Made by a program: the position numbers and the translations under genes. Positions 1 through 64,000 of a DNA stretch of 64,000 nt are shown here, piece by piece (within the stretch, counting starts at the first letter, position 1; each line of letters starts with the position of its first letter). The stretch is from Pegea sp. RAD2-039 (taxonomy: Eukaryota > Chordata > Thaliacea > Salpida > Salpidae), in the NCBI GenBank assembly GCA_034620365.1, contig JAQGEQ010000071.1, positions 4,526,001-4,590,000 of the forward strand, in the 5' to 3' direction. The notes under the pieces were generated by a model, which saw only the letters and a program-made list of their open reading frames with translations, made no database searches and was not told the origin of the DNA.

Positions 1-46
1 ACACACAAAATTGAACAATTGTATCTAAAAAGCTATTTCTTCTTAC

Positions 47-1756
47 TTTTAATGGATGGCTTAGACACTTTCTTAGCTATACTGATATAACAAAACAGCA
101 TTACTATCAAAGGAATGAGAAAAGCACCGATGAAATTGATACAAACATACGGTACCATGTTAGGAAATAAAATGAATGAACATAATGGTTGGTGATTGCT
201 TTCTAATGTATCATCCAAGTCACTATAAAGAAATTGTTATTAAAATGTTTCTGAGACAGAAAACTTTGCTAAAAGGATTATGGAATAAAAGTAATATTTT
301 TTCAATTAAATTTATAAATAGTCATTTAAAAATTGATTGTAATTTTTCTTTTTCAGAAACAGGAAATTATTTTCGAATTGATGCTCACGGTTTTTCATCA
401 GTTTCCTCATAGTCATCATACAATTCATTATTTGAATATTCTTGTGTTTCGTAGAGGTCTATAGAAAAAATAATTAAAACAGCCGATTTTTATAATTTAA
501 TAAATCATTACAAACATTTGTAGCTTGGTAAATTCAATAGGCACTCGCATTCATATTCCTCTGTCCAAATAATAGCTGGAAGAACCCAAGCAAGACATAA
601 AAGCCAAACTAATGAGCTGATAATAGCTGCAGCTTTTTTTGTACGAAGTTTGCATGTCCACTTACTTAACGCATGATTCACAGCTAAGTAGCGGTCAATA
701 GACATCACAGTAAGAAAATATATCGACGAATAATAACTGAGATATCTTTGAAAAAAGAAATATTCATGAATTAAATGTTAGATTATTTGAAAATTAGATT
801 GATAAACCCCTAAAATATTTACAAATCTAAAAAAATGTCATCTTTAACTTTCGGTGTTTAATTTAAACATTCTGCTTCACCTCAAACTTTCGGTAATTTT
901 GCAAGATAAATCATTTAGAGCAATTCTTGACTCTTGTGAGTCTTTCATTGCTAAGATCAGCATAAAGATCAGATCTGCTGTCGCCAATTGGACGATGTAG
1001 ATGTTGGTAACTGATCGCTTGTAATCTCTGTTTAGTGGTAAAATATTTGAATAACTAATTAGCTGAAAGCTCGCAGAAGTTAATATTATTATAAGTTAAA
1101 AAACAAAAGTTAGAAAAATTGTATTAAGATAGAAAAATGTGAAAAATTTTCAACAAATCATTTTTAATTTTCTTTTTTTAAATCTTTTAAATTAAAATCA
1201 GTTTTACTTCAAGGTTTAAACTGCAAACGTAAATTTATTTGAATATTACTTGTTTAAGTGATAAGTGTAATAATTTAATGGATATAAAATATTAAATTAT
1301 ATTTTATTTCCTGATTTAAAACTTACATAAATTATTTCTTAACAATTTTTTTTTAGTTCAAAGATTACATGATTTTTAATTGTATAAAATTTCAGAAATA
1401 GAAAACGCTTTCGACTAATTCGTTTTTCATGAACATTATGCTTCAAACAAATGTAACTTACCTATAAACAAGGATGACATAAACTACAATAGTATTGCAC
1501 AAAATCCCAAGAATAGATATGATAAAGAATACATAAGAAATTGTGAATTCAAATGGCTCAAGCTTGCAAGATGTTTCATCTAAAATAAAACTCATCTTAA
1601 TTAATCAAAAGTTGATAAAAATTGAAAACTAAAAACTGTACAATGAAAATACATTAAACATCTATATAATTACTTCTTAATTCTTAAATTCTTACTTGTC
1701 TCATAAAGATAATCAATCTCTCTGTAGATACCCAATACTGTTCTGTTATTTTCCAT
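47..1756 (-). CDS. Rhodopsin-family GPCR, somatostatin/opioid/allatostatin-C-like, 3' end outside window
   Basis: A seven-transmembrane peptide-type receptor read on the minus strand in six exons: 1756-1696, 1579-1462, 1027-881, 736-516, 458-389 and 222-47. All borders are GT/AG and the phases join. The N-terminus starts at the ATG at 1756 and carries N-glycosylation sites (NRT, NET). TM1 contains GILCNTIVVYV. TM2 reads SVTNIYIVQLATADLIFML, with the LAxAD motif. TM3 ends in MSIDRYLAV, the DRY motif. TM4 has WVLPAIIW and TM5 has FIGAFLIPLIVMLFCY. The fifth exon adds an acidic, Tyr/Asp/Glu-rich second extracellular loop. TM6 and TM7 lie beyond the left edge after a GTAAG donor at 46-42. The LATADLIFML and DRYLAV signatures are typical of gamma-group rhodopsin receptors (somatostatin, opioid, galanin, allatostatin C). 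The exact ligand class cannot be decided without TM6-7. No intact alternative start was seen upstream. Confidence 0.85.
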
Positions 1757-3394
1757 TTTACTTGTTGTAATAAGTTTAAGTTAATAGTTAAGTTAAATAA
1801 TTGACCTGGTGAAATTAACTAAATTGTTAAAATTCAATAAATTCTTTCTATTTTTTAATAACAGTTTGTAAATAAATTTGTCTAAGAATTTACTTGCTTT
1901 CAAGCTTGTTGCAAACAAGTTTTTTGTTTGATGTTAAACGTAAACTAATAAATCTTCGTAAATATAGATTAATTGTTACAATAGATAAAAATAAAAGATT
2001 CTGCATAATTTTGACCAAAATTAAAATCTGTATAAAGTAAACAAAATAAATATAAACCAGCTTCTTACAATAACAGATGCAAATAAAAAGATGCATCTAT
2101 TTTATAGAGAAGTTTATTTGATTAAAGTATCAGCATAACTTCGCCTTTATATAAAAGAGCTTTATGATTGTTTGCTTTGGTGTTCAAGATATGAGAAACA
2201 GCCTCAAAAATTTTGAATTTAAACTTCAAGTAAACTGATAAATTTGGCAGTAAAACCCTGAAAATTTTATATTTGCAAACAAAAAATCAATAAGCGAAAT
2301 TAAGTGATTGAAATAAAAGCACAAAAAACTACAGAGAAAAAGATGACATCAATAATTGGACAAATATTTAATTCTTTTGTTTAAAGTTAAAATGAGTAAA
2401 AATTGATGGAAAAATATTTGTTTGTATTTCAGGTTTTTATTTATAACTACTTTATTAAAAACGATATATTTTTGTAACTATTAAAAGTTATAAATTAAAA
2501 AATCTTAAATGTTGTTTTAAACATTTTTTAGTAGTTCTGGATATATGAATCATTAGGTCTTCTTAAAAGGCAATAAACTCTAAAAGTTAAGAATGCTTTC
2601 ACTACAACTAACTATTCTTAAGCCTTAAAAAAAACTAAACAAGTTAAGAAAAAACAAAAAGTAATTACATAAATTGCATAAAGATATAAAAATATTGAAA
2701 AATAAAGATTGACAAGTTAGATAACTTTACTAAGTGTTCCTCATAAAACTTGAAACTCAAAAGAAAATTTTTTGAGAAAATTTGGTGACATGACTCAAGA
2801 AAGATGATTTAACAAAAGAATTTTCAGCTCAATTATATTTTTTCTTTTTAAATATTTCCAAATTTGTTTTTGGTAAACATCAAATCCGATTAAAGAAAAG
2901 AAGAGTTCTCAATAAAATTATTAATAAAATTTCATAGTAAACATGATTGAAAGAGGTTTTCTGTTTGTTAAAACAGCAAAATGAAAAGAAAGACAATTTA
3001 AAAAAACAACAACATTAAAAATAGAATATAACCCAATAAACTTAAACATTTAATTTCCTTAAGTTTTTTACTTACGTTTTTTATTCACGTTTACCTTATA
3101 AGGAACTTAAAGTTCAATTAATTTATCAATTTTACCTATAATTAAATTTTAACTTAAACTTAAAAGGAGTTAAAATGTTTTACATTTAGGTTAATTCACT
3201 TTTTATCGAGCACATAAAAACGTTTAGACAAACAAACATTCCTTTTTACTGAGCTTTATTGTTTTGCATCAAAAGTAGTTTTAAATTTTTATTTTCTCTT
3301 AAAAATCTATTCTTAACAAGTTAGTGTAATCCACTTAATGGTAATCAATATCAAAATAAGCTTCCATCTAATTTAAATGCAAAAATGTTACTCT

Positions 3395-3553
3395 TTAATT
3401 GATTTCTTGTATGACGTCACCAGTTGGTTGCCATGCGATGCATCGAGAAACTGAGCTTGATCGATTAGCTTGCTTTATAGGATATTGAACAAATAGATGA
3501 ACTACTTGAATGAGTGATGAGGAAGAATTGGGTTTCAAAGTACTTTTAGAAAT
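3395..3553 (-). CDS. Candidate terminal coding exon of an unrecognised minus-strand gene
   Basis: On the minus strand a good acceptor (TTTTACTTTCAG) is followed by 52 codons and a TAA stop at 3397-3395. The frame begins ISKSTLKPNSSSSLIQVVHL and ends SRCIAWQPTGDVIQEIN. Its composition is far less AT-driven than its surroundings, and it contains one of the TGACGTCA palindromes otherwise found in gene bodies. No preceding exon could be identified with confidence between 3.6 and 6.9 kb, and the protein is not recognised. It may be the last exon of a small gene, a pseudogene remnant or a chance open frame. Confidence 0.3.
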   Translation of the reverse strand: MSKSTLKPNSSSSLIQVVHLFVQYPIKQANRSSSVSRCIAWQPTGDVIQEIN

Positions 3554-4527
3554 CTGAAAGTAAAATAGATCGTTTTGTAAACTGAATTTCATATAAACTT
3601 GATAAAGGTTTCCGAAAAACTTCTTTGTTTTGTAAATTTGAGTTTCTGTAATTTTTTGCATTTAAAAGATAAGATATCATTTGATATTTGTTGAAATATT
3701 TGCAAAAAAAAACGTTTTGAAGAGGGTGAATACTTGATTTTATCTTTTGAATTTACTTAAAACTCTTTGCCTGATTTACATATCGAATTAAACTGCACAA
3801 AAATAGTTTTGCTTTGAAACAAAGCAGCTACGAAGCTACAAGTATCTTGTTTAAAATCCACAAAGTGAAATTACTGTCAATCAAAGCAACTTGTCTCTAA
3901 ATTCAATTTCGATTTATGTTTGTAGCTACGTTTTTCTGTCCATCAAGCTGGTTGTTTTAAACAATTTTTTACTCATTTAATATCTTGCAAAAACAATTCT
4001 ATACCAAGTCGAATTTTCATTAAAAAAATAAGCATCTAAAACCTTAAAATCGTGTATCAACATGTTTTTCATGGTTAGCTGTACAACTAGATAAAAAAAT
4101 CAATTTTTCACTACTTTACCATATTTACCATGTTTATTCATATTTATTCATCCATATAATTGATCTTTCAGGCATTTTTTTGATCAATTACAGTAATCAA
4201 ATAACTGATACAGAGAAAATAATATATTTGATAAGATATTACAAGGTAGTTCGTAAATAGATATACTTATTAGAATTGTTGCAACAACCAATTTATTTTT
4301 TATAAATATGACACTTTCAAAACAGTTCTTTGAAAAATCTAACACTAAGAAAAAACTTCTTTTTCTTTTGTATAAATTTTAACAATCAAATCTTGGGTGC
4401 AACAGAGGAAGTTGTGTTTAAAAAAGTCTTTAAACTCTTCATTGCCAGGTTGATGTAAGTAGATATTACTAATCTGTTTGTTACTCGCACAAAAAGTTTT
4501 ATTATAAAAATTCATATTTTATTTATA

Positions 4528-4836
4528 AAAAAATTACTTTTAGCTACGGCTTAAGTGTAATAATTAAAATTACTTGTAAATTAAAATTTTTACATAAGAA
4601 ACTTAAATTTAATAAGTCTAGGTCAATCAGACTATCTGAAATTATCTAAACTAGACAGATAAATCATGCTATTTATGATTAAGCTACAAAAGCAGTGAAC
4701 TTCAGCTGTATTAAGACAAAGAAAGAAACTAAAAAATGTAAGAGCTTCCCAAAAATGTGGTTGTAAAACACATATAAAAAATTTACTTCTATAGCTACGA
4801 CTTAAGTGTAATAATTAAAGTTACCTGTACATTACA
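4528..4836. repeat. Diverged direct repeat, about 55 bp, two copies 250 bp apart
   Basis: The copies lie at about 4528-4583 and 4779-4836. They share the core TTAAGTGTAATAATTAAA and the flank TAGCTACGRCTTAAG. The sequence between is AT-rich and unrelated. The rest of any element could not be delimited, so this may be a fragment of a dispersed repeat or a local duplication. Confidence 0.5.
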
Positions 4837-6922
4837 AACCCTAACTTGTTTGAATTCCAATATCATCAGACTTAGAAGTATTTCAAGCAAAAAGTTTAGA
4901 ATTTTTGGATTTCTTATTTAACTATTTTTCAATATTTTTTTTAATCTGATAACATTTATAATTATAATTAAAATTATCTAAATAGTTGAAGAAAAAGATC
5001 TTAGTTGTTAATAACATTTAATTGTAATCTAATTGTAATATCTAATTGTTATTCAAAAAAATCTCAAAATTTAAAGATGGAGTAAGAGTGGAGGTTGATG
5101 CAGAGTAAATTAAACAAAAAGTTATAAATTGATGATTTGTATTTCTTACAAATTTTTTGAAGTATCTAACATCAAATTACTTTAACTTAATAAATTAAAA
5201 GCAAGGTTTATTCAGTAGTTTTAACCTGTAGTAATGTTTAAGATGATTATAGATGGTAATTGCAATTTATTTTGATATTTGAAAAACAATTTTGAAATAA
5301 CTTTATAGATCTTTATTATATTATCATTGGCTTGTGATAAGAGTAAAACCAAAACTTTTAAACATTCTTACATTACTTGTAATTAGATATTTTGATAAAA
5401 TCAAAAGACGACGAATAGTTGAACAACGTTAGGTCATTTTCTGATTGAGTTTTCCAAATATTTTAAAAACTAAACCAATTCATCAAAGAATTTTTTTGGT
5501 AAAATATCTTGTTATGTCCCAAAAAGTTATATTTATTTTATAATGTGTTTGTTATTTAATATGAGCTTAAGATTTTTTAGATTTTGTAATGTTTTGATGA
5601 ACTTATGTAATCTAGATGTAATTTTTGTTATCTTATACAATGTTTTGAAAGCTATATATATATAACATCATGATACAAAGTAACTTGAACCCTATTTAAG
5701 GTAAAAAGCTAGATGAGTAAATTCTGCACCGTAATCAACAAAAAACTCCTCCGTCAATAAGCAAAGCTAAGAACAGCTATCATATGAAGATATTTTGCTT
5801 TTGATGGTCAAAGGTGTTCAACATTTGTTTGTTCTTAGCAGGTTCAGCAAAGCACCTACTCTTGTGTTGTGTATGTTTCTCAAAAAGTTGTTTTGAGGGT
5901 CATAACAAATGTTTTTATTAAGCAACAATCTTTTGATTAATTTTTAAATCATTATTTTATTTATAAAAACTCCTTTAATAAGAAATATTTTCTATATACC
6001 AAATTTAGAAAATTGAAAAAATGTTTTTCTTGTAAAAGCTCATATTGTTTAAACTTGTTGATACACTGTTATTCATAAATGTACCAATATATGCCATTTG
6101 TAAGTTAGAAAAATTTTTTTGTTTAATAACTGGTAGTCTGACACCATCATAAAATTTATATATTTTTTCAGATCTAAATGAATTTTAGAAGTTTTAAAGT
6201 TGATGGCATGTGCCTAAATGATGGAATCATAGAAAAAAGACAATATTTGAAAGAATTTAAAAGGTTTATTTTTACTTTTTTTTACTAATTAGATGAAAAT
6301 TAATTGCTATTTAGCTTATACTAATCAAAAATAGTTTAAAATGACTAGTTTTAGTTTATGAGCTACTTTTTTTCATCTAGTTTATAGAATTAATAAACTA
6401 AATGCATAAAAACAATATAATTTATCATATTATACTTATAAATGTTAAATAACTTGTAAAAAATAAGATTTTTAGTAAATCTGGTTTCCTTATAAAATAA
6501 AAACTATAAATATCCCATTAGAAATTCATATCTATTTCAAAAAGTTAATTAGATTTATTAAAAGTTAAATAAAGTATCACTTTCTATATAGATATGTTTT
6601 TTATTATGAATTAATTGATTGTTCTAATAATTAGTAATACTTTATTAAAGTCTTTAAATATGTTAGATTTTAAATAAAATAGTTTTTTGTTTATTACACT
6701 TTGATCTAATAAATTGAACTTAATTGTTTTACACTTGATCAATAAAAACAATTTTTGTTTTTAAAGCCATAATTGTTATGAAGGTATAACAAAAATAATC
6801 TAAATTAATAAATTAAAATATTTATAAATATATACTAATTTTGTTTATCATTAATTTGTTTATCATATCACTGACTATATTTAAACTTTAAGAAAGTTTA
6901 AGAAGTTAGTTTCTTGCTTGAT

Positions 6923-9900
6923 ATGATTATTCCTTTTATAAGCAGGCAAGATATTTTTGTTAGGTATATCAAGAATACTAGACCATCAAAACTTGCATTA
7001 ACATTTTTATTATTCTTCTTTGGATACAATTACATCATTGATCATGTCTTCCATTTTCCTCCTAAGTACAAAAACACAATCAATGATGAAAGTCTGCCAA
7101 CTTTTAGGTGAGTTTTTTTCAACTTTTGAATTCGTATGATAAATTATCCAACCGTATTCAGAAGAAGCAGACTTTTTATTCTTATGATCTTAATATTTTC
7201 TGTTTTATGTTTATTTACTGTAAGTATGAACAAGTTGTAAAGTGTTGAATGATGTGTTTTTCAGACAGAGGGACATAAAACAGATTGATGAATTGAATAA
7301 AATTAAACATTCAATATCAGTTGAATTACGTGAGCTAGAAAATAAACAAAATAAAATACAAGTCTGTTTCCGCTTCTTATAAACATCTTACCAACTTGTT
7401 TGTTTTGATAGGAGGATATTTCAAATAGGCAAAGATCATTGACATACGTTGAACAAAATGTAAAAAAAGGTCAAACTGAAGTAGAAAAACTTAAAAGAGA
7501 AATTTTACAAGTAACTTTATTCATTTCTATAAATAAATTGAATAATATACTTCTCTGTAGTTGAAAAATGAGAAACATGAAGCTTTAATTCCTAAAGTGC
7601 CAGCACCAGCTCGCCTACTAGCATCAGTAGACGATGACGTTGACCTTTCACCACCAATCAACAACAACGGGTTTGGAATAAATCTAATGATTCATTTATT
7701 TGAATTATTTTACATTTTAGGTGTCAAATGTATAATTGTTTTGATTATTCAAGATGTTCTTTGTATTCTCAATTTCCAATTTATGTTTATAACAGCCAAG
7801 TGATTAGCGGTAAGAAAATATTTTTGATTTTTTTTCAATTTATTCAAAGTTTGAATGACAATTTTATAGAATTTTTTTTCTTTTTTGTTAATTAAAGAAT
7901 ATTTTCAGTAAATATTTCTTTTCAATATTTCCAAATTTAATTACGCAAAAAAAAAAGTACAAAATTAAATAAACTTGTAAACAGTTTTCTTTACACAGCT
8001 TAATTTCTTTAAAAATTCTTTTAAGAAGTTGAAACTTTCAAACATATTATTAAACAGTTTCTGTTATTATCAGAAACTTTATTATTTCTCTACAAGGTTC
8101 AATTCAAATTTGTTTCTTTCTTCACATCTTTATTGCCTTTCTTAATTGTTCAATATATACTCACAACCTCCATATATCACTAAGAGCTTTTTAAGATCTT
8201 TTTTACGATAGATTTTTATTATCTTATTAACCTTCAATCGATTGTTGTCATAAATATTTGTGACTATTTTTATGACTGACTTTTTTTCTAATTTTAAAAT
8301 CTGTTTAGTATATCAATCCTCACACATCAAATCCCACATTTTTAATCTCTATCAACAGATTTTACAAAGATTAGATTATCACAATAACTGATAATCGAAA
8401 TTTTGAAAAATTGGTTTTTAAGCCTTTTTAGCAAATTTGTTTTTATTATAAAGTTTGAATTTAATTGGAATAATTTTCTCTAATTTAATTTAATTCTATA
8501 TACTAAAATTTCTTGAATATTTCATTCAATTAAGTTGATTGAAATAAGACTTTAAGCTGGTTATCTTTACTATCGTTTATATTCAACACCTGTTTCTTGT
8601 ATTGAAACCTAATTATTATTTCTTCGCAGTTTTTTTTACTATTTTATAAATTTGCAGAAATTCTTTTATGTGAAAATTGTAATAATAAATTAAATAACTT
8701 ACGAAGAAAATAAATTTTTTTAACAGTTTTTCGACGTCTTTATCTTCATTTAACTCAAGCTAACTAAGAAATGATTTTTTAAAAGATTCTTGCTATAATA
8801 AATAGAAACAAATATCTGAAGTTGTTGCATCTGTATCTTCTCTTCTGTAATGATTCGATCTCAGACTAGTTTGGAGATCATCTTAACTTTAAAATCGTAT
8901 TTTTCAACAATTTTCAAATTTTTTCAGCTTTTCCTTCACCCCGAACTTCTTTTATTATTGATGTCAGCAATCAGATCTTTGCAAAGTCATCTTATATCTC
9001 ACAAGACCCTGAATCTGCTTGTTTATATGTTGTAGTAATTGGAGAAACTGATCAACTTGGTAAATACAAACTACATCTTCATATCTTTAAATCAAATTTC
9101 AAATTCAGCCAATCAGCAACTGTTTAACACTGAAACATTAACCAATCATCTTCATGCTCTTCCTCATTGGAGAGGAGATGGCAGAAACCACCTCATTGTC
9201 CATCTGTCCAAAAGGTTCACGTCCCAAAACCCTTTGTTGGGCGTGGACACTGGTCGCGCTATGATTGCACAAAGTAACTTTGTCCAGAACCAATTTCGTA
9301 ACAACTTTGACCTAGTTGTGCCTGTCCTGATGTCCAGTAAGTTTGAGACCACTTGTCCACTGATTGTCAATCAAAGCTCCTCGTGACCAGGATCAGAATC
9401 CAACGAAGATGAAGATTCGTTGTCAAGCAACTACAAGTGGAACGGAGAAGCACTTCCGCCTCCTCAAGTTCCCGCTCTTCGTCGCTATTTCATGACTTTT
9501 GAGGGGGAGTGGTCAGAAATGGGGGAAGCCGCCCCATTAGTTCGTCACGCACAAGGTTTGTCGCGATGATGACGTCACGCAAGCGATTTTGAAGCAATTT
9601 TTGAAATTGGTGTGCACTGAAGCGTGGCTGAAGTTTAACTTTGAACAAACTCATTGAACTGATGACGTCACAGAACGCGATGATGAAAAGAAGTTCCTGT
9701 TGGAAGAGGAAAGCTCTTTTCATACGATCTTCACGGACACATTAAATAACTTCCGCGCGACTCAGCTTGGAGGCAAATATCTGCTCCAAACTGAATGTCC
9801 TGAAGATCGCGTCAAGATCCATGGCTACAGGTGACGTCATCAAGGTCATTAAACGGTGGTTTGATATTGGTGTCCAGGTCAGAGTGGTCGCTATGTGGTC

Positions 9901-12056
9901 ACAGAGCCAGTCGATTACTACTTCTTTCCCAGTCCACATTTGTGTTACTTCCTCCTGCTGAGCGTCATGACGTCTTTGTCGCCACTTCTCTTTTTAATCT
10001 TCGTTTATCTGAGGCCCTATACAGTGGAGCTGTCCCAGTAGTGGTCGGTACTCATATCCATTTGCCCTTCTCTGAATTTATAGATTGGACACAAGCTGTA
10101 ATCACAATCCCACAGGTTTGTTACACTTCACTGATTCTGCTGTTCATTCAAGCGTGATGTGAGTTTGATTTAAGTCGAGACGTGGAAAGCGTACTCACAA
10201 TAAACCCTCCCCCCCACTTCTTACTTTCTTTCTTTTTCTATTTATTTTGCAAATTTTTTTCATCTTCACCTGAAAAGTGACATTTTTAATGCGTGTCATT
10301 GATTACAGAAGTTGATAAACATCTTTTCACCCCCCCCCCCCTTCTCTTATATCATCTCAAACTTTCATTTTTCGCGAAACTTCTAGTCGTCGATGACAAT
10401 CTTCTTTTCTCATCTTCAGGCCCGCCTCCCTGAACTACCCTTCCTCCTGACCAGCTTTCAACATGCAGACATCTTAGCTTTGAGACGTCAAGGTCGTTTC
10501 ATCTTCGAGACTTATATGACGTCACCAACGCGCGTCATCGACTCGCTTCTAGCTGTAATCCGATCTCGTTTACAAATCCCGCCGCTTCCAATTCACGATG
10601 AGCGCGGGTGAGTGTGACGTCATCACATCGATCACGTGACCAGCTTAATGTGGGCCGCAGGTTGCTGGTGTCCCATGACAGCCACAAAGTGACCAACAAA
10701 GAAGTGTCCCCGGGTGATGCGCAGTCGGAATTTGGGATTCCCCCAATCGAAGAAAAGCTCCCGTCGAAAAGATTCCTTCGAAACTACACTTTCACTACCC
10801 TGGACGCCCGGACCAACTGGAACCGACTTCCTGGTCCCTTCAACCTCTTCCCGTCCACCCCAAACGACCGCATCTTACCAACTGATGCCCAATTTCAAGG
10901 TAGCCCTGCCCAACTTACTTTTGTTATTTAATCGCGCTTTCAGGGTCCAGCAATGGTTTCCGGCCAGTGGCTGGGGGCGAAGGTGGGACAGGCAAAGAGT
11001 ACCAGGAGTCGTTAGGAGGTAACCATCCACGTGAGCAATTCACCATAGTGATGTTGACGTATGAACGAGACGAGATCCTCATGGAAGCTATCCTCCGATT
11101 ACAAGGACTTCCTCATCTCAACAAGGTACCCAGAAGACCCTTTTTCATCTCCTTGATTAACTTTGACCCTCACTAGGTGGTAGTAGTGTGGAACTCACCC
11201 GATAATCCGTCTTCTTCTCTTTCTTGGCCTGATATTGATGTAGAAGTTGCTGTGATACGAACTGAACGAAATAGTTTGAATAATCGCTTTCTTCCATATG
11301 ATCACATCGAGACTGAAGCTGTCTTGTCAATTGATGATGATGCTCACCTGAGACATGATGAGATCTTGTTTGCATTCAGGTCATCTTCATCTTGATGTCT
11401 AGACAAGATTTTATTTCACATTTTTTACTACTTCGCTTTTTCTTCTAATTACTCACGTGACAAACTATCTTTAGAGTTTGGAGAGAGTCACGTGACCGAG
11501 TTGTCGGATTCCCTGGTCGAGTACATGCATGGAATCGTAGAGATAACATGTGGAATTACAACTCCAACCACACTTGTGAGTTATCGATGGTTCTTACTGG
11601 TGCTGCTTTCATACACAAGGTACAACCAACCAACCATCTTACACCACACAAACCACTCTTGTCATCAGTACTACTTGTACCTTTACACTTACTGGATGCC
11701 AGCTGAGATACGAGATACTGTTGATGAGTTTCTGAACTGTGAAGATATCGCAATCAACTTTCTTGTGTCTCACATCACCAGGAAACCTCCAATAAAAGTC
11801 GGACTTCATTTAAATTGATCTTCTCTCATTTACTTTACAATTTCAGGTCACTTCTAGATGGACTTTCAAGTGTCCAGGCTGTCCTGTGGCCCTATCCCAA
11901 TCTGATGAACATCGCTACGAACGTCACACTTGTATTAATCGATTTGCGAAGATCTTCGGATATATGCCCCTGATTTTCACTCAGTTCCGAGCAGATTCAG
12001 TTCTATTCAAGACTCGCTTACCTCATGATAAACAGAAATGTTTTCGTTACGTTTAG
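6923..12056 (+). CDS. EXTL3: Exostosin-like 3, heparan sulphate chain-initiating N-acetylglucosaminyltransferase
   Basis: Type II membrane glycosyltransferase that adds the first GlcNAc to the proteoglycan linkage tetrasaccharide, committing the chain to heparan sulphate (family knowledge). Seventeen exons: 6923-7107, 7265-7361, 7412-7510, 7561-7670, 7721-7809, 8928-9059, 9109-9336, 9391-9555, 9674-9830, 9878-10115, 10420-10607, 10661-10899, 10944-11125, 11177-11379, 11475-11619, 11669-11797 and 11847-12056. They sum to 2796 nt and stay in frame, giving 931 residues (human 919). A signal anchor ([15 protein letters not shown]) is followed by a coiled coil, as in human EXTL3. The exostosin domain has NCFDYSRC and [13 protein letters not shown]. 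The C-terminal GT64 domain has [30 protein letters not shown], the catalytic DDD of [13 protein letters not shown] (11333-11341), [18 protein letters not shown] and a terminal [10 protein letters not shown]. The ATG at 6923 precedes the anchor. The gene looks intact. Confidence 0.95.
7810..8927 (+). other. Long intron of EXTL3 (intron 5)
   Basis: This 1.1 kb, very AT-rich intron separates the N-terminal exons from the GC-richer body of the gene. I see no coding exon, RNA gene or recognisable repeat in it. It contrasts with the 44-53 nt introns later in the gene. Confidence 0.6.
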
Positions 12057-15000
12057 TGATCAGCCAATCACAAGCTCGTGTTTGATCACGTGACAAGAAA
12101 CTAATGAACGAGGAAAAGAAGGATAATTAGAGAAAAATCTTTGGAGCTTCCGATTTTCGAGTGAGCCTGTAACAAACTCTAACTACACAATTCATCAAAA
12201 AACGGCGAGATATCCAAGTATCTTGATTTAAGTCTTCTAAACATCTAATATCAATCTTACAGAAATCTTTTTTGTTCTTGACACCGAATCTAATAAGACT
12301 TCAGATCAAAACCTTTTGTTTTTCTTTATTTTTCTTATAGTGACTTCGTATGAAATTTATTTTCATTTTTTTTTATATATATCGAGTATTTCTGCAACCC
12401 ATCAGTGGATTTGATCTTTTAGTTGAAACTTCATCACACAAAAACAACTTTAACATGCTTTTCTTGCATAGCTCTCCTGCACCACCTAGTGGCAAACAAT
12501 TTCCTTGTTAATCTGGTTTACAGATAAATTTTTTAACTTTTTTCAGCAACCATCAATTTTTTTAGACTGCTTTTTAATGTTTTTGTTCCAATAAATTTTT
12601 GTCCTGAAGAATTTTTGTTGCCTAAAATTTTTATTAGAATAAAGTTAGAGTTTAGTAGAAAGTTAATTAGGTTTTCATTTAATTGATTCTCTTGTACAAA
12701 AATTTAGGTCAAACAAGTTTTTTTACAAGAGTTTTAAGAGCATAGTATTAAGCAGCAATCTTTTAATAAAATCAAATCTTTTCTGTGATACAAACAGCTG
12801 ATATAAAAAATTAAGTAATTAAATTACAAAATTATTTCCTATCACAATATTTTCATCGACTTGTATGTTCTATTTTAATCTCATCAAGTATGCCAACTAA
12901 ATTCAATTGAGTTGAAACCTCTATAAACCAAACAATAAATTCATTTTGACAAGTGAAGTATTTACTTTTAAACTTATACAAACAAACGTCTGACCATAAA
13001 ATCAGTAATAACCTTAAACAATAAAAACTGACAACATTTTGAGTTCAAATCTTAAATGAAAGTTTTTAGTTTGGTATGTAAATATATACTTTAATTGATC
13101 AATTGTAAAATAACCTTTAGCGTCTATTTATTTGCAAACACCAATTATATTATATCATAAAAATATTCTACTCATACAAATTTATTTCTAAGTTATTCTC
13201 AGCTAAAATAAATTTAACTTTTTTTCTCAATAAGAAAAGATTGGATTCAAGTTGAGAAATTCAAATATAAAATTAAGAACTTAGAAATCTTCACAAATAA
13301 TATCATTTAAATTTTTTTTCCCAAATTGACTCGTATCTGTGAATATTTTAAATTTTAACAAATGAATTGAGTATTTAAAATATATAAATTAAACGAAAAA
13401 CGCTCATAGAAATGGATAAAAATTGTAATTAACTACAAATACTTATTTCAAAATAACCTCACCTACTTCATATATATGTATATTGCTTTATTGAGTAGCT
13501 TCATTGTTGTCTCATATTTATTTGCAGCAACTTGGTGTAGCTGTATTCTTGTTATTCTTACAATATTTGCTTTGTGGGGTTTCTGAAAAAACCCTGCTTC
13601 ATTCGTAATAGATTCAAGAATAAAATCTTTAGTATAGGTTATTGTTTTTGTTAGACATCAAGATCAACTATCATATTTAATTATTAAGTATTGAAGCCTT
13701 TTACAAATGTAAAAGAAATCGAAGCTGTACTACAAAGCATTACTTAGTAAGAAACCTTAGGTAACTTAAAATTTAAAAACTTATAAGTAGCTTGCATTGA
13801 AATATTTAATGTATATTCGATAACTCAAGGTGCTGAAGCATGTTATCCCAAATAAAAATCAGTTGACAACATATCCCTTTTTATTATCATTGATTGTAAA
13901 TTATTTTTTTTAATATTTATTCACTCAAAAATAAAATTTATATTTTAAGGTTTTTAAAAGTAAAAACTATTGACTAACTGCGGTAAAAAATATAGTTGAT
14001 TTTTAAATTACAACTTTAAATAAAACTGCAAAAATAATTTTCACCTTTGTTCTATTATGAGGGCGCGTAGTTACAAAATGGGTCGGGTGTTTAGTTTCCA
14101 CTTTAAGCAAATACTTAGTTAACACATATATACTTTCTTTATGCTTGGTGATTAAAGGTGCCCAAAACTCACCAGTAAGAAATGCTGTAAATCACAAGGC
14201 AGCTAGAACAATTCAAAAAGGTGATAAGATGAGGTTTTAGACAATTTCCCAGACTTTCTACATATAGCTATTTGTCTGATGAAATAGTAGAAATGTGAAT
14301 CAAATAAAAACAAGCTTTTTAAAAATTGAAAAAAAATTTCATTATAAATAAAACACATTACAAAAAAATTATCGCTTAAGGCTGGCAATGGTATTGAGAA
14401 ATATATTTCATTTAATTGTTTAAATCATATCTTGAGAAATATGTAGTACATGAAATTTATTCTGAAAAAGGCTTCTTCTGTGTTTAAATCTGATTAATGA
14501 GAAGTAGATCTAAATTATTTCGACATATTCTTTAAGTGTACTTATATATTTTTAATTAAGATAAAAATGAATTACTATGAATTTATATTTATAAAATGAG
14601 TAAGACAAACTTTTTATATTTTAGTACCAATGTCTATATATACTTGAGCCTTTGGTACTAGCAAGGGTTATATGAGTCATAATTTAATTTCGCAATTAAT
14701 TATAATATTTATGCTTTAAATTTTTACTTTATTAATTATCAATCGATAAAAAATAAATTTGATCACTGTAAATATTTGTTATTTCAAATTTTTTTTTATT
14801 TTAAAACTTAAAAGCCGTAATTAAAATAATGATACTAATGTTATACTACAAAGCTGATTACGATTCATTTATGGTACAAAAATATAGTTATTATATACTT
14901 TTATAATTTTTGAATTTAATTTATAAAAATATGATTTATTTAGATTTGAAAATTACGATAAGTTTTTAAAAAGTTAGTTAAAAGTTGTCATAGACCATAC

Positions 15001-15924
15001 GCTAAAAGTATGTCTAGAAGTTGCAAAACTTATCATGCTCTTTATAACATGAGTGTTTCGAAATTATCAGCGTGCTACTGAAACGTGCTAGGCGTGATAG
15101 ACGCATGACTTTTTATTTCTAAGTTCAACTAGCATTTGATACTTGTTTTAAACCTCCAAAGATTGGGTAGTCAACTAAATATGTTCATATCCTTACAATT
15201 GTATTTATAAGACATGCCTAAGGCATTTGTAAAGGAAAAAAGAACCATGCTTAATTACTCAAAGCTTGCAGCATAGTACAGTGTAGCAGCTTTTAAAATC
15301 ACGAGTTTTAGTTCTTCTTTTTTGTTATTTACTAAATATAAACTTGAAGTAAATGTAGGCTTGATTTCTTATAAATAAGACCTTGCTGGTTTTATTGCTC
15401 ATTATAAAGTTGCACCACTGGTTGTAGGCTTTATTTTAATTATAGTTATTTTATTTTAATTGTATTCTATTTACTTTGATTAAATATTTGTTGTTGTTTA
15501 TTAGAAAATAATTAGCAAATATGTTTTATTAATATTATAAAGAAACAAGTTATTTAGATAAATTTCTTAGTTAATAATTTGAAATATAATTATTATTAAT
15601 TTTATAATATTGAAATTATGTATGTATTGAGTTATATGGGGATATAAAAACTGCTTTAGTTATAAACTTTATTTATTAAGTTATAAATATTTTTATGGTA
15701 TAATAAACTAAAAACTAATAATAATATCTTATTTTATGGGCATTTTAATTCTATAATTTTATCTTATCCTAATATAAATTTACTAATTGTCTGGTGCATG
15801 TTACTTGTTCAATTGTTGTTTAGAATTTTTATTATCTATTTATTTTAATTTTTAATAAAACTTTTATTTGATAGGACGTTTACTTGGTTTCTATAAATTT
15901 GACTCTAGTATATAAAAATTGAAA
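12057..15924. other. EXTL3 3' region and AT-rich spacer
   Basis: It holds the EXTL3 3' UTR, with a consensus AATAAA at 12590-12595, and then about 3.3 kb of AT-rich sequence with no supported gene. A short inverted repeat (TAGTACCAA / TTGGTACTA) sits at 14622-14660. The open frame at 14203-14388 is low-complexity and unsupported. Confidence 0.55.
12590..12595 (+). terminator. Polyadenylation signal for EXTL3
   Basis: AATAAA occurs about 530 nt after the EXTL3 stop codon, in a T-rich context. It is the first canonical hexamer I noticed downstream, and the assignment is by position only. Confidence 0.4.
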
Positions 15925-16424
15925 ATGTCATCTGTCCCAAGTATGAATGCATTTGTTGCTGCGCACACCACTAAAGAAATTTGCAAATCTACTGAAGGTT
16001 TGAAGGATAAAAATAATAATTTCCCAAATATTCAAACACCAATTGGCAAGAAATCAATGGCAAGCCAAGGTAATTTATTTGCTCTAATCTTGTTATATTA
16101 TTATTGATAAAAATTTATATTCAAATTTTTGATAAACTTTTAACTATAATTTATAAGTGATTTATTTTTCTAAAAGGTAAACAGTGGAGTTTTTCTGATA
16201 TGTTTTCCACTTTTAAGTTTCTTGGGCATGATGGGTATGTTGTTCTTTATTCTAATTAGATCAAATTCTTTTTAATATAAATAATCTCCATTAAAAGCAT
16301 CTTTCTACGAATTTTAATGATTTCTTTTATTTGTAGATTTTCCTTTTCTAACTCAATGCCCAAAGAAACAGTGATTGAAGAGACCAATACTCGTCAAAGA
16401 CATCCTACTGATGTTGATCGTTAA
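15925..16424 (+). CDS. Small 96-residue protein, weakly PPDPF-like
   Basis: Three exons, 15925-16069, 16177-16234 and 16337-16424, join in frame (291 nt) into 96 residues ending at TAA. The start MSSVPSMNAFVAAHT is followed by a polar linker, then an aromatic patch (KQWSFSDMFSTFKFLG) and a charged tail (RQRHPTDVDR). It has no signal peptide or membrane segment. The N-terminal xIPS-x-VA-TH pattern and a central aromatic W/F patch are reminiscent of PPDPF (pancreatic progenitor cell differentiation and proliferation factor), but the similarity is weak and from memory. The gene is well formed: GT/AG borders, ATG start and AATAAA at 16787-16792. The function remains unassigned. Confidence 0.7.
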
Positions 16425-16786
16425 TTTGATGAACAGTTTTTATCTGTACATTTATTTTAGTGTTTTCTTTATTGTATCATAACAAAGTAGCTGTTTTAAA
16501 AAGTGCTAACTTCACTTCCTCTTTCGACGATACTTTAAAAATATGAAAAAAAAACATTTAACAACTTTGTATAGACATCAAATTCCTTTTGGGGATTGTT
16601 TTTTGGACATTTTTTTTGCGTTGTACTCAACTCCTGAAAGTATATTCGTACTGTATCAGTATTTTTTGAGGTTTATTTTGGGCCTGGTGTTTTATTAACA
16701 TCACTTTTACTATGTTCTTTTATTTTTATCTTCTTTTTTGACTTAGGAAATATCAAGTCCTCTTATTTTACATGTTCATTTATTGT

Positions 16787-16792
16787 AATAAA
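16787..16792 (+). terminator. Polyadenylation signal of the small gene at 15.9 kb
   Basis: AATAAA about 360 nt after the TAA stop, in a T-rich 3' UTR. Confidence 0.45.
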
Positions 16793-17018
16793 TATAAAAA
16801 TTTCTCAAAACTTGTTGTTTGTTTATTTGATAACTGCTTATTATACATTAAGATCAGTAAACTGAAGCAAACATACAAAAAATGAACAAATAATTATCAA
16901 TAAAACTAAGATGAATTAACCTTATTAAATCAATATTTATATAAGTGAAAGGTGTAGGCTGTTAATTAAATTTGTCTTCCTATTCTCAGTTAATTTACTC
17001 AATTGCAAACGTTGCTAG

Positions 17019-20000
17019 TTGAGCAGCAAGGTGACGTAGCTGTTTACCAGCGAGGTCAAAGTCTATCTGATGAATTGCGAAATCAAATTGCTGACTGGAA
17101 TTTCGCAAGATTTGTTTTCATACTCAACAAAGGTTAGGATATTTCTTCTTTTAGATGAAAGATCTTGAAATTTAAAGGTTGTTTCTTTACTAATGGAAAT
17201 TATTCAGCATTTAATAGAGTTGATATTTACTTTCTTTCAACAAAAATTATTTTAAAACATTTTATTGTAAACTTTAATGCTTTGAAAGAGTAAACTCCAA
17301 ACTTACTACAAGATGCTTTTGAAAAAAAAATATCACTAACTTTTAGTTTATTTTTAATAAAATCATTCAATAAAATATCACTTATGTAACTTATTTTTTA
17401 TCAAATTCAGTTTTGTGGTCAAAAAAATTAAATAAAATGGATCGTAATGTCTGAACAGTTGTTTTCAAGCAGTTGCATCGTAATATCTATATTATATATT
17501 TACTTCGTCAAGTGCAATAGATGTTTAAACCGCAACTATTTTCAGAGCTATTAAGTAGTTTGCTTTCTTTGCACATAGATCAGATATTATTTGATTTAAC
17601 AGTTAGATCATTATTCCACTTTATTTTGATACTTGTTCAACTGTTTTTCAAAACAAAACTTACTCCTGGCTTTAAAATTTTTTAAGAATAATATTTACAA
17701 GATTTGATAAATATTTTTGACCAAATAATTTTACAAATTTTCAATCGGTTTTAAATGTTACTTATTTAAATGTTACTTAATAGAAACTTGGAAATATTTT
17801 TCTGAATAGACTTCTTATAATATATATTTTTAAATTAGGAGAAAGTAAAGATTGAAACAGACTACTAAAAATTTTAAGCCACAAGATTTTGAAGACAAAA
17901 AATAAATCAGAAGATTTTGAAGTTTCTTTTTCAACTTAATATTAGTTTTTGAATTTAACTTCACAAAGCTAAACAATCAAAAACCATTAAAATCTAAAAG
18001 GTTTTTACTCCATCAATATCGTTCTTGCCATTTTTAACAAAATTGATTCGTCCGAAGCTTTTAAAATACTTTTAATAGCTAAAAGATTAGTCGGCAGACA
18101 AATTGACTTTTAAGTACGATTGTTGAGAGTAATTATTATTTTAATCTTAATTTAAGTGGAATACATTTTGTTGAAGTTAATTTAAAAATATCAATACAAA
18201 AATTAAAAAACTGTATTGTTTAGAAATATTTATTTAATAAATAATAAAACTTTATAGAATTTTTTATGGTATATCACGGGTTGTAGGCTTTAAGGCTATA
18301 TGGTTTTGAGGTAAAAAATGAGTTTAAAGAAATCAACATTTTCAGCAAATTTAAGTTCATGGTTTTGTTCTGGAAACCAATATTTATGGTTATTGAGACT
18401 TTGAAAAGTATTTCAATTCGGAAGCAGCTTCATTCTACAGTATCTTTGATCGTTATGTAATATATCTGTTTGTTTCAAAAAATTTTCATAAATCTAGAAG
18501 CTTATCTTCTTTTTTAATTATGTTTTTTACAAATTTAAATATAATTTGCTTAAAAAAACCAGCTGCATAGTTAAGATGTGATTTGGACGAATTTGTAATT
18601 CAATAAACCTTTTACAATTTAATAAACTACAATTGATGATTCATATAATTGACAGCATTTTAAAGGAAAATAAATCATTTTATCTAAAAATGAAATAAAT
18701 TTTCTCTTTTCATTTACAAACATTATCTCATATAAACTTTATTTTTCAAATACACTAGTTTCTTATGGTGTTTATATTGATGTAAATATTTTATAATGTC
18801 TCTAAAAAATGTTTATAAAACTCACTAACTTTGTTTACCATTTGTATAAAATATTTATTCTCAATAGCAAAAAATATCTATAGAAATCTATTACAATTTG
18901 TGAAACTTTTATTCTAGTAATTAGATATGATAATAAAAATTTTTTAAATAATATTTAAAATTTTTATTTTATTAAATATTTTGCTTACAGTAATTAAAAT
19001 AATTAAATTGAGCTTGTATTTTTTTTGTTGCAAATTTTCGTTGCTTGAACTTTAAAGATTAGAATATCAAAATTCAACTTTACAGAATTGATTTTCTTTC
19101 TGATACATTTTTCTTGATGTACCAACTTAAAATACTAAACAGACTTGATTTTTTGGGAATGATAATTATTTTTTGATTCAAGACTTTGAATGATTACATT
19201 TTTTTAAACCTTGTTTACAACTTCAACTTAAGTTTTGTTTTTTTAAAAACAAATGACGAAAACAATAAGTGTAAAAAAACATAATTTAATGTTATGTAAT
19301 TGCAATTACATAACTTGAAAAAGGAAGTATTGTAAAATGACAAGCACTAAAACTTAAAAACAAATCAACAATGGGTTTTTTTAAGAAACCAAGTTCATTA
19401 CTAAGGGCTTAAGTATTCACATTTCTGAGGTAGGTTGTTATGTAAAATTCTACAAAAATTGAACTTTCAACTTTTACAAAAAAAACTGTCTTCTTTCGAA
19501 ATCGTTTGAAATTTTGTTGGAAGAAACTTTAATCACTCAATTTTGGCGTTTACATCTTCTTTTATTTTCTGATCTTCTTAAAAACATTCTTTAATTGAAG
19601 TAAGTAGAAGGAGCGAACAACTTACTGCAAGAAGCTGTTAGTAGTCGAAGTACTTTTATAATTTAAGTTGTCAATAAAAAATCTTTCAGTCTCACACTTA
19701 TTTTGGATATTTCTTTAAAATTCAGTGAAATTTATTTTTAATCTTTATTATAAAGGTTGTAAAAATATTTGTTTTTTTAGTTTCCAATGTCTATCTTTTG
19801 GTGGTAAGATTAACAAATTGATATTTTTCTCAGATATTCTTTATTTTTTAGACGTATTTCAAGTAATTGAAATTAAATTTAAGTAAAAGAAACTAATACT
19901 AGCCAAAAATTATAAGTTAAATCTTTTTTTTATGATGATAAATTGACAGGGTGGTATAAACGATTAAAAATGATTAAAAATACGTATAAACTTACATATT

Positions 20001-21516
20001 AACAAAATTTGATCACGTTCCAATAGACATTCTATAAAAAAAAATAAATGCGAAGGAGGGTGCCTGAAGAGAGCACCTCTCTCTAACACACATTCTCACA
20101 AATAACATCTATTTAGTCAACAATATACAAAGCAAAAGATGTAATACAGGACCTTTCAGTAGTCCTCAAAGCATATAACAGTGAACAATTACATAGAAGG
20201 GAAAAATTTACAGTTTAGAAATGATAATGTTGGCAATATTATAACAGTTCAACTTCTTCTTGAACAACGCGGGTGATTTTGACATGACAATGTCTGATGG
20301 CAGCTGGTTCCAAGTACTAATTGTGTGGAATGAGAAAAAATTTGCTCTGACCAATGTACCAGGTGATATGGGCTCAATTAGATTGTAGATAATTTAAAAA
20401 ATAAAAATTAAATCGTAATTAATCCGTCGAATTTCCAAAGTATCTAAATTTAGGAAGCTGAGACGATGTTTATAGCTATCGTATTTAATATTGAGTTTCC
20501 TGCACAGCAATCTCGTAAATGTTGCCTGAACAGATTCGATTTTTTTATATCACCAACTTGATATGGCATCCATGCACTAACATTGTGTTCAAGAATTGGA
20601 CGTACGTACAATTTGAAAAGATTGATAAAACATGTATGGATCCTTATAATTAAAGATCTTTATAATAATGTAGACCAGGTTGATTGATTTTCCAAAGATT
20701 CTAGAAACATAAATGCGGCTATTTAAAGTCAGATGGTAAGGTAATGCCAAGGTCTAGGACCGAAAATGTTCGTTGAATAATAAATCCCGTGATGGAATAT
20801 TGGTTCAAGGAATTTGCAGCTGGTTTACGGTTGTATTTAAATACTTTTGTCATCCAAACACTATAAAATTGAACTGTCCTTATGCAACATTAAAAGTTAC
20901 GTTTAAAATAACAAGTAAAATTAAACTGAAAGATAATTACATCTTGCTATGCTTGGTTTAATTGAATCTTACTTTAGGTCTCTAAGGACAAATTACGCAT
21001 TAAATTTTAATGATTTAATAACAAAAATGTTACCAAAACAAAACTCTAATGTAAATTACTTTTTGATTGAAAACACAATCAAGATACAGACTTATTACAT
21101 GATTAAAAAGAAAATTAAATATTTTTAAAGTCTGAAATCTCTTAAATTATATAAAGCTATTTTGATACAGAGTAGAATAAAAATCTGCACGACTAAAGTT
21201 TTAAAGTACAGTTTATATTTTTCTATCTTGAATGTTTTCACAATATACAATTTTCAAATGAAGCATCTAAAACAATTTAAATGTATTTCCAAAACTTTTT
21301 TTCACGAACGTTTTGCTGATACTTGATGCTGTAAATCAAACAATTAAAATTTTTACTATAATATAACCCTCTAAGTTGTCCTAACTTGCAGCGGTTCGTG
21401 CAGAATGGAGAAAAACTATCAACAGTGAGCCAAAATTCTTTGTTAACCAACCCAAAGCCGATACTGTAAATAAAAGAGGAAAGCGCAAAAAAGATAAGAG
21501 TTTAACCGTCACTTAG
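17019..21516 (+). CDS. Unrecognised gene: two coding-like exons around a 4.3 kb intron
   Basis: Exon A (17019-17132) follows a TTGCTAG acceptor and reads EQQGDVAVYQRGQSLSDELR, then NQIADWNFARFVFILNK. It ends at a GTTAGG donor in phase 1. Exon B (21392-21516) follows CTAACTTGCAG. It joins in phase, reads VRAEWRKTINSEPKFFVNQP, then a Lys/Arg-rich tail (KRGKRKKDKSLTVT) and a TAG. AATAAA occurs at 21605-21610. Both exons are compositionally coding-like against AT-rich flanks. Exon A has no in-frame ATG, so at least one upstream exon is missing. The first exon of the 15.9 kb gene (ending 16069, phase 1) is phase-compatible, so the two could be alternative products of one locus. No family is recognised. 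Confidence 0.55.
20037..20770 (-). mobile_element. Decayed, 5'-truncated LINE (non-LTR retrotransposon, CR1/Jockey-like)
   Basis: The minus strand encodes the C-terminal part of a LINE reverse transcriptase: a DLGITLPSDFK-like piece, then LFKLYVRPILEHNVSAWMP, IKKIESVQ, RHRLSFLN-type and LEIRRINYDLIF motifs, and a final TWNQLPSDIV / ALFKKKLN block. At least one frameshift (between the DLGI block and the VRPILE block) and one in-frame stop make it non-functional. About 190 bp of 3' UTR follow, ending near 20040 in a conserved GAGAG-loop-CTCTC hairpin and CCTCCTTCGCA. It lies within the intron of the 17-21.5 kb gene. The clade is inferred from the motif order only. Confidence 0.8.
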
Positions 21517-21604
21517 CTGTTGCATTCATAACACCTCTGTAAAATATGCGACCGCGTGTGCTTCTTGCGCATGGACTTAGTTAGTTACAAACATGATTAA
21601 CAAA

Positions 21605-21615
21605 AATAAAATAAA
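21605..21615 (+). terminator. Overlapping polyadenylation signals after the unrecognised gene
   Basis: Two overlapping AATAAA hexamers about 90 nt after the TAG stop support this as the 3' end of a plus-strand transcript. Confidence 0.5.
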
Positions 21616-22881
21616 CTGTGGAGCCATTTCTGTACCGTTTTCCTGTTACTCTTTCATGTTGTATCTTTCATGCATACTTTCTTTTATTGTAAGGTCATCT
21701 GTGGTCTATCTTCGAACATCGAATCGCCGCCAATATGTATATAAAAGTTGTGTAAGAAGACTACAATAATGATTACATTATGTATATTGTATTATTATTA
21801 TCCTGACGTAAGCATAGTTCTTAATGATACTTCAAACTGTGCAAAACATAATTTTTTGATTCGATCGCTACTATAATCACTGGAGTTTTCATTATACAAA
21901 AATAACCTTATGCGATCTGTCCACTTGAAGTCGTCGTTATAGAAACATATTTTCTAACAAGAATTGATGTAAACATTGTCTCCTTAATTTGTTTAAAAAT
22001 AATATTTACACTAATCGACTAATAATTGTAAAAAAATCTTTAATAAATCATGATATTTTATTTACAAGGGCTTGAACAAATTTAAAGTTAAACAGCAGTA
22101 GCACATGTCAGCTAAAACAATGTTTTTTTAGAGTTTTGTCAATCTATTAGATCATTAAATTTTAATTTATCCCAGAGTTTAATGTTTTTTGATAAATTCT
22201 ATTTTTTGTTTATTTACTGAAGTTATTAATTTGATGCCAAGGATAAATCTTAATTAAACATAAATCTATAACTAACTATAGCTCTGTGAATATTTAAGTA
22301 AATGAATTGTAGAAGAATTTCTATTTGATTTTAAGGGAAAATTATCTATTTTATAAACTGATTTTTTACAAATATTTTGATATTACAGATTAGTTTTTAT
22401 TTTATTTATAAATTAGTGATATTAAGAGATTTTCATGAAAAAATGTTAAGCAATGTAGATCTCAAAATAGATATCAAAAATAATCTTTAGGGTTTAATAA
22501 TGTTTTTTGACTTTCTTTTTAAATGTTCAAAACATATTTTATGTATCTGAAACTTGATGTATCTGTTTCTCAATTGCTCCTACTTCATGAAAATTTGCTT
22601 TTTATAAGAAGGAAAAAAAATTGGTTACTTTCACTTATAGTCATTAGAAAAATGAAATTTATGCTCTTAAAAGAATAAAATCATTCAGCTGTGATCTAAC
22701 ATTCTTTTTCTAGGCTCTTAATGTTGATGAATTGAAAAGTTTATAAAATATTTCATATATTATTTCACAAATTTATAATTTTTATAACAATGTGTTTAAA
22801 TCTTTTAGATTTTTATTTAAACAAAGTTAAGCGATTTATTTTTGTGATTGAAAATATGAAACATTTATAAAGTTTTTAAGG

Positions 22882-25800
22882 ATGGAAAAAGCTAAGGTAG
22901 TATATGGTATAAATACCATTTGTTACATCTTTTACTTTCTATATTTTTGACTAAATAGATTTTATTTGTGAGAATGTGTGTTTGCAAGAGATACTCTCTT
23001 CAGATACCCTCCTTCGCAATTATTGTGATAAATAAATATTAATTAATTCAATAGTTTTTATTCATGATAGGGACTTTTTAATCTAGCTACTTATATAAAC
23101 TTAGGATCTTAATGACTTATCATATTTTTACATCACTTTTTTATACAGTTTTCCTTGAGCCCTGCTCAAAGTAGCAGTCAAGTCCGCCCTCTACCATCTC
23201 TGCCAACTAGAAGTAATGAATCTGATTTATACCAGGTAACAGTTTATTTTGATCTTTATATAATATCTCATTTTAATTAGTAAAGATCTAATGTAATTAC
23301 TTTTTAAACTTTATTAGATTGTTCTGAAAAACAGTAATCATCCACCGATGATGCAGCAAAACTGGACTTTATTGTCTCCATATAAAGAAAAAAAACATTT
23401 TCGCACTCCAAGTGAATCCATTGCAAATGGTTACACACCAACAATTGCAGATGTTCAAATAAAGCAAATAAAAAAGAAAAAGTTAGCTTTAATTAAAACT
23501 TCTATTCAATTATTTTGATCATTTAGAATGTTAAACAGCAAATGCTAAACAATTTATTACTCAGGTTACATCAAGTAAAATATCTAATCAAGTTTTGACT
23601 TTTTACACTATGCTTAAATTTTGCAAATAAAACTGAGAAAGTGTTTATCTGTTAGGGAGGTACTATATAATGTTAAATAAGCAAGAGTTGTGAACAAAAG
23701 TTTCTCTGAGGTGATTTAAATGGTTTGAAAAGACTTGAAAATCGACTAGTTTGTGCTGATACCACCTTTGAACCGATAGAAGTCTACCAAAATCTATTTA
23801 TGGAGAAATATGAAAATACAACTTGTTTTATGTTGACGTTATGGAAAAGTCAGCATGATTCACTTCTCTAACTTCAATCACAAGATCTTCAATATTGCTT
23901 TTAATTAAGGGATTGTCACTGAAATATTTGGTCTACTTTTGTTTTTTCTAAAATAATTTTAAAAACCAAAAAGTAATTAGAAGAACAGTAAGAACAGAGA
24001 TTACAGAGACCTTTTATTTCCATTTATGTTTATTTTTTGTGATATGAACACTCTTCAAAGACAAGAACTTTTCCAACAAACCCTTAACAGAACTATTAAA
24101 GCAAAGACAACTTATTAGTAGTTCAAATGTTTGTAGTTTTGTTTGTTATTTTGTAATAATTTCTTAAAGATTATATAGATCTTCTGCAACAAATTAATTT
24201 TGATTATTTCAAATTTTAATAAAAAACAGAAAAAAGAAAGAAAAAAAGCTAACTTCATTGAATTTGGAATCAAAAAGAGAAAAGCAGAGGAAGTTGTCGT
24301 GTTCTTCGGGTTAGTCTCTTATCTATTGAAAGATTCAAATACTTTTTTAACTAGTGTTATAGTTTGCATTTTTCTAACCGATTTTTTTAATTTGCAGTAA
24401 AGTCAGACAGAAGTGATAAAATTGAACAAAAAAAATCTTCCAGTTCCAGTTCCACCTCCAGGTCTTATTTCAATTAATCTCTGAAAGTCTTCACTAACTT
24501 ATAAAAAATAGACAAATGAGGAGGTCACTGAGTACACCTCAAAGTGAACCTGTAAATAAGAAGATGAAAAGAAAATCAACCCCAAAAAATGAAGACCAGG
24601 ACAGGCCGTTGTCACCAATGCAACAGATTAGCCTGATTTTAGACATTGAAAAACTAACTGATGTAGATCAGATGAAGATTACTAACAAGGATATTGAGGT
24701 GATTTCATCTAAAGAGCCAAGTTTGTTGAGATTTGATAATTTATAATAATTTTTTAGAGATACTATTACTATATTAAGAATGGAATTAAAAGTTCTGAGC
24801 TAGCACCACCAGCACCAGGGCAGAAAGAAAGATTAGAGGAGAAGTTACCTGAACATATTCTAATAAATCCTGATTTTCAAAAACTTCTGGCTGATCTTCA
24901 TGAAGAAGTTTTAACTGATTATGATTTCAGCTACAGAAAGTCTGTTGGTGAGTAACTAGAGAAAGTGTTGAAGGAGTTGAAACCAATAATTAATCAACAA
25001 ACTACCAGACAACATCACTAAAATATATCTATCAAATGATGTATTTTTGTTGCTTGTTTTTTAGTTGATTATATATTGGAAGATGAAGAAGAAAGAAAAA
25101 GGGTGAATATACTAGTGACACCCAAACCTTTTCCCCATCGAATAGTAAGAGCCCCTGTTCCTTGGAATGAATCCTTTGCTTCAGCTGTTACTAGTTGCAA
25201 GAGAAATTTGTTCATTACTAACCCTATCATGCAAAATCTACAAAATTTGTGGTTTACAAAGTACAACTTACTCCTTGTATATTCGACATTAAGGATTTGT
25301 TTTATAGATTTCTGTCTTTACGATGTGTGCGAACAGATCTTCTTCTTCAATCAGATCTTCCGTTGCATCCTAACAAGTTTGAAGAAATGGTTTGTATAAA
25401 GTATGATTCAGTCTGATTCAATCATGGGATCATCTTTTAGGTGGCAAGTCATTGTGACGAAACTCGAAAAATCCTTCTTAATGAGTGGATTCCTTCTGCA
25501 GTTCGAGTGTTTGCAGATAATCGTGTATATTGGGAGAATTTGATTCCATCTTCATCATCTGATAGTGTTCAACTGGTTAGTGGTCATCAATTTTACATTT
25601 TTAACAAAATTGATGGAATTTTAAACAGATTCAAGAATTCTTCAATTGTACATCAATTTTAATGTCCAATCAATTAAGAGGAATGGTTCTTTCTTCACTT
25701 GAAGACTTTTTAGACTTTTTCAAGCTTCATGAAGTCAGCTAATTGAACTTTTTTACCATTTCAACAAACAATTCTAAATTGGCAGAAAGGAAATGAATTT

Positions 25801-28800
25801 GTTGATGAATATCATACAGTTGATTGGTCCATTAAATCAGTGATTAGTCTTCAATTACAAATCCGAGAAAACCAACCAACTTTCAATCCTACATTTAGAG
25901 ATTGCCAGCACGTGGTTCTCAATTGCTTTCATCGAATAATATCCACGGCTATCAACATACCAAGAGTCTGTCTCCTGTTGATGTCTTCATCAGTTGATTT
26001 TTCTCATTTTTAGGTTGAAACTGATTTATTTCCTGAAATGAAAAATTCAAATTTAGTTTTACGAAGTGTTGCAATTGCAGAAGAAATGGTTTCAAAAACT
26101 GTTACATCTGCAATCAGTATTCTTAAGCTAAACACAATTGGACCTTACAAGCAAGTTTTCTGGACTATATTGACAACTTATATCTTTATTTATAATGTTT
26201 AGATACTTAAATCACGTTTATTCCAAATACAACAAACTATTGAACGGTGTTGCTGCAGAAGAAGCCTTACAATTTACAATTGAAGGTCACGTGCTTGATG
26301 AATATGTTGAAATACTCGGTGAATATGAAGTAAATGAGTTTTGGATTAAAACTACAAAATTTTAAACTTACTTTTCAACAGAAAACTCGACAACAGTTAT
26401 TAGACATCCGGATACAAGCTCCTTTGAGCTTCTTTACTTTGGATTGTACAGAAATCAATGAAGAACATGTCTTAAGAGCTCAAAAACTTAAAGATTGTTT
26501 GATTCAACATCAGATTGATGTGAACAGGGAGCAAAATAAGAAGTTTGTTGAAAAATTACCATATTTTGAGCAATTCCCAAAAAAATTTGATGACATCTCG
26601 AATTTTCTAAAACAGAATCTGTCATCGGTATGACGTCATAGCAGATCGCGTTTCAGAGATGCCAGAGACAACTCGAGATCTCGTTGAGCTATTTGAATTC
26701 CTGAAAAAGTCCCAAGAGAAAACGATCTACGAATTAAAAGATGATACAGTGTTGGCTTCTGAACGATTAGATTTTCTTCTTGATTTTGCAAATCTTCCAT
26801 GTGAGAATTTCAGCCACTAGATGTCACTGTTTACCAGTTTATCACTTATAGATGAGGACATCAAGTTGAATAGTAATGTCTTTCATTGGCCTGATCAGAT
26901 CAGAAATGTTTTTGAAATTAATCAAAATCGATTAACAAATAGAAAGGAATCTGCTGAAACTAAACTCCGTAAAAGGTTTCATTTCAATTGAACAATTTAC
27001 ATCATTTCATGAATCCCTTAAATAGAGTCAAGATGTTCGGAGATACTTTGAACGCTTATAATAAAGAGATCGAGAGCTTCCGGAGGAAAGAGATCGCGAA
27101 CACCGAAGAGATGCAGAGAAACGTCGACAAATTATCTGATCTTGGGAGGTTGTTGGATGAAGCAACAACTGAACTTGAAGTGATTTTCAAATTTGATCTT
27201 GCTTCAATCTGGGACTTTATTCTGTTCTTCATAGAAAATTAATGAAGAAGAACAACTTCTGGAATTCGAAGAGAGTTTATTCCCATTACTTCAGAAGATG
27301 TATCAAACTAAACAACCATTTGATAGTTTGTGGAATACGGCGCTTCAGTGGCATACTAGCAATGAATTGTGGATGAATGGTAAACTCCAAGCTATTATCT
27401 ACTTCCTTAAGACACACTTCATCTTAAAGGTCCATTCCAAAGTCTCGACTCTGAGGTAGTGACTGAAGAGCTTCAGAACATGTGGAAGACCGTCTACAAG
27501 CTGACTAAGACCTTTTCCGACCTAGTTGGTCCTCGTCGAATCGCTGAAACAGTGAAATCGAAAATCGATAAATTCAAACTCCATCTACCTGTCCTCACTA
27601 CAATCTGTAATCCTGGAATCAAGCATCGACATTGGGAGCAGGTCTCGCATCCATCATCTAATTCTTTTACAAATAATTCTTTTAGATCAGTGACATTGTT
27701 GGATTTGATGTCAAACCTGATGATGACTCATCTTTGTGGCATATGTTAGAGTTTGGACTCGGAAAACACATCTATGCGTGAGTTAGAATCTTTTCTATGG
27801 TTAGAATCCATCATCATCTCATCTAAACCAACTGTAACTTGTCATTAACATCACCTAGATAGCTACAAACTTCTAACTTTTAAACTCGTTAAAGTAACTA
27901 GTTGAGAAGTTAGATAATTAGTTAGCTGAAATTCATTTGTTGCTGAAAGACTTGAAGAGATTAGTGTAAGAGCTGCCAAGGAATATGCTCTGGAAAGAAG
28001 TCTTTCCAAAATGAAGAGTGAATGGCAGTATATGGAGTTTGTTCTGGTTCCTTACAGAGATTCGGTAAGACACAAAAGCAGCAATCATTAGACTTTTTGT
28101 CAAAACATTTAATTTGCTGCCTGATTTAAATTAGACTTGCTTCTTCACTAGCTGCTTGTGATTGTTGAGTAGTTTCAATCATTCTTTTGTTGAATCCTAA
28201 TTAAATTTGCAATGTGGTTATAATCGTAGGGTTGAGACTGTTGGTTCTAGTGCGAGTAAGGAATGGTCGTTGGAAAAATCGATACAAAAAATGAAAATTG
28301 ATTGGACTTCCTTAAGCTTCGAATTAAACTCTTATCGAGATTCTGTAAGATTCGTAGAGTCATCAGAGTCAACTAATTTTCCTTTCACCATCTGCCTACA
28401 TACTAATCATCTTTTAGCTTTGACGATTTGCTTGTTCGAACTGTTGTAGTAATTCGTAGAATTTTGCAAACACTCACTTCACTGACTTTTATTTTTTCAT
28501 CATTTTCATGCTTTGTGTTTTAAACAATCATTTGATTAAACTGTTTTACTCATTTTTAAATTTGCTTGTAGTGAATGTCAGGTAATTGAAATACTAGAAG
28601 CTTTTAGAAGCATAATCAAGTCTTGTGATGGGTAGTTTTGATAATCAAAACCAATTTGTAGTTTTTGTTTATTCTTTATTTATTTTTTATGAAAGTTTGA
28701 AGGCAGTTTTTTATTCAGTTATTAAAAAAAAGTCAGTTTTTTTTCATATTCAGATTTATTTGAAATTTGTTTATTTTTTATTTGAGTTTAAGCTATTTTA

Positions 28801-31800
28801 AATTGAGTGCAGCTTTTTTTGTGCAGGGATTTAATGTCTTATCCGCTATAGATGATATACAAATCATGTTAGATGATCACATAATCAAGTCTCAGATAGT
28901 AAAGAACTCAGCTTTTATTGGTCCATATTTAAATGAATCGACAGTAAGAATTATTGTTTAGAATTTGAATAATTCTTGAAAGCAAATAATAATTAGAAGT
29001 TAGTTGGTTGAGTTTGGAGGGCTTAGAAAGAAATAGAAAAGGAATTGAAGATAGAAAGAACTAGTTTTGAAGATGTGTTAGGGATGATTGATGAGACGAT
29101 ATAATCTTCATTTATAAACCTCTTTAGGGTATTTCCATCTTATCTTCTATTGATGAAGTTCAAGAGCTATTAGATGATCATCTGATCAAAGCTGCTACTA
29201 TGAAAGGATCTCCATTTATTGGTCCTCTTGAATCAGAAGCAAAGGTTTGGTTCTTCTTTAAAGTTTTGGATGAAGATCATATTCTGAAAGTTATAAGAAG
29301 TCATTATTGAAAGAAATAAAGAACCCCTGTTGCTCCTAATCACTAAAATATCTAATTTTTTAACTCAATCTGTTTGTAGATTTACTTTTTTGTTTGTAGC
29401 TCACGTATTTTCTAATGTTTTATAGGAATGGGAAGAGAAACTGGTTTTGATGCAAGATATTTTAGATGCTTGGTTGAAATGTCAAGCTACATGGTTGTAT
29501 CTGGAACCAATTTTCAGTTCTGAAGATATATTAGCTCAGATGCCGGAAGAAGGAAGAAAGTTTGGAATTGTCGACGGTTACTGGAAAGACATCATGAAAG
29601 AAACGGTGATTGCATAAAAAGTCCAATTAGAATGTGAAAAGTTGTGACTTTTATTTCTATGACCAACAGTCAAAAGACCAGAAAGTCCTGGTCGCGACCT
29701 CACAGCCAAACATGTTGGGTCGATTATTAGAAGCTAATATACTACTTGATGAGATTCAGAAAGGTTTGAATGATTATTTGGAGAAGAAGCGGCTTTACTT
29801 CCCTCGGTGAGGAGTCATCTAACTCTCATCATCTTCTCACTGATCTTCATTTTCAGATTTTTCTTCCTTTCTAATGATGAGCTGCTAGAAATCCTCTCAG
29901 AGACTAAAGACCCTTTGAGAGTTCAACCTCATCTGAAGAAGTGTTTTGAAGGAATTGCAAGATTAGATTTCACTGATAACATGGAAATTGCTGGCATGAT
30001 CAGTTCAGAAGGTGAAGTCGTTCCTTTCACACAAAAGATTATTCCAGCTAAAGCTAAAGTGAGTTGTGATTGGTTGAATAAAAACAGCTGATGACGTCAT
30101 CTCTTCTGGATAGGGAATGGTCGAGAAGTGGCTCGCTGAAGTTGAGACTAATATGATTACCAGCATCAAGAATGTAATCTTCAAATCACTACGAGCTTAT
30201 GCTGAGACACATCGTAAGCGGTGGGTGCTGGACTGGCCTGGTCAGGTCATCTTGTGTGTCTCACAAAATTACTGGACTGCTGAGGTGGAAGAAGCAATTA
30301 AAGATGGGACATTGAAAGTGAGTGAAAATTGTATCAGCAAAAGGAACATCCTAAAAGAGAAGATAGTAAGGACTTCACTCTCTCATGTACCTCTAGATGC
30401 CCATCTTCTCCTAGTTGGTGTCCTAGTACTCCAAAAAAAGTTTAGTGATCGTCTTCCTCCCTGTCCACCTACTCTGAGTGTTGGTCCACAAGAGAATGTC
30501 CAAGTTCCTCTTTTATATGTTTACAAATACAGCTGTGAATCCATTTTCACTGCTTAGTGGTCTAGAAGCTGAAGTATTCAGGAATCTAGCTTTAATGTCC
30601 ACCTCTGTCAGCTTCTGGATGCCCCGCGACCTCTAATCTATTATAAGGCTTCTATTTTTTCTAAATTTCAATTTGTTTCAAAGGATTATCTTCAGCAACT
30701 TAATGATCAAATCAATGACATCGTTGATCTTGTACGGGGCAAACTGGACAAAGGAGCACGAATAAGTTTAGGGGCTTTGACCACTTTAGATGTCCACGGT
30801 AATGGACCAGCTTCAACTATTAAACTTATTAAAATGTCTTCATCCACAGCAAGAGATGTAATCTCAAATTTAGTGGATCAAAAGATCTCTAGTTGTTTAG
30901 ATTTTCAATGGATCAGTCAGTTGAGATATTATAAGAATGAGCAAGATGTCCAGATTCAGATGATCACTACGGACTACATATACGGATATGAATACCTGGG
31001 CAACTCTCATCGACTTGTCATTACTCCCTTAACTGATCGATGCTACAGGTTTGCTCCTAAGACATTTGATTATTTACTAAATTACTCTTTTATATAGGAC
31101 CCTCATGGGAGCTTTAAAACTCAATCTTGGAGGTGCCCCTGAAGGTCCTGCTGGTACGGGCAAGACTGAAACTACAAAAGATTTAGCCAAAGCACTCGCC
31201 AAACAGTGCGTGGTGTTTAACTGCTCTGATGGTCTCGATTATAAGGCCATGGGGAAGTTTTTTAAAGGACTTGCCTCTTGTGGGGCGTGGGCATGTTTTG
31301 ATGAGTTCAATCGTATTGAGGTTAGTTGACTTGCTTGTCACATCATCTAACTTGTAGTTTGTAGATCGAAGTGTTATCTGTGGTGGCTCAACAAATTCTC
31401 TGTATTCAAAATGGAATCATTCAGAAGCTGAAAAGATTTTTGTTTGAAGGAAGCGAGTTAGATTTAAATTGGAATTGTGCTGTCTTCATCACTATGAATC
31501 CAGGATACGCTGGAAGAACTGAGCTCCCTGATAATTTAAAGGTACATTTCATCACTCAAATCTTTTCAAATATTTCCTATCAACTTTTAGGTTTTGTTTC
31601 GTTCTGTTGCTATGATGGTTCCCGATTACGCCATGATTGGAGAGATTTCTTTATATTCGATGGGGTTCGTAAACGCGAGAAGCTTAGCGCAGAAAATAGT
31701 AGCAACTTATCGATTGTGTTCCGAGCAATTATCATCTCAGCATCACTATGACTACGGTGAGATCTCTCTCATTTATCAGCTCTTTTATTCCTAATTTATT

Positions 31801-34800
31801 TAAAGGTATGAGAGCTGTCAAAACAGTTCTTACTGCTGCTGGTAATCTCAAATTAAAATATCCTGAAAATGATGAAAGTGTCTTGATGTTAAGGGCTTTA
31901 ATGGATGTTAATCTCGCTAAATTTCTTTCTCAAGATGTCCCTCTCTTTAACGGTTAGTTCTTCCTCTTTTCGACAAGATCTTCTAATTGTTTAATCTTTA
32001 GGAATTATTTCGGATTTATTTCCTGGCGTTGTGCTTCCAACACCTGATTATGATGTCTTCTATCAAGCTATTCGTGAAAATATGAAAAAGAAGAACTTGC
32101 AAGCCACTGATTTCGTGTTGACGAAAATCACCCAAGTAATCATCTGATCTTTACATGATCGTCAACTGAACCCCAAATAACTTTCAGGTTTATGAAATGA
32201 TGCTAGTAAGACATGGATTCATGATTGTAGGTGATCCTATTGGAGGAAAAACATCCGCTTATCAAATCCTAGCTGATGCTCTAACTGATCTGAACAAAGC
32301 TAATTTGATGGAGGAATTTGCAGTTGATTATCAAATCATCAATCCCAAAGCTGTTCCTATGACTCGATTGTACGGATGTTTTGATGCAGTGTCTCATGAG
32401 TGGACAGATGGTGTCCTTCCAATCATTTACAGACAACAGGCATCTTCTACTTGCTCCAACAGGTCTTCATCAATTAAAAAATCTTAGAAAATACAAATAA
32501 AGTTTTTGATGACCAGGAAATGGTTGCTGTTTGATGGACCAGTGGACGCTGTTTGGATTGAAAACATGAACACGGTCCTCGATGACAACAAGAAGTTGTG
32601 TTTGATGTCCGGAGAGATTATCCAAATGAGCAACAAGGTGATGAGGTGGACTTCATTGATTTTCTCACCTTCAATTTTAACTTCAGATGAATTTGATCTT
32701 CGAACCAGCGGATTTAGAACAAGCATCTCCAGCTACTGTGTCCCGTTGTGGGATGATCTATATTGAACCTAAAGAGCTTGGTTGGAGACCCCTAAAAGTT
32801 TGAATTTTTATCATATTTTCAATTTTCTGATTTCAACTTCATCTTAAGACATCGTACATGAACACTTTACCTGAATCAGTGTCCGAAGAGCACAAGGAGA
32901 TGTTGAACGATATGTTCGAGTGGTTGATGGATCCTAGTTTCGAGTTTATTCATCTGAATTGTCGATACATCGTAAGTATCCTGAGTATTCATCTGTGTCT
33001 TGATCACTAATTTCATTCAATTCCAGCTAAAAACTTCTGAACTTCATCTAACTACTACAATGTTGAGATTATTATCGAGTCTTATGGAAGAGATTAAAGA
33101 TTCTGGTAAAAAAGAAGAATCAGATATGAGTTCTCAACAAGTACCAACACATCTATTTTTCTTCAAATCTTCAACTACTTTTTACAGATTCATCTTTGGC
33201 TACAAGGTCTCTTCCTCTTTTCAATGGTCTGGTCAGTTGGGGGTACAATTGATGGAGATAGTCGAAACAAGTTTGATTCTTTCTTTCGAACTTTGATAAG
33301 TGGAACAAATGATAAACATCCGAAACCTAAAAGCTCTAAACTCACTAAAAGTCATGTATTTCCTGAAAGAGGTGATTGTATGATTAAAACGATCACGTGA
33401 CAACTAATTGCCCACTTAGGTTCTATCTACGATTACTTTTTTCAAAAACGTTCAAATGGAAATTGGATTAATTGGATGGATTATTTTCAACCTTCTGAAT
33501 GCGAGATTGCAGCTGATGCAAAAGTTAGAGAACCTCTATCACCATATTTACTTCTTTTTCTCAAATATCTTCTTCTAACTCACAGGTTAGCGAGATAATC
33601 GTTCAAACGATGAATACAGCTCAACAAAACTTCTTTCTAAAAGCTTTTATAACCGCAGAGGTCCCTCTACTATTTGTAGGACCCACAGGTGAGCTACTAA
33701 AGACCCACATTTATCAATTAACCTCATCTTCATTCAGGAACTGGCAAATCTGCGATTACAAATGATTATTTGATCCACTTACCTAAAGAAACTCATCAAG
33801 CAAACTGCATAAATTTTTCTGCGCGAACCTCAGCTACTCAAACACAAGAAATTATTATGTCCAAACTTGATAGAAGAAGAAAGGGTGTTTATGGACCTCC
33901 AGTTGGTAAAAAGTCCGTGATTTTTGTGGATGATCTAAACATGCCAGCAAAAGAGGTCTGTGGAAGATTTTCAAATGATTGAGAGTTTTTTTTGAGACTT
34001 GATTACAGATTTATGGAGCTCAACCTCCATTAGAGCTTCTTAGGACTTGGTTGGATCATGGTTTCATGTATGATAAGAAAGATAGTTCAAAGATGTCTCT
34101 CATTGATGTACTCTTCGTCTCGTAAGTGTCCTCCAAGTCTCTTCATCAACTCAACTTCCTCATCAACAGTGCAATGGGACCACCAGGTGGCGGTAGAAAC
34201 AGCATCACAGCTAGATTGACTCGTCATCTAAACGTCGTCTCTATTGATAACTTCTCTCACGATACAACAATTAAGATTTTTCAAACAATAACTGATTGGC
34301 AATTCAACAATGGCTACGACGCTTCGATTTCGCGATTAGGTTGCTATGGTAATTTGTGATGAGATAATTTAATGATTTTTCTCAGGAAAGTTGATGGTAC
34401 AAGCAACAATGGGAGTGTACAAGCAAACCATGAGTACATTTCTTCCTACTCCAACTAAATCCCACTACGTTTTCAACTTGAGAGATTTTGCTAGAGTCAT
34501 CAGAGGCATTCTGCTAATTCCATCGTCACACATGAATGATTCTGATAAGTTTATTAGATTGTGGGTTCATGAAGTTTACAGGTAAGATCAGATCAATTAT
34601 CAAAGAGCTTAAAACTTAACTGGGAGCATTTTTAGGGTCTTCTACGACCGTTTAGTGGATGAAGAAGATCGGAAATCCTTCTTTCAAATTGTCAAAGAAT
34701 GCTGCTCGAATTATTTTAAAGAAAATATGGAAAAAGTGCTGAGTCATCTTTATCAAAGTCGACTTCAGGTTGAAAATGATGACTCAGCAATTTTCAAAAA

Positions 34801-37800
34801 AAAATTTCAATTCGATATTTTATTAGGATGATGACATCAGAAATCTCTTCTTCGGAGATTATCTAGAGCCTGATGCTCATCCAAAGATCTATGATGAAAT
34901 CAGTGACTTCAGTCAACTCTCTAAAACGATGGAGAGTTATTTAGAAGAATACAATCAGGTGAAGATCTTGAGAAGATCATCTGTAGATGCCAACTTTTAA
35001 TCTGATGATCAGGTCTCTCAAAGTCCCATGTCTTTGGTGATGTTTAAATTTGCGATTGAACACGTCTCAAGAGTTGCTCGGGTCTTGAAACAGGACAACG
35101 GGCATCTACTGTTGATTGGGATCGGTGGTAGTGGTCGGAAGTCTGTGACCAGATTAGCTGCTTTTATGGCGGATTATGAAGTTTACACAATCGAACTGAC
35201 CAGGTCTATATCTGGTCATGTCAAAAGTGGTCGTTTACTGAAATGGGTTTTAATAGGACCTATTCTTTCAATGATTGGAGGGAAGACATCCGGAAGATGA
35301 TGAAGAAAGCTGGAGTTCAAGGGACCCGGACTGTTTTTCTCTTTAGTGATCAGCAAATCAAAGAAGAGGCTTTTGTGGAAGACATCAATATGATCCTGAA
35401 CACAGCTGATATTCCAAATCTATTCCCAACTGATGAAAAAGTCGAACTGATCGAGAAGTTACAAGTTGGTTAATCTTAGGATGTAGATGATGTCTTAAAA
35501 GAGATCATTTGAAGGCGGTAGCTCGTCAAGAAGGGAAGAAGATTGAACCAACTCCAGCTGCTATGTATAATTACTTCATCGAGAGAGTAAAGAGCAATCT
35601 TCATGTTGTTCTTGCCATGAGTCCTATCGGAGACTCCTTGAGGAATCGTCTTCGGATGTTTCCTTCCCTCATCAACTGCTGTACCATCGACTGGTTCCAG
35701 GTTAGTCATTGGACCACTGGTCCAAATACTTGACCTAAACCACAACAGGCGTGGCCCGAAGACGCGTTAGAGATGGTGGCCAACCGGTTTCTTGAAGATG
35801 TTCAGTTGGAAGATGAGATCAGATTGAGATGTGTCAAGATCTGCAAGGTCTTCCACGAGAGGTTAGCGCGCTGCATGTGACGTCATCGATACAGGTGACG
35901 TCATCTCCGCTCTTTAGTGTCCGCACGCTATCTGATGACTTCTGGGATGTACTTCGTCGTCGCAATTACGTCACTCCTACGTCATATCTCGAGTTAATTC
36001 TCACTTTCAAGAATCTTCTCGAAGAAAAGAGTCAAGAAGTAAAAACTCTTCAAGATCGATACTTGAATGGACTTGAGAAGCTCAGCTTCGCCAGCTCACA
36101 GGTAAACGCTTCCTCATCCTCATCTTCATGAGATTACATCTCTCTACTGCCTCCAGGTGGCTGTAATGCAAGAAGAATTGACTCAGCTTCAACCAGAACT
36201 GATCCAGACGTCGGAGGAGACAGATCGGATCATGGTGAAGATTGAACATGACTCTGTTGAAGTAGAAGCAAAGAAAGAGGTTGGAAAGATCTCATCTAGA
36301 TCTTCATCCTAATTGACTTGCATCTTCAGATCGTTGCAGCAGATGAGAAGGTCGCGAATGCGGCTGCTAAAGAAGCGAAAGGGATTAAAGATGAATGTTC
36401 TGCGGATCTTGCAGAGGCTCTTCCTGCTCTTGAATCCGCGATTTCAGCTCTTAACACTCTCAAACCAGCTGTAAGTCTTCCTGAAAATTTTACAAAAGAT
36501 GATCACCGGATGTTCACAGGATATTTCGAGCGTGAAGTCGATGACAAATCCTCCTCCTGCAGTCAAACTAGTCCTTGAATCTATCTGCATCATGAAGAAT
36601 ATCAAACCTGAAAGAAAACCGGATACTTCTGGTTCTGGTTGGTTGATTTTAGTGACATCTTCCACCAGATTTTGATCATTTGAAACAGGTAAGATGATCG
36701 AAGATTACTGGGGTCCTTCGAAGAAGATGATGAATGATATGAAGTTTCTCGACTCACTCAAGACCTATGATAAAGATAATATCTCGGGACACATAATCAA
36801 GAAGATACGAGATAAATACATCAATAATCCGGAGTTTAATCCCGCTACAATCAAGAACATCTCATCTGCTTGTGAAGGTGATGAACATCTTCTGAAGATC
36901 AAGATGTAGCTTAGCAGAGGAGTTAATATCTTCATCTTTAGGTCTCTGTAAATGGGTTAGAGCGATGGAAGTTTATGAAAGAGTCGCGAAGGTTGTTGCT
37001 CCAAAGAAGATTAAATTAGCTGCTGCTGAAGCTGAGTTAAAGACACAAATGGAGAAGTTGAATGCAAAGCGCGCGGAACTGAAAAAGGTTTGTTTGAAGA
37101 TGAAGGACTTTGAGGTGGTTGATTTGCTGTCTAGGTTCTTGATAAAGTCAAAGCGCTTGAAGAAGAGTTCAGCAAAATGAATCAGAAGAAGATTGAGTTG
37201 GAAAACAATATTGAGATCTGTAAGAAGAAGTTGGTGCGCGCTGAACAACTGATCAATGGGCTTGGTGGCGAAAAAACCAGGTTGGTGCGGTCCACAGAGG
37301 TGGTCAGTTGACCAATTTGTTGTTCAGGTGGACTGAAGCTGCTGAGAGCTTAGGTATTTTACTGATAAATCTCACTGGAGATGTCCTTCTATCTGCAGGT
37401 ATCTTTGATTATCTGATTGTGTCTTTGATGATGCAAAATGATAATTTTAGGAACCATTGCATATCTGGGTCCATTCACTGTCGACTTTCGTGCTGGATGT
37501 CTTGATGATTGGCTGAAAACTTGCTGTGATGAGAAGATACCGTGTTCACCGACTTTTCATCTTTCTAATACTCTTGGTGATCCTGTAAAGATTAGAGATT
37601 GGCAGATAGCTGGATTGCCTGTTGACTCTTTTTCTGTTGATAACGGTAGAGATCTGTATGATCAAACAACAACTCAAATGATCTTCTTCATCAGGAATCA
37701 TTGTGAAAAACTCCAGGAGATGGCCTTTAATGATAGATCCACAAGGTCAAGTTAATAAATGGATTAAAAATATGGAAAAAGAGAATAATTTGTCGGTGAT

Positions 37801-40800
37801 CAAACTAACTGATAGTAACTACGTTCGTACATTAGAAAACGCTATTCAGTTCGGTACTCCAGTGTTACTGGAGAATCTAGGTGAAGTTATCTGTTGTTGA
37901 TGTAGTTGATTCAATACTTCGATTGTAGGTGAAGAAATTGATGCGATACTTGAAACAGTTTTGCTCAAACAGACTTACAAACAGCAGGGAGTCGAATACA
38001 TCAAACTTGGTGATAATAATATCGAATATTCAGATCAATTTCGATTTTATATGACGACAAATCTTCGCAATCCTCACTACCTTCCTGAGATATCTGTCAA
38101 GGTTTGAGCTTCACTGAGATGAAATCTCTGATCTTCAACTGATCTTTATCAGGTTTGTCTCCTCAATTTTATGATTACTCCTCTGGGTCTTCAAGATCAG
38201 CTTCTTGGGATTGTGGCTGCAAAAGAAAAACCAGAATTAGAAATTAAGAAAAATGAGTTGATTTTGGAAAGTGCAGAAAATAAAAGACAACTTCAAACTA
38301 TTGAAGATAAGATCTTAAAAGTTACTTAACATCACATGATCAAAGTCATCTTCTAAATGATCTTGTGTCTCAGGTGTTATCTTCATCAGAAGGAAATATT
38401 CTTGAAGATGAAACAGCTATAGAGATCTTATCATCTTCTAAGATACTCTCCCAAGAGATCTCCGCTAAACAAGAGATCGCAACAGAAACTGAAAAAGAAA
38501 TTGATGAGACTAGAAACGGATACAAACCAGTTGCAGTTCATTCAGCAGTCCTCTTCTTCTGCATCTCAGATCTTGCAAATATAGAACCGATGTATCAGTA
38601 CTCTTTAACTTGGTTCATCAATCTTTATCTAGCTGTGAGCAAACAATTGATATTTTATTTCAACTTTTCAATTTATTTAATTTTTAGTCGATTAAAAACA
38701 GTCAAAAATCAAATAAATTGTTGGAAAGAATTCAGAATTTAAATAATCATTTCACTGATAGTATTTACAAGAATGTCTGTCGGTCATTATTTGAAAAAGA
38801 CAAATTGTTGTTCTCCTTTGTTCTCACGATTGCTTTGCAAACAAGTGCAGGTGTGTCTTGAGAAGATGTAGATTATCTACAAACAAAATCTGAGATTTAA
38901 TCCTAAATTATTTGAAGGAAAAATTGATGATGAAGTTTGGAGGTTCTTCCTCACCGGAGGCGTTGCTCTTGACAACCCGCATCCAAATCCTGCTCCTGAA
39001 TGGCTCCAAGATAAAGCTTGGAGTGAACTTGTAAGAGCTTCTAACCTCAGTAACCTCCAAGGACTCTTAGATCATTTCCGAGATAATTTGGAAGATTGGA
39101 AAAATGTTTTTGACTCGATAACGCCTCACGAAGAAACGTAAGTCCCAACGCTGACTCGACGAGATCCCAAACTCATGAGAGTCATAACTAAACCAGGTTT
39201 CCTGGGATTTGGAGTTTGTTAGGGGGCCTAGATCGGATGGTTGTGTTGAGATGTCTTCGACCTGATAAGATTGTGCCTGCCGTCCAACATTTCATCGTTG
39301 ATAACATGGGCGAGTCTTTTATTGAACCTCCGACCTTTGATTTACTTGGATCTTATAATGATTCCACTTGTTGTACTCCTCTCATCTTCATCCTCTCACC
39401 TGGAGCTGATCCCATGGCAGGTGATCTTCTAAAAGAAGATCTTTTAAGATCACTATATTGATCTTCTTTAAGGCTTGTTGAAGTTTGCTGAAGATCGAGG
39501 TTTGGTGGATCAAGTATTGGGACGATTTCTCTGGGCCAAGGACAAGGACCAGTTGCAACTAAGATGATTGAAGACGCTATCAAACAGGTCAGTCCTGTCC
39601 ATTTTATTCAAGTGTGGGACTCACAATGGAATTTTTAGGGCACTTGGGTCGTTCTTCAGAACTGCCACTTGGCAACTAGTTGGATGATGTCTTTACAGAA
39701 GATCTGCGAAGAGATGATTGTTCCTGAGAGGACACACGAATCATTTCGTTTGTGGTTGACTAGTTACCCTTCTGAAAAGTTCCCAGTTCCCATCTTGCAG
39801 GTCAGATCATCTTCATCTTCATCCAAATCTTTCAGAACTCTTTTTATTTTAGAACGGAGTAAAAATGACAAATGAACCTCCCAAAGGTCTTCGAGCAAAC
39901 TTACTTCGTTCCTATCTCAATGATCCTATCTCAGATACTAGCTTCTTTGAAGGATGCAACAAATCTAAGGTTTAATCTTCTCAATCTTCAATTCATCTTC
40001 TAAATATTATCCTTGATTCAGGCTTGGCAGAAAATGCTCTTTGGACTTTGCTTCTTTCATGCTCTGGTGCAAGAACGGAGGAAGTTTGGAGCTTTGGGTT
40101 GGAACATCGCTTACGAATTTAACGAATCCGATTTACGTATCAGTATGAGACAACTACAAGTTCGTTTCTCCTTACCTCCTTTTGTGTTAAGATCAAATCT
40201 CAAATGTTCTCTTTGATTTGCAGATGTTTTTGAACGATTATGATGAGATACCTTTTGAAGCGTTAACTTATCTAACTGGTGAATGTAATTATGGTGGTAG
40301 AGTTACAGATGATAAAGACAGAAGACTTTTATTGTCTCTTCTTTCTGTTGTGAGTTTTTTTCATTATAATATTTTGAAATCGAAATATTTTTCGAGTCTT
40401 AAAATTTCTTCTTTTTAGTTTTATAAAGAAGATTTGGTGCTTGATGATCAATATGTGTTTTCACCTAGTGGTAAGTATTTTGCACCTAAGCACGGACAGT
40501 ATCATGATTACTTGGATTACATCAGAGATCTTCCTTTAATCCCTCATCCAGAGGTTTGATGTTTGAAACCATCAAACTCGAAGTCTATTGATTTCTTTAA
40601 AGGTTTTTGGTCTTCATGGAAATGCTGATATCACTAAAGACAATAAAGAGACGCAAGAACTTCTCGATGGTATTCTTCTAACTCTTCCAAGGCAAAGTGG
40701 ATCTGATGGCAAGTCCCCGGAGCAAATCATCGACAGCTTGGCCGGTGACATCCTCTCTAAACTTCCTAATGACTTTGACGTAGAAAATGTGATGAAAAAG

Positions 40801-41894
40801 TATCCTGTTGTCTACAATGAGTCGATGAACACAGTTTTAAGGTTGTTGTTTGTTTTTATTGTTGTTCTTTCAGTTGTTCTTTTAACTTATTGTTAATTTT
40901 AGAGATTTATTCATTTATCTTCAACTTTTTCAGACAAGAATTGATTCGTTTTAATCGCTTGACTTCAGTTGTTCGTCTCAGTTTAATTAATCTTCAAAAA
41001 GCTATTAAGGGGTTGGTAGTGATGTCATCTGAACTAGAAGAGGTCTTTTCTTCTATGCTGACTGGAAAAGTGCCAGCTATGTGGACAGCAAAGTCCTACC
41101 CGTCCTTGAAACCACTCGGAGGTTACATCATCGGTAAATTGATTGTTTAAAAAATGCTTTTTCCGTGGAATGTTTAAATTGAAGAAATTTACAGATTTGT
41201 TGGCAAGATTACATTTTTTCAACAACTGGATTGAAAATGGGATTCCGGATGTTTTCTGGATATCTGGATTCTACTTTACTCAATCTTTTCTAACTGGTGC
41301 AACTCAAAACTTTTCCAGGAAGTTCGTGAACCTTTTCAACTTCTAAAGATTCAAATTTAAATCTTACAGATACGTGATTCCAATTGATCACATCGGATTC
41401 GAATTTGAAGTTTTATCTTGTGATGATGAATCGGAAATTGACATGAAACCAGATGATGGTTTGTACGAATCATCTTGACTCCTCAACTAACTTCTCACAT
41501 CTTCAGGAGTTTATGTGAGAGGTTTGTTCCTGGAAGGAGCAAGATGGGATTGCATCCAGATGGAAATTGGAGAATCTCATTCAAAAGTCCTCTTTGATCA
41601 ACTTCCTATAATCTGGTTGAAGCCAGGAAAAAGCTCATCATTTAGGAAGAAGGAGGCTTACTCATGTCCTATGTACAAGACCAGTGCCCGTCGGGGCACT
41701 TTATCCACTACAGGTTATTTTTAGAGAAATCCATTTTCGGCAATTTTTAGTAAAAATTTCATCTCAAAGTCGGATGTTGATCTCTTTCAGGTCATTCAAC
41801 TAATTTTGTGATGATGATAGAGCTGCCTTCAAAGAAACCTCAAGAGTACTGGATCAATAGAGGAGTTGCAATTCTCTGTCAACTTGATGATTAG
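22882..41894 (+). CDS. DNAH7: Axonemal dynein heavy chain 7, inner-arm motor
   Basis: ATPase motor of single-headed inner dynein arms, driving ciliary beating (family knowledge). The proposed start is ATG at 22882 (MEKAK), splicing in phase to 23149. Many exons follow, most separated by roughly 40-60 nt introns. After a low-complexity basic N-terminus come [10 protein letters not shown] (about 24.76 kb) and the tail/linker. AAA1 has GPAGTGKT (31144-31167) and [13 protein letters not shown]2 has GDPIGGKT (32230-32253). AAA3 has GPTGTGKS, split by an intron near 33.69 kb, and AAA4 has GIGGSGRKS near 35.13 kb. The stalk is at about 36.0-37.25 kb, with a microtubule-binding part near [10 protein letters not shown] (36.7 kb). 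AAA5-6 run from [13 protein letters not shown] on. The C-terminus has [16 protein letters not shown] and ends [11 protein letters not shown] with TAG at 41892. Near-continuous similarity to human DNAH7, including AAA2, separates it from DNAH12. The gene appears intact; see the duplicated exons. Confidence 0.95.
22897..23040 (+). mobile_element. 3'-terminal fragment of the same LINE family, in DNAH7 intron 1
   Basis: From about 22921 to 23020 this matches the 3' UTR of the 20.0-20.8 kb LINE in opposite orientation. Shared blocks include TTGACTAAATAGAT, TTATTTGTGAGAATGTGTGT, the AGAGA/TCTCT hairpin and CCTCCTTCGCA. It ends in a TGATAAATAAATATT microsatellite-like tail, as in CR1/L2-type elements. 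No coding part remains. It lies between the proposed first exon and the exon at 23149. Confidence 0.75.
27950..28064 (+). other. DNAH7 alternative exon a1 (family-like version)
   Basis: 115 nt, acceptor phase 2, donor GTAAGA in phase 0. It encodes [16 protein letters not shown] and ends VLVPYRDS, matching the DNAH7 consensus before AAA1 (KEYALEKxMEKMxxEW ... ILPYRES). Because 115 is not a multiple of three, exactly one exon of the a pair must be used to keep frame. Confidence 0.85.
28230..28344 (+). other. DNAH7 alternative exon a2 (diverged copy)
   Basis: 115 nt with the same phases and the same GTAAGA donor as a1. It encodes [16 protein letters not shown] and ends FELNSYRDS. About 18 of 39 residues match a1 by hand alignment. 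It is open throughout and shows no stop. Confidence 0.8.
28827..28943 (+). other. DNAH7 alternative exon b1 (diverged copy)
   Basis: 117 nt, phase 0 at both ends, acceptor TTTTTGTGCAG and donor GTAAGA. It encodes [17 protein letters not shown] and [10 protein letters not shown]. About 19 of 39 residues match b2. It is open throughout. Confidence 0.8.
29128..29244 (+). other. DNAH7 alternative exon b2 (family-like version)
   Basis: 117 nt, phase 0 at both ends, acceptor CTCTTTAG and donor GTTTGG. It encodes [17 protein letters not shown] and MKGSPFIGP, closer to the DNAH7 consensus (LSSVDEIQMLLDDH ... GSPFIKP) than b1 is. The next constitutive exon starts at about 29427 with [18 protein letters not shown]. 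Confidence 0.85.
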
Positions 41895-42037
41895 TGTCTT
41901 TGTTTTGATAAGAACTGAAAATAATTTTTGTAAATATTGTAGTTTTCTTATATCTCGTTTATCAAGTATTTTTTTGTCACTGTTTTTTTCGCCAAGTATT
42001 TCTGTTAAGTTCCGAAGTTTCAACGATGTCAAAATCA

Positions 42038-42043
42038 AATAAA
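42038..42043 (+). terminator. Polyadenylation signal of DNAH7
   Basis: AATAAA about 145 nt after the stop codon, followed by T-rich sequence. Confidence 0.55.
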
Positions 42044-42847
42044 TCTTCTTTAAAACACCTCTGAGTTTTGTTCAAAATATAATTTTGTGGTTAGAAATTG
42101 ATCTTAAAATATAGCTTCGATTTAACTAAAAAAGTTTGAAATAAAAACTCAATTTAGTTTAAGTTAGTTTCAAATTTTTTTCAAGTTTTATTTGTCTTCT
42201 ATTAAAGAAGTTTTTTTTCTGATTTAAAAAATTAATTATATGAAAGAATTTTGTTAAACTTCTTTAAATATATTTTAGAATGTAAATTGTAGTGATATTA
42301 ACTAGCTAATTTATATCACAAAATGAAATTTCTGTTTTTTAAGATGGTGTGTAAAATCATCAAACTATCTTAGTGAAGTTTAAAACCAAAAAATTATTTC
42401 TAAGAATATACAAACTACAATTTCAGTAAATGCTTTACTGGGAAGTTATTTTCTACTTGAAATGTCCTGTGTTGTACCAACATATCATTTTTATTCTCTT
42501 TTAACCTATTTACAGTTTTATGAGCAAACAATTTTAACAAGATTTTCAAACCACTTAAAAATTAGAACTTTTAAGTCAGCTAAAAACCAAAAGGAAAATT
42601 GAAAACTAAATATTTGTTTAGGAGTATAAGAATGAACTTCAGCAGACAACGACAATGTGTTTAACACTTTTCAGACAACCACTTGATCAATCTTGCCGTT
42701 TGAGAAGTAAAACCGCGTAAAGAACCTTTTATAAGGGCTTGCATCCGACACAATAAGAAGACGAACTGGGACATTTTGATCTTTAATTTTTCAGTTACAA
42801 TTTTTATCGTCAAAACAAAAAAAACATTTTCCAGAAATAAATGAGTT

Positions 42848-42853
42848 TTTATT
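42848..42853 (-). terminator. Polyadenylation signal of CCDC180
   Basis: AATAAA on the minus strand about 32 nt beyond the CCDC180 stop. Close spacing and orientation support the assignment. Confidence 0.5.
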
Positions 42854-42884
42854 TGAGAGAATATTTGAGAAGATTATTGAAAGA

Positions 42885-45800
42885 TCACTGATACAACATC
42901 CGAATCTCCTCTATTGATCTCATCCAGTTCTTCATCCATTTCTCCTCTATATCTGCTTGTTTTTCACTCTTCATCTTGACTTCATCCACCAGATGATCAC
43001 GTAACTTTAGAAACTCAGCCAACATCCGATCACGTGACACAACGACACATTGCTGAGGAAGAACTGAGTTCTTCGTCTTGATGACGTCACCGTCGCCAGT
43101 GGACCACGATTGGTTTCCGCGATTGATGATTGGATGACTCGAAGAATCTTTCTCTTGCTTTACCAGTGACGAAATCGTTTTTTTCGAATCGTTATTCTCT
43201 GCAGACATTTTAATGACGTCATCTTACTAGATACGTCACCAAGCAATCACCTGGTATGATGACGTCATCAACACACAACAGTTTTTCAAACTTAGCAATA
43301 TATTGCTTTGATGACGTAATCAGCGCGCGAGTAAACCCGTTGGTGCGCTTGGAGATATGCTTCAGTGATTTCTCGCTGCTTGTTTTGATCAATTCCAAAT
43401 ACGCGTTCTGAAATAGAAGCGATGACGTCATCAGCGCGATGACATCGAGTCGGGCAAACTTGTCTGCGCGCTTCCTTTTCGTTCAACTCTTGTAAACGAT
43501 CTTTCTGTTCCGGATGTCCAAGAGTTGGACGCAGCAATCTTTTGTGCTCTTCCTAAAGACACAAAAAAGATTTGATGATTTTTTGAGGACAATCACGTGA
43601 TCAAAAGAGGACTTTTTCTGCTTCTAACATCTTCTTCGTCTTCATAAACTCTTCTTCTTCCATTTTCAAATCATTTTGCATCTTTTCTGTACTCTGAAGG
43701 AAGAGTTCTTCACTACAAAGTCGAGGGACTTCACCAAGGATCATTTCGCACTCTTCAAGGAGCGTGCGGAAGTCTAAAGCAGATGACGTCAGCAGTGATG
43801 ACGTCATCAACAAAATGAGACCTTTTAGAAGTTGTTGATGTCGATTTGAAGCTTGTTGAAAGTACAAAAGAGCTTTGTTGAGGACTCCTTCACAAAATCC
43901 TTCAAAATTGTCCTGTTTCAAAGATCACTACATCATTTAGTTGTCATGACAACCGACAATAACCTGTAGTAGAGTTCGGCTTGAATGGCGGAAGCTTTTG
44001 TGTTTGTAATAATCATCCGCAGTTGAAAATAGTGCCTCTAACATATTAAACAAGGTCAAGCAGATCTTTGAGAGGAGATCATTCCCTTTCGGAGCTTCGA
44101 ATCCAAATGGATAGAATCTTTCATCGAGTCTTGGATCTCGTTTTGGCATCTCGCTGCAGATAATCTTTGTCGATTTTTCGATCTTTTCTGCATCTTTCTC
44201 ACCTAAGCTTTCGCTCCCCAGATACAAAGTCTTCTACTTCTGCTTGATGGCGTTGTTGCCAAGCAACTAGAACTGGTGGATGAACGGGTGCTTCACGGAC
44301 AGCGATAGATCGGCGTTTATCGCGAGTCTGAATCCTAGAGAAGAGCTTCGATTTACAATTTTGTCACTAGGTGGCGATAGCGCGCTTACTTGAGAATATT
44401 TTTGATGACGTTGATGGTTGAATCTTCGTTCTTCACGATCAGATCTTCGCTGCTCATCTTCTGATCTTCTGATTGCTTCTCAGGAGAAGGTAGAAGCGCA
44501 GAATCAAGCTCATCGCGCTGTTTTTCCAGTGACGTCATCAATTGCGTCACAGAAGTCCACAATTCCTTTGTTGTCACTTCCTGCCACAAATTAGATTTGA
44601 TGCGTCGCGCTGGTTGACGTCATCAATGACGTCACCTCTTTGTCGACGTGCTTGTGCTCACACGCGTCAATCTGTCGCTTCAACTGTGTTACGTGATCGC
44701 GCAACGACGCTATCGATCGATCTGTATAAGTCACGTGACTTCGCAAACGAACTTGAGCATTGAGGAGCAAACGTCGCGATAAATCCAACATCTTCACGTC
44801 ATTCATTTGCATCTTCATCCTACGTCATCGGCGCTAGCGACATCTAGTGATCACTTTTACACATCCACTCACCTCTCTTCAAATTTATTCGCAAGTTCGA
44901 TCATGTGATCGCAGCGACGCTCGATTTCCACTTCCGGTTTCGCTGCCGACTCCAACTTCCGGCTAAAAGCTTCAACTTGATCCTTTAAAAGAGAGGCTTC
45001 AGATGGCGAGAAGCTTCCGCCATCACTGAACACTCTGCGATGACGTCATCAAGTCGTAGCGACGTGATCGTGAGTTTGTGACGTCACTACTTGAAAGATC
45101 GAATGCACATCCGGTTGGAGTCGCGAATAAGAGCGATCCTTCGCGCGAACTCTTTACGCATCAACTTGCCGTTCTTGCGTCCCGCATCTGACATCGCTGC
45201 AGCAGATTCGCGAAGATTTTTTACTTCTTTCTCTATACTGTAAGATCGATCATCATTCGGGGATTCCCCCACTTGAGGAAGACTCACGCGGCCAAACTAT
45301 CTAATTTTGAGATTCGATCTTCAGCAGCAGAGATCTGTGTCTTCAATTCGATCAGATCTGACTCCTGATTCTCAATGAACTCGCTTTGCATCATGTTGAC
45401 CGCCGTCATCGCCGCCACGACTCCGTCACAATGACGATCAACGCGATCTTGATGATTTCGAAGCTCTTCTAATCTCACATCACAGATGTCATGTTGGATG
45501 CGTTGATGACGTGGCATATGCAAATGAAGACGCAAATCAAGCTCCTCTTTCAGCTCCTGCTCCCTTTTTTCAATTTCTTCATCAGTTCGCTTCTTTAACT
45601 CCTCGCCCCAGATTTCAAAATGCCCCAGAAACGCAAATCGCACTCTGTAGGTAGTAATCGTGATGTCATTACTGTGTGACGTCATCACTATCAAACCAAC
45701 TCTCTGAAGAAGCCTTCGATGACGTCATGAGAAATGGGGATCTGATCGATGTATGGAGGCAGAGGTTTTTCCTGATCTAAAAGCGATGTGACGTCATCAT

Positions 45801-48445
45801 CAGATGCTTCTTTTTATGGTAAACTAACCAGTTGCCTCGATCATGACGTCATGAGGTTGTGTGACTTCCTCTTCAGTGACGTCATTATCATCGTTGCTTT
45901 TTGGCGGTTCAACAATATAAACAGCGCCACCTGGTGTAGTAATCGTTTCTTGTACTTCATCAATCTTATCATCAGTGACGTCATCTCCCTAAGAAGTGAA
46001 CTGATGAGATAAAAATGTTTACAATGACGTCATCAACTTACGTCAACAGTGGGTTTTGACAAACCGAAAAAGCGACAAATATGATCATGATAAGATTCAA
46101 GTTCTTCGGCAATCATCAGTGGATATCCCCCGAGATTAGCTCTTTGTTCCAGGTAGAAATTATTGTAACTGCCGATAAAAAGTTAAAATGGCGGATGTTG
46201 AATATCACTTCTAACCCAGCTTTAATATCCTCCAGCAAGTTGAAAGTCACATTTAAACACGTGTTCAAGCTGTCGGAGGAATTTTCCTGCCTCAATCGAT
46301 CCAGAATCATGTCTAGTCTCGCCTCTTTCTCTTCGTTCTCTTTATCTTGTATGGAGCGATCTTTATCGAGCTTGTTCTTCAGGATTCTGGATGTTAGTAT
46401 CTAAATAAAGATGCAGGGAAGAGCTTACTTCTAATTGTCGCTCTTTTCTTGCAAGATTGATCTCATGGAGGTCCCAAAGATGAGCTGCTCCTTGTACGAA
46501 TTGAAAGAGTTGATGAAGTTCTTTTTCGTTTTGCCGTGAAGCACTTTCAATCATTTCCTGAGAGTGTTTCCAAATTAATTTCGAAATTTTTCAAACCTCA
46601 AAACTTACTTCCATATTTTGTAGCTTCAACTCAAAAACCTTCAATTGATTTCCGACATGAGTGAGAAATTGGTCGCTGACTATTTTGGAAGCTTCTTCTT
46701 TTTCGCAGATCTTTTTTTGAATGAGATCTCTCTGAAGTAGATTGAAATATGAGATGCAGATCATGCAGAAGATCAGGACTCACCTTGCATTGATCAGCAA
46801 AATTCAAACAATCCTGACAAACATCTTCATAAATTTTATGCAAATTTTTTAACCAATCGCGATGCAGATCTTCAAGATTTTGTTGAGCTTTCGACAGTGA
46901 AGAGTTCCATTTGTAAACTGAAGGTTTGGTAGCCACTGGAGGCTACAAAGAGCTTAGTTAAGATCAACGGTTTGGAGAAATGGGGCACCTTGAAAATTTT
47001 TAGTTGATTCAAAACTTCAGATCTTGTAGTTACAAGATCATTTTGCTGCTTCTTCATGATCTCGTTCAGTTCATCAACATCCGAAGGATTACTTACTTCT
47101 GAGCTTTTCATGTAATCTCTGCGATAATCAGTTGATGAAGATCAGCTAACAAGTCACGTTGCCGCTTACGTAAATTTCGATATGACTCGGTCACAATGTT
47201 TCTTTCGCCATTTAGAGACCCACTGCTGGAAGTTGAGGTAGAGATTAATCTGTTCACTGATGACACTCTCTTTCATATTGTGACGTAGCTGAGCGTACGC
47301 GCGCCTGTACGATGACGTCACAGTTTAGTTAATCAATCAGTAGTCGACAAACCTATTAGCAAGCATTGTCTGGTTGAGCAACATCGATTCGATGTCAATA
47401 TGTCGGCGGGTTTCGGGGGGCGGAATTGCCGCCATTTCCATTAACCGAGTCGAGTACTTGTGCAAGATATCAGTGATCTAAATTAATAGTTTAAACACTA
47501 AATAGCTGTGATGACGTCATCACTTACAAGTTCAATTCTTTGGTCTTCGATTCGTTGAAACTCTCTATCCGAGTCATCGACTAGATGCATCTTCTCATCG
47601 ATTTTATTCATCAATTCTTCCCAAATCTCTTTTAAGTCTTCATAGCTCTTTTCAAAGACACTTTCATCGTCAGACACTAATCTAGATTTTGAGGTTAGAT
47701 CAGAAATGAGTGATGACAAGGAAAGATTACCTGTAGATTTCTGATGTATGATCATCTACTATTTGTAAAGAGTCACGGAGTGAGATGGATTTCATTTGGA
47801 CACTTTTTTGAACTTCTTCACTCAAATGATTCAACTTTTCGAACATCTCATTCAAACATTCATCATATCTAGAAGAAAAGATTCAGTTGAGATATCTTAG
47901 AAGACTTTCAGGGAAGTCATGTTTTGATGATGAAGATTACTTAATTTGGCATTTTTCTCTGATTCGATCAATGACGTTAGAAGTTTGAGATGACTTTTCA
48001 GGTTGATTCAGCTTTTCTGGAAGTCCGCAAACCTCTGTAACTTCTATTTCTTTCTGTGTCTTTTTTTGCTTTATTTTTTCAGAGATCTTTAATTGCCTTT
48101 ATATAAAAATAAATCTAAAGTTTCATATCTACAAGTATTTTTATGATTAGTTGAGATGTTTTACCTGTATCTAACTGGATTTTCAGTTTTATAGTCATTT
48201 AATAATCCATTCTTCCACAGCACTTGTCGTTTTGTTAAAGTATTTTGTGCTGTTAGCCCACCATCGCTTCTATCAGATAAAAGTGAGTCTCTTTTAATTT
48301 CAGGAAGAATAAAATCGTTTCCTTTCAAGCTTTTCTTTTGACGACTGACATTCAATGACTTCATTAATTGAACTTCAGCATCAAACATTTGACGATAAAC
48401 TTTACCACTTTGAACCAAGCGAAATGAGTTTGATGTTTCAGTCAT
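42885..48445 (-). CDS. CCDC180: Coiled-coil domain-containing protein 180
   Basis: Minus-strand multi-exon gene starting with MTETSNSFRLVQSGKVYRQM at 48445 and ending EEIRMLYQ with TGA at 42887-42885. The first exon reads KVYRQMFDAEVQLMKSLN and LLNDYKTENPVRYR, matching the N-terminus of human CCDC180 (KAYQQIFQAEVQLVHSL; LPNDWIMENPVLHR). A central block, QLFQFVQGAAHLWDLHEINL, matches the DUF4455-type region of that family. The rest is a long, strongly helical, Glu/Lys/Arg-rich coiled coil cut by many short introns. CCDC180 is associated with ciliated lineages, but its molecular job is poorly known (family knowledge). Exons and introns carry an exceptional density of TGACGTCA palindromes. I did not resolve every exon border, so exact protein length is not given. 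Confidence 0.85.
43082..47519. repeat. Cluster of TGACGTCA palindromes across the CCDC180 gene
   Basis: Twenty copies of the 8-bp palindrome, many extended to GATGACGTCATCA, start at 43082, 43214, 43260, 43423, 43784, 43799, 44530, 44615, 44627, 45041, 45079, 45677, 45720, 45789, 45844, 45877, 45976, 46025, 47313 and 47512. They are not in a regular tandem array and fall in both exons and introns. Confidence 0.85.
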
Positions 48446-50166
48446 TTCTCTGTTATTCTACGTAGAACTTAAATTACTATTTATAAATTATGCCATATCA
48501 TTGTTCCTTTAAGAAAATTTTAATTTCTTATTGGTTAAAAATTATCTTCAGCTATTATGGTTACATTAAGAAAACTCAGTTTATTATAGAGTTGTCTTAT
48601 TCACCATATAAAAAAATAGAAATAAAAACTAATTTATTTGTTTATTTTTAACTACTGTTTTATTATCTTCATTTCATTTTAAATCCAAATCAGATATTTT
48701 TACAAATCATAAATATTTAATGTTTAAAGGATTTATTCTGTTTTCATAAACTTAGAAAGTAGTGTCAACTGAAATTTTCAACAACAAAAATATACTTTCA
48801 AAATTAAATTAAATCACAGAAGCTTTTAATTTTCTAAATTACAATGCTGCAGTCAAATTTACTTTTCGTAGCTTGCATTTAACTTTTTCAACTCAAATTG
48901 AAAAACAACAACAACCTTGTTTCACAAATGAAACTGGTAACTGGAAAAACTCTTTAATGTAAATTATAGATTTAACAACACATGAAAAGTTTATTTTAAG
49001 AATTACGTTGTTTTAATTTTTTATCTACTAAATTATTAATGATTAATTGAGCTTATATGAATTTTACTAAAAAGCTCAGCTTTACAAGTTGTTATGACGA
49101 TCAGATGTTTGGGGAAGTCCCAAAGTTGAAAAATATATATTTTAACATTTGTTAAGTATTTGTTTAAGTTCTATAATTATTTATTTATGTTGATTAATTT
49201 GTTGATTTAACGAACACAAAATATAGTTGCTTTTATTTATATATTTTTGTAGATTGTTGCAAAATTTGTAGATTTTAAAGAAATCGAATCGTGATTAAAG
49301 AAAATTAGAATAAATTTACTTGAGTAATTAATTAATTAGCCTACAGCTCTAATTACAGAAAAGTAACTTACATCTGATTTATTTTAAACAGTTATTTTGA
49401 AAGAAAACAACTAAAGTTTTAGTTTTTAAAATACTTACTTATAATACATATTTACTTATAAATATATAGTAAATTATATATTGCTATGACGTAGATTTTG
49501 TGATTTTAGTGACAATGGTATTTTTGAAAATTGTATTTATTATTTGAATGAAAAAAGTACTTTTGCTTTAAACTTATTTATATTTTTAACCTATCAGTCT
49601 TTAGAAAACTTTATCTATATACTGGCTAAGCTGGATTAAAATCATGTTTTATATTATATAACATATTTTATTCAAAATGATTTAAGTTCAAAAAAGTATT
49701 ACTAATTGTTTTCAAAATTTTTTCGATTAAATTTTTTTCCGGGCTTTTTTGTCATCACACTATTTTGGGCTGTATTCTGTTGGAGTTTAATACGTTACTA
49801 TATAAGCTGTGTATATACCGATCACTTCTACTTTGCTCGTAGTAAGTTGAACTTGTCGTTGCAGTGTGAGAATCCGTAACCTTTTATTTCAGAGTTTTCT
49901 ATATTTTAAGAAAAGTAATATAGGTTTGATGTAATAATTTATATTGAAATAATTAAGGAAATAAACATTTTTAAGAAAATAAATTAAATATGTTTTATGT
50001 ATTATTTCTTAAATATTAGATATTAAAAAGTATTTTAAAGTTATTGTCTATATATTATTTGTTTTTAAATAAATTTATTAATTTTTGTAAGACTTTAATT
50101 ATTATTTCTTTTTAGGAATCCATTTAAAAGTTTATAGATGTTAAATATAATTTGTTTTAATTAAAG
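48446..50166. other. Head-to-head intergenic region, CCDC180 / GALNT7
   Basis: 1.7 kb shared upstream region of two divergent genes, mostly very AT-rich. Near the GALNT7 side a less AT-rich stretch (about 49735-49890) contains CTATATAAGCTG, a possible TATA box. No coding exon is seen. Confidence 0.55.
49799..49806 (+). promoter_or_regulatory. Possible TATA box of GALNT7
   Basis: A TATATAAG motif lies about 365 nt before the GALNT7 ATG, in a locally GC-richer stretch. That stretch could hold a 5' UTR exon, with a GTAAG donor-like site downstream and TTTTTAG acceptors nearer the ATG. This is inference from motif and position only. Confidence 0.3.
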
Positions 50167-53100
50167 ATGCGTCGTTCAAAAAGAAACTTGTTAAAAATTG
50201 TAGCTTTGGTTGTAGTAGTTTTGATATTATTTACTGCATTTATAAATTCTAAGAATGCATACATTCAAAAACATTTTGAAAAAGTTTTAGAGCCAGAAAA
50301 AATGGACTTGGTAATTATCTTTTAGTAAAATTTTCTTAAAATGTTAATAAAATGTTCTTTAAAATCTTTTATTTATTTACACTTATATATATCTTTCTTA
50401 AATTATTAATTTAAGATTTTAGATAACTTTAAAGCTACCTATAGAACCTTGATAAGAGGAAAAATGGTAAAATAATATAACTATTTAAATAAACAATAAC
50501 ATTGTATTATTTAACTGGCAGTTTTATTTATTTATCTTTAACTTTAATTATTTATAGAAACCAACAGAAGAAGAAGTAAAATCTTTTAACAATAGACCAA
50601 CTGGAAAGGATTCTTTACCTTTTGACTGGGAGTTTAGGGTATTTGTAGCTTAATTACTTATTTTTTATGTTTATTTATCAATTATCTTTGTTTGTTTTTA
50701 TTGACTCTTGTCTTTTGCATTTGACTAAAAATAATTTTGATTTGTTGTAAAGTTTTTATTTTAAGTAATTTCTTTCAATTATAATGCTATTTTTTTTTTA
50801 TAAATCCATATTACATAATTTTACTTTTTTGTTCACTATAAATATTGAATTTTATAAAATACTTTTAAAAGATCATTTTTCAGTTTATGAAAGAAAACTG
50901 AAAAACTCCAGATAATGATTTATCAATCAATGTTAAACATGTTACTTTTCTTTCTTTGCTAAAATCAATTTCTCATTTAGACTCCAAGTGACTTTGAGTA
51001 TCCAAAATATGTGGAAGGAAAATTAGGCAACTATGAATTAGAAAATCCATCTCAAAAGTCCGTTTGTTTGTTTCAAATAAATAAATTGTAACTTCTACAT
51101 CATTTAGACGAGCTGGAGCCGGTGAATACGGTGAAGAAGTTGTGTTAGATTCTAGTCTAGACACTTCAGTGAAAAAATCCATCGCTGAATTTGGTTTCAA
51201 TATAATTGCTAGTGATCGTATATCTTTGGATCGTGCTCCTAAAGATCTGAGAAGATTGGAGTGAGTTATCAAAACAATTTTAGATTCGAATTGAAACTCA
51301 TCGAATTTATCAGATGCAAATACTACGAGTATCCATCCCGACTTCCATCTGTAAGCGTCGTCATCGTCTTCCACAATGAAGCATGGTCACCTCTCATGAG
51401 AACCGTCCACAACGTTATCAACAATTCACCAAGAGAACTCATCCATGAAGTTGTGATGATTGATGATGGGAGCAAAAAACGTGATCATCATCAACTCCTT
51501 AAACTTGCATCCAATTTCACTCCTATCAACAGCTCATCTGGGATCACGATTAGATGAGTACATCACTCGCTTTAATGGATTAGTAAAACTCTTCCGTAAC
51601 TCACGACGCGAAGGACTGATCCGTGCTCGGAGTATCGGAGCAAGAAAATCCAGTGGAGAGGTCTTCCTCATCTCTTACATCAATCTTCTTCAACTCTTCT
51701 TTTAGATTCTTGTGTATCTGGATGCTCATTGTGAAGCAGAACCAAACTGGCTCCCTCCTCTTATAACCCCCATCATTAATGATCACAGAGTCTGTACTGT
51801 TCCTCTGATTGATGTAATCGATGGAAACAAGTAAATGATCCCGAGTTTAACTCCTCCAAATCTTTGAGAGAGTCTTTTGAAGATATACATTCACTGAGCA
51901 AGCTGGTGGTGATGAGAATGGACATGCCAGAGGTGCTTGGGACTGGAGTCTTACCTGGAAGAGGATCCCGCTTACTAAAAAAGAGAAGAAATCACAAAAA
52001 CGGATCACTGATCCCTACAAGTAAAAGATCTTTGATCCAAAACCTCTCTCATCATCTAATCCCAGATCTCCTGCGATGGCTGGAGGTCTTTTCGCGATCA
52101 ATCGTGAATACTTCTTCGAATTGGGTTTATATGACCCAGGACTTGAAATATGGGGAGGAGAGAACTTCGAGATCTCCTACAAGGTCCCAAAATCCTCCAA
52201 TTTCTTCCTTTAATCTTTCAACTTGTTCGTATCCAGTTGTGGCAGTGTGGAGGTCAACTTCTATTTGTACCTTGCAGCAGAGTTGGCCACGTGTATCGTT
52301 TACCTGGTTGGCATGGAAACCCAACACCTAGTTATGTCCCTGCAGACGCTATCGTGAGGGTACCTGAAAGTTTGTTGAATATTTCAAGTCTATTTTTAGA
52401 CTTTTTATCTCAATTTTCATGTAATGTTCGAAAAAATTCCACTTAAAATCTGTTTTTTTAAACAAATCCAACAAAAAAAGCTTTTCAAATCGAATTGAAC
52501 TTCCTGTTTCAACGATTTTATCATTTCCAAATATTCAAATTGACATTTTAAAGGTTCTCTACAAACATAACAGAAAGCTTTTTGCAGAATTACAAGCGAG
52601 TAATTGAAACCTGGTGGGGAGATTACAACAAATATTTCTATATGTGAGTTTACATTGAAAATAATTTGAAATTAACGATAGCTGAAGTTGAAATGTTGTA
52701 AAAAATTTCATAGAATAAATAAAAAGTTCAAAAAAAAGTAAATTGAAATCTTTTTATCGATAAAAATTTCACCAAAAACGTTTGTCGAAAAGATTCGCTT
52801 CTGTAGGTTCATTTAAGTTCGTTCCACTTCACTACACAGCGAGTTCAGGTTGATTTATTTGTCAGGCGGCGACCAGACGTGAAGAAAGTCGATGCAGGTG
52901 ACTTGACAGAGCAAATCGCGATTCGTGAACGACTTCAATGTCGATCCTTCGATTGGTTCATGAAGGAAATCGCGTATGACATCTCTGCGTAAGTCATCGT
53001 CTCATTTGCTCACTTTTTCAGTTGTCACGTGATTATTTGTTTCAGGCATTTCCCTGAAGTTGAAAAGCCATCTGGGGCTTGGGGCCGAATCACAAACGTA

Positions 53101-53661
53101 GCTAGTAAAAAATGTGTTGACGGTAGGTTTGGAGGTTCCGGGTCACCTATCTACTTGTCCGAATGTGCCAAGAGTAGTGGCGAATTGGTCAGTTGCAAAT
53201 TAAACTCGGCCATTTTACAAATTAGCCATTTTGGTGTCTTTATTGAAAACTTGTTTCAGAGCTGGTGGCTGACATGGCATGAAGATATTCGTCCTGGAGG
53301 ACATACTGCAGATACTGCCAGAAAAGTATGTCTTGATTGTGTCGGAAGAGACAACGTGGTGTCTTTTTGGGAGTGTCATGAGATGCAGGGGAACCAATTA
53401 TGGAAGTTTTTGGTGAAGATCATTTCTTCTTGATCCTTCATAAATTTTCATCTTCTCTTTCAACAGCATACCAAGAAACAAATGTTCCATGTCATCTCTG
53501 GATCATGTCTTGAAGCTTCTCCTGATTCTGGCAAGATGTATGTTCGTGTTTGTGATCAGAACAATCCTCTACAACAGTGGCAATGGACAAATGTGAATTT
53601 GACACAAATCAATGACTTCAACAGCAACCTTCATGATGCAGTAAACAAAGTTGATATTTAG
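50167..53661 (+). CDS. GALNT7: Polypeptide N-acetylgalactosaminyltransferase 7
   Basis: Golgi enzyme that adds GalNAc to Ser/Thr, in this subfamily preferring already glycosylated peptides (family knowledge). The start at 50167 gives a basic cap and a signal anchor ([18 protein letters not shown]). A short stem follows, then [15 protein letters not shown] and [19 protein letters not shown]. Next come [20 protein letters not shown], the metal-binding LDAHCE (about 51718-51735), and [29 protein letters not shown] and [11 protein letters not shown] (from 52151) complete the catalytic core. After [17 protein letters not shown], the specific RLPGW-GNPxPxYV and [17 protein letters not shown] blocks single out GALNT7 over other GALNTs. 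A ricin-type lectin domain ([31 protein letters not shown]) ends the protein at TAG 53659. It appears intact. Confidence 0.93.
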
Positions 53662-55709
53662 ATCTTCATCACTTCATCAACACGTCAATCATACAAGATG
53701 TAGATCACATTTGATCAGATTTAATCCATATTATTATTCCAGCAGTATTTCTTTAGTTTCATTGTATTTTGGTGATGACATTCATCTGATAAATCATCAT
53801 TTGTATCAATAGTTTTAAATCAAATGTATTTATCAGTAGATAAAATGAAATTATTTTATAAAAAAAGCAGTAAACGCGAGGCCTTTAGCGCAATCAGTTG
53901 CTAGGCAATAAAATCGAAATTAGACTAAAATGGCTTTTTTAGTTTAATATTTGTTTTTACAATTTCTTTATATCCGCATTCTGCTTGTGTTGGTTTATAG
54001 CTGGAAAAAAGCATTTTACAAAAACCAATTGTCTATCTTCTTCTCTTATCAAGATACTTCAAATGTATTTCAATCTATTAGACCTCTTTGTTATCTACTA
54101 ATGTTTCAGGTTCTACTGTGCCTGTTTACAAGCATATATTTATTCATTATATTTCTTTCTCATATTTATAGGAATATTTTTTCTCCTTTTCAATGATTTA
54201 AAAACTTACGAAGTGTATTTAGCATGACGATTTGTCTTTTGAAATTTCTCTGTGTTTTACTCCATTACTTTTAATGTGTCCTTATCGTGTTTGTGAGTCG
54301 AAACCAAACGCTAATATATCTCAACATTCACTTTAGCTTTCTTCTGAATTTTACTCAATACAACTAGTGTGTTTTTTATACATTTAACAGCTTTTTAGTC
54401 AAACAGTCACTGGTTTTTTATCCGTTATTTGTTGACCAGATAAACTTTCCTGTTTTCTTTTTCATACATCTACTTGATATTCATCATATTGTAATAACAA
54501 AGACTTGAAAATTCAGAAATACTCTTTGAAAACCAGTTTTTTTCAAAGATATTTTTAAAAGCTCTGCAAGTTTTATTCAAACTTAATAAGTATTGAAAGA
54601 TATTTTAATAAACTTGTATGGTAATTTGTTTGATGCTTCTTATAGATAATGTTTAGAAATTGGCCATGTTGAAAAGGCTTTGTAACAAAAGTATTGATAT
54701 CCAAAAATTTTTGAAATTTGAAATTCTAGAGATATGAATTATATACAAAAAATAAAACAGTTAAGATAAATTTGATAATAGTAAAAATAGATTTAAAAAA
54801 TAAAGTCAATTTCAGAGAATAAAAACATTTCTGGGAATTTATCAGATTTAAGTAAGCAAATAGAAGATTTTAGCGCGTTTTTTCAAATAGAGGTCACTTA
54901 AATAAGTAACTTCTTTTATCCTAACAAAAGTCACTGTGAAAACAAGATTATACTCAAGTAATAAAGTATAAGTTGGTTCTTATAAACACAGCAAGCTACT
55001 ATAGTGCTTGAAAGTTCAATTTCTTCTGATCTTTCTCAGATTATGTTAAACATGTAATAAGCCACGGAAAAAATTTAAAAGTAAGCTTAGTTTGTGTAAA
55101 TATCAAGTTTATCGTCACCAAAACAGTAAGTTAGCAACACCAATAGGTTAACAAACAGAAATACTAAAATGAGCACACTGTAATTGACATTTGGTACTTA
55201 ACAGAATTAATTACTCTCAATTTAATCAATTCAATCGATTTAACGACAATCTATAAATAATAAAACATTTTAATGTGATTTATTTGTAGCATCAAATGAT
55301 ATAAGAGAAAAGTATTTAAAGTAAATCATTAAATATATAGACTTTTGTAATTCTATAGTTGATAAAAGATGCCAGTTAGTTGAGTCATGAATATTTATTG
55401 ATTTTAAAATTACTACTGATATTTTGTAGCAAGCAAGTTCAAGCTTTATTAGTTTTTATTTATTTTTATATGAAGCAAAGAAGAATATATCTAAATTGAA
55501 TTTGAAAAAGGCTTTATCATTATAAACATTTTGAGAATACATTTGAAATAATGTCCTTTATGTAAGTTGTTTTAAAAAAATGTGTTTATTTCTAAATGTC
55601 TTCATAAAAGTATATTCGAACATTATGTGACTTATACATTTTATTTAATCCGACAGAAAAGCTGTAAATTTAAAAATTTAGAAAACTATTAATAGCTATC
55701 CTCAGCGTG
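53662..55709. other. AT-rich spacer after GALNT7
   Basis: Contains the GALNT7 3' UTR and AT-rich sequence. The open frame at 53951-54196 is hydrophobic and AT-driven, with no start context or homology I recognise. No gene is supported. Confidence 0.55.
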
Positions 55710-56179
55710 ATGTCAAAAACGACAACAAATTGCAGAATCGTAACTGAAGTTCGTCTCCTTAATAAGAAACAACAAAACTACTCAATTAGAATCAGATGTA
55801 TCAGCCCGGTAAAGATGCAAATAACTAACAAGATAAGGTTTCAACATGTTCAAATGGATAAGGAATCAAAATATGTTTCTAATTCAATGTTTGAGATGAA
55901 AAGAAAGTCGGACAATTCTTCAAGCTTTTCAGGTATGAAGGATGTTTATTTTATAGTGTACAGTTTGAGTTAACAACAAAACATGTTTCTATAAAAGCAT
56001 AATTTTAATGAAAATTAAGTTTTCAACATTACTTAATTCAACATTACAAATTTACAAAATCTTTATTAGCTAAAATGAATTTAGTAAGTGTAAGTTCTTT
56101 GAGACAATTTTTTGTTGTTTTTTTAATCTATTCCTTAGTATCTTCTATAATATCAGCCAGAACAACATTAGATCATTAA
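55710..56179 (+). CDS. Doubtful two-exon small gene
   Basis: An acceptor-like ATCCTCAG precedes an ATG at 55710. The frame reads MSKTTTNCRIVTEVRLLNKK, continues Lys/Arg/Ser-rich to SSSFS, and meets a GGTATG donor at 55932-55937. A downstream acceptor (TAATATCAG, 56157) would continue in phase to RTTLDH and a TAA at about 56179. The product would be near 82 residues, basic, with no membrane segment. Its codon composition is less AT-driven than flanking sequence. There is no recognised family, and the second exon is very short, so chance cannot be excluded. Confidence 0.3.
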
Positions 56180-57093
56180 TCTGCAAAAGATGAAGACCGT
56201 GGTTTTTATTTGGACAACTGTAGAATTAATTCTTGTCTAATAAACTAGTTGCCTGAGTTGATGTTCGAATTTAATGTTATGACACTTTTTTGATGACGCT
56301 AATAATAATAACTTAATAATGATAAGTTTAAATATTGTTATTAAAAAAAATTTTTTACTTTTATGCATCGTGCGCCTAATTATTTTACAACATCTATATA
56401 TGTTTCTTTTAATTCCTAAAAAGTCATAAATAGCAATTGCTTGTACTTATTACCAGTTATTAACGTGTTTATTTTTTCAATTGGATTCTTAGTTGGTTAT
56501 AGTAACAATTTTTATAAATGACTAAAAATAATGTTGATTTTATAGTTTTGACCACCGATTTTACAACTGTACTGCCACATATTACTCTTACAAATTTAAA
56601 TATTATTGCTATAATTTTAATTTTCAGTAAAATTTGCTAAAATTTAAATTCATACTGATAGCTTAATAGTCATTAAAATGTTATTTGGAAGAGTAATTTA
56701 TGTCTTTTTAGATAAGAATCTATATATAAGGCCTACTTTAGCCGAAAACGACCAGGCTAAAATGAGGAATAAGAGACTAAAAACGCATGATTAGCAAATT
56801 GTATACAACTTCTACTTTAAATTCTTAAAAATACTATTTTAAAATATTTAAAGTTTTTGTAAAACGAAAAGATATTTTCGGTGCAATTAACATTTAATTT
56901 TTTAAACTCTTAAATTGACTTCCTATATATTTGCAAATTATTAAGTCTAGCGTGTTTTTATGTTGCTATGAATATTTTAATAAAACAGAAACAAGCGTGC
57001 CAGGAACTTTAGTATACAAAAAAACAATTTACTTTCTATTGATTTATTTCTTTAGATTTAATTTGTAGCAAAAATTACTATATTATTTAAAAT

Positions 57094-60000
57094 ATGTTTG
57101 ATCCAGGAGAAGAAGTTCTTATAGGTTCTTTTTCTTCGTATTTAGCTGAAGGAGACAAGTTATTTACAATTGGAAATTTTGTGAAAGCTCTAGTTTTTTA
57201 TAATAAGGTTTGTTGCACAATCATATTTTTCCGAATATTTATAAACAACTTAAATGAAAATAAGCGTATTAAATTTTTTTGGAATATTTGTTTACATTTG
57301 ATCAAATGATACTTTTGATGTATCAGATGTAAGAAAGTTAAATCAAATTACTTTTATGCTCTGCTTATGAAACTCTAATAATAATTTTAAAATATCTGAG
57401 TTATTTGTAATTAGCTTTAATCAAGTAATGTGAAAATAGTTAATGTTAATTACTGATAAATTTCAAGCTTGGTTTTTCGCTGGGTTTACTTAAAAAATTT
57501 TGTGGGTTTTTAATGTTAAAGTTTCTGCCTTTTGAAAAAAAAACTTTATTACTTTTATAATTAATTTTTAATAATTGTCTTAATCTAGTTTTTGTTTGAT
57601 TTTAAAAATCTTTCCTATAAATTATTAAAGTAAATTTATTACAACTGTTTTGTTGCATATAGCAAGTCTATGAAATTATTCTTATGAAATTATTTGTGTT
57701 TTAGAAATTTTATATCAAAAATCATATATACCAGTTTTTTATAATTTGTATAACTGTTTCTTTATCATAATTTATAATGTTTGGATTATTATTTATAAAA
57801 CTAAACAGTTGTAACGGCTTGTTTTAAATTATTAAATCTTTGTTTAATATTTTTGAACTAATATAACACTTTAAACATATTTGAAGTGAAAGTTTTCTAG
57901 AATTAAGAATGTCTGTTTTATTTTAAACTTTTAATAAGATGTTATATTAATGTTTGGAAAATATTGGTTACTAATTTAAATCAAAATTAGTTGAAAATAA
58001 ACTAGACTTAATATTTTATATTTATCATGCAACAAATTATATAAATTTTAGATAAAAACTCTTTTTATACATAGATATTTCTGCATTTTTAATTTTCATT
58101 GTTTTAATTGTTTACAATTTCTTTAAGTGATATTTTATTACATAGGCTCTTGAAATTGAAAAAGATAATCGGCTTGGGTTAGTTTGTCGTTCAAGATGCT
58201 ACTTACAGCTTGGAGATGCTCAATCGGCTTTGAATGATGCTGAGGCTTCTTTAGCTAATGACAAGGAATATTATCGAGTTAGTAATTAAATTGTCTATCT
58301 CAAGTTCAAATTTTTTGTTTATTTAATGATTTTAAGATTTATAGAAACGTTGTTAAAAATAACAAACATTTTTAAATATCTTTTTTAGGGTTTGTTTCAA
58401 AAAGCAGAGGCTCTTTATCAAATGGGGGATTTTGAATTCGCCCTGGTTTTTTACCACCGTGGTAATAAACTTCGACCAGAGCTAGATGAATTTCGATTGG
58501 GTATACAGAAAGCACAAGAAGCAATTGACAATTGTGTTGGAAGTATGTAAATCATATCTTCAATTTCTACTCTTAATTAGAGTTTATTTTTCTGAAATTT
58601 CTTCAAAAATACGAAATAATTTTCTGATGTTCGATTCAAGGTCCATCATCTGTAAAACTTGAAAGTAAAGGAGATCTCTCATTCTTTGATAGAATGGATG
58701 AAGGAAAAACTCCAGGGCGATCTCAATACAGGTCTTACATCGCTTTGAATCAACTTGAAAAACAAACATTTTGGTGATGATTACAGAGCCACTAAACGAG
58801 CTGGAGCAGGAAAAGGTAACCGGCAGCAAAATAGAGTTCAACAAAATACGAGCAACAAGACTGTGAAAGCCATGTTGGGAGAACTATATGCGGATAAGGA
58901 GTATTTGGAAAAACTAAAAAATGATGATGGTGACAGTTTGTTGACAGTATTGTCGGTTGCTTACGAGCTGGTTGATATCTTACAGATCTTAAAGTAAACA
59001 GCAACGGAGTCAACATCCACGATCTTGTCATTTCTGGGATACATTATCTAAATACAAGGTAATCTTCAATTTATCTTCTCTAGATTTTTCTGAATTGGTA
59101 TGTCTTGTAGAGCTGAGTTTTGGAGACAGCAAAAACCGATGTATGCTCGTAAAAGGGACCAGAAATTGATGCAAGGAAGGTGGTCTAGTAGACCAGAGAA
59201 AGATATCGAACCCACCTCTTTTATACTGAAGAATTTGGAACAAATCGATCGTTGTAAGTGGATCACCTTTCATCTAACTTGTTAATCATTAATCAATGAT
59301 TGGAAATATCGCTGGTTGCTTTAGTGGTCTCTTTTTAGCGGTGGGTCATATACAGGTTGTAGGGTTTTATAGTCCTTGGTCTATTTATAAGATTGCATAC
59401 CAAAAGGTCTTCGTATCTGTGATTTTTTCTGTTACTACTTAATATTTTGTGATTCTAATACTTGTATCTGTTTTTCTTTTTCATTTTCAAACATCAAATT
59501 ACTGCTAATATATAAATAAATATCGAAATTTTAGAAGTACAATAAAACGTCAGTTACGTCGATGCAGCACCTTAACATGTAAAAACTCCTCGGCCAACTA
59601 TCAACTCCGAAACTTGTCTTGCATACAAATATTTTGCTTGATTATGAATGATTCTAAACAAATCACCAAAAAACATATCAATAGAACTAATTGACTGATT
59701 TACATTTTAGATTTAGCTGAAGATAAGGCAAACAACAGTTTACAACTGGCCAAGACTACCTTAGGACAAGTGGACAGAATGTCCATTGATATTCTTCCTA
59801 ACAAAGATGATGTGATGGCAAATCTACACAGTTGTATCGGGAATGCTTATTTGGAATTAGGCAAGAACGAATTGGCTTTAAAACATCATCAAAAAGATTT
59901 GGAATACACAAACAACTGGTAAACATTTGATTAAAACTCCTCAGCGATTGACAGTTTTATTTTTTAGTCGTTATCTTGATGCTAAATCCCGAGCTTTAGA

Positions 60001-60722
60001 CAACCTCGGTCGCGTGTACGCTCGAATCGGTGAATTCCAAAACGCCATCAGCTAGTAAGTGTTGTCACTAGATGTCAGTAGATCGAATTGACAGTTTGTA
60101 AGTTGTCATCAACTGATCTTGTTGTAATTTAGCTGGGAAGAGAAGATCCCTCTGACGCGATCTTCTTTGGAGAGTACATGGCTCTTTCATGAGATTGGTC
60201 GTTGCTATTATGAGCTTGAACAGATCAGTAAAGCCAAGGAGTATGGGGAAAAATCGTTAGAAGAAGCGAAAAAAGCTAGTGATGAAGTGTGGCAATTAAA
60301 TGCCAGTGTTTTAATCGCCCAATCACAAAGTAGGAATTTACTCGATTTTGATTGGTCTATTCTTAAAATGTGATTCCAGCAAAGCTTGGTGAATTTGGTA
60401 AAGCGATCGAGTCTTTCCGAAGTGCCCTTGACATGGCTCGACTTCAAAACGACGAAGCTGCCCAATCTGCTCTTTCCAAGGCGCTTGATGACGTCACACT
60501 GAAGTAAGTCTCGCTTTCCATTTTGTAGCGCCAACTAGTGATTGAATATTTGCTACAGGAAGAGTAAAGAACTGCGTGAAGCTGATGAAGAAGCAAATGA
60601 AGTTGATCCTCTTCCTTCTGATGATGAAGTTGAAGAAGATGACTCATGTGTATGTTTGGGTCATAATGTCTAATTTTCCACGTGAGTTTTCTCCTCAGCA
60701 ACCTGATGAGTTAACAAATTAA
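57094..60722 (+). CDS. ODAD4: Outer dynein arm docking complex subunit 4 (TTC25)
   Basis: Tetratricopeptide protein that helps dock outer dynein arms on ciliary doublet microtubules (family knowledge). Exon 1 (57094-57207) encodes FSSYLAEGDKLFTIGNFVKA. After a 938 nt intron, exon 2 (58146) gives LVCRSRCYLQLGDAQSALND. Later exons contain YQMGDFEFALVFYHRGNKLR, GIQKAQEAIDNCVG, AMLGELYADKEYLEKL, FWRQQKPMYARKRD, HSCIGNAYLELG-type repeats, SRALDNLGRVYARIGEF, STWLFHEIGRCYYELEQ and WQLNASVLIAQSQ. These follow human TTC25 nearly collinearly. The C-terminus is a short acidic tail (DPLPSDDEVEEDDS) ending QPDELTN at TAA 60720-60722. That is much shorter than the long charged tail of the 672-residue human protein. 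One coding TGACGTCA sits at 60489. It appears intact. Confidence 0.93.
57208..58145 (+). other. Intron 1 of ODAD4
   Basis: 938 nt, extremely AT-rich. I see no exon, RNA gene or recognisable repeat. Confidence 0.6.
59287..59709. repeat. Possible old dispersed repeat in an ODAD4 intron
   Basis: This intron is long for the 3' part of the gene. It holds a segment (about 59560-59640) sharing GCACC-TAA-C, AAAAACTCCTC and ATATTTTGCTT, at matching spacing, with about 5725-5810 in the first spacer. The element type is unknown; a SINE-like or degenerate transposon fragment is possible. Confidence 0.3.
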
Positions 60723-61634
60723 CTTTTTTAATTTTCAGAAACTTCTGCACTTTAAGATTGATCAATTTTCCTACTTTTATGTAACTGTGTTTTGTAGATA
60801 GTTTAGTACTCGACAAGAACTATTGCTTATTTTAATCACTTATCGTTGTTTCATGAATACTTTTTGTGATCTATTAAACTGATCATTTGATATATGTGGC
60901 AAGCTTTCCAGCTTCTAAATTGATCTTCACTCTCAATAATAAACTACCATTAAGAAACAATTCTGTTTTTTAACTTCACATGAGATTTATGTTTAACAAT
61001 TTTATAACTTATTATCGACTTCTAAAAACTTCTATTCTAAAATGTGAATCAAGTGTGAAAAAGTGTTTTTAATTTATTCAAAATCACTTCAAAGATGTTA
61101 GATTAGCAAAGTTGTCTAGATTTTGTTTCAAATGATATTAATAACTGATCACGATTACATAATAGTCAAGTTACAGCTTAAAGTCTCAAGTTAAAATCTA
61201 ATTGATAATAAAAACTAAATTAAATAATATTTTAATCAAAATAATTACATTTTTGTCACTCAAATTTGTTCAGCTACCGAAATTGTTTAAGAATTTCATG
61301 CGTGTAAGTCTACTCAAATAAAAACAACAGAAACTTGTTTTAATCACCAAATTTAATCTTTGAAAGTTGGAAAAATTGTAAACATAATTAACGAGGAATA
61401 GGAATAAAACTATTTTGACTGGAATAGAATATAACATGTTCGAATCTTGTTAAATTTTCTAAATCATCTTAAACAGACGTTTAAAATCAAACGTGGAAAT
61501 GTCGAATGCACCAAAAAGAAAAATTTGAAGAGATCAGAGTGATATGTAACAACTCTGATCATAAATTAATAACCAATCTACTTATTTTCTTTCTCAGCAT
61601 AAAAACAAGAACTTTGTGACTTTGAACAATATAT
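60723..61634. other. Tail-to-tail spacer between ODAD4 and SEC61B
   Basis: 3' UTRs of convergent genes. An AATAAA at 60938-60943 fits ODAD4. I saw no canonical AATAAA close to the SEC61B stop on the minus strand. No gene in between. Confidence 0.55.
60938..60943 (+). terminator. Polyadenylation signal of ODAD4
   Basis: AATAAA about 215 nt after the ODAD4 stop. Confidence 0.45.
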
Positions 61635-63055
61635 TTAAGCTTTGGTATATTTTCCCCACATATGTAGTAAAAACACAGAAGAGATGAAAAGAATACTCAT
61701 AACTAGCACTGGAACAGGACCTCTGTAAAAAAATTAGGTTTAAACAGCTGGAAGTTGTAAAGGAAACATGTGCAAGATCACTCACACTTTCAAACCAGGA
61801 GAGTCCTCACTATAGAATCTCCACATGGTGCTATTACCACCAGTTCCTCCACCAGGAGTACTCTTAGCTCTGGTAGTTGGAGCAGCTTTACGTTGTCTAA
61901 CAGTAGCACCGGCTCCAGATCTTCAAAAGAAGGAGTCTCAATTTTGAGATGATGAAGTTTAAAGACTTACCTGGGAGCTCCAGCAGATCTTCCGGGAGAT
62001 CTGCCTCCTCCAACTGATGTTGAACTTTGAGAAGCAACCTACAAAATATGAAATCTTTAATTATGTGGGAAGGTTACAGATAGAAAACCAGATGTAGCCT
62101 AATAATATTTGAATTAGAAATATTTAGTTAAATTTGATATTCAAGATGAATATCTTAAAATATATTTCGAATTGTTGCATATATAATAAAGTATAAGAAT
62201 TATGTTTAAATATAGGTAATTAAAATAATGTTACCAAAGTAAAGCCTACTAAATAAATGTTTATATACATTCCACTAAAAATAACCAAGTTTAATAAATC
62301 AATAAATAACAAAATAATGAGCTACAGACAAAAGATAAGCTGATAATTTTATTTCTAATTTTAAGATCTAGATACCAATACAAACTATTATTAAAAATCA
62401 ATTGATAGAAATAAATAAATTAGTTTTAAATATAAAATATTTAACTATTAGTTTTATATACATTAATCAAATAATAAATTATATCAAAAAGATTTTAAAC
62501 TACAATAGTACATAATTAACAATATATATATATACAGTAGTTGATAGCTATATCAATAATTATCTATATAATTAAGTTTGTGATAATAAAAGGCTATTAA
62601 GTAAAATGCAGCTAAAAAAACAATTGTTCAGTCTTAATAGAGCTAATAGAAAATGATTAATAGTATAAAAAGTTGTTCAACCATCTACAAAGTTAATGTT
62701 GTATAGAATTCATAAGTATTTTAAATAAAAAATTAGAATAAATATAAAATTAATAAATCAACAATACTAATTTATTCTTATTCAAATATTGAGTGAAAAA
62801 AGTTTAACCTAATTATAAATTTTATGCAATTAGATAAACAAATTATTTGAAAAATACTTTTATACTAACAATATGAAATAAAAATTCTTATAATTTAAGT
62901 ACCTAATAATTAAAAATCATTAATAAAAACTAATATAATCTAAAACTATTTATGAAGTAAGTTATAAATACAAAAATAACATTTTAATAACAAGTTTGAA
63001 GATTAAGAGATAAAATATTTATCTAATCGTAAATAAAATAAGAAAAATTTACCAT
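61635..63055 (-). CDS. SEC61B: Protein transport protein Sec61 subunit beta
   Basis: Tail-anchored ER membrane subunit of the Sec61 translocon (family knowledge). Four coding exons on the minus strand: 63055-63053 (ATG only), 62038-61971, 61920-61786 and 61722-61635. They sum to 294 nt in frame, giving 97 residues (human 96). The N-terminus is Ser/Gly-rich ([16 protein letters not shown]), followed by [10 protein letters not shown] and the family signature [22 protein letters not shown]-terminal membrane anchor ([19 protein letters not shown]) ends KYTKA at TAA. The initiator is isolated: the GTAAAT donor begins directly after ATG and the intron is just over 1 kb. The start is supported by the phase-0 junction and by correct length. 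Confidence 0.95.
62039..63052 (-). other. Intron 1 of SEC61B
   Basis: About 1 kb, extremely AT-rich, with a short (TA)n stretch at 62522-62532. No exon or RNA gene seen. Confidence 0.6.
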
Positions 63056-63774
63056 TTTGAATTAAAGAAATTAGAAAATGACCCCGAAAGCGTAAAGTGA
63101 ATAAATGAAGTTTCAAACAACGCTTATGTGGCAAAAACAAAATATACACCAACGTAGCGTACATGAAACGTCACATAACAGGGTTTCTAACTTTTTTATT
63201 AAATATTTTTTGCTGCCATCAAGATTTGTTAAAAATATGGTGAATGGCTGACCTAAATAAAATATAAAAAATATGTCTAAAAATGTAACTGTATATATTT
63301 CAATTTAGCCTTAAGCTGTAGAGTAAAAAATAGTTAGAACAAAAATCAGTCTTTTTGTAGAATAAAAAAAGTTTATTGACTCATAAATCTTCTATTAAAG
63401 AATTAATAATTTGTCTTTGATCAAATAAGCAAATCATAATTTAAAAGTTGACATCAAGGTATTGAAAACTATTTGAGCTCAGGTTTTAATGTTTATCAGT
63501 GATTCTTATATCATAACATTCAAACTTAGGTCTCTTGAATTTTTTATTTTTGGTTTTTTGTCTCATTAATAACATTATATTTTAGTTTTGATCGTATGAA
63601 ATGTCTGTATAAATAATTTTAAAGTATACCATACAGTTAAATTTAAAATAAGATCAACAACTAGTACTAATACTTTATATAAATTTTGTTAATCAACAAT
63701 TTTGAAGACCAACATACTAAATTAAGCACTCTAGCTTTTATTTATGCTTTTACCCCCCTTAAAATTCAAATCAG
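63056..63774. other. Upstream region of SEC61B
   Basis: A less AT-rich stretch (about 63075-63185) directly upstream of the SEC61B start is likely the proximal promoter and 5' UTR. The rest is AT-rich with no supported feature. Confidence 0.4.
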
Positions 63775-63866
63775 CTTCACCAACACCTCAAGTAAAACCT
63801 CTTATTGCCCTGCCACTAAAACACGAATGTGAAACAATTGCAGCAGCTACATTAAAAGAATATTAG
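63775..63866 (+). CDS. Candidate terminal exon of an unrecognised plus-strand gene
   Basis: An acceptor (AAATCAG) precedes 29 codons plus two leading bases, reading SPTPQVKPLIALPLKHECET and then IAAATLKEY before TAG. Its base composition is clearly unlike the AT-rich flanks. No upstream exon was identified between SEC61B and this point. It could be a final exon of a small gene or a relic. Confidence 0.35.
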
Positions 63867-64000
63867 TTTACATTTATGATAAAAAAGTTTATAATAATCG
63901 TTTTTCTAACTAGAGTTAATTTTTATTGATTTATATATTTCATAGAATTCATTCGACCATTCAAAGTGTTTTGAGAAAAGAATTGCTGTTTTTTTATTTG

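Follow-up and report, generated by a model that had tools for sequence, protein, structure and literature searches.

Two adjacent exons of a DNAH3-like axonemal dynein heavy chain gene of the salp Pegea sp. RAD2-039 are each present twice, in the order a1-a2-b1-b2 (Table 1). The cluster is best read as the outcome of tandem exon duplication, with copies that are predicted to be spliced in a mutually exclusive way: each transcript would take one a exon and, most likely, one b exon; we estimate the probability of this reading at roughly three in four. Exclusivity is strongly predicted for the a pair and is likely for the b pair.

The exon cluster and its gene

Table 1. Positions of the gene, the duplicated exons and their neighbours in the window, the 64-kb stretch of DNA that was analysed.
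Feature	Position	Strand	Remarks
DNAH3-like dynein heavy chain gene	24516..41713	+	ab initio model, 71 exons, no internal stop
Constitutive exon upstream of cluster	27686..27777	+	ends in codon phase 2; weak donor, 12th percentile
Exon a1	27950..28064	+	115 nt, phase 2 to 0
Exon a2	28230..28344	+	115 nt, phase 2 to 0; predicted to replace a1 in some transcripts
Intron between the two pairs	28345..28826	+	482 nt; longest of 70 introns in the gene model
Exon b1	28827..28943	+	117 nt, phase 0 to 0; lacks the TM.GSPF motif common to six reference rows
Exon b2	29128..29244	+	117 nt, phase 0 to 0; more canonical b copy
Constitutive exon downstream of cluster	29426..29605	+	

The exon coordinates, paired lengths, phases and GT-AG ends given in an earlier annotation made from the letters alone (the sequence-only reading) were re-derived exactly, and its identities of 18/39 residues for a1/a2 and 19/39 for b1/b2 were the same on recomputation. 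BLOSUM62 scores were 95 for the a pair and 106 for the b pair, with best values of 36 and 28 among 2000 shuffles. When the 2197 six-frame stop-to-stop ORFs of at least 18 aa from the window were compared with one another, b1/b2 (E 5e-12) and a1/a2 (E 3e-10) were the best same-strand pairs among the best 40 listed. The remaining pairs below 1e-4 among these 40 join opposite strands and are all parts of a single inverted repeat at 20.0/22.9 kb. Each pair thus consists of neighbouring internal exons of similar length and the same phase, with compatible splice sites and homology, the features by which a mutually exclusive cluster is recognized. The introns are also distinctive: the median length in the gene model is 53 nt, and all five introns of the cluster measure at least 165 nt, compared with 5/65 elsewhere in the model.

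Two candidate duplications in other genes were rejected. A weak self-match in a DNAH1-like gene (C1, E 2e-4) paired an exon with a wrong-frame reading of another exon and is attributed to chance. On C262, DHC_N2 positions 223-254 had seemed to be covered twice, but translation showed, by eye, a single exon with overhanging alignments. Among marker genes, the assembly contains an 18S sequence, and a search for COX1 gave no match.

The gene model used for exon counts replaced an earlier, over-split one; its count of 71 leaves out two exons at the distal 3' end as well as one of 17 nt that was judged spurious, its ends are approximate, and single exons may be wrong. In a comparison with heavy chains of known structure (PDB), the AAA region fits DNAH3 best (1883.3 and 1870.4 bits), compared with at most 1411.1 bits for DNAH12 and DNAH7 (1408.7 and 1394.5 for DNAH7), and the name DNAH7 used in the sequence-only reading has accordingly been dropped. 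Judged by this fit, the gene is a DNAH3 orthologue; DNAH3 is an axonemal dynein heavy chain of the inner arm. By eye in the linker, another locus, C67, looks like the DNAH7 gene of this genome. In C76 and C67, the two nearest relatives among the heavy chains that this genome yielded, the a and b segment is single-copy. Over the linker and the AAA region, the second-best match, behind another DNAH3 entry, is the human DNAH3 chain (PDB 8j07 chain g3, 4116 residues), in which the segment is aligned once, whereas here the exons are doubled.

Coding status, divergence and linker position

All four exons were chosen with exact borders by the ab initio gene model. Since the model places a1 and a2 in one transcript, it supports coding exons and not exclusivity; the bridge between them, a 17-nt exon at 28152-28168, has a poor donor and serves only to hold the frame, and it was rejected as a chance prediction. 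A coding-score model trained on six other genes, without the window, gave 13.5 bits for a1, 7.0 for a2, 1.7 for b1 and 14.5 for b2 in the true frame, and the maximum for intronic sequence was -7.1 bits in 333 window readings. Identical third codon positions number 15/39 in the a pair and 17/39 in the b pair, and identical second positions 25/38 and 30/39. dN/dS was 0.29-0.55 in the three estimates that yielded a dS, which was otherwise saturated. Under simulated neutral decay, an open frame with equal similarity was obtained in 0, 0, 1 and 0 of 5000 cases. On these sequence measures, each of the four exons is intact and coding, has compatible splice sites and has been kept by selection for a long time.

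The outer copies, a1 and b2, had been described as canonical and the inner ones as diverged. This holds for the b pair, in which b1 keeps 12/19 residues invariant in six reference rows and 12/17 in seven, compared with 16/19 and 14/17 for b2; for the a pair the evidence is split. a2 retains more of the invariant residues than a1 (14/15 vs 12/15 in six rows, 13/14 vs 12/14 in seven), and a1 is the better copy when DHC_N2 scores or identities to DNAH7 are compared. A DHC_N2 scan of the genome reported one row each for a1, a2 and b2 and none for b1. The GSPF motif appears to tolerate change in this genome, since the DNAH7-like gene has SSAF where GSPF stands in the reference rows.

The segment is N-terminal of AAA1 and in the linker, the lever of the power stroke, as first described, but to place it just N-terminal to AAA1 was loose: it falls in the N-terminal half of DHC_N2, 441-518 residues from the AAA1 P-loop in the gene model, a distance that is probably some tens too many. 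Each of the four a/b combinations scores 463.7-485.5 bits against DHC_N2 (Pfam; cut-off 31.9), and the match to DNAH3 (9fqr_Xx) is nearly equal for a1b2 (228.8 bits) and a2b1 (227.3 bits). By these scores, every combination retains a full-length linker domain.

Exon choice and rival explanations

The argument that exactly one 115-nt a exon is needed for the frame was borne out. In gene-model translations, a transcript with a1 and a2 meets a stop at residue 630, and one without an a exon stops at 605 with b2 and at 598 with b1. The frame is open in a1+b1+b2 and also in a1 without any b exon, and since 117 nt is a multiple of three, skipping or joint use of the b exons preserves it. Use of both copies or of none therefore precludes a full protein for the a pair and not for the b pair. 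Mutually exclusive use, as originally suggested, survives as the best reading in the form of tandem duplicated alternative exons, but the frame enforces it for a only. In favour of this reading are the frame lock of a, the selection seen on every copy and the length of the introns around the exons. Such a frame lock is common in mutually exclusive clusters and is not defining; for human clusters, lengths not divisible by three are reported in 60% (PMC5740500).

Splice-site strength, ranked as a percentile of 441 sites, is low around the a exons: like the upstream donor (Table 1), the a1 acceptor (13th), the a2 acceptor (18th) and the a2 donor (10th) rank near the bottom. No such weakness is seen at the a1 donor or at the b sites, which rank from the 41st to the 99th percentile. 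Pairing elements in the introns, which the sequence-only reading had suggested as a check, were looked for among ten intron pairs, and none stood clearly above shuffles (100 per pair; 40 for pairs including the 482-nt intron). The best pair, the upstream intron with the a1-a2 intron, was equalled by 3/100 shuffles, with ten pairs tested. Local folds of the five cluster introns gave z values from -1.9 to +2.1, and Rfam returned no matches within 27000-30500.

The freedom of frame in the b pair admits an alternative in which exclusivity is confined to the a pair and b1 is a cassette or is joined with b2, so that some transcripts would carry 39 additional linker residues. It agrees with the length of 117 nt and the open a1+b1+b2 frame, with the rank of the b1 acceptor as the strongest of the cluster (99th percentile), and with the fit of a double-b protein to DHC_N2 (499.6 bits, in two stretches), a higher score than that of the single-b forms probably because the repeat is scored twice. 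However, the homology of b1 and b2 extends from end to end and both align with one and the same set of DNAH3 residues, so that a protein with both would contain one structural piece twice, and we consider this explanation unlikely. Less probable again is that one copy, most likely b1, is a relic nearing loss or used at noise level only. The lower number of invariant residues kept by b1, its lost TM.GSPF motif, its coding score, the lowest of the four, and its absence among the DHC_N2 genome-scan rows would all suit a relic, but b1 has kept an open frame and working-type splice sites although silent divergence is saturated, a state that neutral decay reproduced in at most 1/5000, and its motif change has a tolerated counterpart in the DNAH7-like gene. 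An assembly artefact, in which a single locus was made out of two paralogues or haplotypes, had been raised at the outset and is very improbable. Only the two exon pairs are doubled in the self-comparisons and their neighbours are not, a DNA search of the assembly recovered the locus once (the next-best match is 133 bases at 74% in C76), the copies differ far more than haplotypes would, and the order a1-a2-b1-b2 is unlike the product of joining two loci. Gene conversion from a paralogue was rejected on the same DNA search, in which the a and b exons resembled nothing elsewhere in the assembly; its other matches fall in the downstream exon and in a T-rich part of the a2-b1 intron.

Tandem duplicated alternative exons, the preferred reading, could be refined by a coupling of the two choices, in which a1 would always be paired with b2 and a2 with b1, so that the gene would make two motors and not four. 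In line with this, a1 and b2 have slightly more in common with rows of the DNAH7 type than with those of DNAH3, a2 leans slightly towards DNAH3, and a tree of the a exons, part of an attempt to date the duplications, joins a2 with DNAH3 (support 81/77) and leaves a1 outside. These comparisons span 38-39 columns only, however; b1 has no clear preference, the b tree gives no resolved order, intron-intron pairing is not clear, and the four combinations all score well. We regard such coupling as doubtful.

Proposed mechanism and comparison with known systems

We suggest that two adjacent exons of the DNAH3 gene were each duplicated in tandem, giving the a1-a2-b1-b2 order. Exactly one a exon would be selected, with the weak sites around a and the removal of wrongly spliced mRNA by nonsense-mediated decay as aids. 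For b, where the frame imposes no choice, regulated splicing would most likely pick a single exon. Up to four motors could result, differing within 78 residues of the mobile linker part, and these variants might tune how the lever docks or swings in sperm or in different ciliated cells. That the linker is built combinatorially, by two independent neighbouring exon switches yielding up to four motors with tissue- or sperm-specific beat mechanics, as in arthropod muscle myosin, is a tentative proposal to which we give less than even odds. Axonemal dyneins are, to our knowledge, usually taken to differ by gene and not by splicing. A gene that swaps parts of its linker, if this is true, would amount to a naturally occurring series of linker mutants in a motor that is otherwise the same. 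It would then be testable how the mobile linker half governs force, speed or its docking to the AAA ring, and whether cilia are tuned by splicing from one tissue to another.

The sequence-only reading knew of no described case in an axonemal heavy chain, and a literature search likewise found none, but a dynein precedent does exist in a cytoplasmic heavy chain: a mutually exclusive exon pair is predicted in DHC1 of Schistosoma mansoni (PMC3228551). The two cases share a dynein heavy chain, tandem exons of equal length with split codons, and prediction from sequence (PMC3228551); unlike the cytoplasmic S. mansoni gene, the present one is axonemal, and its two pairs lie side by side in the N-terminal linker half. 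Human tandem duplicated exon substitutions likewise involve homologous tandem exons that are old and constrained (PMC9741552, PMC5740500), and a term search of the main text of the human exon survey gave no mention of DNAH or DYNC (PMC5740500). The heavy chain of muscle myosin in Daphnia and Drosophila has several alternative-exon clusters within its motor domain, and these tune its mechanics (PMC3228551). The arthropod myosin case is well established, whereas the dynein case is a prediction from genomic sequence; the two are alike in that some of the myosin clusters are also adjacent, without a constitutive exon between them (PMC3228551).

Host gene and exon cluster

The window (64 kb, 31% G+C) comes from a eukaryotic genome assembly of 105.7 Mb in 387 contigs, and carries a dynein heavy chain gene on the + strand, from 24.5 to about 41.7 kb. 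An ab initio model gives this gene about 71 exons and no internal stops; the training set was this genome, window included, and individual exons may be wrong. Exon 30114-30518 probably runs on into an intron. In the AAA region the predicted protein scored 1883.3 and 1870.4 bits against DNAH3 of solved axonemes, but at most 1411.1 bits against DNAH12 and DNAH7; the gene is therefore a DNAH3 orthologue and not DNAH7, the name given in the sequence-only reading. One of the two DNAH3 references, PDB 9fqr chain Xx, was counted as such because its aligned residues nearly equal those of 8j07_g3. This chain is labelled putative malate dehydrogenase 1B, yet its 4069-residue sequence aligns as DNAH3; chains Hl (labelled radial spoke protein) and I3 (labelled CFAP57) of the same entry also match heavy chains. 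Upstream of the gene lies a transposon-like inverted repeat pair (about 19967-20175 and 22895-23042, 65-73% translated identity).

Two exons of the gene each occur twice in tandem, and a1/a2 and b1/b2 are the top two same-strand pairs in a self-comparison of the window (2197 ORFs of ≥18 aa). The coordinates, lengths, phases and splice ends first described were all reproduced, as were the protein identities between copies (18/39 for a1 and a2, 19/39 for b1 and b2).

Tandem exon pairs and the constitutive exons that bound them
Feature	Position	Strand	Description
Upstream constitutive exon	27686-27777	+	bounds cluster 5'
a1	27950-28064	+	115 nt, phase 2 to 0, AG/GT borders
a2	28230-28344	+	115 nt, phase 2 to 0, AG/GT borders
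b1	28827-28943	+	117 nt, phase 0 to 0, AG/GT borders
b2	29128-29244	+	117 nt, phase 0 to 0, AG/GT borders
Downstream constitutive exon	29426-29605	+	bounds cluster 3'

Selection, reading frame and splicing context

All four exons are included in the gene model with exact borders, a1 and a2 in one transcript, bridged by a spurious 17-nt exon. Under a coding model trained solely on six other dynein loci, their true frames scored 13.5 (a1), 7.0 (a2), 1.7 (b1) and 14.5 bits (b2), compared with a mean of -27.8 and a maximum of -7.1 bits when intronic windows within the cluster were scored (333 readings). Identity at codon positions 1, 2 and 3 was 20/38, 25/38 and 15/39 in the a pair, and 22/39, 30/39 and 17/39 in the b pair; in both, the protein is much less altered than silent sites. 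dN between copies was 0.45-0.52, and dN/dS was 0.29 (NG86) or 0.55 (LWL85) for the b pair and 0.36 (LWL85) for a and b together, dS being obtainable in three of nine estimates and saturated or failed in the rest. When neutral evolution was simulated from either copy of each pair to equal third-position divergence, an open frame with the observed similarity arose in 0, 0, 1 and 0 of 5000 runs for the four starting copies. No copy of either pair has thus long been released from selection.

A predicted mRNA with both a exons reaches a stop at residue 630, and one with neither at residue 605 (with b2) or 598 (with b1). From these stops, the full protein is predicted to need exactly one a exon, in agreement with the original proposal. 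The frame places no constraint on the choice of b, as doubling or omission of b, tested with a1, leaves it open. The linker domain (Pfam DHC_N2) is complete in every combination (a1b2 485.5, a2b1 463.7, a2b2 478.8 and a1b1 470.6 bits).

Introns in the cluster measure, 5' to 3', 172, 165, 482, 184 and 181 nt; the gene-model median is 53 nt, and only 5 of 65 introns outside the cluster reach 165 nt. Steric exclusion between copies is unlikely, because the inter-copy introns of 165 and 184 nt are ample where 53 nt is usual. Splice sites flanking the a exons are mostly weak: the upstream donor ranks at the 12th percentile, the a1 acceptor at the 13th, the a2 acceptor at the 18th and the a2 donor at the 10th, with the a1 donor at the 52nd. 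The b1 acceptor ranks at the 99th, the b1 donor at the 41st, both b2 sites at the 52nd, and the acceptor of the next exon at the 83rd. These ranks, among 441 predicted introns that share a crude splice score, are rough. Across the five introns (ten pairs), intron-intron base pairing was not clearly stronger than in shuffles, the best pair being equalled by 3 of 100. A 20-nt inverted repeat (27872-27914, 85% complementary, 3 nt between arms) lies in the intron shortly before the weak a1 acceptor, and 27865-27882 is 83% complementary to 28987-29004 in the b1-b2 intron.

Linker position, genomic uniqueness and ancestry of the copies

Together, a and b span approximately positions 115-210 of 403 in DHC_N2 and residues 990-1067 of human DNAH3. 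The linker assignment of the sequence-only reading stands, and its placement just N-terminal to AAA1 is loose: in the gene model, the AAA1 P-loop follows 518 residues after the start of the segments and 441 after their end, figures that are likely too high by a few tens. A review divides the linker into four subdomains; the first two move together as one rigid body, with subdomain 1 touching AAA5 or AAA4 and subdomain 2 touching AAA2 (PMC7215579). Both segments fall in the domain's N-terminal half, and on that basis we place them, provisionally, in its mobile half.

A genome-wide DHC_N2 search gave at least 92 matches, representing by eye at least 19 heavy chain loci including the window. Only in the window did two separate stretches cover largely shared profile positions, again judged by eye (115-169 and 122-175, the a exons); a second, smaller overlap on contig C262 resolves to one exon. 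The closest relatives found with an a2+b1 query, on C76 and C67, each have one copy. Six of the 18 other loci (30 kb each) were scanned for same-strand tandem pairs touching a gene-model exon. None was found on C67, C202, C76 or C249, and one pair on C1 is a chance match. C40 gave 14 pairs, the ten listed all within a ~2-kb repeat at 22-26 kb of the stretch; by eye this does not look dynein-like. C202 and C40 are poorer tests, because their models lack the AAA1 P-loop motif searched for. The C40 repeat (stretch 169884-199883, reverse strand) recurs about every 2 kb, and its three copies are roughly 80-98% identical when translated; it adjoins a heavy chain locus or lies inside it. The locus in the window had no second copy in a DNA search of the assembly. 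Elsewhere, besides an ordinary 18S sequence at C27:5872, the 18S end motif occurs at C1:6131841, C125:283894 and C278:8943, with two mismatches common to these three places; the C1 copy is truncated, diverged and adjoins a short tandem repeat.

The outer copies had been considered canonical and the inner ones diverged, a view that holds for b and is divided for a. Six reference rows (DNAH3, DNAH7 and DNAH12 from solved structures and one paralogue of this genome) share 34 invariant columns, 15 in a and 19 in b, of which a1 retains 12/15, a2 14/15, b1 12/19 and b2 16/19; with the DNAH7-like C67 paralogue as a seventh row, the values are 12/14, 13/14, 12/17 and 14/17. Compared with human DNAH3, both a copies match at 18/38 residues, b1 at 20/39 and b2 at 22/39. 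With fewer invariant residues and lower human identity than b2, b1 is the derived copy, in which TM.GSPF is lost. The evidence on a is split: invariant residues and a small tree grouping a2 with DNAH3 (support 81/77, not decisive) point to a2 as canonical, whereas identity to DNAH7 rows (18, 21 and 19 for a1 vs 16, 16 and 15 for a2) and the DHC_N2 score with b2 point to a1. At the GSPF site of the six rows, the C67 gene (about 325.6-325.8 kb) has SSAF and b1 has NSAF; it may be that this lineage tolerates change there.

Proposed mechanism and precedent

Two neighbouring switches would have arisen by independent tandem exon duplications, because duplication of one a-b block would yield the order a-b-a-b. 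Splicing would select one a exon, wrong products being eliminated by early stops, and one b exon would most likely be chosen by regulation. The products would be DNAH3 motors differing inside a 78-residue linker stretch. Muscle myosin heavy chain has clusters of alternative exons, some adjacent (PMC3228551), and tandem exon substitutions of animals are described as old and tissue-specific (PMC9741552); by analogy with both, the linker variants could be tissue-specific and differ mechanically.

Judged from titles and abstract openings, the papers listed in searches of the open literature included no axonemal dynein heavy chain whose exons are exclusive, tandem or alternative, which is weak evidence of absence. 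The nearest precedent comes from Pillmann et al. 2011 (PMC3228551), where such an exon, mutually exclusive, was predicted for Schistosoma mansoni DHC1; that gene encodes a cytoplasmic dynein, whereas the gene in the window is axonemal and has two adjacent exon pairs in the linker. Exon-switch systems of this kind are known; what may be new is one that acts in the linker of an axonemal dynein, with two switches side by side.
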